Source: Thermodesulfovibrionia bacterium
Lineage (GTDB): Bacteria > Nitrospirota > Thermodesulfovibrionia > UBA6902
Reading direction: 5' to 3'
Assembly (NCBI GenBank): GCA_947259645.1
Contig: CAMYND010000021.1
Coordinates: 1 to 46,266 of the forward strand
Length of the DNA stretch: 46,266 bases
Both the position numbers and the translations under genes were made by a program. Position 1 is the stretch's first letter. Every line of letters begins with the position of its first letter. Under the pieces are notes generated by a model, which did not search any database, was not told where the DNA came from, and worked only from the letters and a program-made list of their open reading frames with translations. This document shows positions 1-46,266 of this stretch, one piece after another.

Positions 1-264
1 CCATTTATTATAGGTGAGCTGGCATGTGGCAACATAAAAAACAGAAAAGAAATTATTTCACTTCTTCAGGCACTTCCTCAGACTCTGGTTGCAGAGAGTG
101 ACGAAATTCTGACATTTATTGAACATAAAAGACTTATGGGTGTAGGAATCGGACTTATTGATGTTCATTTGTTAGCGTCCGCATTATTGACAAACTTGCC
201 ACTATGGACAGCTGACAAGAGATTGCAAACAACTGCATCAAAATTCAATATTTTATATAAATAA
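1..264 (+). CDS. VapC-family PIN-domain toxin, 3' part
   Basis: The frame is open from the first base to the TAA at 262-264 and gives 87 residues, so the gene starts left of the window. The sequence contains the C-terminal half of a PIN domain: an FIIGELACG segment with the catalytic Glu, then GIGLIDVHLLASAL and LWTADKRL, which carry the two later acidic residues of the metal site. PIN-domain VapC proteins are RNases neutralised by a cognate VapB. The antitoxin would be expected just upstream. An attC follows immediately, so this is the gene of the first visible cassette. Confidence 0.85.
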   Translation, partial: PFIIGELACGNIKNRKEIISLLQALPQTLVAESDEILTFIEHKRLMGVGIGLIDVHLLASALLTNLPLWTADKRLQTTASKFNILYK

Positions 265-266
265 AA

Positions 267-397
267 AGATAACCAGGCATTGGTCTCGAATGCAAGCCAG
301 CGGCGCCCATTTTGAGAGCGGTATTTTATCATATTCACATCGTCCTGTTGCGTGTTATTATTCTCAAGGGCTTGCATCGGACAATTTCACGTTATCT
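267..397 (+). repeat. attC site 1
   Basis: R'' is AGATAAC (267-273) and R' is GTTATCT (391-397); they are exact reverse complements. The inner arms pair as TCGAATGCAAGCC with GGCTTGCATCGGA, leaving unpaired bases that give strand polarity as in VCR-type attC sites. Total length is 131 bp. The cassette junction is the G/TT step at 391/392. Confidence 0.9.
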
Positions 398-447
398 TCA
401 TAAAAAAATAGTATTCAAGCTCTATCATGCAATTAATCAAAATATGT

Positions 448-465
448 TATAATCTTACTAGTAAG
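448..465 (+). promoter_or_regulatory. Putative promoter -10 and operator of the AbrB-PIN cassette
   Basis: TATAAT at 448-453 is followed directly by the perfect 12-bp palindrome CTTACTAGTAAG at 454-465, 25 bp before the antitoxin ATG. A palindrome overlapping the start of transcription fits autoregulation by the AbrB-type antitoxin. No convincing -35 box was found. Confidence 0.5.
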
Positions 466-490
466 AATAATGCATAAATAGGAGAATAAA

Positions 491-754
491 ATGGGACCAT
501 TAGCTACAACAAAAATGTCTTCCAAAGGTCAAATTGTCATACCGGAGGATATTAGGAAACGGCTTGGATTAAAGCCCGGAGCACAATTTGTTGTGGTCGG
601 GCAAAATGATGTGGTCATATTAAAGACTATTTCACAGCCGTCTATGACTGAATTTGATCAGCTTATATCTGAGGCACGGAAACAAGCGAAGAAGGCAGGC
701 ATAAAAAAGTCAGATATTACATCAGCAATTCAGAAAGTACGAAGGAAAAAGTGA
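491..754 (+). CDS. AbrB/MazE-type antitoxin
   Basis: This 87-residue protein has an N-terminal SpoVT/AbrB swapped-hairpin domain, residues about 5-50, with the signature MSSKGQIVIPEDIRKRLGLKPG. The tail is basic and helical and is expected to bind the toxin. An AGGAG ribosome site lies 6 bases before the ATG. It overlaps the downstream PIN gene by 4 bases, so the pair is translationally coupled. The antitoxin should bind DNA to autoregulate the cassette and neutralise the PIN RNase. The toxin partner is assigned from adjacency. Confidence 0.85.
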   Translation: MGPLATTKMSSKGQIVIPEDIRKRLGLKPGAQFVVVGQNDVVILKTISQPSMTEFDQLISEARKQAKKAGIKKSDITSAIQKVRRKK

Positions 755-1167
755 AAATAATACTGGATACCAATGTCTTGATATCTGGGATTTTCTTTGG
801 TGGCTCTCCCTATCAAATTCTTGAGGCTTGGCGGAACAGAAAGCTTGATATTGTTTTATCAGAGGATATATTTACTGAATATCAAAGAGTTTCACTGGAA
901 TTGTCTAAACAGATTAAAGAAGTAGATATTTCAATGTTTCTGGATCTTCTCACCGTACACGCTATGTGGATTGATGCTCCGCAACTTCCTGTTTCTGTGT
1001 CAACTGACCCGGATGACGATAAGTTCCTTGCATATGCACTGGCGAGCAGATCAAAAATTGTTGTGAGTGGGGATAAACATCTGTTGGACGTATCAGGATA
1101 TAGAAGTATTGAGGTTGTAAAACCAGCTTTATTTATTGAACTGTATTTAATAAAGAAGAAAAGATAA
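751..1167 (+). CDS. PIN-domain toxin (COG1569-like)
   Basis: The 138-residue protein starts at a GTG that overlaps the antitoxin stop. The PIN-domain acidic residues are present: D6 in ILDTNVL, E43 in FTEY, D89/D90 in DPDDDKFLAYA and D108 in VSGDKHLL. This layout matches the COG1569 PIN family, predicted metal-dependent RNases. The TAA stop (1165-1167) lies inside the R'' core of the following attC, so coding and recombination sequence overlap. Function is inferred from the family and operon context. Confidence 0.85.
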   Translation: MKIILDTNVLISGIFFGGSPYQILEAWRNRKLDIVLSEDIFTEYQRVSLELSKQIKEVDISMFLDLLTVHAMWIDAPQLPVSVSTDPDDDKFLAYALASRSKIVVSGDKHLLDVSGYRSIEVVKPALFIELYLIKKKR

Positions 1168-1288
1168 CAATCGATTGGAGTGAATGCGAGATAGCAGAGG
1201 CCATTTTGATTTTTGATATTTTATGAGGTTCAAATCAGATTATGAGCTAGTTATTACGCTACATATCTTGCATCACTCACTCTTATGT
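1162..1288 (+). repeat. attC site 2
   Basis: R'' is AGATAAC (1162-1168). It is complementary to the R' at 391-397 that opens this cassette. The arms pair as GAGTGAATGCGAGATA with TATCTTGCATCACTC. The R' is degenerate, CTTATGT (1282-1288), with C in place of the first G. Its TTATGTG still matches the CACATAAC that ends the next cassette, which fixes the junction at 1282/1283. Confidence 0.85.
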
Positions 1289-1308
1289 GACCGGATAAAA
1301 AGGATAGA

Positions 1309-1539
1309 ATGAACGAACATTTTGACATAGGCTCGCTATTAGTTATTGTAGTTACGTTTATATTATTTACGGTAGCATTATTTACAAAAGGATTTACTCA
1401 TGATCTATTGTTAGAAGCGGGCATATTCCTGGTGTCTGTCAAATTAATTTTAATGGCATATAAAAGTAGTGTGGCAAATAAAGAAATAAAGAATGACTTG
1501 CAAGAAATAAAGAAAATATTAAAAAAGCACGTAGACTAA
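1309..1539 (+). CDS. Small membrane protein of an integron cassette
   Basis: I do not recognise this 76-residue protein. It has two hydrophobic segments, residues about 10-27 and 33-51, followed by a charged amphipathic tail rich in Lys, Glu and Ile (about 56-76), so it looks like a small two-helix membrane protein with a cytoplasmic coiled tail. AAGGAT upstream of the ATG is a plausible ribosome site. It is the only gene of its cassette. Such small membrane proteins are frequent among cassette genes of unknown role. Confidence 0.6.
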   Translation: MNEHFDIGSLLVIVVTFILFTVALFTKGFTHDLLLEAGIFLVSVKLILMAYKSSVANKEIKNDLQEIKKILKKHVD

Positions 1540-1543
1540 AAAC

Positions 1544-1677
1544 ACATAACAAATCGTTGGAGATTGAACGAGTACCAGCGGGAACCTTTTTTGCTCTTGA
1601 TGTTTTGAGGAGTGCAAATCAGTTTTCGGCACGTTATTGAGATTCATGGTACTCGATACTCAACTCGTGCGTTAGAA
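1544..1677 (+). repeat. attC site 3
   Basis: R'' is ACATAAC (1544-1550) and R' is GTTAGAA (1671-1677). The arms pair as TTGAACGAGTACC with GGTACTCGATACTCAA. The loop carries the ACCTTTTTTGCTCTTGATG and GCACGTTATTGA segments seen in related sites of this array. Length is 134 bp. Confidence 0.9.
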
Positions 1678-1700
1678 CCATAAAATAAAGACATTGCTTC

Positions 1701-1728
1701 ACACATTGAATTGTGTTATGTTATGTGT
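1701..1728 (+). promoter_or_regulatory. Putative operator of VapBC cassette
   Basis: Inverted repeat ACACAT (1701-1706) and ATGTGT (1723-1728) sits just before the strong AAAGGAGG ribosome site (1731-1738) of vapB. The placement resembles the TGTGTAT/ATACACA repeat upstream of the second VapBC cassette at 3336-3362, which suggests binding by the VapB-VapC complex. Confidence 0.4.
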
Positions 1729-1742
1729 AGAAAGGAGGCAAT

Positions 1743-1940
1743 ATGGCAACCAATTTAGCATTAGACGATAAACTTATTACTCAGGCTCAAAAGGTAGGGC
1801 GTCATAAGACCAAAAAAGAAGCTGTTACGGCTGCGCTGAAAGACTATATAGCACACAAGAAACAAATGGAACTAGTGGATTTATTTGGAACGATTGAATT
1901 TGACACCGACTATAACTACAAAAAAGCCAGGAAAAGATGA
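1743..1940 (+). CDS. vapB: VapB-type antitoxin
   Basis: This 65-residue protein begins MATNLALDDKLITQAQKVG and continues HKTKKEAVTAALKDYI, the beta strand plus two helices of the short ribbon-helix-helix DNA-binding domain of VapB antitoxins. The C-terminal acidic and aromatic stretch, about 42-60, should wrap the toxin. The AAAGGAGG site is optimally spaced before the ATG. The last codon overlaps the vapC start as ATGA. It should repress its own promoter and block the PIN RNase. Confidence 0.85.
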   Translation: MATNLALDDKLITQAQKVGRHKTKKEAVTAALKDYIAHKKQMELVDLFGTIEFDTDYNYKKARKR

Positions 1941-2332
1941 AAGTACTTGTTGATACGTGTATTTGGTCTAATGTTCTCAGGCATAAAAAAACAAACGCAG
2001 AATTATCTGAAAAATTAAAAGACTTGATCCAAGATGCAAGAGTAGTCATGATTGGTCCAATTCGCCAGGAACTCTTGTCCGGTATTTCTGACCCTACTCA
2101 ATTCAAAAACCTTAAAAACAAGTTATCTTCCTTTGAAGATCATTATCTGCTGACAGAGTATTTTGAGAAGGCAGCGGAATTCAGTAATATATGCAGGAAA
2201 AAGGGAGTACAGGGCTCGACAACCGATTTCTTGATCTGTGCTATTTCGAACTTACAAAAGCTTCAAATATTCACGGATGATAAGGATTTCATTAATTACA
2301 AAAAGCATCTACCAATACATTTATATAAGTAA
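1937..2332 (+). CDS. vapC: VapC PIN-domain RNase toxin
   Basis: This 131-residue protein is the usual length for VapC. The catalytic acidic residues are visible: D6 in VDTCIWSN, E45 in RQELLSG, D97 in STTDFLICA and D114/D115 in FTDDKDF. It is coupled to vapB by a 4-base overlap. VapC toxins cleave tRNA or rRNA when not bound by VapB; which RNA this one cuts cannot be seen. The stop is directly next to the R'' core of the following attC. Confidence 0.9.
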   Translation: MKVLVDTCIWSNVLRHKKTNAELSEKLKDLIQDARVVMIGPIRQELLSGISDPTQFKNLKNKLSSFEDHYLLTEYFEKAAEFSNICRKKGVQGSTTDFLICAISNLQKLQIFTDDKDFINYKKHLPIHLYK

Positions 2333-2333
2333 G

Positions 2334-2465
2334 TTCTAACCAGTCAGTGCAGATGAAATCGAACCAGCGGGGATGAATTTTGCTCTTGGCATTTCTTGAT
2401 GTTCAAATCGTCTTTTTGCATGTTATTATCCTGAAGGTTTCGATTCACTGACTTTCTCGTTGTCC
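2334..2465 (+). repeat. attC site 4
   Basis: R'' is TTCTAAC (2334-2340). With its flank it reads GTTCTAAC, the reverse complement of the GTTAGAAC that opens this cassette. R' is GTTGTCC (2459-2465). Inner arms pair as CAGTCAGTG with its counterpart before R', and GATGAAATCGAACC with GGTTTCGATTC. Length is 132 bp. Confidence 0.85.
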
Positions 2466-2485
2466 AACAAATTAAACTTGCGTAG

Positions 2486-2514
2486 TTGATACCACATATA
2501 GTATCATTTATAGT
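2486..2514 (+). promoter_or_regulatory. Promoter of PIN-RHH cassette, apparently leaderless
   Basis: TTGATA (2486-2491) and TATAGT (2509-2514) are separated by 17 bases. The toxin ATG begins 7 bases after the -10 box, at the expected transcription start, so the mRNA would have little or no leader. An inverted repeat GATAC (2488-2492) and GTATC (2501-2505) lies between the boxes and may be the operator. Confidence 0.6.
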
Positions 2515-2520
2515 ATAGGT

Positions 2521-2934
2521 ATGATTGAAATAATACTAGATACAAATGTACTCCATGCAGGCCTGTATTCATCAAAGGGAGCTTCTCACCAAATGCTGCG
2601 GTTAATCGAAAAAGGCAAGATTAAACCTGTTTTATCAACGGCATTACTATTTGAATATGAAGACGTATTGAAAAGAAATAAAAGAATATTAAAGTTAAAA
2701 GAAAGTGATATTGAGATTATCCTTGATAATTTATGTGCATTTAGCAAGCATCAGAAAATATACTTCTTATGGAGGCCGTACTTGCCTGACCCCAAAGACG
2801 ATCATGTTTTAGAGTTAGCAGTTGCATCCAAAATAAAGACAATTGTAACTCACAATATCAGGGATTTTAGAGAGATCAATAAATTTGGAGTGAGAGCAAT
2901 AACTCCGAAAATATTCTTGGAGGAAATAAAATGA
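2521..2934 (+). CDS. PIN-domain toxin (COG1569-like), toxin-first module
   Basis: This 137-residue PIN protein has D7 in ILDTNVLHAGL, E45 in LLFEYEDVL, D93/D94 in DPKDDHVLELA and D115 in NIRDF as the likely metal ligands. It precedes its antitoxin, the reverse of the usual VapBC order. It overlaps the antitoxin by 4 bases. No ribosome site is evident; the ATG lies at the predicted transcription start. RNase activity is inferred from the family. Confidence 0.85.
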   Translation: MIEIILDTNVLHAGLYSSKGASHQMLRLIEKGKIKPVLSTALLFEYEDVLKRNKRILKLKESDIEIILDNLCAFSKHQKIYFLWRPYLPDPKDDHVLELAVASKIKTIVTHNIRDFREINKFGVRAITPKIFLEEIK

Positions 2935-3167
2935 GTGCTTTAAGTTTAAGATTGCCTGATTCGATTCACAGGCACATTAAAGAGATTGCAAAAAAAGAGG
3001 GTGTCTCGATTAACCAGTTTATATCTTCAGCTGTTTCAGAAAAGATATCAGCCTTATTGACAGAGGACTACCTTAAAAGTAGAGCTAAGAAAGCAAGGAA
3101 GAAGGATTTGAAAAGCATTCTGGATAGGACTCCTGGTAGAGAACCGCTAGCTGGTGATGAATTATAA
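2931..3167 (+). CDS. Ribbon-helix-helix antitoxin
   Basis: This 78-residue protein opens with SLRLPDSIHRHIKEIAKKEG and VSINQFISSAVSEKI, a beta strand with two helices typical of Arc/CopG/HicB-C RHH domains and also seen in toxin-first PIN modules. The rest is a basic linker (about 48-66) and a Pro/Gly-rich tail that may contact the toxin. The ribosome site GGAGG lies inside the end of the toxin gene. It is expected to autoregulate the module from the palindrome in the promoter. Confidence 0.8.
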   Translation: MSALSLRLPDSIHRHIKEIAKKEGVSINQFISSAVSEKISALLTEDYLKSRAKKARKKDLKSILDRTPGREPLAGDEL

Positions 3168-3170
3168 AAT

Positions 3171-3304
3171 GGACAATAAGGCATTGGATCGAATGCGAGA
3201 CAGCAGGGACCTTTTGGGGAAGATTAGATTTTGAGTATTATAAATTAGTTTGAGGGCTCGAAAATACGCTTCATGTCTCGCATCGATGATCCTGGTCGTT
3301 AGAT
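3171..3304 (+). repeat. attC site 5
   Basis: R'' is GGACAAT (3171-3177); with its flank, TGGACAAT, it differs by one base from the reverse complement of the R' (GTTGTCCA) that opens the cassette. R' is GTTAGAT (3298-3304). Arms pair as ATCGAATGCGAGACA with TGTCTCGCATCGAT, leaving one unpaired A. Length is 134 bp. Confidence 0.85.
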
Positions 3305-3335
3305 TCAAAAAATAATTGTACGAGAAAACCCTGAA

Positions 3336-3362
3336 TGTGTATAATATGATTAAATATACACA
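3336..3362 (+). promoter_or_regulatory. Promoter and operator of second VapBC cassette
   Basis: TATAAT at 3340-3345 lies within an inverted repeat TGTGTAT (3336-3342) and ATACACA (3356-3362). The AGGAGG ribosome site follows at 3365-3370, with the vapB ATG at 3375. A repeat overlapping the -10 box suits autorepression by VapB-VapC. Confidence 0.55.
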
Positions 3363-3374
3363 TAGGAGGCAATA

Positions 3375-3569
3375 ATGAGAACAAATGTAGTCATAGACGA
3401 TGAACTTATGAAGGGGGCATTAAAAGTGTCCGGGCTCAAAACAAAAAAGGATGCTATTGAAGCTGGACTTAAGCTTTTGGTTAAATTTAAACAATTGTCA
3501 AAAATCAGAAAATATAGAGGAAAACTTAAATGGTCCGGTGATCTGGATGATATGCGGCTAGACAAATGA
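3375..3569 (+). CDS. vapB: VapB-type antitoxin
   Basis: This 64-residue protein begins MRTNVVIDDELMKGALKVSG and continues LKTKKDAIEAGLKLLV, the same fold pattern as the VapB at 1743-1940. The sequence differs enough that the two cassettes are not recent duplicates. The C-terminal WSGDLDDMRLD stretch matches the toxin-binding tail of this family. A consensus ribosome site precedes the ATG, and the stop overlaps vapC by 4 bases. Confidence 0.85.
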   Translation: MRTNVVIDDELMKGALKVSGLKTKKDAIEAGLKLLVKFKQLSKIRKYRGKLKWSGDLDDMRLDK

Positions 3570-3961
3570 TAGTTGTTGATTCATCCATCTGGATTGATTA
3601 TTTTAACGGAGCAGTAAGCAAAAAGACTGATTGGCTCGATGAAGCACTTGGAATTGAGCCGATTATAATGGGGGATATAATATTGGCTGAAGTACTCCAG
3701 GGCTTCCAAAACGATAAAGATTTTAGAACTGCGAAGAAGTTGCTCCTCGAATTCCCCTTTATGGATATGATTGGTCAGGAACTGGCTGTAAAAAGCGCGA
3801 TGAATTACAGAGCCCTTCGACAAAAAGGCATAACTATAAGAAAGAGAATAGATGTAATGATAGGAATATTCTGTATTCATAATAATTTTACTCTTTTGCA
3901 CAATGATAAAGACTTTGATCCCTTGGAAAAACATTTAAAACTTAAAGTAATGAAAATCTAA
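3566..3961 (+). CDS. vapC: VapC PIN-domain RNase toxin
   Basis: The 131-residue PIN protein carries D5 in VVDSSIWIDYF, E42 in ILAEVLQGF, D96 in RIDVMIGIFC and D114 in HNDKDFDP, the four-acid metal site. It forms a coupled operon with the preceding vapB. The stop overlaps the degenerate R'' core of the next attC. Confidence 0.9.
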   Translation: MIVVDSSIWIDYFNGAVSKKTDWLDEALGIEPIIMGDIILAEVLQGFQNDKDFRTAKKLLLEFPFMDMIGQELAVKSAMNYRALRQKGITIRKRIDVMIGIFCIHNNFTLLHNDKDFDPLEKHLKLKVMKI

Positions 3962-4085
3962 AAAACGGATGCATTCGAATGCAGACCAGCGGAGACCTTT
4001 TTTCAAGCAATAGCTTAAGAGTTTGCAAATTGTCATTTGGCTTTTCTCTGTGCTTCATGGTCTGCATCTATGATCCTGGTTAGAT
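3956..4085 (+). repeat. attC site 6
   Basis: R'' is ATCTAAA (3956-3962), close to the reverse complement of the GTTAGAT opening this cassette. R' is GTTAGAT (4079-4085). Arms pair as GATGCATTCGAATGCAGACC with GGTCTGCATC further in. Length is 130 bp. R'' is degenerate at its last base. Confidence 0.8.
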
Positions 4086-4172
4086 CTCTACTCTATCTAT
4101 GAGACGATTGATAATGTCGCGGAATTTACCAAAACATTTAATCTCACAAAGGCGATTAAAATTGGAGTCTGA

Positions 4173-4838
4173 ATGCGACAGCTCTTGATACATCAACGAT
4201 TGACCTTTATCCTGCAGGCGATTTTAGTTGTCGAGGCCATGATTGCTATCTGGGAACATCAGTGGCTTACGGCTGTGATCACCATTGGGATCATTGTATT
4301 GACACTTGTCCCGTTCTTCTTGGAAAAGTTCCTCCGCGTCTTTATTCATCCGGAATTTGTATTGCTTGCGATTGCGTTTGTCTTTGCTTCGCTATTCCTG
4401 GGTGAAATCCGTGGATACTACACCCGATTCTGGTGGTGGGATATACTTCTTCACTCTGGCTCTGGTTTTTTACTAGGGATTGTTGGCTTTCTATTGGTGC
4501 ATGTATTAAACGAAACAGAAGACATTGGCGTGCATATGAAGCCAGGCTTCGTTGCAATTTTTGCCTTCATGTTTGCAGTTGGGATAGGCACCCTTTGGGA
4601 AATCTTTGAATTTAGTATGGATAGTCTCTTTGGCATGGACATGCAAAAGGAAATGCGTGGTGATCCTTCTGGTTTGACCGACACAATGTGGGATCTAATT
4701 GTCGATATTCTAGGAGCGTTAGTAATCTCTATTCTTGGATATGGCTATGTCAAAACTGCCAAAAACGAATCATTTCTTGAGCGGTGGATTAAAGCATTTG
4801 TTGAAAGTAATCCACGGCTTTTCAAGCGTAACCAATAG
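4173..4838 (+). CDS. Multi-pass membrane protein of a cassette (YjdF/DUF2238-like)
   Basis: The 221-residue protein has about five hydrophobic segments (about 12-28, 33-50, 60-78, 92-110, 128-146) and a final one near 174-192. WWDILLHSGSGFLLG and GTLWEIFEFSMDSLFGMDMQ, followed by DTMWDLIVDILGALV, resemble the conserved acidic and aromatic pattern of the YjdF/DUF2238 family of integral membrane proteins, whose function is unknown. A GGAG site precedes the ATG. It is the single gene of its cassette, which ends in a short attC of a different type. Confidence 0.7.
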   Translation: MRQLLIHQRLTFILQAILVVEAMIAIWEHQWLTAVITIGIIVLTLVPFFLEKFLRVFIHPEFVLLAIAFVFASLFLGEIRGYYTRFWWWDILLHSGSGFLLGIVGFLLVHVLNETEDIGVHMKPGFVAIFAFMFAVGIGTLWEIFEFSMDSLFGMDMQKEMRGDPSGLTDTMWDLIVDILGALVISILGYGYVKTAKNESFLERWIKAFVESNPRLFKRNQ

Positions 4839-4868
4839 ATTTGCGATAAGGACAGAACGAATGATCAG

Positions 4869-4938
4869 AGCTAACAAGCCGCTCCAGCCTACAAAGCGTC
4901 GCGAGGCGTCACTTTGAGGCTCAGCTTAACCGTTATAA
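4869..4938 (+). repeat. attC site 7 (short type)
   Basis: At 70 bp this is a compact attC: R'' AGCTAAC (4869-4875), L'' AAGCCGCTCCAGCC, a central GCGTCGCGAGGCGTC region, GGCTCAGCTTAAC and R' GTTATAA (4932-4938). The layout is like short attC sites of proteobacterial mobile integrons and unlike the VCR-length neighbours, so this cassette probably came from a different source array. Confidence 0.85.
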
Positions 4939-4970
4939 ACAATAAAAAAATATTAGAAGGAGCAACATTA

Positions 4971-5033
4971 ATGCTACCATGTAAAATCATGGCTCAGTGG
5001 ATGTATATGTCGTTCAATCACCCCAAATCGTAG
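4971..5033 (+). pseudogene. Truncated start of an original cassette gene
   Basis: A GAAGGAG ribosome site followed 8 bases later by ATG opens a 20-codon frame (MLPCKIMAQWM...) that stops at 5031-5033, inside the 3' end of the reversed cytochrome gene. A good translation start at the usual place in a cassette, with almost no gene behind it, suggests the original cassette gene was cut off when the cytochrome segment arrived. This is inference; a real 20-residue peptide cannot be excluded. Confidence 0.35.
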
Positions 5034-7065
5034 AAGTCATAACATGTGGATATGACATTCCTGTGTTCAGCCATGCCTCGAGCATTGTCTTGCCTTCATT
5101 CGCCAGGAAAGGAACAGAGCCGTCGTTCGCCAGATACAGGAACTGGATGTACTCCCAGCTCGTAGACTGGTACAGGAGGTTTATCTTCGCAGATTTTGCG
5201 CCCGGAGGAGGGTTCAGGGTAATTTCGTCCTGATAATTATAGGCACCGCCCATTCCGGGGTTTCCGTACTGGTCTGAAGGGACTGGCAGGCAGTTTCTCT
5301 TCCTGCATTCATCGTAGCTCATGCCATAGGGGGGGATACGATTGTCACTGACAAGCACGTTATTGAGTACGAAATGGAAGGACGTTTTATGGGGTCCCGT
5401 CTCGCCCTTTGCCAGTTGGCCCATTGTCAGGACCGGGGCACCGGTGTAACGGTCGTATGCCAGTACCATGGGTTCATATTGAGCCTGATTAACGGTAATA
5501 AGCTTTGCTGCCCATTCCTTTGATATTCCCGGCTTGACCTCATAGATTTTGGTATTCTGATCGTAGAGATCAATGATCGACTCTACCTGAGCCATCTGTC
5601 CATCGGCCGGATTCCGGACCATGACCGGGTTTCCTTTGGCATCAACAAGCAATCCGTATGCTCCATCCTCCCTGATCAGATTATTCTTGGAGTCATACCA
5701 TTTGATATTGAGCCACATGCGCCGGCCTTCGGGATATCCGCTTATGAGTTTATGTCCCGTCAGATTTGTGACCTTAAGAAGATTGCCTTTTACTGCTAGA
5801 GAAGCGGCGCTTTCCAGCACTGCCCTGGCACGTGCTGCTCCCTCGGCCCATGACTCTACCTGAAAGTCTTTTAGTCCATCTGAAAACCTCAGTTTCCCCC
5901 TGGAATAAAGATACTGAAGCGCAGAAGGAATCCAGTAGCTGCCGCCCGTCATGTCATGGAGCGGGAGGTCTGTGTGCTCCGTTCCGATAATATTATTACC
6001 ACGTCCTATGACAGGAGACAGGTGACAACTCTGGCAGCTGAAATAGCGGGGAGTACCATCTGCATAATCGCCTCCCTTTCCGGCAAGCTGTGCAGAATCA
6101 TAAGCCCTCTGGATCGATCCAGCCTTAAGTTCAGCGGGAAGGGTTGAGTAATTGGATACCAGCGTTTGAGAGAGCAGCCCTGCTTTGTACTCACTGAATG
6201 TCCTCTCCACAATCCCGTATTTGTACGGAGGGTTGTTGAAAGCAGCCTTGGAATTAACCGGTGTCCCGGGAATGCCGCTGAATGTCCCGGTCTCCAGAGG
6301 AACCTGGGCTCCGTTATTGGGTGCCAGGTCGCCAACAACGGGATTGGAGACATCGTGGCATGTTCCGCAGAAGTCGACATCCCGGTGGAACCTGGACTTC
6401 TTTGCCGGATGGGCAGCATTAAATCCCCTCGCCGGACCATCCGGGACCGGGCTACCTTCATGGACAGTATAGATGCTTGTCGGATCATACGGACCCAGTC
6501 TCGCCACCTCTGCCGAAAGCGAAGCCATGCCGCTTCCATAGTAGCCTTCATTATCGTCGTTCGCTTTGAAGGGTGGATTCATCACCCCTTTATGTTCAGA
6601 GTCGTCGGGATTCGTCATCTTGTGACAGAACTCGCAGCTGACCCCATTGGTATCATCAATGCTGACAGCAGAGGCGTCTGTTGGAGTAGAGCGTCCATCA
6701 TACCATGCTCGAGGGAAATGGCAACGGATGCAGAGGTCTCCTGCTCCGTCAAAATCCTGCTCGGCAATAGCCATACTGGCCAGGAATAGCGGGTCACGTG
6801 ATGCCTGTGCCATCATGCCGCCGGACCATATTTTTACATGGCTTTCCGGTTTGCCGAACTCGTGGCAATTGTAACATGCCTTATTCAATGTTTCATTCTG
6901 GTAAGTCCCCGGAGCATCCTGCAGTGGTGGTATAAGTGCCGGTATCTCCATCTGCTGGGTGCCCGGCTGTTGCACTTCATTGGGTATAACAGTGGCTGCA
7001 TGGGTAAAAACCACCATTTCTCCAGATATGAGAAGAATTGCACATATCAAAAACACTCGATTCAT
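5014..7065 (-). CDS. Exported five-heme cytochrome c
   Basis: This 683-residue protein has a signal peptide (MNRVFLICAILLISGEMVVFTHA, split here as an N-terminal Arg, hydrophobic core and an AxA-like end). It has five CXXCH heme sites at residues about 64 (CYNCH), 112 (CIRCH), 144 (CEFCH), 233 (CGTCH) and 344 (CQSCH). The C-terminal half has no heme motif and looks like a beta-rich domain. It should be periplasmic or surface-bound and carry electrons; the partner is unknown. It lies between two attC sites but is read against the array. Its base composition is clearly more GC-rich than the cassettes, so it may be an insertion. Confidence 0.85.
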   Translation of the reverse strand: MNRVFLICAILLISGEMVVFTHAATVIPNEVQQPGTQQMEIPALIPPLQDAPGTYQNETLNKACYNCHEFGKPESHVKIWSGGMMAQASRDPLFLASMAIAEQDFDGAGDLCIRCHFPRAWYDGRSTPTDASAVSIDDTNGVSCEFCHKMTNPDDSEHKGVMNPPFKANDDNEGYYGSGMASLSAEVARLGPYDPTSIYTVHEGSPVPDGPARGFNAAHPAKKSRFHRDVDFCGTCHDVSNPVVGDLAPNNGAQVPLETGTFSGIPGTPVNSKAAFNNPPYKYGIVERTFSEYKAGLLSQTLVSNYSTLPAELKAGSIQRAYDSAQLAGKGGDYADGTPRYFSCQSCHLSPVIGRGNNIIGTEHTDLPLHDMTGGSYWIPSALQYLYSRGKLRFSDGLKDFQVESWAEGAARARAVLESAASLAVKGNLLKVTNLTGHKLISGYPEGRRMWLNIKWYDSKNNLIREDGAYGLLVDAKGNPVMVRNPADGQMAQVESIIDLYDQNTKIYEVKPGISKEWAAKLITVNQAQYEPMVLAYDRYTGAPVLTMGQLAKGETGPHKTSFHFVLNNVLVSDNRIPPYGMSYDECRKRNCLPVPSDQYGNPGMGGAYNYQDEITLNPPPGAKSAKINLLYQSTSWEYIQFLYLANDGSVPFLANEGKTMLEAWLNTGMSYPHVMTSTIWGD

Positions 7066-7147
7066 ATTTACTCCCGTTCAGATCAAAATTCTATGCCGAA
7101 CCTGCATATTCTCTATAATAATAGAACGGATGATGTTTAATATAGGT

Positions 7148-7279
7148 GTCACACCTTGACTTTGGTCTCGAATGCAAGCCAGCGAAGCTGATTTGGCATA
7201 CAATATTTTATTATTTTCAAGTTGGCTTCTTGCATGTTATTATTCTTCAGGGCTTGCATTGGACAATTTCACGTTAGGA
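7148..7279 (+). repeat. attC site 8
   Basis: The interior, TTGGTCTCGAATGCAAGCCAG through GGGCTTGCATTGGACAATTTCAC, split here by the loop, is nearly identical to attC site 1. R' is GTTAGGA (7273-7279). The R'' end is degenerate, about TGTCACA (7148-7154), and does not match the R' opening this interval. That fits a damaged left edge next to the reversed cytochrome. Confidence 0.8.
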
Positions 7280-7286
7280 GTTGGAC

Positions 7287-7664
7287 ATGCCATACTCAGT
7301 AACATATGATGAAGAAACAGCCTGTGTTTTCGTTTCTGTGGAAGGCGAGTTGAATCTTTCGTTGTTTGATAACATTGCATCAGAAGTTATGCAATGTATA
7401 AAAGAGTACGGTTGTAAACGGATTCTGAATGATCTGCGACAGGCAAAACCGGTGAAATCCGTTGTTGACATCTACTCTATGCCAGAACGAGCCGTACAGA
7501 TTGGAATTGCTCATACTGTGAAGCGAGCACTTGTTGTCAGCGGGACGGCTTCAGAGTTCCGGTTCCTCGAGACAGTATTTATCAACCAAGGAAACATAGT
7601 GCAAATGTTCAACAGTATTGATGATGCCAAGCGATGGCTTCTTGGAGGAAAAGAAAACTCCTAA
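7287..7664 (+). CDS. STAS/SpoIIAA-like protein of a cassette
   Basis: The protein has 125 residues from ATG 7287; a TTG at 7281 is less likely. Opening strands MPYSVTYDEETACVFVSVEG, the LFDNIASEVMQCIKEYGCKRILNDLRQ segment, and a late RFLETVFINQG helix with DDAKRWLLG resemble SpoIIAA-like STAS proteins found as single-domain cassette genes. The function is unknown. The ribosome site TAGGAG is formed by the R' core of the attC that opens the cassette, 6 bases before the ATG. The TAA stop lies in the R'' of the next attC, so the coding unit fills the cassette completely. Confidence 0.65.
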   Translation: MPYSVTYDEETACVFVSVEGELNLSLFDNIASEVMQCIKEYGCKRILNDLRQAKPVKSVVDIYSMPERAVQIGIAHTVKRALVVSGTASEFRFLETVFINQGNIVQMFNSIDDAKRWLLGGKENS

Positions 7665-7792
7665 GAAGTAGTTGGAGATTGAACGAGTACCAGCGGGGAC
7701 CTTTTTTGCTTTTGATGTTTTAAGAAGTGCAAATCGGTTTATATGCTATAGAGTACGCTACATATCTCAAATCACTCAATTTTGCGTTAGAG
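7659..7792 (+). repeat. attC site 9 (mosaic arms)
   Basis: R'' is TCCTAAG (7659-7665), matching the GTTAGGAG at the cassette start; R' is GTTAGAG (7786-7792). The left half (GTTGGAGATTGAACGAGTACC and the following loop) is nearly that of attC site 3. The right half (GTACGCTACATATCT and CAAATCACTCA) resembles attC site 2. The two arms pair only poorly, so the site looks like a recombinant of two attC types. Confidence 0.75.
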
Positions 7793-7815
7793 ATAAAGTG
7801 ACACCGTCATTAACC

Positions 7816-7839
7816 ATATTATTATATGTATAATAATAT
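7816..7839 (+). promoter_or_regulatory. Palindromic operator of BrnTA cassette
   Basis: Perfect 11-bp inverted repeat: ATATTATTATA at 7816-7826 and its complement at 7829-7839, separated by TG. It lies 16 bases before the brnT ATG. BrnA antitoxins autorepress from palindromes near the promoter, so this is the likely operator; promoter boxes are not clear. Confidence 0.5.
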
Positions 7840-7855
7840 TGCTATCTAACCATAT

Positions 7856-8152
7856 ATGTGGTATCATTTAAATGGGACCAAAGCTAAATTCGAGTGGGAC
7901 GAAAAGAAGAATAAAGAAAACCAGAAAAAACATGGACTGAGCTTTGAGATAGCTCAATATGCTTTTGCTGATTCCAATCGTATTATAGCCGAAGACCTGA
8001 GCCATAGCGATAAAGAAATAAGGTATTATTGCTTCCGCAAAGTAAATGAAGGGGTCATAACGGTACGTTTTACGTATCGCAAAAATACTATCCGTATATA
8101 TGGTGCCGGATATTGGCGGAAAGGAAAAAAGATATATGAAGACAAAAATTAA
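7856..8152 (+). CDS. brnT: BrnT-family ribonuclease toxin
   Basis: The 98-residue protein carries the BrnT signature: FEWDEKKNKENQKKHGLSFE near residues 13-32, then HSDKEIRYYCF and TVRFTYRKNTIRIYGAGYWRKGKKIYE. BrnT toxins have a RelE-like fold and cut RNA. The toxin precedes its antitoxin, as is usual for brnTA. The antitoxin ATG at 8136 lies within the end of this frame. No ribosome site is obvious at the ATG; a short-leader message is possible. Confidence 0.85.
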   Translation: MWYHLNGTKAKFEWDEKKNKENQKKHGLSFEIAQYAFADSNRIIAEDLSHSDKEIRYYCFRKVNEGVITVRFTYRKNTIRIYGAGYWRKGKKIYEDKN

Positions 8153-8381
8153 ATATACTGATGAACCGCTTGGGAAGATAAAAGTTGTTGATGATTTCCT
8201 CCCTACTCCTGAAGAGCTTGCATTCAAGGAAGACAATGTAAAAATTACTATTACTTTAAGCAAAGCAAGTGTTGATTTTTTTAAAAAAGAAGCAAAAAAA
8301 CAACATGTTCAATATCAGAAAATGATAAGAAGACTCTTAGATCTTTACACGATTCATCATCAAGGAGCCTCTAACAAGTAG
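8136..8381 (+). CDS. brnA: BrnA-like ribbon-helix-helix antitoxin
   Basis: From ATG 8136 the protein has 81 residues. A start at 8100 would put twelve extra residues inside brnT and is less likely. The N-terminal part (PLGKIKVVDDFLPTPEEL) is the usual BrnA-type toxin-binding stretch. KITITLSKASVDFFKKEAKK and YQKMIRRLLDLYT form the C-terminal RHH DNA-binding domain. It should bind BrnT and repress from the palindrome at 7816-7839. Its 3' end runs through the R'' core of the next attC. Confidence 0.8.
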   Translation: MKTKIKYTDEPLGKIKVVDDFLPTPEELAFKEDNVKITITLSKASVDFFKKEAKKQHVQYQKMIRRLLDLYTIHHQGASNK

Positions 8382-8432
8382 CTGCAGTGAATGTGAGATA
8401 GCAGTGATCATCTTGATTTTGATTAGCTTGTA
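8369..8432 (+). repeat. Truncated attC site 10 (left half only)
   Basis: R'' CTCTAAC (8369-8375) matches the GTTAGAG that opens this cassette. The left arm GCAGTGAATG with TGAGATAGCAG follows. No complementary right arm or GTT core appears before the ATG at 8433. The site has lost its right half, which joins two cassettes into one unit. Confidence 0.7.
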
Positions 8433-8969
8433 ATGAGAATAAAATTCAAAAACAATACAGATGACCTACTCATACTTAACGAATATTTATGTGAGCATTC
8501 TAGAGCAATGAAAAAAATCATCCTTAAGAATCGGATTATGATGGCTATTAGTCCTTTGGTTGGAGTAATGGTTTTGGTATATATTAAGAATATACCGATG
8601 AATCCTGCTATTTTTATCTTTGCTTTTATGGGTATAGTTCTATCATTACCCTTATTCTTTTATTACCCAAGATATTTTAAAAGAGCTGCCCGAAAGAATA
8701 TGATCAAATTATATAGGAAAAGCCAGAATAAGGGAGTAATAGGAGTCCATGAAATATTCATTGAGGATGATGGGATAATTGATAAAACAGACTATAACGA
8801 AACAAAACTGAAATGGGGATCTATAGAAAACATCGTTACGTTTAAAGGTAAAACGTTAATATTTATTGGAGCTATGCAAGCTCATGTTGTACCTGAAGAC
8901 TCAATAATTGACGGTGATTATAAGACATTTGTAGATGAGTTAGTTTCATCATACAGCAAACATGTCTAA
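8433..8969 (+). CDS. YcxB-like membrane protein of a cassette
   Basis: The 178-residue protein has two adjacent transmembrane segments, about residues 35-54 and 58-76, after an N-terminal strand region (MRIKFKNNTDDLLILNEY). A C-terminal soluble domain contains DDGIIDKTDYNETKLKWGSIENIV and the VPEDSI motif. This is the arrangement of the YcxB-like family, whose function is unknown. The N terminus looks complete, but no ribosome site is visible. The 5' part of its cassette and the right arm of the previous attC are missing. Its TAA lies within the R'' of attC 11. Confidence 0.7.
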   Translation: MRIKFKNNTDDLLILNEYLCEHSRAMKKIILKNRIMMAISPLVGVMVLVYIKNIPMNPAIFIFAFMGIVLSLPLFFYYPRYFKRAARKNMIKLYRKSQNKGVIGVHEIFIEDDGIIDKTDYNETKLKWGSIENIVTFKGKTLIFIGAMQAHVVPEDSIIDGDYKTFVDELVSSYSKHV

Positions 8970-9089
8970 CAAGTCGGAGTGAATGCGGAATAGTTGACGT
9001 GATTTAGAGATCTATCTGGAATGGAGTATTTTATTGGTTATTGATCGTCATATAGCGATCATTCCGCATCACTAAAATTTGCGTTATGC
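8964..9089 (+). repeat. attC site 11
   Basis: R'' is GTCTAAC (8964-8970) and R' is GTTATGC (9083-9089). Arms pair as GGAGTGAATGCGGAAT with ATTCCGCATCACT. Length is 126 bp. The GTTAGAC expected at the start of this cassette is absent, consistent with the deletion at its left end. Confidence 0.9.
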
Positions 9090-9118
9090 ATAAAATAATT
9101 ATTGACATTAGCCATTAG

Positions 9119-9146
9119 TTGACATACTATATTTAGTATATATAGA
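9119..9146 (+). promoter_or_regulatory. Promoter and operator of HigBA cassette, short leader
   Basis: TTGACA (9119-9124) and TATAGA (9141-9146) are 16 bases apart. The spacer contains the inverted repeat ATACTA (9124-9129) and TAGTAT (9134-9139). The higB ATG at 9154 lies 8 bases after the -10 box, so the transcript would be nearly leaderless. A second TTGACA at 9102-9107 is spaced less well. The XRE antitoxin would bind between the boxes. Confidence 0.6.
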
Positions 9147-9153
9147 ATAGAGT

Positions 9154-9435
9154 ATGTGGGAAATATATGAGCACCGCAAGGTATCAAAACAACTTAGTGC
9201 TTTACCAATTGAAATATTAAAACGCTATGAAAAATGGAAGGATATTGTTAGTATTTCAGGCCCTTCTGGATTAAAATTTATCACGGGCTTTCATGATGAG
9301 GCATTAAGGGGAGAATGGAAAAGTCATAGATCATCAAGGTTAAGCATTAAATATAGAATAATTTATAAGATTGTAGAGAAAGAGATATTAGTACAGGTAG
9401 TAAACATTACTCCTCATGATTATAGGAGAAAATAG
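9154..9435 (+). CDS. higB: HigB/RelE-type mRNA interferase toxin
   Basis: The 93-residue protein has the RelE/HigB fold pattern: an N-terminal KVSKQLSALPIEILKRYEKW helix, GFHDEALRGEWKSHRSSRLSIKYRIIY with the basic catalytic surface residues, and the final strand ILVQVVNITPHDYRR. These toxins cleave mRNA on the ribosome. It comes before its antitoxin, as in higBA, and the genes overlap or touch. No ribosome site is seen at the ATG, in line with the short-leader promoter. Confidence 0.85.
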   Translation: MWEIYEHRKVSKQLSALPIEILKRYEKWKDIVSISGPSGLKFITGFHDEALRGEWKSHRSSRLSIKYRIIYKIVEKEILVQVVNITPHDYRRK

Positions 9436-9436
9436 G

Positions 9437-9697
9437 TTGAAAAACTTTAAAAAAGCAAAAAAGATAGTAGATGTATCAGTTGGCGAATCTGTGCGGATTA
9501 TCAGGGAATTGCAGGACATGAGTCAGAACGATTTGGCTGAAGTCACCGGAATTCCTCAGTCAACAATATCGGCAATCGAGAATGATAGGGTTAATCTTGG
9601 TGTGGAACGCGCTAAGGTTATAGCGACAGCACTTAAGTGTCATCCGGCAGTACTCGTGTTTCCAGGTTGGGAAATTAAAAAAGGAACAGCAGCATAA
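9437..9697 (+). CDS. higA: HigA XRE-family antitoxin
   Basis: The core is a helix-turn-helix domain, ESVRIIRELQDMSQNDLAEVTGIPQSTISAIE, of the XRE/Cro type, with a short C-terminal segment. I prefer the TTG at 9437 because GGAG (9425-9428) sits 8 bases before it. An in-frame ATG at 9416 would add seven residues inside higB. The product should repress the HigBA promoter and neutralise HigB. The TAA stop lies in the R'' of the following attC. Confidence 0.85.
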   Translation: MKNFKKAKKIVDVSVGESVRIIRELQDMSQNDLAEVTGIPQSTISAIENDRVNLGVERAKVIATALKCHPAVLVFPGWEIKKGTAA

Positions 9698-9968
9698 CCA
9701 GGCGTTGGACATTGAATGCGAGCCAGCGGGGACTGTTTTGCTGTCAGTGTTTTCCTTCAGGCATGATGAACCCTACTCCAGAAACACCTGGTAAGGGCTC
9801 ATATTGGCATTCATACATAGCAGTTGATAATGTAGATAACTGCGCTAAGCAAGCTTCTGTACTGGGCGCTATCGCACATTTAATGCAGCCAATAAGGGGC
9901 GAATGAAAATACGTATAGCAAATCACTTGAGAAGAATGCGTACCGCATCGCACAAGTTTGCGTTTGGC
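9692..9968 (+). repeat. Interrupted attC site 12
   Basis: R'' GCATAAC (9692-9698) matches the GTTATGC that opens the cassette, and a normal left half follows (CCAGGCGTTGGACATTGAATG, loop TTTTGCTGTCAGTG). The right arm and R' GTTTGGC (9962-9968) appear about 170 bases later than expected. The interval holds a broken VOC gene. The right arm (GAATGCGTACCGCATCGCACAAG) does not pair well with the left, so it comes from another cassette. Confidence 0.7.
9745..9906 (+). pseudogene. VOC/glyoxalase-family gene fragment
   Basis: The frame reads FPSGMMNPTPETPGKGSYW and then HSYIAVDNVDNCAKQASVLGA, which matches the middle of small VOC-superfamily proteins (PhnB/glyoxalase-like: a GMM strand, then a W.Y..V.DVD..... 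A..LGA repeat). Both ends are missing, and the frame ends soon after in unrelated sequence. It is the residue of a lost cassette lying inside an attC, left by a deletion joining two cassettes. Confidence 0.6.
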
Positions 9969-9997
9969 GGAAAACAATATTAGGGAGATATTTTATA

Positions 9998-10300
9998 ATG
10001 CCTAAACAAAACGAATCACCATACGTCTCTCATGTTTTTGTTTGTACCAATGATCGTGGGGGAGAAAGAAAATCATGTGCAGACAATAACAGCCAGCGTA
10101 TTAAATCTAAATTGAAGGACGTTGTTAACGAGAAAGGTTGGAAAGGGAAGATCAGGATTTCCACTTCAGGATGTATGGGACTTTGCGGCAAGGGCCCCAA
10201 TGTGATGATTTACCCTCAGAAGGTATGGTTTTCTGAAGTTTTCCCTGATGATGTGGATGGAATCGTGTCTACCATTGAACGTATCATGGCAGATGATTGA
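9998..10300 (+). CDS. Thioredoxin-like [2Fe-2S] ferredoxin
   Basis: This 100-residue protein matches the COG3411 family. HVFVCTNDRGGERKSCAD gives the first two cysteines of the cluster, and STSGCMGLCGKGPNVMIYP gives the second pair. It should be a small cytoplasmic electron carrier related to the Shethna-type and Hox/Nuo-E ferredoxin fold. An AGGGAG site precedes the ATG. It occupies its own cassette, between the interrupted attC 12 and the short attC 13; a complete redox protein as a cassette gene is less common than toxin-antitoxin genes. Confidence 0.9.
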   Translation: MPKQNESPYVSHVFVCTNDRGGERKSCADNNSQRIKSKLKDVVNEKGWKGKIRISTSGCMGLCGKGPNVMIYPQKVWFSEVFPDDVDGIVSTIERIMADD

Positions 10301-10328
10301 AAAGAAAACAGGAGACACGGCAAAAATT

Positions 10329-10414
10329 GCCGAACAATGCGGTTCACTTGACGCCAAGTAGGTCTGCGGCATAAATGGCATTTGGTGGCAGCGCACGTGA
10401 CCTTAACGTTCCAG
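10329..10414 (+). repeat. attC site 13 (short type)
   Basis: R'' is GCCGAAC (10329-10335), one base from the reverse complement of the GTTTGGC opening this cassette. R' is GTTCCAG (10408-10414). Inner arms pair as GGTTCACTTGACGCC with GGCAGCGCACGTGACC. At 86 bp it belongs to the shorter attC class. Confidence 0.8.
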
Positions 10415-10431
10415 CATACGCAGCCGAGGGT

Positions 10432-10815
10432 ATGATCGATGTTAAAAGTCCGTTCGGAGTGAACGAAACGGGAGACAGACTAGAAAGTGTCCTGAAGGAG
10501 AAAGGCATGACAATATTTAATAGAGTTAAACACTCTGAAGCAGCTAAAAATGTAGGGGTGGAATTACGAGAAACAGAACTGATAATTTTTGGGAATCCCA
10601 AAGTAGGAAGTCCTCTCATGAAGTGTCAACAAAGCGTAGCCATTGATCTACCCCAAAAAGCCCTAATCTGGAAAGATGGTGAAGGCAAGGTATGGATATC
10701 ATATAACGATCCAAGCTATTTAGAAAAAAGACATAATATATCCGGTTGTAAAGAAGTCATTTCGAAAATAGAAAAGGCGCTTGCTGGTATATCAAAGGCT
10801 GCATCAACAAAATAG
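10432..10815 (+). CDS. DUF302 domain protein
   Basis: From ATG 10432 the protein has 127 residues. Longer frames start inside the attC and are rejected. The DUF302 pattern is clear: VKSPFGVNETGDRLESVLKE, KGMTIFNRVKHSEAAKNVG, ELIIFGNPKVGSPLMKCQQS, IDLPQKALIWKDGEGKVWIS and YNDPSYL. DUF302 proteins are small cytoplasmic or periplasmic alpha-beta proteins of unknown activity, often near redox or stress genes. No signal peptide is present. GAGGG just before the ATG is too close to be an ideal ribosome site. Confidence 0.85.
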   Translation: MIDVKSPFGVNETGDRLESVLKEKGMTIFNRVKHSEAAKNVGVELRETELIIFGNPKVGSPLMKCQQSVAIDLPQKALIWKDGEGKVWISYNDPSYLEKRHNISGCKEVISKIEKALAGISKAASTK

Positions 10816-10818
10816 AAA

Positions 10819-10949
10819 GTATAACCATGCATTGGATCGAATGCGAGACAACAAGCCTTTGTAGGTAGATCAGAGTTTGTGGTATCTAAAACAGTCTTAT
10901 TGCGCGATAATACGCTTCATGTCTCACATCGATCAATTTGACGGTATAC
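10819..10949 (+). repeat. attC site 14
   Basis: R'' is GTATAAC (10819-10825). The arms pair as TTGGATCGAATGCGAGACA with TGTCTCACATCGATCAA. R' is degenerate, GGTATAC (10943-10949), one substitution from the complement of R''. R'' does not match the GTTCCAG that opens this cassette, which hints that this attC and the short one before it were brought together by exchange. Confidence 0.75.
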
Positions 10950-11031
10950 GTAAAATAAAAAATACTATTTTGGAGATATTCTCTTAAGGAAATATCAAAA
11001 TCGCACTTTAAAATAAAGTCAGGAGGAATAA

Positions 11032-11316
11032 ATGTCTGCTTATCTTGTTGGACATATTACTGTAAAGGATGACAAATTATGGCAGGAATATGTGGCAGGA
11101 GTTCAAGAATCACTTTCCCCTTTTGAATCTAAAATTATTTTTCGAGGTAAACTTGCTGCTGTTTTAGCTGGTAAACATGATCACAATTTGATCGTTGTAA
11201 TCGAATTCAATGACTTGACTACACTCAATAATTGGTTTCACTCTGAAAAGTATCAATCATTAATTCCAATTCGAGATAAGGCAGCAAGTGTCGTAATTAC
11301 AACATATGAAACATAA
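11032..11316 (+). CDS. DUF1330 family protein
   Basis: The 94-residue ferredoxin-like-fold protein has the DUF1330 pattern: MSAYLVGHITVKDDKLWQEY, FESKIIFRGKLAAVLAGK, LIVVIEFNDLTTLNNWFHSEKYQ and IPIRDKAASVVITTYE. The activity of these small dimeric proteins is not established. An AGGAGG site is well placed. The end overlaps the next gene by 11 bases, so the two are co-translated in one cassette. Confidence 0.85.
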   Translation: MSAYLVGHITVKDDKLWQEYVAGVQESLSPFESKIIFRGKLAAVLAGKHDHNLIVVIEFNDLTTLNNWFHSEKYQSLIPIRDKAASVVITTYET

Positions 11317-11731
11317 GTCAACAAAAGATGTATTTGAACAATGGATTTCAGCCTTTCAGTCAAAGGATGTAGAAACAATTGTCTCTTTGTATCACAATGA
11401 TGCAGTTAACTGGCAAATTGCCGATCAACCCGCGAAAGGCAAAGAAGAGATAAGGAAAATGACGGAATCATTTTTCAGATCATTTCCCGATGCATACACG
11501 AATATAGAAAACATAATGTATGATGGCGAATGGGCGTCATGGGAATGGATTGGCGGAGGAACGTTTCTTCATGACATGGGAGATATAAAGGCAACGGGCA
11601 AGAAGTTTGAAATTCGTGGTTGTGGTTTCTTCCTTATCCAGGATGATAAAATAAAACTACAACGAGGCTACTGGGATAAAGCGAGTTGGTGCAATCAGAT
11701 TGGTATTGAACCATACTCGTCAATAAAATAA
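11306..11731 (+). CDS. SnoaL-like (NTF2-fold) protein
   Basis: The 141-residue protein has the SnoaL/NTF2 arrangement: an N-terminal helix (DVFEQWISAFQSKDVETIVSLY), the HNDAVNWQIADQPAKGKEEI segment, SFFRSFPDAYTNIENIMYDG, and the strand pair EWIGGGTFLHDMGDIKATGKKFEI with GCGFFLIQDDKI. Members are enzymes or ligand-binding proteins with a cone-shaped pocket. The substrate is unknown. It forms a two-gene cassette with the DUF1330 gene. Confidence 0.85.
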   Translation: MKHKSTKDVFEQWISAFQSKDVETIVSLYHNDAVNWQIADQPAKGKEEIRKMTESFFRSFPDAYTNIENIMYDGEWASWEWIGGGTFLHDMGDIKATGKKFEIRGCGFFLIQDDKIKLQRGYWDKASWCNQIGIEPYSSIK

Positions 11732-11738
11732 TGATTGT

Positions 11739-12016
11739 ATCAACAGAGTGCAGTGAATGCGAGATAGCAGTGATCATGCGAAAGCGGGAATATCTGTTTT
11801 CTTTTAAGCGATACAAAAAATATCCTGACTTAGTTTCAATATTCTGGAAACAAAACATGTATGCACCAGATACTTATAGAGGTTCAAGAGCCGGTCAACA
11901 CGTATTGTGAATCCGGCGACGGCGAGTTGGGATATGATTATTTTAATTTTAGGAAATTAGTTTAAAAGTTATTTGTTGAGATGCCCGGGACAACACGATG
12001 ATCCTGATAGTTAGAT
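11739..12016 (+). repeat. Interrupted attC site 15
   Basis: The left half starts near R'' GTATCAA (about 11739-11745) with the arm GCAGTGAATGCGAGATAGCAG, almost the same as truncated site 10. A right arm GATGATCCTG with R' GTTAGAT (12010-12016) is found over 200 bases later and resembles those of sites 5 and 6. The interval holds a 44-codon frame (11776-11910). The halves do not pair, so this is a composite or inserted site. Confidence 0.55.
11776..11910 (+). other. Short open frame inside attC 15, unassigned
   Basis: A 44-codon frame starts with ATG and reads MRKREYLFSFKRYKKYPDLV, then contains WKQNMYAPDTYRGSRAGQH. I do not recognise it. It may be the remnant of a lost cassette gene or a small basic protein. 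No ribosome site is visible, and the start lies inside attC-derived sequence. Confidence 0.2.
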
Positions 12017-12046
12017 ATTGCAGCTAAATTACTGAGAAAGGATAGC

Positions 12047-12760
12047 ATGAAATTATTATTGACACACAAATCTAAATCATTGTTAAGTATATTTGTTGTT
12101 TTATTGTTTATTCTGGCTAGTTGTGCAACATCATTAAATTCTTATGAAATGCCAACAGAAATAGATAGTTCAGCACGATATATGTTTTTTCTCCATGGCT
12201 CTTCTACTGAGAAACTGGGTGCGTATGCTACGCACCCAAAATATGGAATATATGATTACTATAAAATGGTTAAAACTTTATCAGATCAAGGTTTTACAGT
12301 AATAAGTGAAAGTAGAGGAAAAAACACTGATATTGAAATATATGCCAGAAAAGTTTCTGAGCAGGTCAATGAGCTTTTAGCCCAGGGAGTATTGCCGCAA
12401 AAAATTAGTGTCGTTGGATTTTCCAAGGGTGGAGCTATTACTCTTTATATCTCTTCTTTATTAAATAACCCTAAAATTAACTATGTCGTAATGGCGGGTT
12501 GTGGCTCTAGAGGAAGGTATAAAAAAACATATGAGAGATTTCTTAGAAATTCCGCCTCTGGCCTTAACGGGCGCATTCTTTCTATATACGATACAAAAGA
12601 TACTATTTGTGGTAGCTGTGAGGAGGCATTCAACTTAGCATCAAAAGAAGTTTCAAGCACGGAACTCAAGTTGACTGTGGGGAAAGGTCATGGCACGTTT
12701 TATCAACCACGGAAAGAGTGGCTGATTCCGGTTGTAAAGTGGATAAATGAATCTAAATAA
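12047..12760 (+). CDS. Lipoprotein alpha/beta hydrolase
   Basis: The 237-residue protein has a signal peptide ending in the lipobox LASC (Cys26), so it should be anchored in an envelope membrane. MFFLHGSS gives the oxyanion strand, VVGFSKGGA (S126) the nucleophile elbow, and SIYDTKDTICGS with GKGHGTFY late Asp and His candidates, so the triad appears complete. The substrate is unknown. AAAGGA precedes the ATG. It is the last clear cassette gene. Bases 12216-12238 in it form a 10-bp perfect inverted repeat. Confidence 0.8.
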   Translation: MKLLLTHKSKSLLSIFVVLLFILASCATSLNSYEMPTEIDSSARYMFFLHGSSTEKLGAYATHPKYGIYDYYKMVKTLSDQGFTVISESRGKNTDIEIYARKVSEQVNELLAQGVLPQKISVVGFSKGGAITLYISSLLNNPKINYVVMAGCGSRGRYKKTYERFLRNSASGLNGRILSIYDTKDTICGSCEEAFNLASKEVSSTELKLTVGKGHGTFYQPRKEWLIPVVKWINESK

Positions 12761-12785
12761 TAAAGAGGTTAATCGCACAAGTAAA

Positions 12786-12911
12786 ATATAAATTGAGTGG
12801 AGTGACTGCGAAACCGCAGGATCCTTTTGTTGCTTTCTCGGTTGTTATTTGCAAATTGGCGTTTTGCATATTTATGATTGACAGGTTTTGCATCGCTCAC
12901 ATTATTATTAA
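12786..12911 (+). repeat. attC site 16 (degenerate, last in array)
   Basis: The arms pair as GAGTGACTGCGAAACC with GGTTTTGCATCGCTC. The loop keeps the CCTTTTGTTGCTTTC and GTTTTGCATA segments shared with other sites. The cores have decayed: R'' about ATATAAA and R' about TTATTAA with no GTT. It is probably non-functional and marks the visible end of the array. Confidence 0.6.
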
Positions 12912-12971
12912 CAATACTAATATAGCAGGGGCAGGGTTTATAATTATAGGGATTTGGACACTGGTTAAAGT

Positions 12972-13559
12972 ATGAATAAAAACAGAATCAATTCAATCAT
13001 TATAGTCGGAACTCTAATATCTGTTTTAGGCTTTGCTTCCTGGTATGTCATGTACATGAACGATCTCAAAGGATCATATAATATTGATCATATTGCGGAT
13101 AGTTCAGAGCAAACTAGAGAATTAAAAGATAAGGGGATCGAGGACAGTAAGGAGCGAATTCAAAATAACAGGCTCATCGATGCGAGTAATCAAATAATTG
13201 ATCAAGAAACCCGACCTGTCTACAAACGTAATGGAAAGCGTCATAAAGAGAATGGGGAAAATACAGGAGAGGAGCTGAATACGCAATTACCCCAGGAGGA
13301 AAAGAATGCAGAATTAGAGCAGGGGTCAGAGGCAGGCACCGGGTATTTAAGCCTTGAGGATCTGGATGCAGAGAAAAAAAGAGACGAAATAAAATTTAAT
13401 CATAATAAATCTATGTCTTTAACACAAAAAGATAATACTATATCGATAACCCTGAAAAATGAAAACAGGCCAATGGAATCACCACAGGAACCTGCGGGCT
13501 TACAGGGGAAAGTTAACAGTAATACACAGCATCCAACGAGTACTATAGGTCAATGGTAA
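12972..13559 (+). CDS. Unknown membrane-anchored, charged protein
   Basis: I do not recognise this 195-residue protein. Residues about 8-28 (INSIIIVGTLISVLGFASWY) form one N-terminal transmembrane helix. The rest is hydrophilic, rich in Glu, Lys, Asn and Gln and likely disordered. It resembles single-pass accessory proteins more than an enzyme. It lies just after the last attC and no attC follows, so it may be the remnant of a terminal cassette or the first non-cassette gene. A 16-bp palindrome, AATGAAATATTTCATT at 13577-13592, lies downstream. Confidence 0.5.
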   Translation: MNKNRINSIIIVGTLISVLGFASWYVMYMNDLKGSYNIDHIADSSEQTRELKDKGIEDSKERIQNNRLIDASNQIIDQETRPVYKRNGKRHKENGENTGEELNTQLPQEEKNAELEQGSEAGTGYLSLEDLDAEKKRDEIKFNHNKSMSLTQKDNTISITLKNENRPMESPQEPAGLQGKVNSNTQHPTSTIGQW

Positions 13560-13628
13560 AATATAAATAACCAGTCAATGAAATATTTCATTTGCAAGTT
13601 TATGCATAACTATGTGTCATAATTACTG

Positions 13629-14333
13629 ATGGATAAAACTTTTTCAAGAAGACAATTTCTTCGCTTTACCGCTCTGCTCACTTTTTGCTTCCCTTTTGCC
13701 CGCGATCTCTGTTTCGCACTTGAAAAAGAGATTGGAAAAAATGATGGGCGATTTCCATTAACCATAAAGATACTGAAAGAAGCCTATAATGCGGAAATTA
13801 TAGCCCAGAAGCACTATGGAAGCTACTGCCAGAAAGCCCTTTCGGAAAGTTATGACAACATTGCCTATCTATTTTCTGCGTTGGAAGTTTCTGAGAAGAT
13901 CCATGCTGAAAATTACAAGAAACTCATTCGTTCATTAGGATCAATGCTAAAGGACCCGGAGTTTTCTTTATCAATATCTGACACAAAAACAAACCTTAAC
14001 AGAGCCGCAAAAAATGAACTAATAAAAATAACAGATACCTATCCCTACTTCTTTGAGAAATTATCAGCTGAATCACTTGATCAGGCGGTGCTTTACTGCA
14101 TGTATTCCTGGAAGTCTCATAAACAGCACGAAGAGATAATCAGTGACATAAAAAGGTACTCTGGAATATTTTTCAGACCGTTAGCGAAAAAAATTGAGAA
14201 GATGAGGCCTAATTACTATGTATGTGAAATTTGTGGCGCTACCGTGGATGAAAGGCCGAAAATGCCATGTGAAATATGCAACTATCCTCTTGCTCACTAC
14301 AAGCACCTGAAAAGGCCCGAGGTGATAAGATAA
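13629..14333 (+). CDS. Tat-exported rubrerythrin with C-terminal zinc-ribbon/rubredoxin-like domain
   Basis: The 234-residue protein starts with a twin-arginine signal (SRRQFLRFTALLTFCF), unusual for a rubrerythrin. A ferritin-like four-helix part follows, with NAEIIAQKHYGSY, EVSEKIHAENY (ExxH) and SHKQHEEII supplying diiron ligands. The C terminus has CEICGATVDERPKMPCEICNYP, a two-CxxC rubredoxin-like metal site. Rubrerythrins reduce peroxide in anaerobes. Export by Tat would put this one, already folded with metal, in the periplasm. The gene is monocistronic, with about 490 bases before the next one. Confidence 0.85.
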   Translation: MDKTFSRRQFLRFTALLTFCFPFARDLCFALEKEIGKNDGRFPLTIKILKEAYNAEIIAQKHYGSYCQKALSESYDNIAYLFSALEVSEKIHAENYKKLIRSLGSMLKDPEFSLSISDTKTNLNRAAKNELIKITDTYPYFFEKLSAESLDQAVLYCMYSWKSHKQHEEIISDIKRYSGIFFRPLAKKIEKMRPNYYVCEICGATVDERPKMPCEICNYPLAHYKHLKRPEVIR

Positions 14334-14822
14334 TGTATAACCACCGCTGAATATTGTTGAACAAAATCATGGTCACAAACGTTTAATCAGAGGCTCTTTT
14401 ATGCGCTTGACCGGATTAAGATCAACTACATCAATGAGCTTTTCTATCCCAGACCGGTTGAGCATCAGACATTATGGCGTTGTACCGGCAATGGGCAATT
14501 TCGCTAAGTTTAAATTATAAGATTATTGGCATTTAGCAGGTAATTGTTTTTACAGGGACGATATGATATAAGGGTATTGTATGACTTAAATTATCTCAAT
14601 AATTTACTATGGAAAAACCGACGGTGAAAAGACCATCCTTAGTTATGGATGCTATTTTTAAGAGAGAAAACCTGCCTGGAAGGATAGAGAAAATCTGAAT
14701 TGATACAAAGAAGAGTGTATAATTGGTCAAGTATGAATACATAACTGAGAAAGTTTTTTTAAATTCAAATAGTTTCTCAACTACAAGAACTCATAAATGT
14801 CGAAAAACATAGTGGAGGTAAC
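14334..14822. other. Non-coding gap, no assigned feature
   Basis: No gene is supported across these 489 bases. Bases about 14378-14500 can be read as a 40-codon + frame (NQRLFYALDRIKINYINELF...) without a start, and as a 30-codon - frame (MLNRSGIEKLIDVV...). Neither is recognised, and either could be a gene remnant. AT-rich sequence and AGTGGAGG before the next ATG are the only other signals. Confidence 0.4.
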
Positions 14823-15254
14823 ATGAAGAAATACATACTATTATTAATTATTGTCAGTTTTTCATTTTTAAGCTTTGCCGATGCTGAAAAGCCAACATGG
14901 GCCGGAAAAAGCAAGGAAGCCAAAGAACAGATGAAATCTCAAAAAAGGGAAATGAAAGAGCGATATGGTGACTCTGATACAGAGGAAAATGATAATGACG
15001 AAGAAGATGACATGAGAGAAGAGATGAAAGAGCGGGATGATGACTCTGATGGCGACGATAGTAAACGTGATAAAAAAGATAAATATAAAAAAGAAAAGAA
15101 AAATAAAGAACTGAAAAAAGACAATATCCCAAAAGGGCTGGAGAAACAAAAAGAAAAAAAATCGCTTCAGGAACAAAAGGAATTAGGTAAAGGTTCAGAG
15201 ATGGGACAAGAGTCCAGGCAGCAACGAAAAAAGTGGTGGAAGTTCTGGGAATAA
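14823..15254 (+). CDS. Secreted highly charged low-complexity protein
   Basis: The 143-residue protein has a clear signal peptide (MKKYILLLIIVSFSFLSFADA). The remainder is almost entirely charged: an Asp/Glu-rich block (about 50-80), a Lys-rich block (about 80-125), then GKGSEMGQESRQQRKKWWKFW at the C terminus. KGLEKQ and GSEMGQ motifs with a terminal aromatic KKWWKFW occur in small periplasmic proteins of many proteobacteria; their function is unknown to me. GGAGG precedes the ATG by 5 bases. Confidence 0.65.
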   Translation: MKKYILLLIIVSFSFLSFADAEKPTWAGKSKEAKEQMKSQKREMKERYGDSDTEENDNDEEDDMREEMKERDDDSDGDDSKRDKKDKYKKEKKNKELKKDNIPKGLEKQKEKKSLQEQKELGKGSEMGQESRQQRKKWWKFWE

Positions 15255-15366
15255 ATCTAATAACAGTACAGAGTGAATAATCTCGAGAATGGTCACATAT
15301 AGACGTTATAAAAGCACTATCTGAATCAGGAATAATAAATATTTTTACTGAATGAAGGAGGCAGCC

Positions 15367-15672
15367 ATGACAGACAAACCACAAGGAAAAGAAGATGAAT
15401 ATATTGCACGAAAGGAATATGAGAAGCTGAAAAAGCTTGAAGAAGATAAAAACAGCCAACTTGCTTCTGATGAGAAAAAGAGTCTTAAAGAATTGCATCA
15501 TATGAGGTGCCCGAAGTGCGGCATGCAGCTGATAACAATTAACTACAAAGACATTGAGGTCGATAAATGCTCAGAATGTCAGGGTGTATGGCTTGATGCT
15601 GGAGAACTTGAAGCGGTATCAAAACTTGGAACATCGTCGATTGACAAACTGTTCAGCGTATTTAGAAAATAG
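15367..15672 (+). CDS. TFIIB-type zinc ribbon protein
   Basis: From ATG 15367 the protein has 101 residues. An upstream in-frame ATG at 15352 contains the GGAGG ribosome site and is rejected. The N-terminal half is a charged helix. The C-terminal half has CPKCGMQLITINYKDIEVDKC and then SECQGVWLDAGELEAV, the CxxC...CxxC pattern of the zf-TFIIB (PF13453) family. It should bind one zinc. Partners and target are unknown. Confidence 0.85.
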   Translation: MTDKPQGKEDEYIARKEYEKLKKLEEDKNSQLASDEKKSLKELHHMRCPKCGMQLITINYKDIEVDKCSECQGVWLDAGELEAVSKLGTSSIDKLFSVFRK

Positions 15673-15749
15673 GTTTAGACTGTTTTCACGGTCTTGATGC
15701 TCTTATAACGTGCAGATGTTATTGATTTCTGGAGTTCGAGGTATTATGT

Positions 15750-16370
15750 ATGCGAGTTTTAAAACATCTCTTTGAAAATAATCGAAAATGGGCAGAGAAT
15801 ATTAAAAAGAGTGACCCTGATTTTTTCACAAGACGTGCCAAACAACAAGACGCGGAATATTTGTGGATTGGCTGTTCTGATAGCCGTTTGCCGGCCATGG
15901 AAATTGTTGATGTGCTGCCCGGACAAATATTTGTTCACAGGAATATCGCAAATTTAGTTATTCAGACTGATATGAACTGTCTGTCTGTAATTCAATATGC
16001 GGTATCTGTTTTGAAAGTAAAGCATATCATTGTATGCGGGCATTATGGTTGCGGTGGGGTTCAGGCTGCCATTGAGAACACGGGAGATGGAGTGCTTGAT
16101 AACTGGCTTATGCAGATCAAAAATGTATATCAGAAACACCAGGCAAAGATCGACGCCCTTAAGAATACCAGTGACAAAATAGATTTGCTGTGTGAACTCA
16201 ATGTCATTCAGCAGGTCAGGAATGTATGCACTACGACAATAGTACAGAAGGCGTGGAAAGCTGGTCAGGAATTAGCAGTGCACGGATGGATATATAACAT
16301 TAGAGACGGGCTGTTAAAGGATTTAGATCTGTGCGTGACCTCGTCAGCTGAAATATCAGAAATTCAATGA
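15750..16370 (+). CDS. Beta-class carbonic anhydrase
   Basis: The 206-residue protein interconverts CO2 and bicarbonate. Zinc and proton-relay residues are present: C42, D44 and R46 in GCSDSR, and H98 and C101 in CGHYGCGG. The length and the C-terminal WIYNIRDGLLKDL segment match cytoplasmic bacterial beta-carbonic anhydrases. No signal peptide is present. An ATG at 15746 is in a different frame and closes quickly, so 15750 is chosen. The gene converges on the SH3 gene at 16380. Confidence 0.95.
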   Translation: MRVLKHLFENNRKWAENIKKSDPDFFTRRAKQQDAEYLWIGCSDSRLPAMEIVDVLPGQIFVHRNIANLVIQTDMNCLSVIQYAVSVLKVKHIIVCGHYGCGGVQAAIENTGDGVLDNWLMQIKNVYQKHQAKIDALKNTSDKIDLLCELNVIQQVRNVCTTTIVQKAWKAGQELAVHGWIYNIRDGLLKDLDLCVTSSAEISEIQ

Positions 16371-16379
16371 ATGTAGTCC

Positions 16380-16823
16380 CTACTGAATCCAGAGCAGCTG
16401 CTTGTATACCCATCCTTCACTGCCGAATTCGTCTACAACGTGTACCCATTTGCCCTTTGTTTTTAATATCTTGAAAGCATCATACTTCATTGCCCGGGCC
16501 ATTGCTGTTTTCTTATAGGTGGTGCCGGGTCCTCTCCTGATATTTATGCTATCCTTTTTGGCGGAAGCACAGGTGAACGAGCCCGTAACAAGTTTTTTGT
16601 ATATCCAGTGAACATCTCCGTCCAAGTCCTTCACTTTATACCAGTTGCCTTTTTGCTGCATTTTCTTTAATGGCATGAACTTGAACACTTCCCATGTCTT
16701 TGCGTACTTTGTACCGGGGCCTTTTCTCAGGTTGGCCTCAGGAGCGTTGACACAGAGAGCGCTGGCAGCTGTACTCATGAATAAGGTGAAGATTACTGTA
16801 AGGATGAAAATTAACCTGCTCAT
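16380..16823 (-). CDS. Exported protein with two SH3b domains
   Basis: The 147-residue protein has a signal peptide (MSRLIFILTVIFTLFMSTAASA) and two bacterial SH3 domains. The first, about residues 25-80, has ANLRKGPGTKYAKTWEV and WYKVKDLDGDVHWIYKKLV. The second, about 84-146, has INIRRGPGTTYKKTAMA and WVHVVDEFGSEGWVYKQLL. Such proteins usually bind peptidoglycan or guide hydrolases in the periplasm. It has no catalytic domain. It is expressed away from the carbonic anhydrase and in the same direction as the protease upstream. Confidence 0.85.
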   Translation of the reverse strand: MSRLIFILTVIFTLFMSTAASALCVNAPEANLRKGPGTKYAKTWEVFKFMPLKKMQQKGNWYKVKDLDGDVHWIYKKLVTGSFTCASAKKDSINIRRGPGTTYKKTAMARAMKYDAFKILKTKGKWVHVVDEFGSEGWVYKQLLWIQ

Positions 16824-16925
16824 AAAACACTCCTGTACACGAAATTGTACTACTAGGTTACCATTTCCTAGAAAGAAATGGCTTGGCTATGAAAGGATGA
16901 AATGTAACAGTGCTCTCATTATATT

Positions 16926-17798
16926 TTACCGCCACTCAAGCGGGACAGAATGTTCGCTGGCATAGACTTTTAGCCTGTTATAGAGATAATCAGCTCTGCT
17001 GTACTGCTTTTCAATAAACTTCCGTACTCGTTTCATTTGACTCGTATACGCACCCTTATAGCGATATTGAGACCGGTATTCTGCCCATGCATCTTTCATC
17101 GCTTTAAACCGGTGGAATGTGTTTCTCCACCATGACTCGTCATGTCCTGCGGGCCTTAAGGGACTTTTCGGCAATTCCTCCAGTATGACGGCCTTTCGAA
17201 CACTGTCCAGCTGCATGGAGTACTTCCCCATGAAATCCATGCCCACAAGCCCCTCAAACCCCGGGATGTCCAGCGCTGATATTGTAGTAGGGATAAAGGT
17301 ATCTTCCGCTTCTCCAACCTGAATTGAATCAATAATCGTAAAGATGGCAGGCGTTGTTCCCCCTATCCCGCCTGCAAGGGTCATTAAATTGCCTTCATCG
17401 TTTTCGAGAATGCCCAGTTTTTCGGCAAGTTTAGTTGAGATGAGCATTCCCGGGGCCCCGGTGTCAAGGAGCATGGGTACTGTTATGCTCCGGTTAAATG
17501 TTACAGGAATTATGATTCTTCTGGCAGTTCTGCCGTAGGGTATCACATATTTTTTTACTTTCTGCGGGGGTACTTCAAGGAAAGGTCTTTGTGCTCTCCC
17601 GCTGCTCTGCGAGTCCTCTTTAAGATCTGTGGATTTACCTGATGAAGAACCCCCGTACTTCTGGAGGTCATCATTGGTAAAATGTTGGGCATAGAGGGAT
17701 TGTACCTGCTCTTCTGATCCGGCTACCCCTGCTACCAGAAGGAATACCAGAAGTGCCGCTCGGAACAAGCTCATATAATACCTTGTTTTAAAGTGCAA
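16926..17798 (-). CDS. Exported retropepsin-like aspartic protease
   Basis: The protein has 290 residues from ATG 17798; Met9 (17774) gives a cleaner signal peptide (MSLFRAALLVFLLVAGVAGS) and may be the real start. After a low-complexity linker (about 45-75) comes one retropepsin domain with the active-site triad D112-T-G in PMLLDTGAPGMLI and the later GFEGLVGMDFMGKYSMQLD motif. One aspartate per chain means activity needs a dimer. The C-terminal part is helical and basic. It should act in the periplasm; its substrate is unknown. Confidence 0.8.
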   Translation of the reverse strand: MHFKTRYYMSLFRAALLVFLLVAGVAGSEEQVQSLYAQHFTNDDLQKYGGSSSGKSTDLKEDSQSSGRAQRPFLEVPPQKVKKYVIPYGRTARRIIIPVTFNRSITVPMLLDTGAPGMLISTKLAEKLGILENDEGNLMTLAGGIGGTTPAIFTIIDSIQVGEAEDTFIPTTISALDIPGFEGLVGMDFMGKYSMQLDSVRKAVILEELPKSPLRPAGHDESWWRNTFHRFKAMKDAWAEYRSQYRYKGAYTSQMKRVRKFIEKQYSRADYLYNRLKVYASEHSVPLEWR

Positions 17799-17994
17799 TT
17801 TTTACTTCCATCGTTAGTCTGTACTCTGCAGGCCGATTTTGTGGCCACACTATATACATCGGATTCTCTGCGCAAAATATTTAGATTTCAGTGGCCATAT
17901 CCTCTATTTTTCTGTCTGCAATTGTGCGCCCCCCTTTCCATGTATGATGTTTTGTAATACAATGGTACATAGGGGAAAACAGAGGGAGGAGTTT

Positions 17995-18633
17995 ATGGTT
18001 CGGAACGTTTTCTGCTTTTTTTGCATAGCTCTTGCAATAGGCTGCGTCGAAGTTGATGAAACAGCCTTTTCTCCGGTGCTGAAGGAAGAAGAGAATACAT
18101 ACATAGTGGATAGGACAGGAGATCGATGGGATATTAGCCAGGCCCTCTCTCTCGGGTTCAAGCCTGACAAATTTCAGTATGGTCTCGGCAAGGATACATT
18201 TACTCCCCTCGATGACACGTATTTGAGCAGTGACAGCAGAAATGTGCCGGAAAGTCTCAGGGTAATCGGGGTGGCAGAGGGGAATGATTCGCGTGCCTAT
18301 TCAGTATCGCGACTGAAACGTCATGAGATTTCAAACAGCATGCTCAGCAATAAACCCGTGGCAGTTGGATATTGACCACTTGCTGATTTAGCGGCTGTGT
18401 ACAGCCGCACGATTGATGACCAGGTTTTGACGATTGTGCCATCGGGTTGGACGTACGATAATACCTTCGTGCTCTACGATCGTGAAACAGAAACGCTCTG
18501 GTTTCCGTATAAAAAGGGGCTCAAGGGGATTCAGGGCAGATACTACAACCGCTGGCTTCCCAAACTGGATTCTGAAGACACGACCTGGGGCAGGTGGCTG
18601 AACAGGTATCCCGACACACAGATTTTAAAGTAG
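17995..18633 (+). CDS. DUF3179 family candidate selenoprotein (in-frame TGA read as Sec127)
   Basis: Two frames, 17995-18372 and 18376-18633, are separated only by TGA at 18373-18375 and continue in the same phase. Together they form one DUF3179 domain: VIGVAEGNDSRAYSVSRLKRHEISN, then KPVAVGY-U-PLADLAAVYSRT, then TFVLYDRETETLWFP and TTWGRWLNRYPDTQIL. The family normally has Cys in the YCPL motif, exactly where the TGA lies; its second Cys is Ala here. A hairpin at 18391-18408 has SECIS features. With Sec the protein has 212 residues. GGGAGGA precedes ATG 17995. The N terminus is a short hydrophobic signal ending in IGC, a weak lipobox. A nonsense mutation is the alternative. Confidence 0.75.
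18391..18408 (+). promoter_or_regulatory. Putative bacterial SECIS hairpin
   Basis: GCGGCTG (18391-18397) and CAGCCGC (18402-18408) form a perfect 7-bp stem with the four-base loop TGTA. The loop begins 23 bases after the TGA, and its second base is G, as bacterial SECIS elements require near the start of the apical loop. The stem lies inside the coding frame (AAVYSR). No T-run follows, so it is not a normal terminator. Confidence 0.65.
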
Positions 18634-18645
18634 ACAGGAAAGGTT

Positions 18646-18960
18646 ATGCAGCGAAGACAGGCGAAAAGAATAAATGTCAAAATTGAGGCGATGTTTCACT
18701 GCGGCAACAAGGTCTGCAATGGGGTTGTAACAAATATCTCCGAAAAGGGGATGTTCATAGACACGAAACTGGTGTTTCCCGTTGACATGAATTTTGACCT
18801 GATAATCCCCTTTCGTGACAGCCGGTTAAGGTTCCCTGTTAAAATCACCAGACTGCAGAAGGCTCAGGGAAAATACGTGGGATTAGGCCTGGAAATAGCC
18901 GGCTCCCATGAGCATTACATTGACTATGTCAGTAAGCTCAGAGAGTTACAGGGAAAATGA
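18646..18960 (+). CDS. PilZ domain protein
   Basis: This 104-residue protein is a single PilZ domain. The N-terminal RRQAKRINVKIEAMF carries the basic RxxxR-type motif, and VTNISEKGMFI matches the D/NxSxxG motif that contacts cyclic di-GMP. The rest is the beta-barrel (LIIPFRDSRLRFPVKITRL, KYVGLGLEI). It is a likely c-di-GMP receptor acting on an unknown partner. The gene begins 12 bases after the DUF3179 gene and is probably cotranscribed. Confidence 0.9.
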   Translation: MQRRQAKRINVKIEAMFHCGNKVCNGVVTNISEKGMFIDTKLVFPVDMNFDLIIPFRDSRLRFPVKITRLQKAQGKYVGLGLEIAGSHEHYIDYVSKLRELQGK

Positions 18961-19094
18961 GCTGATACCTGTCTGCCCTCCTGTCCTGCCTCAAAAACCT
19001 TCTCTTTTTGCTTCTTCAGGGGAATATCTGAAAAGAGGCTTTCCAGATTCGCTTAATTGAAAGTTATGACTGTCATAGAGTATGATTAGGAGTT

Positions 19095-20108
19095 ATGTTT
19101 CAGAGTTTTAATTCAACAGGAATAGGAAGTTTACCGCACCTTGACGCTGCTGAAGCCTGCAGGGTTATTCTCGATTCTGTGGATATTCCCTTCTGGCCGC
19201 AGCTGCCCCACAGAAGTTTTTTAGAGCTCATGGTGCCTCAATATTCAGAGGGCTTCCCCTTTGTGAAGGTTGAAGACGAGGATATTTATGCTGGAGAGGC
19301 TGATGAAAAAGAGCTTTCCCGGTTTTACGAGGCTGTTGCAGACAATTCAGGATTTCCGATCTCTGAAAAGTATGCGGCTGGATTCTACGCGTTTCTAAAT
19401 ATTATCAGTAAGGAGAACCTTAAGTTCAGTGTTCTCAAGGGGCACATTACAGGGCCGATGACGTTTGCCCTTTCCCTTACAGACAGGGAAAAGCGGCCAG
19501 TTTTTTTTGATGAAGAAATGCGGGAGCTTACCCTTGAACTGCTCAAAGGAAAAGTAACATGGCAGCTGGAAATGCTCAAACCCTACGCTGATAAGGTGCT
19601 CATTTTCATAGATGAACCGATCCTTTCAGCCCTCGGGACATCAGCATATCTTGGTGTAAGTAATGAAGAAACCTTGAGAATGCTCACAGCGATAGTTACC
19701 CACATCCAGCAGTCAGGGGGTATAGCCGGAATCCATTGCTGTGGTAAGGCTGACTGGCCTCTTGTATTGGCCTCAGGTATAGATGTGTTTAACTATGATG
19801 CCTACTTTTTCTGGGATTCATTAAGTTTATACCCTGAGGAACTGAAGGCATTTATAAATAAAAAAGGGTATATAGCATGCGGCATCGTGCCTACGAACGA
19901 CGCGATAGGAGATGTGGACCTCCAGGGTCTGAAAGAACAGCTTGAACGGGGCCTGACCTCCCTTGAACATACAGGAATTCCAAAAGAAAACCTCAGAGAC
20001 CAGATACTTCTGACTCCCTCATGTGGAACAGGTTCACTGGATACTGAAAACGCGCTCAAGGCATTCAGGCTGCTCAAGGAATTGAGAAACAGTTATGTCG
20101 AGGGCTAA
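19095..20108 (+). CDS. Core MetE-type methionine synthase (folate-independent)
   Basis: The 337-residue protein is about half the length of MetE and has only the C-terminal catalytic barrel. TGIGSLPH opens it, IDEP is at about 172-175, the zinc ligands are in GIHCCGKADW (H214, C215 or C216) and TPSCGTGSLD (C310), and the DVFNYDAY strand precedes the end. Such core-MetE proteins transfer a methyl group to homocysteine using a methylated corrinoid donor in place of folate; the donor here is unknown. It overlaps tmk by 14 bases and appears to head the operon. Confidence 0.75.
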   Translation: MFQSFNSTGIGSLPHLDAAEACRVILDSVDIPFWPQLPHRSFLELMVPQYSEGFPFVKVEDEDIYAGEADEKELSRFYEAVADNSGFPISEKYAAGFYAFLNIISKENLKFSVLKGHITGPMTFALSLTDREKRPVFFDEEMRELTLELLKGKVTWQLEMLKPYADKVLIFIDEPILSALGTSAYLGVSNEETLRMLTAIVTHIQQSGGIAGIHCCGKADWPLVLASGIDVFNYDAYFFWDSLSLYPEELKAFINKKGYIACGIVPTNDAIGDVDLQGLKEQLERGLTSLEHTGIPKENLRDQILLTPSCGTGSLDTENALKAFRLLKELRNSYVEG

Positions 20109-20727
20109 GGGGTTTATATCTTTTGAAGGCGTTGAGGGAGCAGGGAAAAGCACACAGGTAAAACTCCTTGCTGATTTTCTCCGTTCAGCCGGGCATGATG
20201 TTATTGAGACAGTAGAGCCCGGCGGCACTAAAATCGGCGGGGAGATCAGAAAGCTGCTTCTTGAACCCCGGAACCAGATGGACCCCCTGGCTGAGCTGCT
20301 CCTTTATTATGCATCCCGGGCGCAGCATGTGAGAGAAGTCATATACCCTGCAATCCTGGGAAAAAAGATTGTTATTACTGATCGGTTTATCGACTCAACA
20401 GTTGCCTATCAGGGGCATGCACGGGGCCTTGATCTACAGATTATAGAGACGCTGAATGAAATAGTTGCCCCTGACATCAAACCGTTCCTTACCATATTAC
20501 TTGATATGGATGTTGAGGAGGGGCTGAGGAGAAACAGGCAGGCTCGTAAAGAAGACCGGTTTGAAATGGAGGCAGTAGAGTTTCATAACCGTGTCAGAAG
20601 CGGTTTTCTGCAGATTGCCAGGGAAGAACCGGAGAGGGTAAAAGTAGTTGATGCTTCCCGGAATACGGATGAAGTAACCAGGGTTATAATAGATATTATA
20701 AAGGAGACGCTGGGTGAAACTCAGTAA
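20095..20727 (+). CDS. tmk: Thymidylate kinase
   Basis: The 210-residue enzyme phosphorylates dTMP to dTDP for DNA synthesis. Motifs: P-loop FEGVEGAGKSTQ at residues about 8-19, DRFIDSTVAYQGHARGLD for substrate binding, and the LID region RRNRQARKEDRFE with catalytic Arg residues. The length is typical. It overlaps the preceding gene and is followed 5 bases later by holB, a tmk-holB-PSP1 order common in bacteria. Confidence 0.95.
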   Translation: MSRAKGFISFEGVEGAGKSTQVKLLADFLRSAGHDVIETVEPGGTKIGGEIRKLLLEPRNQMDPLAELLLYYASRAQHVREVIYPAILGKKIVITDRFIDSTVAYQGHARGLDLQIIETLNEIVAPDIKPFLTILLDMDVEEGLRRNRQARKEDRFEMEAVEFHNRVRSGFLQIAREEPERVKVVDASRNTDEVTRVIIDIIKETLGETQ

Positions 20728-20732
20728 CTGCC

Positions 20733-21767
20733 ATGGCACTTAAGGATATTGTTGGACAGGGTAAAGCCCTGGACGTATTAAGGGGATTCATTGAGAGGGA
20801 CAGGATCCCCCATGCCCTGTTGTTTGCAGGTGATGAAGGCATAGGAAAGAGGCTTGCGGCACAGAACTTTGCCAAAGCCATTAACTGCCTGAAAACTGAA
20901 GATAGTGATCTCTTTTCCTGCGCAGGAAAGGAAGGGGTTGATCAACAGGATGCCGAAGATGCTGACGCCTGTGACAGGTGTGCTTCATGTTCAAAAATAG
21001 ACAAGGGAAACCACCCTGACCTGTTTTTTATCAGTCCCGAGGGCGAGGGCGGACAGATAACTGTTTCAGCGATACGGCAGCTGGAAGAATCTCTTTCATA
21101 CAAGTCATTTGAGGGGAACTGGAAGATCGCCATAATTGACAACGCTGACAGGCTGAATCCATCGGCTGCGAATGCCTTTTTGCGAACACTCGAGGAGCCT
21201 TCTCCGCAAAGCGTTCTGATTCTTGTCTCTTCACGGCCGGAAATGCTGCTTCCTACTATTCGCTCCAGGTGCCAGAGGATTAATTTTTCGCCTCTTCCTG
21301 TTGATACAATGACCGGATTGTTGAAAGAACAGTTTGAGGTGGCTGATGACGATCAATCCCGGCTCCTGAGCATTCTCTCCGGGGGAAGGCTGGGATATGC
21401 ACTGAATGAGAACCTCCTGGAACAGAGGGACTGGTCATTTGAGATATTCACCAGCATGCTTGATGCGCTTGATGAGGACGCCTGGGAGGACCGCGGGGCA
21501 ATGGAAGAGTGGTTTGACTGGGCTCAGCTATGGCTCAGGGATATCGCTGTTTTTAAAGCCACGGGGAAGCAAGCCCTTCTCGTAAATATAGACCGGATAG
21601 AGGAAATAACAGATATTTCAGAGGGGACCTCTTTGAAAGATATTCTCAAAGTGGCCCGTGAGATTTATAATATAAAAGGAAGGCTGAATTTTAACTTGAA
21701 CAAGCAGCTGACATTTAACTATACAAGTCTCCTGTTGAAAAATATGCTGGGGAAAAGAAATGACTGA
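20733..21767 (+). CDS. holB: DNA polymerase III subunit delta'
   Basis: The 344-residue clamp-loader subunit has an AAA+ fold with the altered Walker A GDEGIGKRLAA, a zinc-binding module with CDRCASC and one upstream Cys, the SAANAFLRTLEEP motif and RSRCQRINF (SRC box). It loads the beta clamp with delta and tau/gamma. The zinc module has an insertion rich in Asp (EGVDQQDAEDADA) compared with common HolB. It sits between tmk and the PSP1 gene. Confidence 0.9.
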   Translation: MALKDIVGQGKALDVLRGFIERDRIPHALLFAGDEGIGKRLAAQNFAKAINCLKTEDSDLFSCAGKEGVDQQDAEDADACDRCASCSKIDKGNHPDLFFISPEGEGGQITVSAIRQLEESLSYKSFEGNWKIAIIDNADRLNPSAANAFLRTLEEPSPQSVLILVSSRPEMLLPTIRSRCQRINFSPLPVDTMTGLLKEQFEVADDDQSRLLSILSGGRLGYALNENLLEQRDWSFEIFTSMLDALDEDAWEDRGAMEEWFDWAQLWLRDIAVFKATGKQALLVNIDRIEEITDISEGTSLKDILKVAREIYNIKGRLNFNLNKQLTFNYTSLLLKNMLGKRND

Positions 21768-22887
21768 CAATAACAGTATCGCAGAAGAACTTCCCAACAA
21801 ACCGGGAATAGCTGAAGCCGAAGCCCCGAAGCTGGTAGGAGTGAGGTTCAGGTCGTGCGGCAAGGTATATACTTTTAACGCAAATAACCTTGAACTCAAA
21901 CAGGGGACACGGGTTGTTGTTGAGTCGGATATGGGGCAGAGTCTCGGATTCGTGGTTATGTCAAGAGAAAAAGGACAGAAACCAAAAGAGCCATTAAAAA
22001 AGATTATCCGAATCGCAACTGAGAAGGACCTTGAGGCAGTGGAGCAGAATCGGGGCCTTCAGGAGGAAGCAAAGGCCTTTTGCGTTGAAAAATCACGAGA
22101 CCTGAAACTTCCGATGAAAATCGTGACTACTGAAATAACGCTCGACAAGAAACGGCTTGTCTTCTATTTCACTGCTGACGGAAGAATCGATTTCAGGGAA
22201 CTGGTGAGGGACCTGGCCTCGAAATTTAAAACACGCATTGAAATGAGACAGATCGGTGTTCGGGATGAGGTGAAGATGCTCGGGGGGATAGGTTGCTGCG
22301 GCAGGGAGACATGCTGCAGTCAGTTTCTTACGTCATTTGAACCTATTACTATACGAATGGCCAAGCAGCAGGCATTGTCGATTAACCAGAGCAAACTATC
22401 CGGTATTTGCGGAAGGTTAATGTGCTGCCTCGGATATGAATACAGGGAAGGCGCCGGACCAGCCGAGCCTCATCGAAAAAAACGCAATGATTCACCTGCA
22501 CATGTGAAAAGTGAAGAGCCGAAAAAGCCTGAACAGGATGCTGATGAAATAGTGATACATAAGGATGGGGACAAAAAACCTCTGTCCCCGGAGAGCACGG
22601 AAAAACCTGCTGCCGAACCACAGAAAGGCAGGACAGAGCAATCGGGCGAACATGTGGCAAAAGAAAACAAACCATCGAGGCGAAGCAGGGGCAGAAGGAG
22701 AAGGAAGAAGCCTGATGCAGCCGCATCAACAGCGGGTGCTCCACAGAAAGAGCAACGCGAACCTGTCCGCCAGAACGGGTCAGGTCAGACTGAAAAAGCC
22801 GGTCAGGACAATACAAAAGGAACCAGTAAGTCTTTTAACAAGCGCAAGAAGTTCTGGAAGAAGAAAAAGAAGAAGATAGAAGAATGA
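21760..22887 (+). CDS. PSP1/RicT-like regulatory protein with basic tail
   Basis: The 375-residue protein has a PSP1 domain, about residues 15-235, with LVGVRFRSCGKVY, RGMQIGV-type sequence ELVRDLASKFKTRIEMRQIG, and the cysteines GGIGCCGRETCCSQF and GICGRLMCCLGYEY. In RicT/YaaT of Bacillus this family joins an Fe-S complex that affects RNA processing. The last 130 residues are low-complexity, rich in Lys, Arg, Glu and Pro, ending in KKFWKKKKKK, and may bind RNA. It overlaps holB by 8 bases and metG by 4. Confidence 0.85.
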   Translation: MTDNNSIAEELPNKPGIAEAEAPKLVGVRFRSCGKVYTFNANNLELKQGTRVVVESDMGQSLGFVVMSREKGQKPKEPLKKIIRIATEKDLEAVEQNRGLQEEAKAFCVEKSRDLKLPMKIVTTEITLDKKRLVFYFTADGRIDFRELVRDLASKFKTRIEMRQIGVRDEVKMLGGIGCCGRETCCSQFLTSFEPITIRMAKQQALSINQSKLSGICGRLMCCLGYEYREGAGPAEPHRKKRNDSPAHVKSEEPKKPEQDADEIVIHKDGDKKPLSPESTEKPAAEPQKGRTEQSGEHVAKENKPSRRSRGRRRRKKPDAAASTAGAPQKEQREPVRQNGSGQTEKAGQDNTKGTSKSFNKRKKFWKKKKKKIEE

Positions 22888-24896
22888 GCCTGACAGAAGA
22901 TTTAAATAAATTTTATGTTACCACACCCATCTACTATGTGAATGATGTTCCCCACATCGGGCATGCCTACACGACGGTAGCTGCTGACATCCTTGCCCGA
23001 TATAACAGGCTGAAAGGGAAAAAAGTTTTTTTTCTCACGGGGACGGATGAGCACGGTCAGAAAGTCGAGAAGGCTGCACAGGAAAAAGGCAAAACTCCCC
23101 AGGAGCATTCTGACCTGATGGTTGAAAACTTTAAGTCACTCTGGCAGGCTTTAAATATTTCCAATGACGCATTTATCCGCACCACTGATGTTGATCATAT
23201 CAAGACGGTCCAGGGGATTATCCAGATGCTCTGGGATGCCGGGGAGATTAAGAAACGGCAGTACTCCGGGTGGTACTGCACCCCTGACGAGCGCTTCTGG
23301 ACAGAAAAAGAAATTGTTGAAGGCAACTGCCCTGACTGCGGACGGCCTGTTGAGGAGATCAAGGAAGAGAACTATTTTTTCCTGATGTCAAAATATCAGG
23401 TCAGGCTGATCAATTATATTGAGGACAACCCCGATTATATTCTGCCTGAGACGAGAAGAAACGAAGTCCTGGGATTTCTAAAAAACAATGAGTTGGGAGA
23501 CCTCTGCATTACCAGGCCGAAAGCAAGACTTTCATGGGGCGTTCCCATCCCTTTTGATCAGGACTTTGTTACCTATGTCTGGTTTGATGCGTTGCTCAAC
23601 TATTTTTCCGCAACCCGCTATCTCGCCCCTGAAGCTGAACAGGCAAAGCTCGGTGACTTCTGGTGGCCGGCAAACCATCACATTGTGGGTAAAGATATAT
23701 TAACGACCCACGCTGTTTACTGGTCTACCATGCTCATGGCCCTTAAGTTCCCCTTGCCTGATAACATATTTGCTCATGGCTGGTGGACAGTTGAGGGGAA
23801 AAAAATGTCAAAATCACTCGGCAATGTGATCGATCCGGCGCAGATCGCTGAAGAGTACGGGAGAGACGCCTTCAGATATTTTATTTTCAGAGAAGTCCCC
23901 TTTGGCCTGGATGGTGATTTTTCAGAAGAAGCGATGGCAAAACGCATTAACACTGACCTTGCCAATGATATCGGCAACTTATTAAGCCGGACCACGAAAA
24001 TGATCGAAAAGTACAGAGGCGGCGCTGTTCCGGAGCCTGTAATTCTCAAAGACAGAGACCTGGAGAAAAAGCTTAAGGCCTGGTTTGACAATGGATCTGA
24101 TACCGGGATTTTTAAAACCTATGACGCCTTTTTGTCAAAACTCCAGTTCAACCATGCCCTTACGCATCTCTGGAAAATAATCAGCGAGATTAACGAATAT
24201 ATCGCTGCCTCAGAACCGTGGAAAGAAAAGGATGATGAGATGTTGTCCAACATCCTTTATACGCTCGCAGAGTCACAGCGTATTCTTGCCCTTTACATCT
24301 TCCCCTATATGCCTGATACAGCGAATAAGATATGGCAGCACCTGGGTCATGATGAAGACATCAGTACAGTAAACATCAGCAAAGCAGGCGCCTGGGGAGG
24401 AACAACCGCGGGGACCAAAGTGCAAAAGGGTGATCCCCTTTTTCCCAGGATTGATCTGAAACAGAAATTCAAAAAAGATAAAGCGTCCGGCACAGACAAA
24501 ACTGAAAAATTAGCCCCCAAACCTGCAGCAGCAAAAGGCAGTGCACCTTCATCACAGGAAGGACCAGTGGACAATTTAATTACCATAAATGAATTCGCAA
24601 AAGTAGAGCTGAAAGTTGGCAAGGTCCTGGAGGCAGAACGTGTGGAAGGTTCAAATAAACTTATCAAGCTCCAGGTAGATACAGGCGAAACCAGACAGAT
24701 CGTCGCGGGCATTGGGAAAGAATACTCCCCGGAAGATCTGACAGGCAAGAAGATCATAGTGGTAACAAACCTGAAACCCGCAAAGCTCATGGGCGTCGAG
24801 TCCCGGGGAATGCTCCTTGCCGCGACGGACAGTGACGGGGTATTATCTATCCTTACCCCTGAGAAAGAGATAAAGCAGGGAGCATCAATTAAATAA
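22884..24896 (+). CDS. metG: Methionyl-tRNA synthetase with C-terminal tRNA-binding domain
   Basis: The 670-residue class I synthetase charges tRNA-Met. HIGHAYTT (about residues 24-31) and KKMSKSLGN (about 300) are the signature motifs. CTPDERFWTEKEIVEGNCPDC gives the zinc-knuckle residues. A linker rich in Ala, Lys and Pro (about 535-560) leads to an EMAP/Trbp111 domain at about 565-670 (NEFAKVELKVGKVLEAERV). This is the two-part form common outside the enterics. Confidence 0.95.
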   Translation: MSLTEDLNKFYVTTPIYYVNDVPHIGHAYTTVAADILARYNRLKGKKVFFLTGTDEHGQKVEKAAQEKGKTPQEHSDLMVENFKSLWQALNISNDAFIRTTDVDHIKTVQGIIQMLWDAGEIKKRQYSGWYCTPDERFWTEKEIVEGNCPDCGRPVEEIKEENYFFLMSKYQVRLINYIEDNPDYILPETRRNEVLGFLKNNELGDLCITRPKARLSWGVPIPFDQDFVTYVWFDALLNYFSATRYLAPEAEQAKLGDFWWPANHHIVGKDILTTHAVYWSTMLMALKFPLPDNIFAHGWWTVEGKKMSKSLGNVIDPAQIAEEYGRDAFRYFIFREVPFGLDGDFSEEAMAKRINTDLANDIGNLLSRTTKMIEKYRGGAVPEPVILKDRDLEKKLKAWFDNGSDTGIFKTYDAFLSKLQFNHALTHLWKIISEINEYIAASEPWKEKDDEMLSNILYTLAESQRILALYIFPYMPDTANKIWQHLGHDEDISTVNISKAGAWGGTTAGTKVQKGDPLFPRIDLKQKFKKDKASGTDKTEKLAPKPAAAKGSAPSSQEGPVDNLITINEFAKVELKVGKVLEAERVEGSNKLIKLQVDTGETRQIVAGIGKEYSPEDLTGKKIIVVTNLKPAKLMGVESRGMLLAATDSDGVLSILTPEKEIKQGASIK

Positions 24897-24971
24897 ATAT
24901 TATCCGCAGATTTCACGGATTTTTCACCGATTTATTTAATAATCTGCGATAATGTATGAATAAGGAATGAA

Positions 24972-25406
24972 ATGGCTAAAATAATCTCCATAAATACCAG
25001 CGATAAAAAAGGCGTCAGAAAAAAACCGGTTGACTCTGTTGTGGTAAAAGAAAATTTCGGGATTGAAGGTGACGCCCATGCATCGGACGAGTGGCACAGG
25101 CAAATAAGCCTGCTCGCCCTTGAAAGCATAAAGACAATGCAGGAAAAAGGTCTCGACGTGGGCCCCGGAGACTTTGCCGAGAATTTCACCACCGAAGGAA
25201 TTGATCTCCCTGTCCTGCCGATCGGTACAAAAATGACTATTGGCGATGAAGTCGAAGCAGAGGTAAGCCAGATTGGCAAAGTATGCCACAACCGCTGCGC
25301 CATCTACCACCAGGCCGGAGACTGCGTCATGCCCAAAGAGGGCATCTTTATAAAGGTGTTGAAGGGCGGTACCGTAAAAACCGGAGACAAGATTAGTGTC
25401 ATGTAG
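24972..25406 (+). CDS. MOSC domain protein
   Basis: The 144-residue protein is a stand-alone MOSC domain: GDAHASDEWHRQISLLA near the start, FAENFTTEG in the middle, and VSQIGKVCHNRC with the conserved Cys near residue 104. MOSC domains, named for Mo cofactor sulfurase, handle molybdenum-cofactor or sulfur transfer. The neighbouring mogA supports a molybdenum role. The stop codon lies in the first arm of the following REP-like palindrome. Confidence 0.9.
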   Translation: MAKIISINTSDKKGVRKKPVDSVVVKENFGIEGDAHASDEWHRQISLLALESIKTMQEKGLDVGPGDFAENFTTEGIDLPVLPIGTKMTIGDEVEAEVSQIGKVCHNRCAIYHQAGDCVMPKEGIFIKVLKGGTVKTGDKISVM

Positions 25407-25487
25407 GGGCAAGGCGCTGCCTTGCCCTTGTTTTGTAATTTGATAAGGGTGCAACCAGCACAGGGCAAGGCAGCGCCTTGCCCCTAC
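25403..25487. repeat. Paired REP-like palindromes (inverted)
   Basis: Two 26-base arms, 25403-25428 and 25462-25487, are exact reverse complements. Each is also a hairpin on its own (GCAAGGC, loop GCT, GCCTTGC). The same family occurs singly at 33936-33960. The pair lies between the MOSC gene and mogA and could act as a bidirectional structure or transcription brake. Confidence 0.8.
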
Positions 25488-25493
25488 GGTGAA

Positions 25494-25988
25494 ATGATCA
25501 ACGTAGCCATCCTCACATTAAGCGACAAAGGCTCAAAAGGCCAGCGTGATGATACCAGCGGCCCCGCTATAGAAAAGCTGGTAAAAAAAATCGGCGCAGA
25601 AATTGTCAGCGCAGACATCCTCCCAGACGTAAAGTCAAAAATAAAAACAAAACTGATCGCCCTCTGCAAAAAAGCCGATCTCGTTCTTACCACCGGCGGA
25701 ACAGGAGTCTCCCCGAGAGATGTAACCCCGGATGCAACCCGTGAAGTCATAACATATGAAATCCCCGGCATAGCCGAGGCCATGCGCACCGCAAGTTTGA
25801 AAAAGACCCCCTATGCCATGATCTCACGGGCTGTTGCCGGAGTCAGGGGTAAAACCCTGATCATCAATCTCCCCGGCAGCCCGAAAGCGGTAAAAGAAAA
25901 CCTTGAAGTTATTCTTCCTGTTCTTGCGCATACAATTGAGAAATTGAAGGGGAGTACTGAGGATTGTGCAGACTTATATCGAGGCTGA
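25494..25988 (+). CDS. mogA: Molybdopterin adenylyltransferase (MogA/MoaB family)
   Basis: From ATG 25494 the protein has 164 residues; an earlier in-frame ATG lies inside the palindrome. NVAILTLSDKGSKGQRDDTSGPAI opens the fold, TTGGTGVSPRDVTPDAT is the catalytic loop, and LIINLPGSPKAVKENL is the molybdopterin-binding end. The enzyme adenylylates molybdopterin before Mo insertion. It is next to the MOSC gene, so a small molybdenum-cofactor pair is likely. MogA versus MoaB cannot be fully separated by eye. Confidence 0.9.
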   Translation: MINVAILTLSDKGSKGQRDDTSGPAIEKLVKKIGAEIVSADILPDVKSKIKTKLIALCKKADLVLTTGGTGVSPRDVTPDATREVITYEIPGIAEAMRTASLKKTPYAMISRAVAGVRGKTLIINLPGSPKAVKENLEVILPVLAHTIEKLKGSTEDCADLYRG

Positions 25989-26012
25989 TCCTTGATATGA
26001 ATTATTAGCGCC

Positions 26013-26861
26013 TTAATCAGCAAACCCCTGCAAAAACTGATACACGCACTCCGGAAGATCCTTACTGTACCCACCCTCAAGTACTGCAAAGGAAGGCTTG
26101 TTTAACGCAGCAAGTAATTTCCCGATTTCATGGTATGTTTCCAGTTCCAGCGTGAGGTTGGTAATGGGATCGAGTTTGTATGAGTCAAAGCCTGCAGAAA
26201 CTGCCAGAAGATCGGGATTGAACTCCCGCACTTTTTCCAGGCCCTCTTTGAAGAGAGAAAGAAATTCATCGGGTGTTGTACTCGCGGAGAGGGGATAGTT
26301 TATGCAGTTGTCCCTGCTCCTGCCCCCTGTTCCGGGGTAGAGGGGGCTCTGATGCAGCGAAAGGTAGAGGAACTCTTTTTTGCCAAGCACGATATCTTCT
26401 GTTCCGTTTCCGTGGTGGCAGTCAAAATCAACAATCGCTACCTTTTCTATTTTCTCCAGGGCTTTCAGGGATGCAATGGCAATATTGTTAAAGTAACAGA
26501 AACCACCGAGGTCATTTCTGGTTGCATGATGCCCGGGAGGCCGCATAAGGGAAAAGGCCTTTTCTTCTGCGGACAGACAGTGAAGTGCCGCTTCAATCGC
26601 TGCGCCGGCTGACAATCTTGCCAGGTCATATATCCCGGGGTATGCAGGAGTATCAAAGTCCATAAAGTTACCCTTTTTTACGCTTTCTAAAAGCTGCGGC
26701 GTGTGGGCACGAAGAATGTCCTTGTCTGAGCAGTGTTCAGGCTCAGCGAATCTGTACCCTTTTTGCTCCAGATGTTCATAGGTGTACTGTGCCCGGCCCG
26801 GTGCCTCAGGATGTCCCGGCACTGAGTAGTTCAGACATTGTGGAGAGTAATAAATTTTCAT
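26013..26861 (-). CDS. Histone deacetylase-family hydrolase (AcuC-like)
   Basis: The 282-residue protein has the arginase/deacetylase motifs: HPEAPGRAQYTYEHLEQ at the start, RPPGHHATRNDLGGFCYFNNIAIA with the catalytic His pair, DFDCHHGNGTEDI for metal binding, SLHQSPLYPGTG, SAGFDSYKLDPI and LEGGYS. Bacterial members deacetylate acetyl-lysine, acetylpolyamines or similar amides with zinc. The substrate is not visible. It follows the gamma-glutamyltranspeptidase gene by 81 bases and may share its operon. Confidence 0.9.
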   Translation of the reverse strand: MKIYYSPQCLNYSVPGHPEAPGRAQYTYEHLEQKGYRFAEPEHCSDKDILRAHTPQLLESVKKGNFMDFDTPAYPGIYDLARLSAGAAIEAALHCLSAEEKAFSLMRPPGHHATRNDLGGFCYFNNIAIASLKALEKIEKVAIVDFDCHHGNGTEDIVLGKKEFLYLSLHQSPLYPGTGGRSRDNCINYPLSASTTPDEFLSLFKEGLEKVREFNPDLLAVSAGFDSYKLDPITNLTLELETYHEIGKLLAALNKPSFAVLEGGYSKDLPECVYQFLQGFAD

Positions 26862-26942
26862 GCTCGTAATACTTCCTTTCCCTGATAATTGCTTTTATGC
26901 ATACTGGATGATTCACCCTCTGTACGAACTGACATGACCTGT

Positions 26943-28472
26943 TCACGTCACTGAAATAAAACTGCCTCCCCTTCTGCTGTCTCCCCACCCATCCATTTGA
27001 CCGTTGACGCAATGGACGCCGCCAAAATACATATTCTTGCTGCCCCATACATTAATAGTATAAAAATTCCGGATTTTTTCCAGAATATCCTCTGATATAC
27101 CGGGCTCGACATGGACTACTCCGTCTTCAACATGGATGCGAGATTTTTCTACAGCTTCTTTCAGGGGATAATTAAAATCAATCATATTGATCAGCGTCTG
27201 AAGAATGGCGGTCTTAATCCTTTTGCTTCCTCCGCTTCCCATAACAGCCTCGACTTTGCCGTCCTGAAGCACAATTGCCGGAATCATCATGGATGAAACC
27301 CTCTGCCCCGGCGGGGAAGAGAAAAAGCCGTCAGGATGCAGGTCATCCTCGCCCATCATATTATTCAGCATAATACCTGTTTCCGGGATGAAACAGCCTG
27401 AGGCTGAACCGTTTGAGGTGGTCATTGATGCGGCATTTCCCTGTTCATCTATGACACTGATATGCGTGGTGCCCTGCGTTGCGATAAATGTTTTCCCGGC
27501 AATACCGGTTCTGAAAGACTCAACCATCCGGCTCGTCGTCTCGTCTGCAAAGGGATAGGTTATGGTGCTGCCGTTCTTCATCGGTTTAAAATCATGAAGC
27601 TCTTTGAGAAGCTCTATTAACGTAATCAGAAATTCTTCTGAATGATATTCCAGCGCTGACAGATTAACCTTTTCCAGTAAATGCAGCCCGAGGGCGACCA
27701 TAAAACCCCCCGACGAAGGAGGCGGGTTTGTGAGGATTTCTTTGCCGCGGTAATTGATAGACAAGGGTTTTCTTTCAATGACCTCATAAGATAAAAGATC
27801 GGATTCGGTAATGAGCCCGCCCTGTGAGCTCATGGCAGCAATGAGCCTCTCTGCAGATTCTCCTGTATAGATGTCTTGTTTCCCTTCTGCGATTCCATGA
27901 AAAAATGTCTGCAGGTCCGGATTAAAAATCCTGTCATGCTCCTGCAGATACTGACCGTCTTTGATGAACATCTCTTTTCCATAGGGTGTTGATGTAAAGA
28001 TAGGTTCCAGCAGGCCCAGAAAGTATGCCTGCAGTCTGCTCACCTCAACGCCCTTCTCCAGGGAGTCCAGCGCAGGAGCGATGATCGTCTTTAATGGAAG
28101 GGTGCAGAGTCTTTCATGAACATGAAGAAGCCCTTTCAGCAGTCCGGGAACAGCAACGGAACCCATTCCCGTATGAAAGACCTGGACACATTCCGGAAAA
28201 TTAATGTCAGTGGGAGTCATGACAGGCTTACCTTCGCGCTCTTTTCCAAGCCCGGGAGTATTCACAAAGAAATCAAAGAGAATGTCCTGTTCCCGGTTTT
28301 CGCTGTGGGCGAGAAAAAAACCACCACCGCCGAAACTTGTAAGAGATGGCTCGGCTACAACCGAGGCAAATCCGGCCGCAACCGCCGCATCAAAGGCTGT
28401 ACCGCCGAGGGAGAGCATCTGTTCAGCTGCGCCGGCAGTAAGCGGGTGTCCTGATGATACCGCGCCTTTCAT
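26943..28472 (-). CDS. Gamma-glutamyltranspeptidase-family enzyme, no signal peptide
   Basis: The 509-residue Ntn-hydrolase has the family pattern: AGAAEQMLSLGGTAFDAAVAAGF, TSFGGGGFFL, TNPPPSSGGFM, and the autoprocessing site GTTHISVIDEQGNAASMTTS, where Thr would be the nucleophile. NNMMGEDDLHPDG and GSGGSKRIKTAILQTLIN close the active site. It starts directly at the catalytic domain without a signal peptide, so it should act in the cytoplasm. The start overlaps the GCS2 ligase stop as ATGA, which couples a gamma-glutamyl bond maker with a breaker. Confidence 0.9.
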   Translation of the reverse strand: MKGAVSSGHPLTAGAAEQMLSLGGTAFDAAVAAGFASVVAEPSLTSFGGGGFFLAHSENREQDILFDFFVNTPGLGKEREGKPVMTPTDINFPECVQVFHTGMGSVAVPGLLKGLLHVHERLCTLPLKTIIAPALDSLEKGVEVSRLQAYFLGLLEPIFTSTPYGKEMFIKDGQYLQEHDRIFNPDLQTFFHGIAEGKQDIYTGESAERLIAAMSSQGGLITESDLLSYEVIERKPLSINYRGKEILTNPPPSSGGFMVALGLHLLEKVNLSALEYHSEEFLITLIELLKELHDFKPMKNGSTITYPFADETTSRMVESFRTGIAGKTFIATQGTTHISVIDEQGNAASMTTSNGSASGCFIPETGIMLNNMMGEDDLHPDGFFSSPPGQRVSSMMIPAIVLQDGKVEAVMGSGGSKRIKTAILQTLINMIDFNYPLKEAVEKSRIHVEDGVVHVEPGISEDILEKIRNFYTINVWGSKNMYFGGVHCVNGQMDGWGDSRRGGSFISVT

Positions 28473-29572
28473 TGTAAAAAAAGCCCCTGCGTGTATTTGA
28501 TCATCTTTTTAAAATCATTTGTCTTTTTATACTGGTTTCTCTGAATGTGGGCGCCGGTAGAGCGCTTGAGAATTTCAGGCACTTCATCAAGGTATGGTGT
28601 TGAATTGAGCATTTCAGCAAAGGGCTTTGCATGTGTATAAAGGTTCATGATCGCTTCTTTCATTGAGCATTTTTTACCGTAAAAGGGATCTACATACACG
28701 CCGTCAAGACCGTATCGTGCAGCCTGCCATTTGTTCGTGCGCAAAACCTGAATATGCGGTTCAGGATGTTCGTCCTGTTCAGCCAAAGACAAAACAAGGG
28801 CCTGTACCAGTGCAACAATCGCAAGAATATCACGCATGGAATAGGGCAGATCACATATCCTGATCTCAATCGTTCCAAAGTCAGGATGGGGCCGTACATC
28901 CCACCATATATCTTTTACCGTGTCAATAATAGCGCTTTGTTTTAACAGGCTGATAAGGTTTTCAAATTCTTCCCAGTTATCAAGGGAGTCAGGCATCCCG
29001 GCCAGGGGAAGGGCGTCAAACAGTTTTGACCTGTATGACATCAACCCAGTATCCTCTGCCTCGTAAAAGGGCGATGAAGTAGTGAGGGCAAGAAGTATGG
29101 GAAGGTATATCCTGATGTTATTGTTTACCCTGATGACTTTTTCTTCATCATCAATTCCGATATGAACATGCAGCCCCTGCGTGATGAATCTTCGACCTAT
29201 AAGCTGAAGATCGTCCATTATTCTTTTATATCTCGATTTATCAGAAACTACCTGATCAAGGCCCCGGGAAAATGGATGAAGGCTTACACAGTACAATGAG
29301 CCGCCTAATGAGCCTACCATGTCTGCAAGCATAGTATAAGAAGCGTTCAGGTCCCGTTCCACATCAGCGACTGTGGAACAGATCCCGGTGTTTATTTCAA
29401 CCATTGACTGGATGAATTCCGGCTTGATTCTCTCTGTCAGTGTCTCCGGCACCATCGTCAAAACCTGAGGCGCAAGGGGGCTCAGTTCATACGTTTCCCC
29501 GTCAAGCAGCTGGATTTCGAGTTCAACACCTATGGTGGGGGCGGGTGATTTATGAAAAATTAGTTCTTCCAT
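28469..29572 (-). CDS. GCS2-type carboxylate-amine ligase (YbdK family)
   Basis: The 367-residue protein fits the glutamate-cysteine ligase 2 family: TIGVELEIQLLD at the start, EFIQSMVEINTGI, LGGSLYCVSLHPFS, QGLHVHIGIDDEEKVIRV, and WWDVRPHPDFGTIEIRICDLP. Family members join glutamate or another carboxylate to an amine with ATP. The exact acceptor is unknown. Cotranscription with gamma-glutamyltranspeptidase suggests metabolism of gamma-glutamyl compounds. Confidence 0.9.
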   Translation of the reverse strand: MEELIFHKSPAPTIGVELEIQLLDGETYELSPLAPQVLTMVPETLTERIKPEFIQSMVEINTGICSTVADVERDLNASYTMLADMVGSLGGSLYCVSLHPFSRGLDQVVSDKSRYKRIMDDLQLIGRRFITQGLHVHIGIDDEEKVIRVNNNIRIYLPILLALTTSSPFYEAEDTGLMSYRSKLFDALPLAGMPDSLDNWEEFENLISLLKQSAIIDTVKDIWWDVRPHPDFGTIEIRICDLPYSMRDILAIVALVQALVLSLAEQDEHPEPHIQVLRTNKWQAARYGLDGVYVDPFYGKKCSMKEAIMNLYTHAKPFAEMLNSTPYLDEVPEILKRSTGAHIQRNQYKKTNDFKKMIKYTQGLFLQ

Positions 29573-29617
29573 GCATTCAAGGTGCTTTGCAAAGCCGGAT
29601 TATTAAGCAGTCTAATC

Positions 29618-30796
29618 CTAATCTTTGCGCAATTTTTTTATCGCAAATCGAACGAGTTCAGCCAGGTAGGCTGACCCTACCCTGAGCACTTCTTCATCAA
29701 AGTCGAATTTAGGGCTGTGTGAAGCGATCTTCTCATTGCCGTCCTTGGATCCTCCAAACCTGACAAAACAGCCCGGGACTTTCAGCAGGTAATAGGAAAA
29801 GTCTTCTCCGCCGAGACTGGGATAGGGCAGGGAAATGGCCTTGCCTTTGCCCAGAAGTTTATCAGCCACAGTCTTCGCGTACTCGAGACAGGTCTCGTCA
29901 TTTACAATTGGAGGATAGCCCGGTTTATTGTTAAACGTGATGTCTGCATCGTGAAGGATCGAATAGGCTGAACACATTTTCTTAATCTTGTCAATAATCT
30001 GTTCCCGTACTATTTCATCAGTCGTTCTGATGGTCCCTCGTAATATCGCCCTGTCTGCAATTGCATTGTACACCGTGCCAGACCTGATATAACCGACTGT
30101 CAGTACTGCCGGGTGCACAGGGTCAATGTCACGGGAAATTATTGTCTGGAGGCTTAATACAATCTGGCTTGCTATAAAAACAGCATCCGCGGTCTCATGG
30201 GGCCGGGCTGCATGCCCTCCCTTTCCAATGACCCGTATGTCAAAGGCGTCGGTATATGCGGTATGCACACCGGATTTTAACCCGATTTCTCCGACGTTGT
30301 GGTGCCTTTCGATGTGTCCGCCAAAGATCATGTCAACACCCTCAAGCACCCCTTCTTCTATCATCGGTTTTGCCCCGCCATCGCTTTCTTCAGCGGGCTG
30401 GAAGATAAATACCACATTGCCATCAGGGGGGTTTTCCTTTAATATCCGTGCAGCACCGAGCACCATGGCGGTATGGCCGTCATGTCCGCATGCGTGCATG
30501 ACCCCGGGGTTCTGCGATGCAAAGGGAAGCTCTGTCTCTTCCGTGATCGGCAGGGCGTCAGTATCAGCCCGCAACGCGATTGTCGGCGCATTTTCATCTG
30601 TGATGATCTTTCCCACAACTCCTGTCTGCGCAATGCCGGTCTTGTATTTAATCCCGAGCTTTTTCAATGTCTTGGCGATAAATTCGGAAGTCTTTTCTTC
30701 CTTAAATCCAAGCTCTGGCCACTGGTGGATTGTTCTGCGAATGTCTCTGATCCACTCAAAGAGTTCATCATTTACTATTTTATTTACTTTTTTCAT
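29618..30796 (-). CDS. M20 family amidohydrolase
   Basis: The 392-residue enzyme belongs to the M20D group of N-acyl amino acid or indole-acetyl amino acid hydrolases. It has RADTDALPITEETELPF, HACGHDGHTAMVLGAA (metal ligands), FQPAEESDGGAKPMIEEG, a dimerisation domain with GKGGHAARPHETADAV, and GGEDFSYYL near the end. It removes acyl groups from amino acids. No signal peptide is present. It heads the - strand run through GCS2, gamma-glutamyltranspeptidase and the deacetylase-like gene. Confidence 0.9.
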   Translation of the reverse strand: MKKVNKIVNDELFEWIRDIRRTIHQWPELGFKEEKTSEFIAKTLKKLGIKYKTGIAQTGVVGKIITDENAPTIALRADTDALPITEETELPFASQNPGVMHACGHDGHTAMVLGAARILKENPPDGNVVFIFQPAEESDGGAKPMIEEGVLEGVDMIFGGHIERHHNVGEIGLKSGVHTAYTDAFDIRVIGKGGHAARPHETADAVFIASQIVLSLQTIISRDIDPVHPAVLTVGYIRSGTVYNAIADRAILRGTIRTTDEIVREQIIDKIKKMCSAYSILHDADITFNNKPGYPPIVNDETCLEYAKTVADKLLGKGKAISLPYPSLGGEDFSYYLLKVPGCFVRFGGSKDGNEKIASHSPKFDFDEEVLRVGSAYLAELVRFAIKKLRKD

Positions 30797-30933
30797 TCCT
30801 CAGAAACCCTATTGTTTATCTAACGTGATTCAACCTATTATTAGGTGCTATCCCATACTCACTATAAATCATATCATTTAGATTATAAAAATGCCCTGCT
30901 GAGCGATCTGGCCGGTGTTTAGCCGTGAGTGTA

Positions 30934-30963
30934 TCAGGGGGTAATCCTGACAAGGATACCTGA
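30934..30963. other. Strong hairpin between divergent genes
   Basis: TCAGG, GTA and TCCT on the left pair with AGGA, TAC and CCTGA on the right with small bulges. No T-run follows, so it is not a standard terminator. It lies about 90 bases upstream of the M15 peptidase start and could be an RNA leader structure or a protein-binding site. Confidence 0.35.
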
Positions 30964-31052
30964 GGAGAAAAATTTTATGTTCTTACTATTTGATGATTCT
31001 CATTCTAAATGATATACTAAGGGCGTTTTAAGGTGTATAGGAGAGTAACCTG

Positions 31053-31640
31053 TTGAATTTGTTGGATAATTATAATACGTCTGATTCAGGCAATGCAATG
31101 AGCCGCAGAAAAATCCTGGGTCTTGGCCTTGTTGCCGCTGCTGCAGCCCTCGTTCCATCGAAACTGTTTGCTGCTGTCGAGGCGTACCCGGAGGACAAAT
31201 GGATCTGTCTCTATAATGTGCATACCCATGAATACCTGGATACCCTTTTCTGGAAAAATGGCAGCTATCTTCCGGAAGCCCTTGATAAAATAAGCCACCT
31301 CTTTCGCGACACAAGGAGCGGGAGAAAGAAACCGATCAATAAAGACCTGATAGCGTGTCTCCACGCGATGCAAATGAAGCTCAAGAATAAAGAGCCCATT
31401 CAGATTATTTCCGGTTATCGTTCTCCACGATCAAATGCGATGCTGAGAAAGCAGAACAAACGGGTAGCCAAAAACAGTTTTCATATGTATGGCAAGGCTG
31501 CTGACATCCGCGTACCGGGAATCAGTACCAAAGGTGTCAGGCGTGCTGCCATGGACCTCCGAATAGGAGGGGTAGGATATTATCCCAGGTCAAGATTTGT
31601 GCATATAGATGTTGGCGAAGTCCGTTTCTGGAGAGGATAG
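31053..31640 (+). CDS. Tat-exported M15/DUF882 murein peptidase (YcbK-like)
   Basis: The protein has 195 residues from TTG 31053, which has GGAG 9 bases upstream; ATG 31098 is the alternative start. The twin-arginine signal is MSRRKILGLGLVAAAAALV. The catalytic part has ISGYRSPRSNAMLR, SFHMYGKAADIRV (zinc His and Asp) and RFVHIDVGEVRFW (second His). It resembles YcbK and other DUF882 proteins, which are putative peptidoglycan endopeptidases in the periplasm. Confidence 0.9.
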   Translation: MNLLDNYNTSDSGNAMSRRKILGLGLVAAAAALVPSKLFAAVEAYPEDKWICLYNVHTHEYLDTLFWKNGSYLPEALDKISHLFRDTRSGRKKPINKDLIACLHAMQMKLKNKEPIQIISGYRSPRSNAMLRKQNKRVAKNSFHMYGKAADIRVPGISTKGVRRAAMDLRIGGVGYYPRSRFVHIDVGEVRFWRG

Positions 31641-31825
31641 GCCGCGTTCATTACCGGGATATCCGTGAAGCATCTCATCTCGAGCCATTTCCCTGTCAAC
31701 TGAAGCATCTTCTTTCATGAGGTTTCCCCGGCCAGTTCATTGAATAAGCGGGCGGGTTTTACTTACAATAATTCAGAGTGCCGCTCTCTGGCCCTCTTTT
31801 TTATTTTAAGAGGACATATTCAGAC

Positions 31826-33691
31826 ATGAAAAAAAATTCCTCCTTTGACATCATTGTTATAGGGGCCGGCCATGCCGGCTGTGAAGCAGCTCTTGCGGCT
31901 GCGCGTATGGGGTTCAGTACCGCGATATTTACCATGAACCTCGATACAATCGGCCAGATGTCCTGCAACCCCGCAATCGGAGGCCTTGCCAAGAGCCATA
32001 TTGTCAGGGAGATAGACGCCCTGGGTGGTGAAATGGCAAAAGTTACGGACAAGGCCGGAATTCAGTTTAAAGTCCTCAACAAGAGCAAGGGCCCCGCTGT
32101 ATGGGCCACGCGGGTGCAGGCTGACCGGGCACTGTACAGAAAATATATGCGTGAGGCCCTTGAAGCGCAGGCCGGTCTTGAGATCAGGGCTGAAAACATT
32201 GAAGAACTACTGATTGACGCACAGAGGATACAGGGCGTCAGGACAACAGAGCATGTATACAGCGCACGTGCTGTGGTCATTGCAACCGGAACGTTTTTAA
32301 ACGGTCTGATACATATCGGACTTGAGAACTACCCTGCAGGCAGAGTGGATGAACCACCATCAATTAACCTGCCAAAGAGTCTTGCCCGGATCGGTTTTAA
32401 GATCGGGCGGCTGAAGACCGGGACCCCGCCGCGAATTGCCAGGGACAGCATTGATTTCTCGGTGATGGAGAAACAGGAAGGCGACATGCCTCCGCCTCCG
32501 CTGTCGATGTTTACCCATGAGATTACCAATCCCCAGTACCCCTGCTATATTACCTATACGAACGGGCTGACACACAAAATCATAGAGGAAAACCTCACAC
32601 ACTCGCCCCTCTACAGCGGCGTTATCACCGGAATTGGTCCGCGCTACTGCCCATCGATTGAAGACAAGATTGTAAAGTTTAAAGATAAAGCCCGGCACCA
32701 GATATTCCTTGAGCCCGAAGGGATCGAGAGTGATGAATATTATGCAAACGGGATCTCCACGAGCCTCCCCCGTGATGTACAGATCAGGATGGTAAACAGC
32801 ATCCAAGGCCTGGAACATGCCGTCATCAATAAACCGGGGTATGCTATTGAATATGACTTTGTTTATCCAACTCAGCTCAAGCCGACTCTTGAGACAAAGA
32901 TGATAGAGGGGCTCTATCTGGCCGGCCAGATAAACGGGACATCAGGGTATGAAGAGGCTGCTGCACAGGGTCTGGCAGCCGGGGTCAATGCCGCGCTGAA
33001 ACTGAAAAAAGCCCCTCCTCTGATCCTGGCAAGACATGAAGCCTATACCGCGGTATTAATAGATGATCTCATCACAAAGGGGACCAGTGAACCATACAGG
33101 ATGTTTACATCACGAGCTGAATACAGACTTCTCCTCAGGCAGGACAATGCTGACCTGCGGCTTATGGAAAAGGGCTATCACCTGGGTCTTATTAACAGGA
33201 CCCAGTACAATTCATTCAGCCGCAGAAGGACGGACATTCAGAAAGAACTGGCCAGGCTCAGATCTACACGGGTTAAACCGGCAGCTGTCAACTCTGTATT
33301 AAAGCGGCTTAAATGTTCACCTGTCAGAGAAGCTGTTCTCCTGGAGCAGCTTCTGAAGAGGCCTGAACTGAACTATGGTCATGTAGCTGAACTTTCACCC
33401 CCGGAATCCAGGCTGTCTGATGATGTTATCCGCCAGGTGGAAATTCAGACGAAATACGAAGGGTATATAAGGCGTCAGGCAGAGCAGGCTGAAAAGTTTC
33501 AGAAAATTGAAGAGAAAATTATTCCTCAGCACTTTGACTATACAACTATCAACGGCCTATCCAGGGAGATAGTTGAAAAGCTGAACGAGGTAAGGCCCCT
33601 CAACCTGGGACAGGCAGGAAGAATACCGGGCGTTACTCCTGCTGCAATATCACTGCTGATGGTAGCGGTGGCAAAGCAGAAAAGAATGTAG
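31826..33691 (+). CDS. mnmG: tRNA uridine 5-carboxymethylaminomethyl modification enzyme
   Basis: From ATG 31826 the protein has 621 residues, a normal length; an in-frame ATG at 31778 adds a non-conserved extension. [21 protein letters not shown] binds [38 protein letters not shown], and [18 protein letters not shown] are family signatures. With MnmE it modifies U34 of certain tRNAs. AGAGG lies 14 bases upstream, a weak ribosome site. Confidence 0.95.
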
Positions 33692-33833
33692 AAATTTCGG
33701 ATTACTCCCTGTATCTCTTTCTCAGTGTCTCCGTTACTGAGTATTTTGATTTTTGCCCGAATAGTATAGCAGGATTAGAAGGGCTATTTCTAAGAAGATT
33801 TTTTATTTTTCTATAAGAATTACTAAGGAATGG

Positions 33834-33919
33834 TGGCGGAGGAGGTAGGATTCGAACCCACGGAACTTTCGCTCAACGGTTTTCAAGACCGCCGCCTTCA
33901 ACCACTCGGCCACTCCTCC
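33834..33919 (-). tRNA. tRNA-Ser (TGA)
   Basis: On the - strand the sequence starts GGAGGAGTGGCCGAGTGG and ends CTCCTCCGCCA, giving a 7-bp acceptor stem and an encoded CCA. The anticodon loop CTTGAAAA carries TGA, and a long variable arm is present, as in serine tRNAs. It lies downstream of mnmG and next to serS, which runs the same way. Confidence 0.95.
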
Positions 33920-33935
33920 AATTTCATTAGAAGAC

Positions 33936-33960
33936 AGGGCACGGCATGCCGTGCCCCTAC
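33936..33960. repeat. Single REP-like palindrome
   Basis: AGGGCACGGCATGCCGTGCC followed by CCTAC shares the AGGGCA.GGCA..GCC.TGCCCCTAC pattern with both arms at 25403-25487. The core is a perfect palindrome. It overlaps the 3' end of serS by a few bases. Confidence 0.75.
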
Positions 33961-35240
33961 AGTTTACTTATCCTGTCTGTGCCCATAGAATGCCTCAGGG
34001 CCTCCGGTATTATAACAGAACCATCTTCCTGTTGGAAATTCTCCAGTATTGCGGCAACGGTACGGCCGACAGCGAGCCCGGAACCATTGAGAGTATGAAC
34101 AAATTCAGTCCCTTTCTTCCCCGGCTTTTTAAACCGGATCCCCGCTCTCCTGGCCTGAAAATCTTCAAAATTGGAACATGAGGAGATCTCCCGGAACTTG
34201 CCCTGAGCAGGAAACCAGACTTCAAGGTCATAGGTCTTTGCAGCAGAAAAACCGAGGTCACCGCTGCAAAGGCAGACAACCCGGTAATGCAGTCCAAGCC
34301 TCTTCAGTATTTCCTCGGCATTTGCTGTCAATGCTTCAAGCTCATCATAGGAGCCTTCAGGTTTTACAAATTTAACCAGCTCTACCTTGTTAAACTGGTG
34401 CTGCCGTATGAGTCCCCGCGTATCTTTTCCGTAGGCACCCGCTTCTTTTCTGAAACAGGGGGTATAGGCTGTGTAGTACAGGGGCAGGTCATTTTCATTG
34501 AGGATCTCCTGACGGTGCATGTTTGTGACCGGGACCTCGGCAGTCGGGATCAGCAAAAACCCTTTTGACTCTTCTGATAATTTAAAGAGGTCGTCTTCAA
34601 ATTTCGGCAGCTGGCCCGTTCCTGTCATTGATTCCCTGTTTACCAGAATAGGGGGGAGAATTTCTGTATAACCGTGGTCTTTTGTATGGACATTCAGCAT
34701 GAAGTTCATCAACGCCCGTTCAAGCCGCGCGCCAGCGCCTTTGTTGATAACAAACCGTGCGCCCGCGATTTTACCGGCCCGTTCAAAATCAAGTATTCCA
34801 AGGTTTTCCCCGATATCCCAGTGATTCAGGGGCTCAAAGGAGAAATCAGGTTTTGCGCCCCATACCCGTAGTTCCTTATTCTGCGACTCATCTGTACCGA
34901 CAGGAACAGATTCATGGGGAATATTGGGAATCAGGAGCAGCTCATCCATCCCCTTGCGATCGAGCTCTCTGAGGACCTCCTCCTTTTCAGCAATCCCGTC
35001 AGATACTTTCTTTGCTTCTTTTAAAACAGAGGAGGCATCCTTGCCCTGTTTTTTCAGATTTCCCACTTCTTTTGTAATCGTGTTTCGGACCTGTCTCTTC
35101 TCTTCTACTATTTTGAGCAGGTCTCTTCTTTGAGACTCAATTGCGAGAAAGGCATTCAGTATCTCTGTCCCTTCCCCTCTTTTTTTAAGAGCTGTGACAA
35201 CTTCATCAGCCCGTTCTCTTACAAAGCGTATATCAAGCAT
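33957..35240 (-). CDS. serS: Seryl-tRNA synthetase
   Basis: The 427-residue class II synthetase has an N-terminal coiled coil, about residues 30-105. [16 protein letters not shown] and [22 protein letters not shown] form motif 2, [12 protein letters not shown] precedes the end, and [19 protein letters not shown] is motif 3. The length is typical. It lies beside a tRNA-Ser gene transcribed from the same strand, 38 bases away. Confidence 0.95.
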
Positions 35241-35396
35241 ATTCGTTACCTGACCTTTCCTTATCTCACCTCATATAAGGTAAGGCATAAGAGATTAAAA
35301 ATCAACAAGCGCAAACGACTGGCAGAGGTGATTAAAAAGGAGAAAAGAGATAAGGGGATTTGATTCAGCGTGGTTTTTATTCAGCCTGAATGAGCC

Positions 35397-36248
35397 TTAG
35401 CAGCCATCGTCAAAGGCATCGCGATTTCCATCGCAGTCATTGTCAATACCATCGCTGCATGAGGGGTCTCCCTGTGGTCCTTCATGATTTCCCGGATACA
35501 TGTTTGGATTTGAATCATTGCAGTCCAGGGCACACAATGCTACTCCGTCGCCATCAAGATCAACGTCAGTAGAGAAGTCAGGCCTGTTATTACAGTCACT
35601 ATCTTTACCATCGCAGATTCTACTTGCCCCTGGATAGACATTTCTATCAGTATCATCACAGTCCCCGTTGCCCGGTGTATAGCCATCGCCATCAATATCA
35701 ATATCACCGGTATTACAGTTAAACACTCCTTCGTCTATAGTGCCATTGCAGTCATTATCCAGGCTGTCACAAAGGTCCGCCTGCCCCGGGTGGATAGCTG
35801 CATTGCTGTCATTACAGTCATCACCGGGAATTCTCCCGCACCCCGACGGCGTTACTCCTGTACTGGAGCCATCCGCATAGAGGTTAACATGCCCGTCGTT
35901 GTCATTATCACAGTAGTAGTTCAGGGACTGCAGGGTAAGTACCTGGGAAAACCCGCTTTCATTCCCTGATCTGTCATAAGCAGTGACAGAAAAATAATAG
36001 GTTGACCCGTCCATCAGATCAGGAACAAAGTAAGAGGTAACATTCCCGACATCTACGATTATTTCATAACTGCCCGGCCTGGTTCCATAGTAGACTTTAT
36101 ATCCGGCAAGGTCAGTAAGTACTGTCCCGTCTTCGTTGAGTACAGGTTGTGACCATATAAGCGTGACATCCCCTGCCTGCAGATTAGTCAACAGCAGGAA
36201 AAACACCAGTAAGAATATACATGTTTTAACAGCGAGCTTGATCATCAC
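35397..36248 (-). CDS. Secreted fibronectin type III protein with MopE-like metal-binding repeats
   Basis: The 283-residue protein has a signal peptide (MMIKLAVKTCIFLLVFFLLLTNLQA, split as hydrophobic core then LQA). One Fn3-like domain follows (about 25-110; DLAGYKVYYGTRPGSYE, STYYFSVTAYDRSGNESGFS). Next come four Asp/Cys-rich repeats of the DxDxDG....DCND......PG....CD..DNDC.. type, PF11617, as in the copper protein MopE. These repeats bind calcium or other metal. It should be at the cell surface. Confidence 0.85.
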   Translation of the reverse strand: MMIKLAVKTCIFLLVFFLLLTNLQAGDVTLIWSQPVLNEDGTVLTDLAGYKVYYGTRPGSYEIIVDVGNVTSYFVPDLMDGSTYYFSVTAYDRSGNESGFSQVLTLQSLNYYCDNDNDGHVNLYADGSSTGVTPSGCGRIPGDDCNDSNAAIHPGQADLCDSLDNDCNGTIDEGVFNCNTGDIDIDGDGYTPGNGDCDDTDRNVYPGASRICDGKDSDCNNRPDFSTDVDLDGDGVALCALDCNDSNPNMYPGNHEGPQGDPSCSDGIDNDCDGNRDAFDDGC

Positions 36249-36605
36249 ATTCTCTTTAAATGGCTATACGCCGCGATCTGTAATGCAGGTCCTTAACTAA
36301 TCACTTCAGACGTAAAGCCGGAGGAGATTACCTGGGGAATGCATGCTGCTGGGATACCGGAACTACAACAGCGGATTTATTGCAATGCAGATCATTTATA
36401 TGCTGTCTATCTTACCATAACGGGACCGGCAAAAAAAGCATTGGATTGCCTGTACACGTACTGCTCGCATGCCTGGTTCTCTATTCTTATTTCCCGGACA
36501 CATTGTAAATGACTCACTGAATATGTCCGCCTGTTGTTTGTATTTTATTATTACTCATTCTGGTGATAAATAAAGGTGAGCGGGATTTTGCTATAATATA
36601 GAGTC
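36249..36605. other. Intergenic leader region, no firm feature
   Basis: This interval of about 357 bases separates the divergent MopE-like and M23 genes, so promoters for both should lie here. On the + strand, GACGTAAAGCC (36309-36319) and GCTGCTGGGATACCGG (36345-36360) recall pieces of the GEMM-I cyclic di-GMP riboswitch core, but the GNRA-capped hairpin is missing. No gene is seen. Confidence 0.4.
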
Positions 36606-37478
36606 ATGATTATAAAAATGGTGTATACGTTCGTATTTATTACGGCTTTTGCTGCCCTTTCTGTATCCGGTGCTTATGCTTTTACCGTGGATGTTATCCC
36701 GGCAGAAGTAAAACCGGGTGATGTTGTTCTCCTTCAGATTGAGGGAGATTCGGGAACTGCGGCGAAGGCAGAGTTTCTCGGCAGGACAGTACAATTTTAT
36801 CCGGCAGCAGAAAACCGGCTGTTCGCCCTCCTCCCTGTTGATATCAAAACCAAGCCTGATAAGTACCCTGTATCTGTGTTACGGGATGACCGGAAAGAGA
36901 CGCGCTCTGTCTTTGTCCGGTCTCACAAGTTCAAGACAGTCAAGCTTACTCTGCCGGAAGGCAAAGTCACCTTAAGCCCTGAAAATCAGAAGCGGGCGAC
37001 GAATGAAGCTGTCATGCTCAAGAAGGTCTGGTCTGAAAAAACAGGGAAGAGCTGGGACGGGGCATTTATTCCTCCTACTGAGACGGAAATATCAGAAGTC
37101 TATGGTGTAAACCGGATCATGAACGAGAAAAAGAACAGTGTGCACAGGGGAATGGACTTCAGGGGCAAAACCGGGACGCCTGTCAGGGCAATTAATTCCG
37201 GGACGGTTGTGTTAACGGATGATCTTTTTTACGGAGGACACACAGTGGTCGTTGACCACGGAATGGGCCTCTATTCGATTTACATGCATCTCTCGGAGTT
37301 TAAGGCATTACAAGATGCTGCTGTTGAGAAAAATCAGGTCATAGGACTGATCGGGAGCTCAGGCAGGGTTACCGGCCCGCATCTGCACATGAGCGTCAAA
37401 CTCGACGGGGTCAGCATAAATCCAGAGGCCCTCTTTGAACTTGAGCTTGCGTCATCAAAGCGTGAAATCGCTGATTAA
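36606..37478 (+). CDS. M23/LytM peptidoglycan endopeptidase
   Basis: The 290-residue exported protein starts with a signal peptide (MIIKMVYTFVFITAFAALSV...AYA). A beta-rich domain follows (about 25-120), then a LytM domain (about 160-280). Zinc ligands and active site are visible: HRGMDFRG (HxxxD), YSIYMHLSEF and GPHLHMSV (HxH). All are intact, so it should be an active periplasmic endopeptidase. Confidence 0.9.
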   Translation: MIIKMVYTFVFITAFAALSVSGAYAFTVDVIPAEVKPGDVVLLQIEGDSGTAAKAEFLGRTVQFYPAAENRLFALLPVDIKTKPDKYPVSVLRDDRKETRSVFVRSHKFKTVKLTLPEGKVTLSPENQKRATNEAVMLKKVWSEKTGKSWDGAFIPPTETEISEVYGVNRIMNEKKNSVHRGMDFRGKTGTPVRAINSGTVVLTDDLFYGGHTVVVDHGMGLYSIYMHLSEFKALQDAAVEKNQVIGLIGSSGRVTGPHLHMSVKLDGVSINPEALFELELASSKREIAD

Positions 37479-37483
37479 TCCAA

Positions 37484-38134
37484 TTGAATAATTACCTATC
37501 GAGAATAATATGGGTCTCAATATTTGCTGTTGCAATGGCCTATATTGAGTCAGCTGTTGTGGTTTACCTGCGAGCCCTTTATCATCCTGAAGGATTTTTA
37601 TTTCCCTTAAAGCCCCTGAATGACGCAAAGATAATCGTTGAGGTCTTTCGGGAAGCGGCAACTCTCGTTTTGCTGGTGGCTGTTGCCGCTCTTGCCGGGA
37701 AAAAACTCAGGGAACGGTTTGCCTACTTTATGATAGCGTTCGGCATATGGGACATATTTTATTATGTCTGGCTTAAAGTTATTCTGGACTGGCCCTCCTC
37801 TCTCTTTGAATGGGATGTTCTTTTTCTCATTCCGATGACCTGGATAGGACCTGTTATTGCACCGCTATCCATCGCAATGCTGATGGTTATTTTCGGTGTG
37901 CTCATTATTTATTTCAGTGAAAAGGGAATGGACCTGAACAGCACAATTAGTTCCACACTACTTGTGCTTGCAGGTACAGGTATCATATTATATTCTTTCA
38001 TGTCTGACACCGGAGCAACGATAGAGCTCAAAATGCCTCAACCCTACAGATATGATCTCCTTGTTATAGGGAACGTGCTCTTTATCATCTCATTCCTTAT
38101 ATCATTCTTAAAAGCAAAGAGGAGCAATTCATAA
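37484..38134 (+). CDS. Six- or seven-helix membrane protein, unknown
   Basis: I do not recognise the family of this 216-residue protein. Hydrophobic segments occur near residues 7-28, 55-72, 80-100, 108-125, 130-150, 160-176 and 190-208. Charged and aromatic sites such as YIESAVVVYLRALYHPEG and FGIWDIFYYVWLKVILDWP look conserved and could form a polar site in the membrane. The start is a TTG 3 bases after the M23 stop; an internal ATG would remove the first helix. It is cotranscribed with the Ste24-like gene. Confidence 0.7.
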   Translation: MNNYLSRIIWVSIFAVAMAYIESAVVVYLRALYHPEGFLFPLKPLNDAKIIVEVFREAATLVLLVAVAALAGKKLRERFAYFMIAFGIWDIFYYVWLKVILDWPSSLFEWDVLFLIPMTWIGPVIAPLSIAMLMVIFGVLIIYFSEKGMDLNSTISSTLLVLAGTGIILYSFMSDTGATIELKMPQPYRYDLLVIGNVLFIISFLISFLKAKRSNS

Positions 38135-38135
38135 A

Positions 38136-39380
38136 GTGAGTGAGTATCTGACCATAATTATCAGCGCGTATATTTTTGTCGTGGCCCTGGGCTACTGGCT
38201 TGACTATTTAAATCTTACATACATGAAAAAATACGGCTCAGTGATCCCTGCTGAATTTGAGGGACAGATAGACCAGGAGCTTTTAACGAAAACCCGTGAC
38301 TATAACGTGGAGCACACAAAATTCGGGTTTCTCTCTTCTGCAGTGAACAATATTATATTTCTCTTATTTATCTTTGTGTTCCTGAATATCTATAATTCCT
38401 GGCTTATCTCATTTAACATGTCCTTTGTTTTTTCCGGGCTCATCTTCTTTTTACTGCTGACCTATGCTGACTCGCTTATTGCCATGCCATTCAGCTGGCA
38501 TAACACCTTTAAAATAGAGAACAAGTATGGATTCAACACCATGACGCCGCAACTCTGGATCACCGATACAGTAAAGTCACTCATTATTACAACCGTTCTT
38601 CTGGGGCTTTTAATTTCAGTGGGACTGTTTATCATTCAGAAAAGTCCTGCCTTGTGGTGGTTCTGGGTATGGTGTTTTTTTCTTCTGTTCGGAATATTTA
38701 TCATGTACATTTCTCCCTATGTGATAGAGCCGCTTTTCCACAAGTTTTCACCCCTTGAGGACAAAAACCTTGAAAATGAATTGCGAGAACTTCTTGATAA
38801 GGCGGGTCTTAAGGTCAGCAGGGTTTTTAAGGTTGATGCCTCAAAGAGGACAAAACATACAAATGCGTATTTTACCGGGATAGGCAAGGTAAAAAGAATT
38901 GTTCTCTATGATACGCTCCTTGAAAAAATGGACGGCAATGAAATTCTGTCAGTTCTTGCCCACGAGGCTGGCCACTGGAAAAAAAAGCACCTGCTGAAGC
39001 ACCTTGTTGCAACGGAGACCATTGCCTTAATCGCCCTCTATGTTTCTCACCAGGTGCTGCAGGGTGAATTTCTTACAGAACTTTTTCAGATTGAACAGAG
39101 TTCTTTTTTCGCGAAAGTGGTGGTCCTGGGTTTTCTCGGTTCAATTATTTCAGTCCCCTTCAGCCCCCTTTCTCATTATTTCTCGAGAAAGCATGAAAAT
39201 GAGGCGGACAAATTCTCTTATGAACTGACCGGTAACTCAGAGAGCATGATAAGCGCTCTCGTCAAGCTCTCAAAAGACAACCTTTCCAACCTTCATCCCC
39301 ATCCTCTGTATGCGTTGTTCCATTATTCCCATCCTCCGGTACTTGAAAGAATCAGAAGTATACGCCACCTGTCGAAATAA
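38136..39380 (+). CDS. Ste24-type M48 zinc metalloprotease
   Basis: The 414-residue membrane protease resembles CAAX prenyl protease 1. It has several transmembrane helices, VLAHEAGHWKKKH as the zinc HExxH motif near residue 275, and ENEADKFSYELTG with the third zinc ligand near 350. SKRTKHTNAYFTGIGKVKRIVLYDTLLE precedes the catalytic site, as in the family. The start is GTG. It probably cleaves membrane or exported proteins for quality control; natural substrates are unknown. Confidence 0.9.
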   Translation: MSEYLTIIISAYIFVVALGYWLDYLNLTYMKKYGSVIPAEFEGQIDQELLTKTRDYNVEHTKFGFLSSAVNNIIFLLFIFVFLNIYNSWLISFNMSFVFSGLIFFLLLTYADSLIAMPFSWHNTFKIENKYGFNTMTPQLWITDTVKSLIITTVLLGLLISVGLFIIQKSPALWWFWVWCFFLLFGIFIMYISPYVIEPLFHKFSPLEDKNLENELRELLDKAGLKVSRVFKVDASKRTKHTNAYFTGIGKVKRIVLYDTLLEKMDGNEILSVLAHEAGHWKKKHLLKHLVATETIALIALYVSHQVLQGEFLTELFQIEQSSFFAKVVVLGFLGSIISVPFSPLSHYFSRKHENEADKFSYELTGNSESMISALVKLSKDNLSNLHPHPLYALFHYSHPPVLERIRSIRHLSK

Positions 39381-39465
39381 GGGGCGCTTAAGTTCCTATC
39401 GGTCTCGTTCTTTTTTGACAACCTTCATCTAATTGTAGTTAAATAAATGGCTTAATGACCCTGTG

Positions 39466-39502
39466 CGGTCCCGGGCATCACACCCCGGATCCTGAAGGAC
39501 CG
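39466..39502 (+). other. Hairpin upstream of hemL
   Basis: CGGTCC and GGACCG form the outer stem, with CCGG and CCGG inside it. It lies in the leader before hemL. A T-poor sequence follows, so a terminator of the protease operon is possible but weak. A 5' regulatory structure is the alternative. Confidence 0.3.
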
Positions 39503-39530
39503 AATAATTTTATCCTATGAGGAGTCTGCC

Positions 39531-40826
39531 ATGCCAAAGCTGAACCACAAAAAATCAAAAGAGCTGTTCAAAAAAGCAAAACGCTTAATCCCGGGTGGGG
39601 TAAACAGTCCTGTGCGGGCCTTCAGCGCTGTTGGTGGAAACCCCCTGTTTATTGATTCTGCAAAGGGTTCAAAAATTTATGATGTTGACGGTAATGAGTA
39701 TATTGATTATGTCCTCTCATGGGGCCCCATGATATTAGGTCATTCCCATCCAGGAGTTGTGAAGGCGCTGAAAAAGGCCGCAGAAAAAGGAACAAGCTTT
39801 GGCGCTCCGACACCGCTTGAGATAGAGCTTGCAACCATGGTCCGCAAGGCATATCCGTCAATGGAAGTTATGAGAATGGTCAACTCCGGTACTGAGGCCA
39901 CGATGAGCGCGATCAGGGCTGCCCGGGGGTTTACGGGCAGGGACAAGATCATTAAGTTTGAAGGCTGCTATCACGGCCATGCTGACGGTCTCCTGGTCAA
40001 GGCAGGTTCAGGGGCCGCGACATTTGGTGTGCCCACAAGCCCGGGTGTCCCCAGAGATTACGCAAGAAACACCTTGACGCTTCCTTTTAATGATCTTCAA
40101 GCCTTTAAAAAAATGTGTGAAAGGACCGGGAAAAATATCGCCTGTGTAATTCTGGAGCCGGTTGTGGGAAACAGCGGATGCATACTGCCTAAACCAGGCT
40201 ATCTGGAGGGGTTGAGGAAAATAACCAGCAAATATGGCATTGTCCTGATTTTTGACGAAGTTATGACCGGGTTCAGGGTGTCCTTCGGCGGTGCGCAACG
40301 GGCATTTAGGATAAAGCCTGACATGACCTGTCTTGGAAAGGTTATTGGCGGGGGCCTGCCTGTTGGAGCATATGGCGGCAAAAAAGAAATCATGAGAAAG
40401 ATTGCCCCTGACGGCCCTGTGTATCAGGCGGGAACACTTTCAGGCAACCCTCTTGCAATGACAGCCGGAATCGAAACACTTAAGATTCTTTCAAGGCCGG
40501 ACACGTATAAAAAGCTGATGGCAAAGTCAGAAGCACTTGAAGACGCTATGAAGAATGCAGCAAAGCGGGCCGGCATAGCAACAAAATTCTACCGGGCCGG
40601 GAGCATGTTCTGTACCTACTTTACTAATCAGGAAGTGTATAATTTCACAGATGCTGCAAAGACAGACACCGCTCTGTTCGGAAAGTTTTTCAGAAAAATG
40701 ATTGAGAAAGGTGTTAACCTTGCACCCTCTGCCTTTGAGGCCGGTTTCATGTCGCTGGCACATTCGCAGGCAGATATCAACAAGACCGCGCGGGCAGCAT
40801 ATGAGACGTTTAAAGAAATATCATAA
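39531..40826 (+). CDS. hemL: Glutamate-1-semialdehyde 2,1-aminomutase
   Basis: The 431-residue PLP enzyme makes 5-aminolevulinate in the C5 haem pathway. [64 protein letters not shown] and [18 protein letters not shown] (PLP lysine) are all present. The length is typical. GGAG lies upstream of the ATG. It is followed by a 31-bp inverted repeat. Confidence 0.95.
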
Positions 40827-40829
40827 ATG

Positions 40830-40914
40830 TTTAAAACACGGAGGCACTGAGACACGGAGAGAAGCAAATATATTTTTTTCTGTTCTCCGTGTCTCAGTGC
40901 CTCCGTGTTCTAAA
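40830..40914. repeat. Dispersed 31-bp inverted repeat (CACGGAGG type)
   Basis: Arms 40830-40860 and 40884-40914 are complementary with one mismatch and a 23-base loop rich in A and T. Each contains ACACGGAGGCACTGAGACAC. This type of large palindrome is scattered between genes in many bacteria. Here it separates hemL from the GTPase gene and may end transcription on both strands. Confidence 0.75.
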
Positions 40915-40925
40915 AGGACAGATAA

Positions 40926-42047
40926 ATGAAACTCATAATAACAGGCTTCTCTAACTCCGGAAAGACAACGGTTTTCAATGCCCTTACCGGGCAGAATCTG
41001 GAAACCCCTTCATACCCCACGTCCATATCAGCAGACGTTGAGCCCCATCCGGGGATAGTAAAAGTGCCTGATACCAGAATCGATAAACTGTCATCAATTT
41101 ACGAGCCAAAGAAGACAACCTTTGCTACTGTTGAATACATTGACTATCTCGGTATAACCTCTGCTGCTGCCGGCGGTGATGTATCACAAAACACCAAGGT
41201 CTTTACCCTGATTAAAGATGCTGATGCTGTTGTCCATGTGGTCCGCGCATTTGAGGATGAAGCTGTTATGCATCCGCTGGGAGTAGTAAATCCGGCCAGG
41301 GATGTCGCGTCTTTTGAGGTTGAACTTATTCTCGGTGACCTTGAGTTCGTGGAAAAGAGGATCGAAAAGATAGAAGACCAGGAGAAGAGAGGCAAAAAGC
41401 AGGATGAAGGCGACAAAAAACTCCTCATGAAATGCAAGAAGGCCCTTGAGGAAGAACAGTCACTGAGGAACATCGAGTTTAGTGAAGAAGAAAAACGTCT
41501 CATGCTGCCCTATCAGTTTCTCTCGACAATGCCCGAAATAATAGTTCTCAATATAGATGAAAATGACCTTGGCTCAGACAGGATAGCACAGTACCAGAAA
41601 GAAATAGAGGGGTTTTTCAAAGAATCAGGGCAAAAGATTGTCCCCCCGGTCCTGACCCTCTGCGGGAAAATCGAGATGGAAATTGCCCAGCTTCCGGCTG
41701 ATGAGGCTGAGGCCTTCCTTGATGATCTTGGCATTGAGGAGCCGGCAATGAACAAGCTCTGCCATGTTTCTTATCAGTCGCTCGGGCTTATCTCCTTTTT
41801 TACTGTAGGAGAAGACGAGGTGAGGGCGTGGACCATAAATGCCGGTACCCGTGCTCACCAGGCAGCAGGCAAGATCCATTCTGACATTGAACGGGGATTT
41901 ATACGGGCAGAGACTGTTGGCTATGACGACTTTATTTCCTCAGGAGAAAATATGGCGGCTGTGAAGGAAAAAGGGCTGGCACGGTTAGAAGGAAAGACGT
42001 ATGCTGTGAAAGACGGCGACATTATTAATTTTAAGTTTAATGTATAG
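40926..42047 (+). CDS. YchF/Obg-like GTPase or ATPase
   Basis: The 373-residue protein matches the YchF family. The P-loop is ITGFSNSGKTTVFNALTG. A coiled-coil helical insertion occupies about 125-190, the NIDEND site replaces NKxD, and a C-terminal TGS domain has INAGTRAHQAAGKIHSDIERGF and YAVKDGDIINFKFNV. YchF proteins prefer ATP and bind ribosomes. The P-loop NSGKT differs from the common NVGKS, so this may be a diverged paralogue. Confidence 0.85.
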   Translation: MKLIITGFSNSGKTTVFNALTGQNLETPSYPTSISADVEPHPGIVKVPDTRIDKLSSIYEPKKTTFATVEYIDYLGITSAAAGGDVSQNTKVFTLIKDADAVVHVVRAFEDEAVMHPLGVVNPARDVASFEVELILGDLEFVEKRIEKIEDQEKRGKKQDEGDKKLLMKCKKALEEEQSLRNIEFSEEEKRLMLPYQFLSTMPEIIVLNIDENDLGSDRIAQYQKEIEGFFKESGQKIVPPVLTLCGKIEMEIAQLPADEAEAFLDDLGIEEPAMNKLCHVSYQSLGLISFFTVGEDEVRAWTINAGTRAHQAAGKIHSDIERGFIRAETVGYDDFISSGENMAAVKEKGLARLEGKTYAVKDGDIINFKFNV

Positions 42048-42076
42048 TGCTTTTTGATACATTCAGCAAGACCATC

Positions 42077-42850
42077 TCAGCGGCTCTCAATCGGAGAATT
42101 CACATCATCATAAATGCGCACTGATGCGAGCCGCCCCCTGCTGCTTTGTTCATATACCGCGATGCCAGCCTGAGGTGACAATTGTGTCTTGCCCCACCTG
42201 TCAACAATAAATTCAACGGCACAGCATGTTCCATCATAGGCAGAGCTGCAATGTCCCAAAGGGATTCCTCCGTCAGCGAGGGCTGAGCTGTAAAAGGCTG
42301 TCAGGCCATCCTTGCCTTCTTGTTTATAGTTATCGCCAGCTGGCTCTCTCACATACCCATCAGGTTCAAAGAGCTTAAGTATGGACTCTGTATCTCCTCT
42401 TGCAAGGGCATCCATGTACGCATTGATCAGGGGCGGCAAGATAACATTTTCTTTTACGGGGAGAATGGGCGAACGTACTGTATGTTCTTTGAAAAGGGGC
42501 CAGAGGCTGTGATATATCCTTACATGGGAGAATTTACCTTCCATCAGGTCTGCCGCAATCGCGACCGGGATCTGCAGAAGCTCTTTGCTCTGAGCAAGAT
42601 GGAGAAGGCACTCCTCAACGATGAGATGATCAGTGGCTGTTGTTGCGAAATGTTCTACTCTTGGGTCTCGCCGCTGTATCCAATGCCTGAAGTTACCCAG
42701 AAAATGCCGGAACCTGTCAGGGCCTTCCACTTTTCCCTTGACAGGCTCGTCCAGAAAGGGCTCGCCCGCAAACATGGACTGAATCTCCTGAATGTCACCA
42801 TCCAGCAGCAGAGGAAAAAAGTTCTGAATCATCTCTTTTGTTTTGCTCAT
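42077..42850 (-). CDS. Protein with two NTF2/SnoaL-like domains
   Basis: From ATG 42850 the protein has 257 residues. The frame is open to 42928, but that part overlaps the upstream mini-gene. Two NTF2-like units are visible. The first, about 1-125, has FFPLLLDGDIQEIQSMFAG and HWIQRRDPRVEHF. The second, about 135-255, has LPPLINAYMDALARGDTESILKLFEPDG, YVREPAGDNYKQEGKDGLTAFY and AVEFIVDRWGKTQLSPQAGIAVYE. The function is unknown; many such proteins are ketosteroid isomerase-like. The start is 4 bases after the mini-gene stop. Confidence 0.7.
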   Translation of the reverse strand: MSKTKEMIQNFFPLLLDGDIQEIQSMFAGEPFLDEPVKGKVEGPDRFRHFLGNFRHWIQRRDPRVEHFATTATDHLIVEECLLHLAQSKELLQIPVAIAADLMEGKFSHVRIYHSLWPLFKEHTVRSPILPVKENVILPPLINAYMDALARGDTESILKLFEPDGYVREPAGDNYKQEGKDGLTAFYSSALADGGIPLGHCSSAYDGTCCAVEFIVDRWGKTQLSPQAGIAVYEQSSRGRLASVRIYDDVNSPIESR

Positions 42851-42854
42851 AGTC

Positions 42855-43007
42855 TTATTTTGGCGCCAGAGTGCCAACAAAGCCCTTCGCTTCCTCAAGA
42901 AGCGCTGCCAGCTCTTCATCACTCCCAAACATTTTTTTTGTATCCCTGTTTCTCCACTTGGAGATAATTTTTTGAATTCGTGCCTCTATTTCGGTGTTAT
43001 ACGGCAT
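42855..43007 (-). CDS. Internally deleted TfoX N-domain-like mini-protein
   Basis: A 50-codon frame starts at ATG 43007. Its first half (MPYNTEIEARIQKII, then DTKKMFG) matches the start of TfoX N-terminal domains, which read M.Y...L..R...... KKMFGG. The last half (SDEELAALLEEAKGFVGTLAPK) matches the domain's C terminus. The middle beta sheet, usually about 50 residues, is missing although the frame is intact. The next gene begins at once, so the two share an operon. It may be a deletion relic or a functional helical remnant. Confidence 0.55.
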   Translation of the reverse strand: MPYNTEIEARIQKIISKWRNRDTKKMFGSDEELAALLEEAKGFVGTLAPK

Positions 43008-43343
43008 GAGACCCTCGATTGATAATGTTTAATCCATCGGTAACCGGGATCACTCTAATATATCAAATTTATGTCATTTTTTATGAATGAGCGCCTGACT
43101 CAGACAGGAGCAATTCGTATTGCAGTAGCCTGTCTGATTACGCCTCACAGAGAGGGTTCAGGTTTATTTTTGTACTGCTGATTTTTCTATGATAATATTT
43201 CAAGATATGATACCATTGCATTAACAGCAAAATCTGACGCGGCTGTTATTGAACAGACCCGATACACATATATTAGCTGAAGCTAAGAAACTTTTGAATG
43301 TATGCGGTCCGTAAAGACTGACCGGATTCAAATGGAGGTGGGA
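43008..43343. other. Intergenic region with orphan hairpin
   Basis: No protein gene is supported in these 336 bases. A strong hairpin at 43100-43137 pairs TCAGACAGG with CCTGTCTGA and, inside it, GCAAT with ATTGC around the loop TCGT. The promoter of the KH gene should also lie here, but no clear boxes were found. Confidence 0.4.
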
Positions 43344-43574
43344 ATGAAAACACTGGTCGAACAAATGGCAAAAGCCCTGGTAGATGCGCCAGAGGATGTA
43401 TCGGTTAATGAAATAGAGGGTGAAAGAACCACAGTTTTTGAGCTGCAGGTCGCGAAGAGTGATATCGGCAAAGTTATCGGTAAGCAGGGGAATACAGCAC
43501 GGGCCATGAGAACCATACTCAGCGCCGGAGGCACCAAGCTTGGCAAACGGTTTGTTCTTGAGATACTTGAATAA
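43344..43574 (+). CDS. KH-domain RNA-binding protein (KhpA-like)
   Basis: From ATG 43344 the protein has 76 residues, the usual KhpA length. GGAGG lies about 6 bases upstream, and the longer frame from 43302 is not supported. [31 protein letters not shown] is the KH motif with the GxxG RNA-binding loop (GKQG). KhpA partners KhpB in other bacteria to bind many RNAs and ribosomes. It is normally between rpsP and rimM, but here it stands alone. Confidence 0.85.
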
Positions 43575-43684
43575 GCTGAACAGCCAGTTTTAAAGACATT
43601 CAATTGCCTCATTTCACGCAGGCATGAACAAGAAGCAAAAAAAGGCTTCAGAACCTGCAACGGCCCTGAGGCGTTCTTTTTTAA

Positions 43685-43730
43685 TGGTGAGCCGTTAGGG
43701 ATTCGAACCCCAGACCCGCTGATTAAGAGT
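43685..43730 (-). pseudogene. tRNA-Lys 3' half, distal attachment-site repeat
   Basis: TGGTGAGCCGT, a T-arm with a changed stem (TAGGGATTCGAACCCCA), and GACCCGCTGATTAAGAGT match the 3' half of tRNA-Lys at 45415-45490, from the anticodon to CCA. The 5' half is absent. A second copy of a tRNA 3' end, 1.7 kb downstream of the intact tRNA in its reading direction, is the usual mark of an element integrated into that tRNA. Confidence 0.75.
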
Positions 43731-43772
43731 AACTACCTACCCCCAAAATACATCTTTCTTATAAATCAATAA

Positions 43773-44894
43773 CTAAACTCTAACAAGATTCATTAATGGC
43801 TCAAAAGAATATAATGCCGGCCTTCTGCCAGATGCTTCTTCTAATGTAGAGATAAGATTTTTTTCCAAAAGCACCCTTGTGAACCTTGCAGCACTCGAAG
43901 CAGGTATCCCACTATTTGCTACAAATTTATTATTTCTAAAAACTGGATTAGTAAAGACATAATCCAATGCGTTGACACTCCATTTAGAGGACAACGCTTC
44001 TGAAAATACTACTTTCATATTTTCATATAATGTACTGATATCCTCTGCAATAGCTAGGTTTCTAATTGCCTGTTGCTCAATCGCTTTAAGAAAAAAATTA
44101 CACCAACTTTCCCAATCACCCTGCTCAGACACATTTCTCATTGTGTCAATATAAAGATCTTTATTCTCTTCCAAGTATCCACTTATGTAAAAATGAGGCG
44201 CTGATATAGTTCCTGAAGACCATAGCATCAATGTAACTAACATCCGTCCAATTCGCCCATTACCATCTTTAAATGGATGCAACGCTTCAAATTCAATATG
44301 GGTAATTCCTGCTTTAATCAATGTTGGATGCTCGCTGTCTTTAATATATTGAAATAGCTTGTCCATCCCTTCTTGCAGTTTTTCAGGACTGATGGGAATA
44401 AATAATATGTTTCTCTTTAGCTTATCTGTTAGGTAGTTTTGTTCATTTTTATACTCACCTGGCGACTTTGAAGCACCCCTTCCAAAAGACAGCAATTGCT
44501 GATGAATTTTTTTGATCAGAGATTGAGATAGTGGATGACCATCAACTATTGCTTGCTGTGTGGAGCTCAATGCCCTCCGGTAAAGAATGGTCTCTATAAT
44601 TTCATGTCGTACATTTGTAGCATTTTCCTCTTCAGCATCATGATCTGCCTCATACTTTAGAATTTCATCCATTGTGCTAACTGTGCCTTCCATTCTAGAT
44701 GATATAACAGCCTCTTGGTTGCGTAAAGGAGCTAAAAGGATTTCACTGTCGTGCATGTTCTTTAACATTTGATCGTAGCGAGCCACAGCATCAGTTGCTT
44801 TTACTAAAAGAGCAATAAATCGTTCATAATTAAGAGTACTTGGTGGAAATTTGTCATAATGATAATGAACAGCGTTTTCCAAATTGAGTTCCAT
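43773..44894 (-). CDS. fic: Fic-family AMPylase with N-terminal inhibitory motif
   Basis: The 373-residue protein has a Fic core with HPFKDGNGRIGRML (HPFxDGNGRxxR). An upstream inhibitory helix carries SSRMEGT (S/TxxxEG/N) near residues 65-71, which puts the regulator in the same chain, as in class II Fic proteins. A winged-helix-like C terminus (NSGIPASSAARFTRVLLEKNLI) follows. Fic enzymes transfer AMP to target proteins. It is the only intact gene of the island; two direct repeats lie upstream and could control it. Confidence 0.9.
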   Translation of the reverse strand: MELNLENAVHYHYDKFPPSTLNYERFIALLVKATDAVARYDQMLKNMHDSEILLAPLRNQEAVISSRMEGTVSTMDEILKYEADHDAEEENATNVRHEIIETILYRRALSSTQQAIVDGHPLSQSLIKKIHQQLLSFGRGASKSPGEYKNEQNYLTDKLKRNILFIPISPEKLQEGMDKLFQYIKDSEHPTLIKAGITHIEFEALHPFKDGNGRIGRMLVTLMLWSSGTISAPHFYISGYLEENKDLYIDTMRNVSEQGDWESWCNFFLKAIEQQAIRNLAIAEDISTLYENMKVVFSEALSSKWSVNALDYVFTNPVFRNNKFVANSGIPASSAARFTRVLLEKNLISTLEEASGRRPALYSFEPLMNLVRV

Positions 44895-44974
44895 AGGCTA
44901 CCTCCCAACAGATAGACGTTAATATTGAGCACATATATTAGCACCAAAACACTTAGCAGTCAATATAGCCGTTG

Positions 44975-45096
44975 TTTTGAGAGTCAAAGCAGCTAGATCT
45001 TAATAGATTTAGATCTAGGACAGTTGTTTGTCAAAACTTGGCATTTTTGAGAGTCAAACCGACTAGACCACCATGAATTTAGATCTAGAACTGTTG
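44975..45096. repeat. Two 52-base direct repeats upstream of fic
   Basis: Copies at 44975-45026 and 45045-45096 are offset by exactly 70 bases. They share TTTTGAGAGTCAAA, a CTAGA element and ATTTAGATCTAG, which ends in a TAGATCTA palindrome, then CTGTTG or CAGTTG. They may be arm-type integrase sites or operators for fic. Confidence 0.6.
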
Positions 45097-45120
45097 AGAA
45101 TCACATTTGGGAGTTTTTTA

Positions 45121-45407
45121 GGAGATACGGATCTTCAACACAGCATGCAGAAGGGCAAAGATTAGGGACTTTATTTTCATGATTTACGACATACCTTTGC
45201 TATCACGTCTTGTAATGGCAGGAGTCAGACATGACAACAGTATCAAGGCTCTTGAGGCACAAGAGCTTAACCATGACACTCAGGTATTCCCACCTCGCAA
45301 CCTCACACATGGCAAATGCAGTGGATATGATGGACAATACCCTGAATGACAAACCAACTGCACAATTGAAAAAAGAAGGAGCCAGCCACAAATGGCTAAC
45401 CCCCTGA
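45121..45407 (+). pseudogene. Tyrosine recombinase (phage integrase), C-terminal remnant
   Basis: Three frames are needed to follow the protein: YFHDLRHTFA, then SRLVMAGV after one extra base, then MTTVSRLLRHKSLTMTLRYS and HLATSHMANAVDMMD after another shift. The HxLR..., RHKS and final Tyr (LRYSHL) are catalytic motifs of integrases. A stop also precedes the first part. Its 3' end is directly beside tRNA-Lys, the normal position for an integrase targeting that tRNA. Confidence 0.8.
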
Positions 45408-45414
45408 TTGTTAA

Positions 45415-45490
<76 letters not shown>

Positions 45491-45546
45491 ATTATTTTAA
45501 AGCGATCAGCTGTCAGTTAAAAAAAGCTGATTGCTGACAGCTTGTT

Positions 45547-45623
45547 TGGCGCGCCTGGGAGGACTTGAACCTCCGACACCCGGCTTCGGAGGCCGGCGCT
45601 CTAATCCACTGAGCTACAGGCGC
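45547..45623 (-). tRNA. tRNA-Arg (CCG)
   Basis: Acceptor stem GCGCCTG with CAGGCGC, encoded CCA after the discriminator G, D arm AGCTCAGTGGATTAGAGC, anticodon loop CTCCGAA (CCG) and T arm GGTTCAAGTCC. It is read on the - strand as part of the tRNA cluster. Confidence 0.95.
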
Positions 45624-45711
45624 AGCTTAAAATAGCTATCAGCATTCAGCCGTCAGCTTTTTTTTGAAAGCTGATAGCTGAATGCCATAAATCTGCCATT
45701 GCAAATTTATT

Positions 45712-45789
45712 TGGGGTGAGTGAGGGGATTCGAACCCCCGGCCTCCTGAGCCACAGTCAGGAGCTCTAACCAACTGAGCTACACTCACC
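45712..45789 (-). tRNA. tRNA-His (GTG)
   Basis: The anticodon loop CTGTGGC carries GTG. Acceptor CACTCAC pairs with GTGAGTG, with the extra 5' G (position -1) typical of histidine tRNA and a terminal CCCA. D and T arms are standard (GCTCAGTTGG, GGTTCGAATCC). Confidence 0.95.
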
Positions 45790-45858
45790 ATTTATTAGCT
45801 ATCAGCACTCAGCCTTAAAAAACTGATCGCTGACAGCTGATGGCTGACAGCTTAATTA

Positions 45859-45935
45859 TGGCGCGCCTGTGAGGATTCGAACCTCAGACCCTCTGATTAG
45901 AAGTCAGATGCTCTATCCAGCTGAGCTACAGGCGC
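45859..45935 (-). tRNA. tRNA-Arg (TCT)
   Basis: Acceptor stem GCGCCTG with CAGGCGC, GCCA end, D arm AGCTCAGCTGGATAGAGC, anticodon loop CTTCTAA (TCT) and T arm GGTTCGAATCC. Its acceptor stem is identical to that of tRNA-Arg (CCG) two genes away. Confidence 0.95.
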
Positions 45936-46128
45936 AACTCTATATATTCACTTATTCTGTGTATGATAATCCAGCACAGTGCCTAAATAATGGGCAGCGT
46001 AATATGAAATATCGAGTGGTTGTATTTTAATTGAGTTGCCATAATATGGCAAGTTAGTGCGGGAGGTTTTGCAGGGCTATATATTTTTTAAATTTATTGG
46101 AAATGGGGTTTCGGGCAGAGCTCCATAA

Positions 46129-46266
46129 TTACTCTTTATTATCAGCACCATCCTCTCCGGCAGCATTCGGCTTTTCCGGAGATATATCATCCTCATTTAC
46201 TGCGGTATCATTCTGTTCCGCTGTTTTTTCATCTGCCTCTTTGAAGGCTTCAGCCCACAGCGAGTC
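46129..46266 (-). CDS. C-terminal end of an unknown acidic protein
   Basis: The last 45 residues of a - strand gene are visible, ending at the stop 46129-46131. The segment DSLWAEAFKEADEKTAEQND is helical and the rest is an acidic, Pro- and Gly-containing tail. This is too little to recognise the protein. The gene starts to the right of the window. Confidence 0.6.
   Translation of the reverse strand, partial: DSLWAEAFKEADEKTAEQNDTAVNEDDISPEKPNAAGEDGADNKE

Follow-up and report, generated by a model that had tools for sequence, protein, structure and literature searches.

A selenoprotein of the DUF3179 family (PF11376), with the motif UxxC/T, is already listed in two reviews, which credit it to the 2007 study of an Olavius algarvensis symbiont by Zhang and Gladyshev (PMC9312934, PMC13188914). 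Sec-containing DUF3179 is therefore known, as far as these lists describe it, and the suggestion in an earlier note on the present DNA that such a protein might be undescribed has to be given up. The gene analysed here lies in a window of 46,266 nucleotides (the whole stretch of DNA that was analysed). It shares with the published type the Pfam family, the location of Sec at the conserved Cys and Sec-rich hosts of the deltaproteobacterial type, but differs from it at the third residue after Sec (+3): the listed motif has C or T at this position, whereas the window protein has Ala, and all 45 genes of its short form (the window gene and 44 others) encode V, A, Q, S or I and never C or T. UxxC/T fits part of the long-form Sec proteins found here and not the short clade, so that the latter looks distinct from the listed form, though the accessions cited in the reviews could themselves be of the short form.

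The long-form Cys DUF3179 proteins (CPLC), found for example in other Nitrospirota families, have the same core with invariant R, H-E, N, C/U-P-L, S-G, Y, D and L-W. They differ from the window protein by a Cys instead of Sec at the site and usually a second Cys (CxxC), by open frames of about 300-500 aa and by hosts that mostly have no SelA.

An interrupted DUF3179 reading frame

Translation of the frame revealed a sole internal stop, the TGA at 18373-18375. When this codon was read through, the Pfam scan gave a DUF3179 match of 103.6 bits (cut-off 27) that runs across the TGA position, with coding continuing in phase behind it. The TGA stands at the invariant Cys of the family and the motif reads VGY-U-PLADLAAVYSR. 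The earlier claims of a single interruption, of in-phase coding beyond it and of a YCPL-type motif turned into Y-U-PLA are thus all borne out. No NCBIfam model matched the window protein. The features of the locus are collected in Table 1.

Table 1. Features of the DUF3179 gene in the window.
Feature	Positions	Strand	Basis
Shine-Dalgarno-like GGGAGGAG, upstream of ATG 17995	17984-17991	+	sequence
DUF3179 selenoprotein gene (predicted), 212 residues, Sec = residue 127, stop TAG 18631-18633	17995-18633	+	translation; PF11376 E=1.7e-29
Signal sequence with lipobox LAIGC (Cys17), predicted lipoprotein anchor	17995-18045	+	translation, by inspection; GC likewise placed in most Nitrospirota orthologues
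DUF3179 core domain, residues 82-212	18238-18630	+	Pfam scan
In-frame UGA, proposed Sec codon (residue 127)	18373-18375	+	TGA in 45/45 short-form genes; Cys/TGA in 106/106 DUF3179 sequences
SECIS hairpin GCGGCUG / loop UGUA / CAGCCGC, inside the coding frame	18391-18408	+	folds; synonymous conservation; pair counts with compensatory changes

The N-terminal sequence suggests that the window protein is likely to be exported and probably lipid-anchored at Cys17. Across the short clade the lipobox pattern was present in only 7 of 42 N-termini and lipid anchoring is therefore not general in it. The window gene is the only DUF3179 match of its genome. Its neighbours in the window (carbonic anhydrase, SH3, aspartyl protease, PilZ, thymidylate kinase, a DNA polymerase III subunit, PSP1 and a tRNA synthetase) were inspected and hint at no function.

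Sec machinery of the host

The source genome (3.4 Mb, 99.6% complete) was searched for the Sec machinery, and all of its parts were present. A tRNA-Sec with anticodon UCA was detected at 72.4 bits (gathering threshold 47), SelA (615 bits) and SelB (369 bits) are encoded by adjacent genes on contig 11, and SelD was found at 323 bits. The selD gene (L017 1420-2514) has a UGA of its own, in GGUAAK, so that SelD itself appears as a selenoprotein (VKAGGUAAKL).

SelA was also found in 39 of the 43 genomes that host the short-form relatives. The genomes with a Sec gene in which SelA was not found are G422 (the same as G029; L067), G427, G432 and G441, and these absences are most likely assembly gaps. 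In a sample of 396 genomes of the phylum Nitrospirota, SelA was present in 5 of 6 genomes with a TGA-type DUF3179 versus 1 of 36 with a Cys-type one (Fisher p=4e-5, a statistic that ignores phylogeny).

A short clade with TGA at the conserved codon

In the 61 near genomes, the window's own included, each of the nine DUF3179 matches is interrupted by a TGA, always at this codon. Two search patterns, one of them written with Cys so that Cys forms were not disfavoured, were run against 84,980 species genomes and yielded 43 relatives, all with TGA at the codon and none with Cys. Their hosts belong to Nitrospirota and Desulfobacterota, with one Gemmatimonadota MAG, and two cultivated Desulfoluna species, D. 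spongiiphila and D. butyratoxydans, carry the short-form gene. Altogether TGA occupies the site in 45/45 short-form genes and Cys in none, which gives the window gene the TGA-bearing relatives that had been looked for, and the protein is conserved on both sides of the TGA in every one of them. In 43 of these 45 proteins the DUF3179 domain has no other Cys. A tree of 102 DUF3179 sequences, built after removal of the Sec/Cys column, grouped the short Sec proteins as one clade on a long branch (support 100/100). From these sequences the short clade is apparently an obligate-Sec, single-domain branch, separate within DUF3179.

At the scale of the family, every one of the 106 aligned DUF3179 cores has either TGA or Cys at the site, Cys being the residue of the homologues that lack TGA (CPLC, CPLT, CPTTG); the alignment of homologues at the TGA thus gave the expected Cys. 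TGA at the same Cys was also seen in long-form genes (L060 (736), L108, L110-L118, L126-L128, L131 and L134), with UPLT, UPLA, UPLS or UPLC and hairpin-like sequences such as GGGAGU-GGUCU-ACUCCC, judged by eye. These genes come from the phylum of Desulfoluna, with one in the window's own class (L060). The +3 residue of the long-form Sec proteins is A in 6, T in 5, S in 4 and C in 1, and in Cys-type DUF3179 it is C or T. The TGA-type long forms are probably the published UxxC/T selenoprotein type.

A conserved hairpin behind the TGA

Folding reproduced exactly the hairpin described in the earlier note, with a stem of 7 bp (18391-18397 / 18402-18408) and the loop UGUA (18398-18401); the hairpin begins 15 nt and its loop 22 nt after the TGA. 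Its minimum free energy is -13.7 kcal/mol, and 4 of 200 shuffled sequences folded equally well, a modest result when taken alone. When the same peptide was recoded at random with synonymous codons, 7/7 pairs arose in only 0.6% of the sequences and an equally good fold in 0.05%.

The conserved hairpin sought in the TGA-bearing relatives was found among the 45 short-form genes. At codons +6 to +10 after the TGA, synonymous-level identity was observed in 79-100% of sequence pairs; it was 47% at codon +11 and roughly 20-65% at other conserved positions. All seven stem pairs are formed in 35/45 genes. The outer pair varies between G-C, A-U and U-A, so that a change on one side is compensated on the other; these pair counts are drawn from related sequences and therefore are not all independent events. 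The hairpin is conserved beyond the protein sequence across the 45 homologues, far beyond chance.

As in bacterial SECIS elements, a small in-frame stem-loop lies closely 3' of the UGA, with the loop 22 nt behind it and a G at the first or second position of the apical loop. The difference lies in GCGGCUGUGUACAGCCGC, whose sequence is unusually strictly conserved across phyla.

Decoding of the UGA

These results are in agreement with the proposal that the gene encodes a Sec-containing DUF3179 protein: the Sec machinery, the presence of TGA or Cys in 106/106 sequences and the conserved hairpin all back it, and we hold with high confidence that the window gene encodes a selenoprotein of this family. 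In the proposed mechanism, the UGA and the SECIS hairpin would recruit SelB with Sec-tRNA-Sec, and Sec would be put in at residue 127 in place of the invariant Cys of the family. Judged from sequence, Sec insertion at this residue in vivo is very likely because the machinery is present, TGA is found in 45/45 genes, the hairpin codons are frozen and SelA accompanies the gene in 39/43 hosts.

A single-base stop in a draft assembly could also be a sequencing error, or the gene a decaying pseudogene, and such errors seemingly occur in DUF3179: in L044, from a family in which SelA was not detected, a TGA takes the place of the Trp in ESLWSQ, and in L065 / L026 a stop replaces the conserved Tyr after TFVL, each a probable base error or pseudogene. 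A lone base error at the window codon is nevertheless implausible, because this very codon is TGA in 44 other genes, which also share the hairpin, and the protein is conserved on both flanks; we regard this reading as having almost no probability. Standard annotation would read the UGA as an ordinary stop and the product as a truncated protein of 126 residues. This is very improbable, if a little less so, given that the DUF3179 core straddles the UGA and its 3' half is conserved as protein in 45/45 genes, that the synonymous freezing downstream fits a SECIS, and that SelA, SelB, SelD and tRNA-Sec are all encoded in the genome. The 44 TGA relatives, the conserved 3' half and the SECIS conservation leave practically no room for a sequencing error, a pseudogene or an ordinary stop. 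TGA recoding is known in some lineages and the codon might be read as another residue, e.g. Trp, via a suppressor tRNA or an altered code; the tRNA-Sec with anticodon UCA, the conserved SECIS-like hairpin and the Cys found at the homologous position of relatives without TGA speak against it, and the chance that we allow it is negligible.

Possible role of the selenol

On the reading of the window protein as a selenoprotein, it would be exported, probably lipid-anchored at Cys17. The alignment contains the invariant residues R89, H110, E111, N114, U127, P128, L129, S150, G151, Y154, D162, L168 and W169, which suggests that the selenol sits within an active site or a ligand site; the selenol would be part of a conserved set with Arg89, His110, Glu111, Asn114, Ser150, Tyr154, Asp162 and Trp169. 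Since the mature domain has no other Cys, a one-selenol centre in the cell envelope is most likely, with an external thiol or a partner protein to resolve the selenol, or with the selenol as a metal or electrophile ligand. The lack of a further Cys makes an internal UxxC redox couple less probable and favours a one-selenol mechanism that draws on an external reductant, or else metal binding.

The window protein thus differs from UxxC thioredoxin-like redox proteins by the absence of a resolving Cys in its domain, and its model gave no confident match to a thioredoxin fold or other solved structure. The AlphaFold model is a confident one, with a pLDDT of 90.9 and a pTM of 0.83. A PDB sequence search with the window protein returned no credible relative, and Foldseek of the model against the PDB gave no credible match (best E 0.19, TM about 0.1-0.3); no functional inference is therefore drawn from structure. 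The model suggests a DUF3179 fold without a solved representative.

Redox chemistry of the selenol in the envelope is a plausible role, proposed by analogy with other Sec/Cys pairs, and the one that we somewhat favour for the window protein. The protein could also be a selenoprotein of envelope metal resistance in which Sec binds a metal or mercury and has no part in redox catalysis. In locus L076 (5667-8936), a short Sec-DUF3179 gene lies beside genes for a cytochrome P460-like protein, MerR, a MerT-HMA protein and a MerA-like reductase, other short-form loci are near pyridine nucleotide-disulfide reductases, and a second Cys for a disulfide is absent from the domain. The mer neighbourhood occurs at this one locus only, however, and most loci, the window included, have no such context. 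We therefore consider metal resistance unlikely though not negligible, and grant a role of the selenol as a metal or electrophile ligand in general about the same low probability.

A promoter scan yielded nothing informative. When gene neighbourhoods were clustered, even the commonest neighbour groups reached only 8 of the 44 loci. The groups are single-linkage clusters with approximate counts: ECF sigma factor in 8, response-regulator/kinase in 8, pyridine nucleotide-disulfide reductase in 7 and DUF547-containing proteins in 5. In L076, L085, L090, L095 and L097 the ECF sigma factor gene is found about 0.4-1.2 kb upstream on the same strand, and in some loci a small gene, possibly for an anti-sigma factor, lies between it and the Sec-DUF3179 gene. 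Stress regulation is possible for the short Sec-DUF3179 genes with an upstream ECF sigma factor.

In a bolder reading, to which we lean slightly less than to its opposite, the short clade would be an unrecognised obligate selenoprotein family, never with Cys at the site, without another Cys in the domain, possibly of unsolved fold and with a Sec-specific chemistry possibly essential to an envelope function. The findings add a well-supported clade to the prokaryotic selenoproteome, whose proteins standard annotation would cut short, and they point towards the invariant Cys/Sec as the functional residue of the widespread uncharacterised DUF3179 family. With a single Sec and no other chalcogen, such a domain would offer a clean test of why selenium is kept where relatives use Cys.
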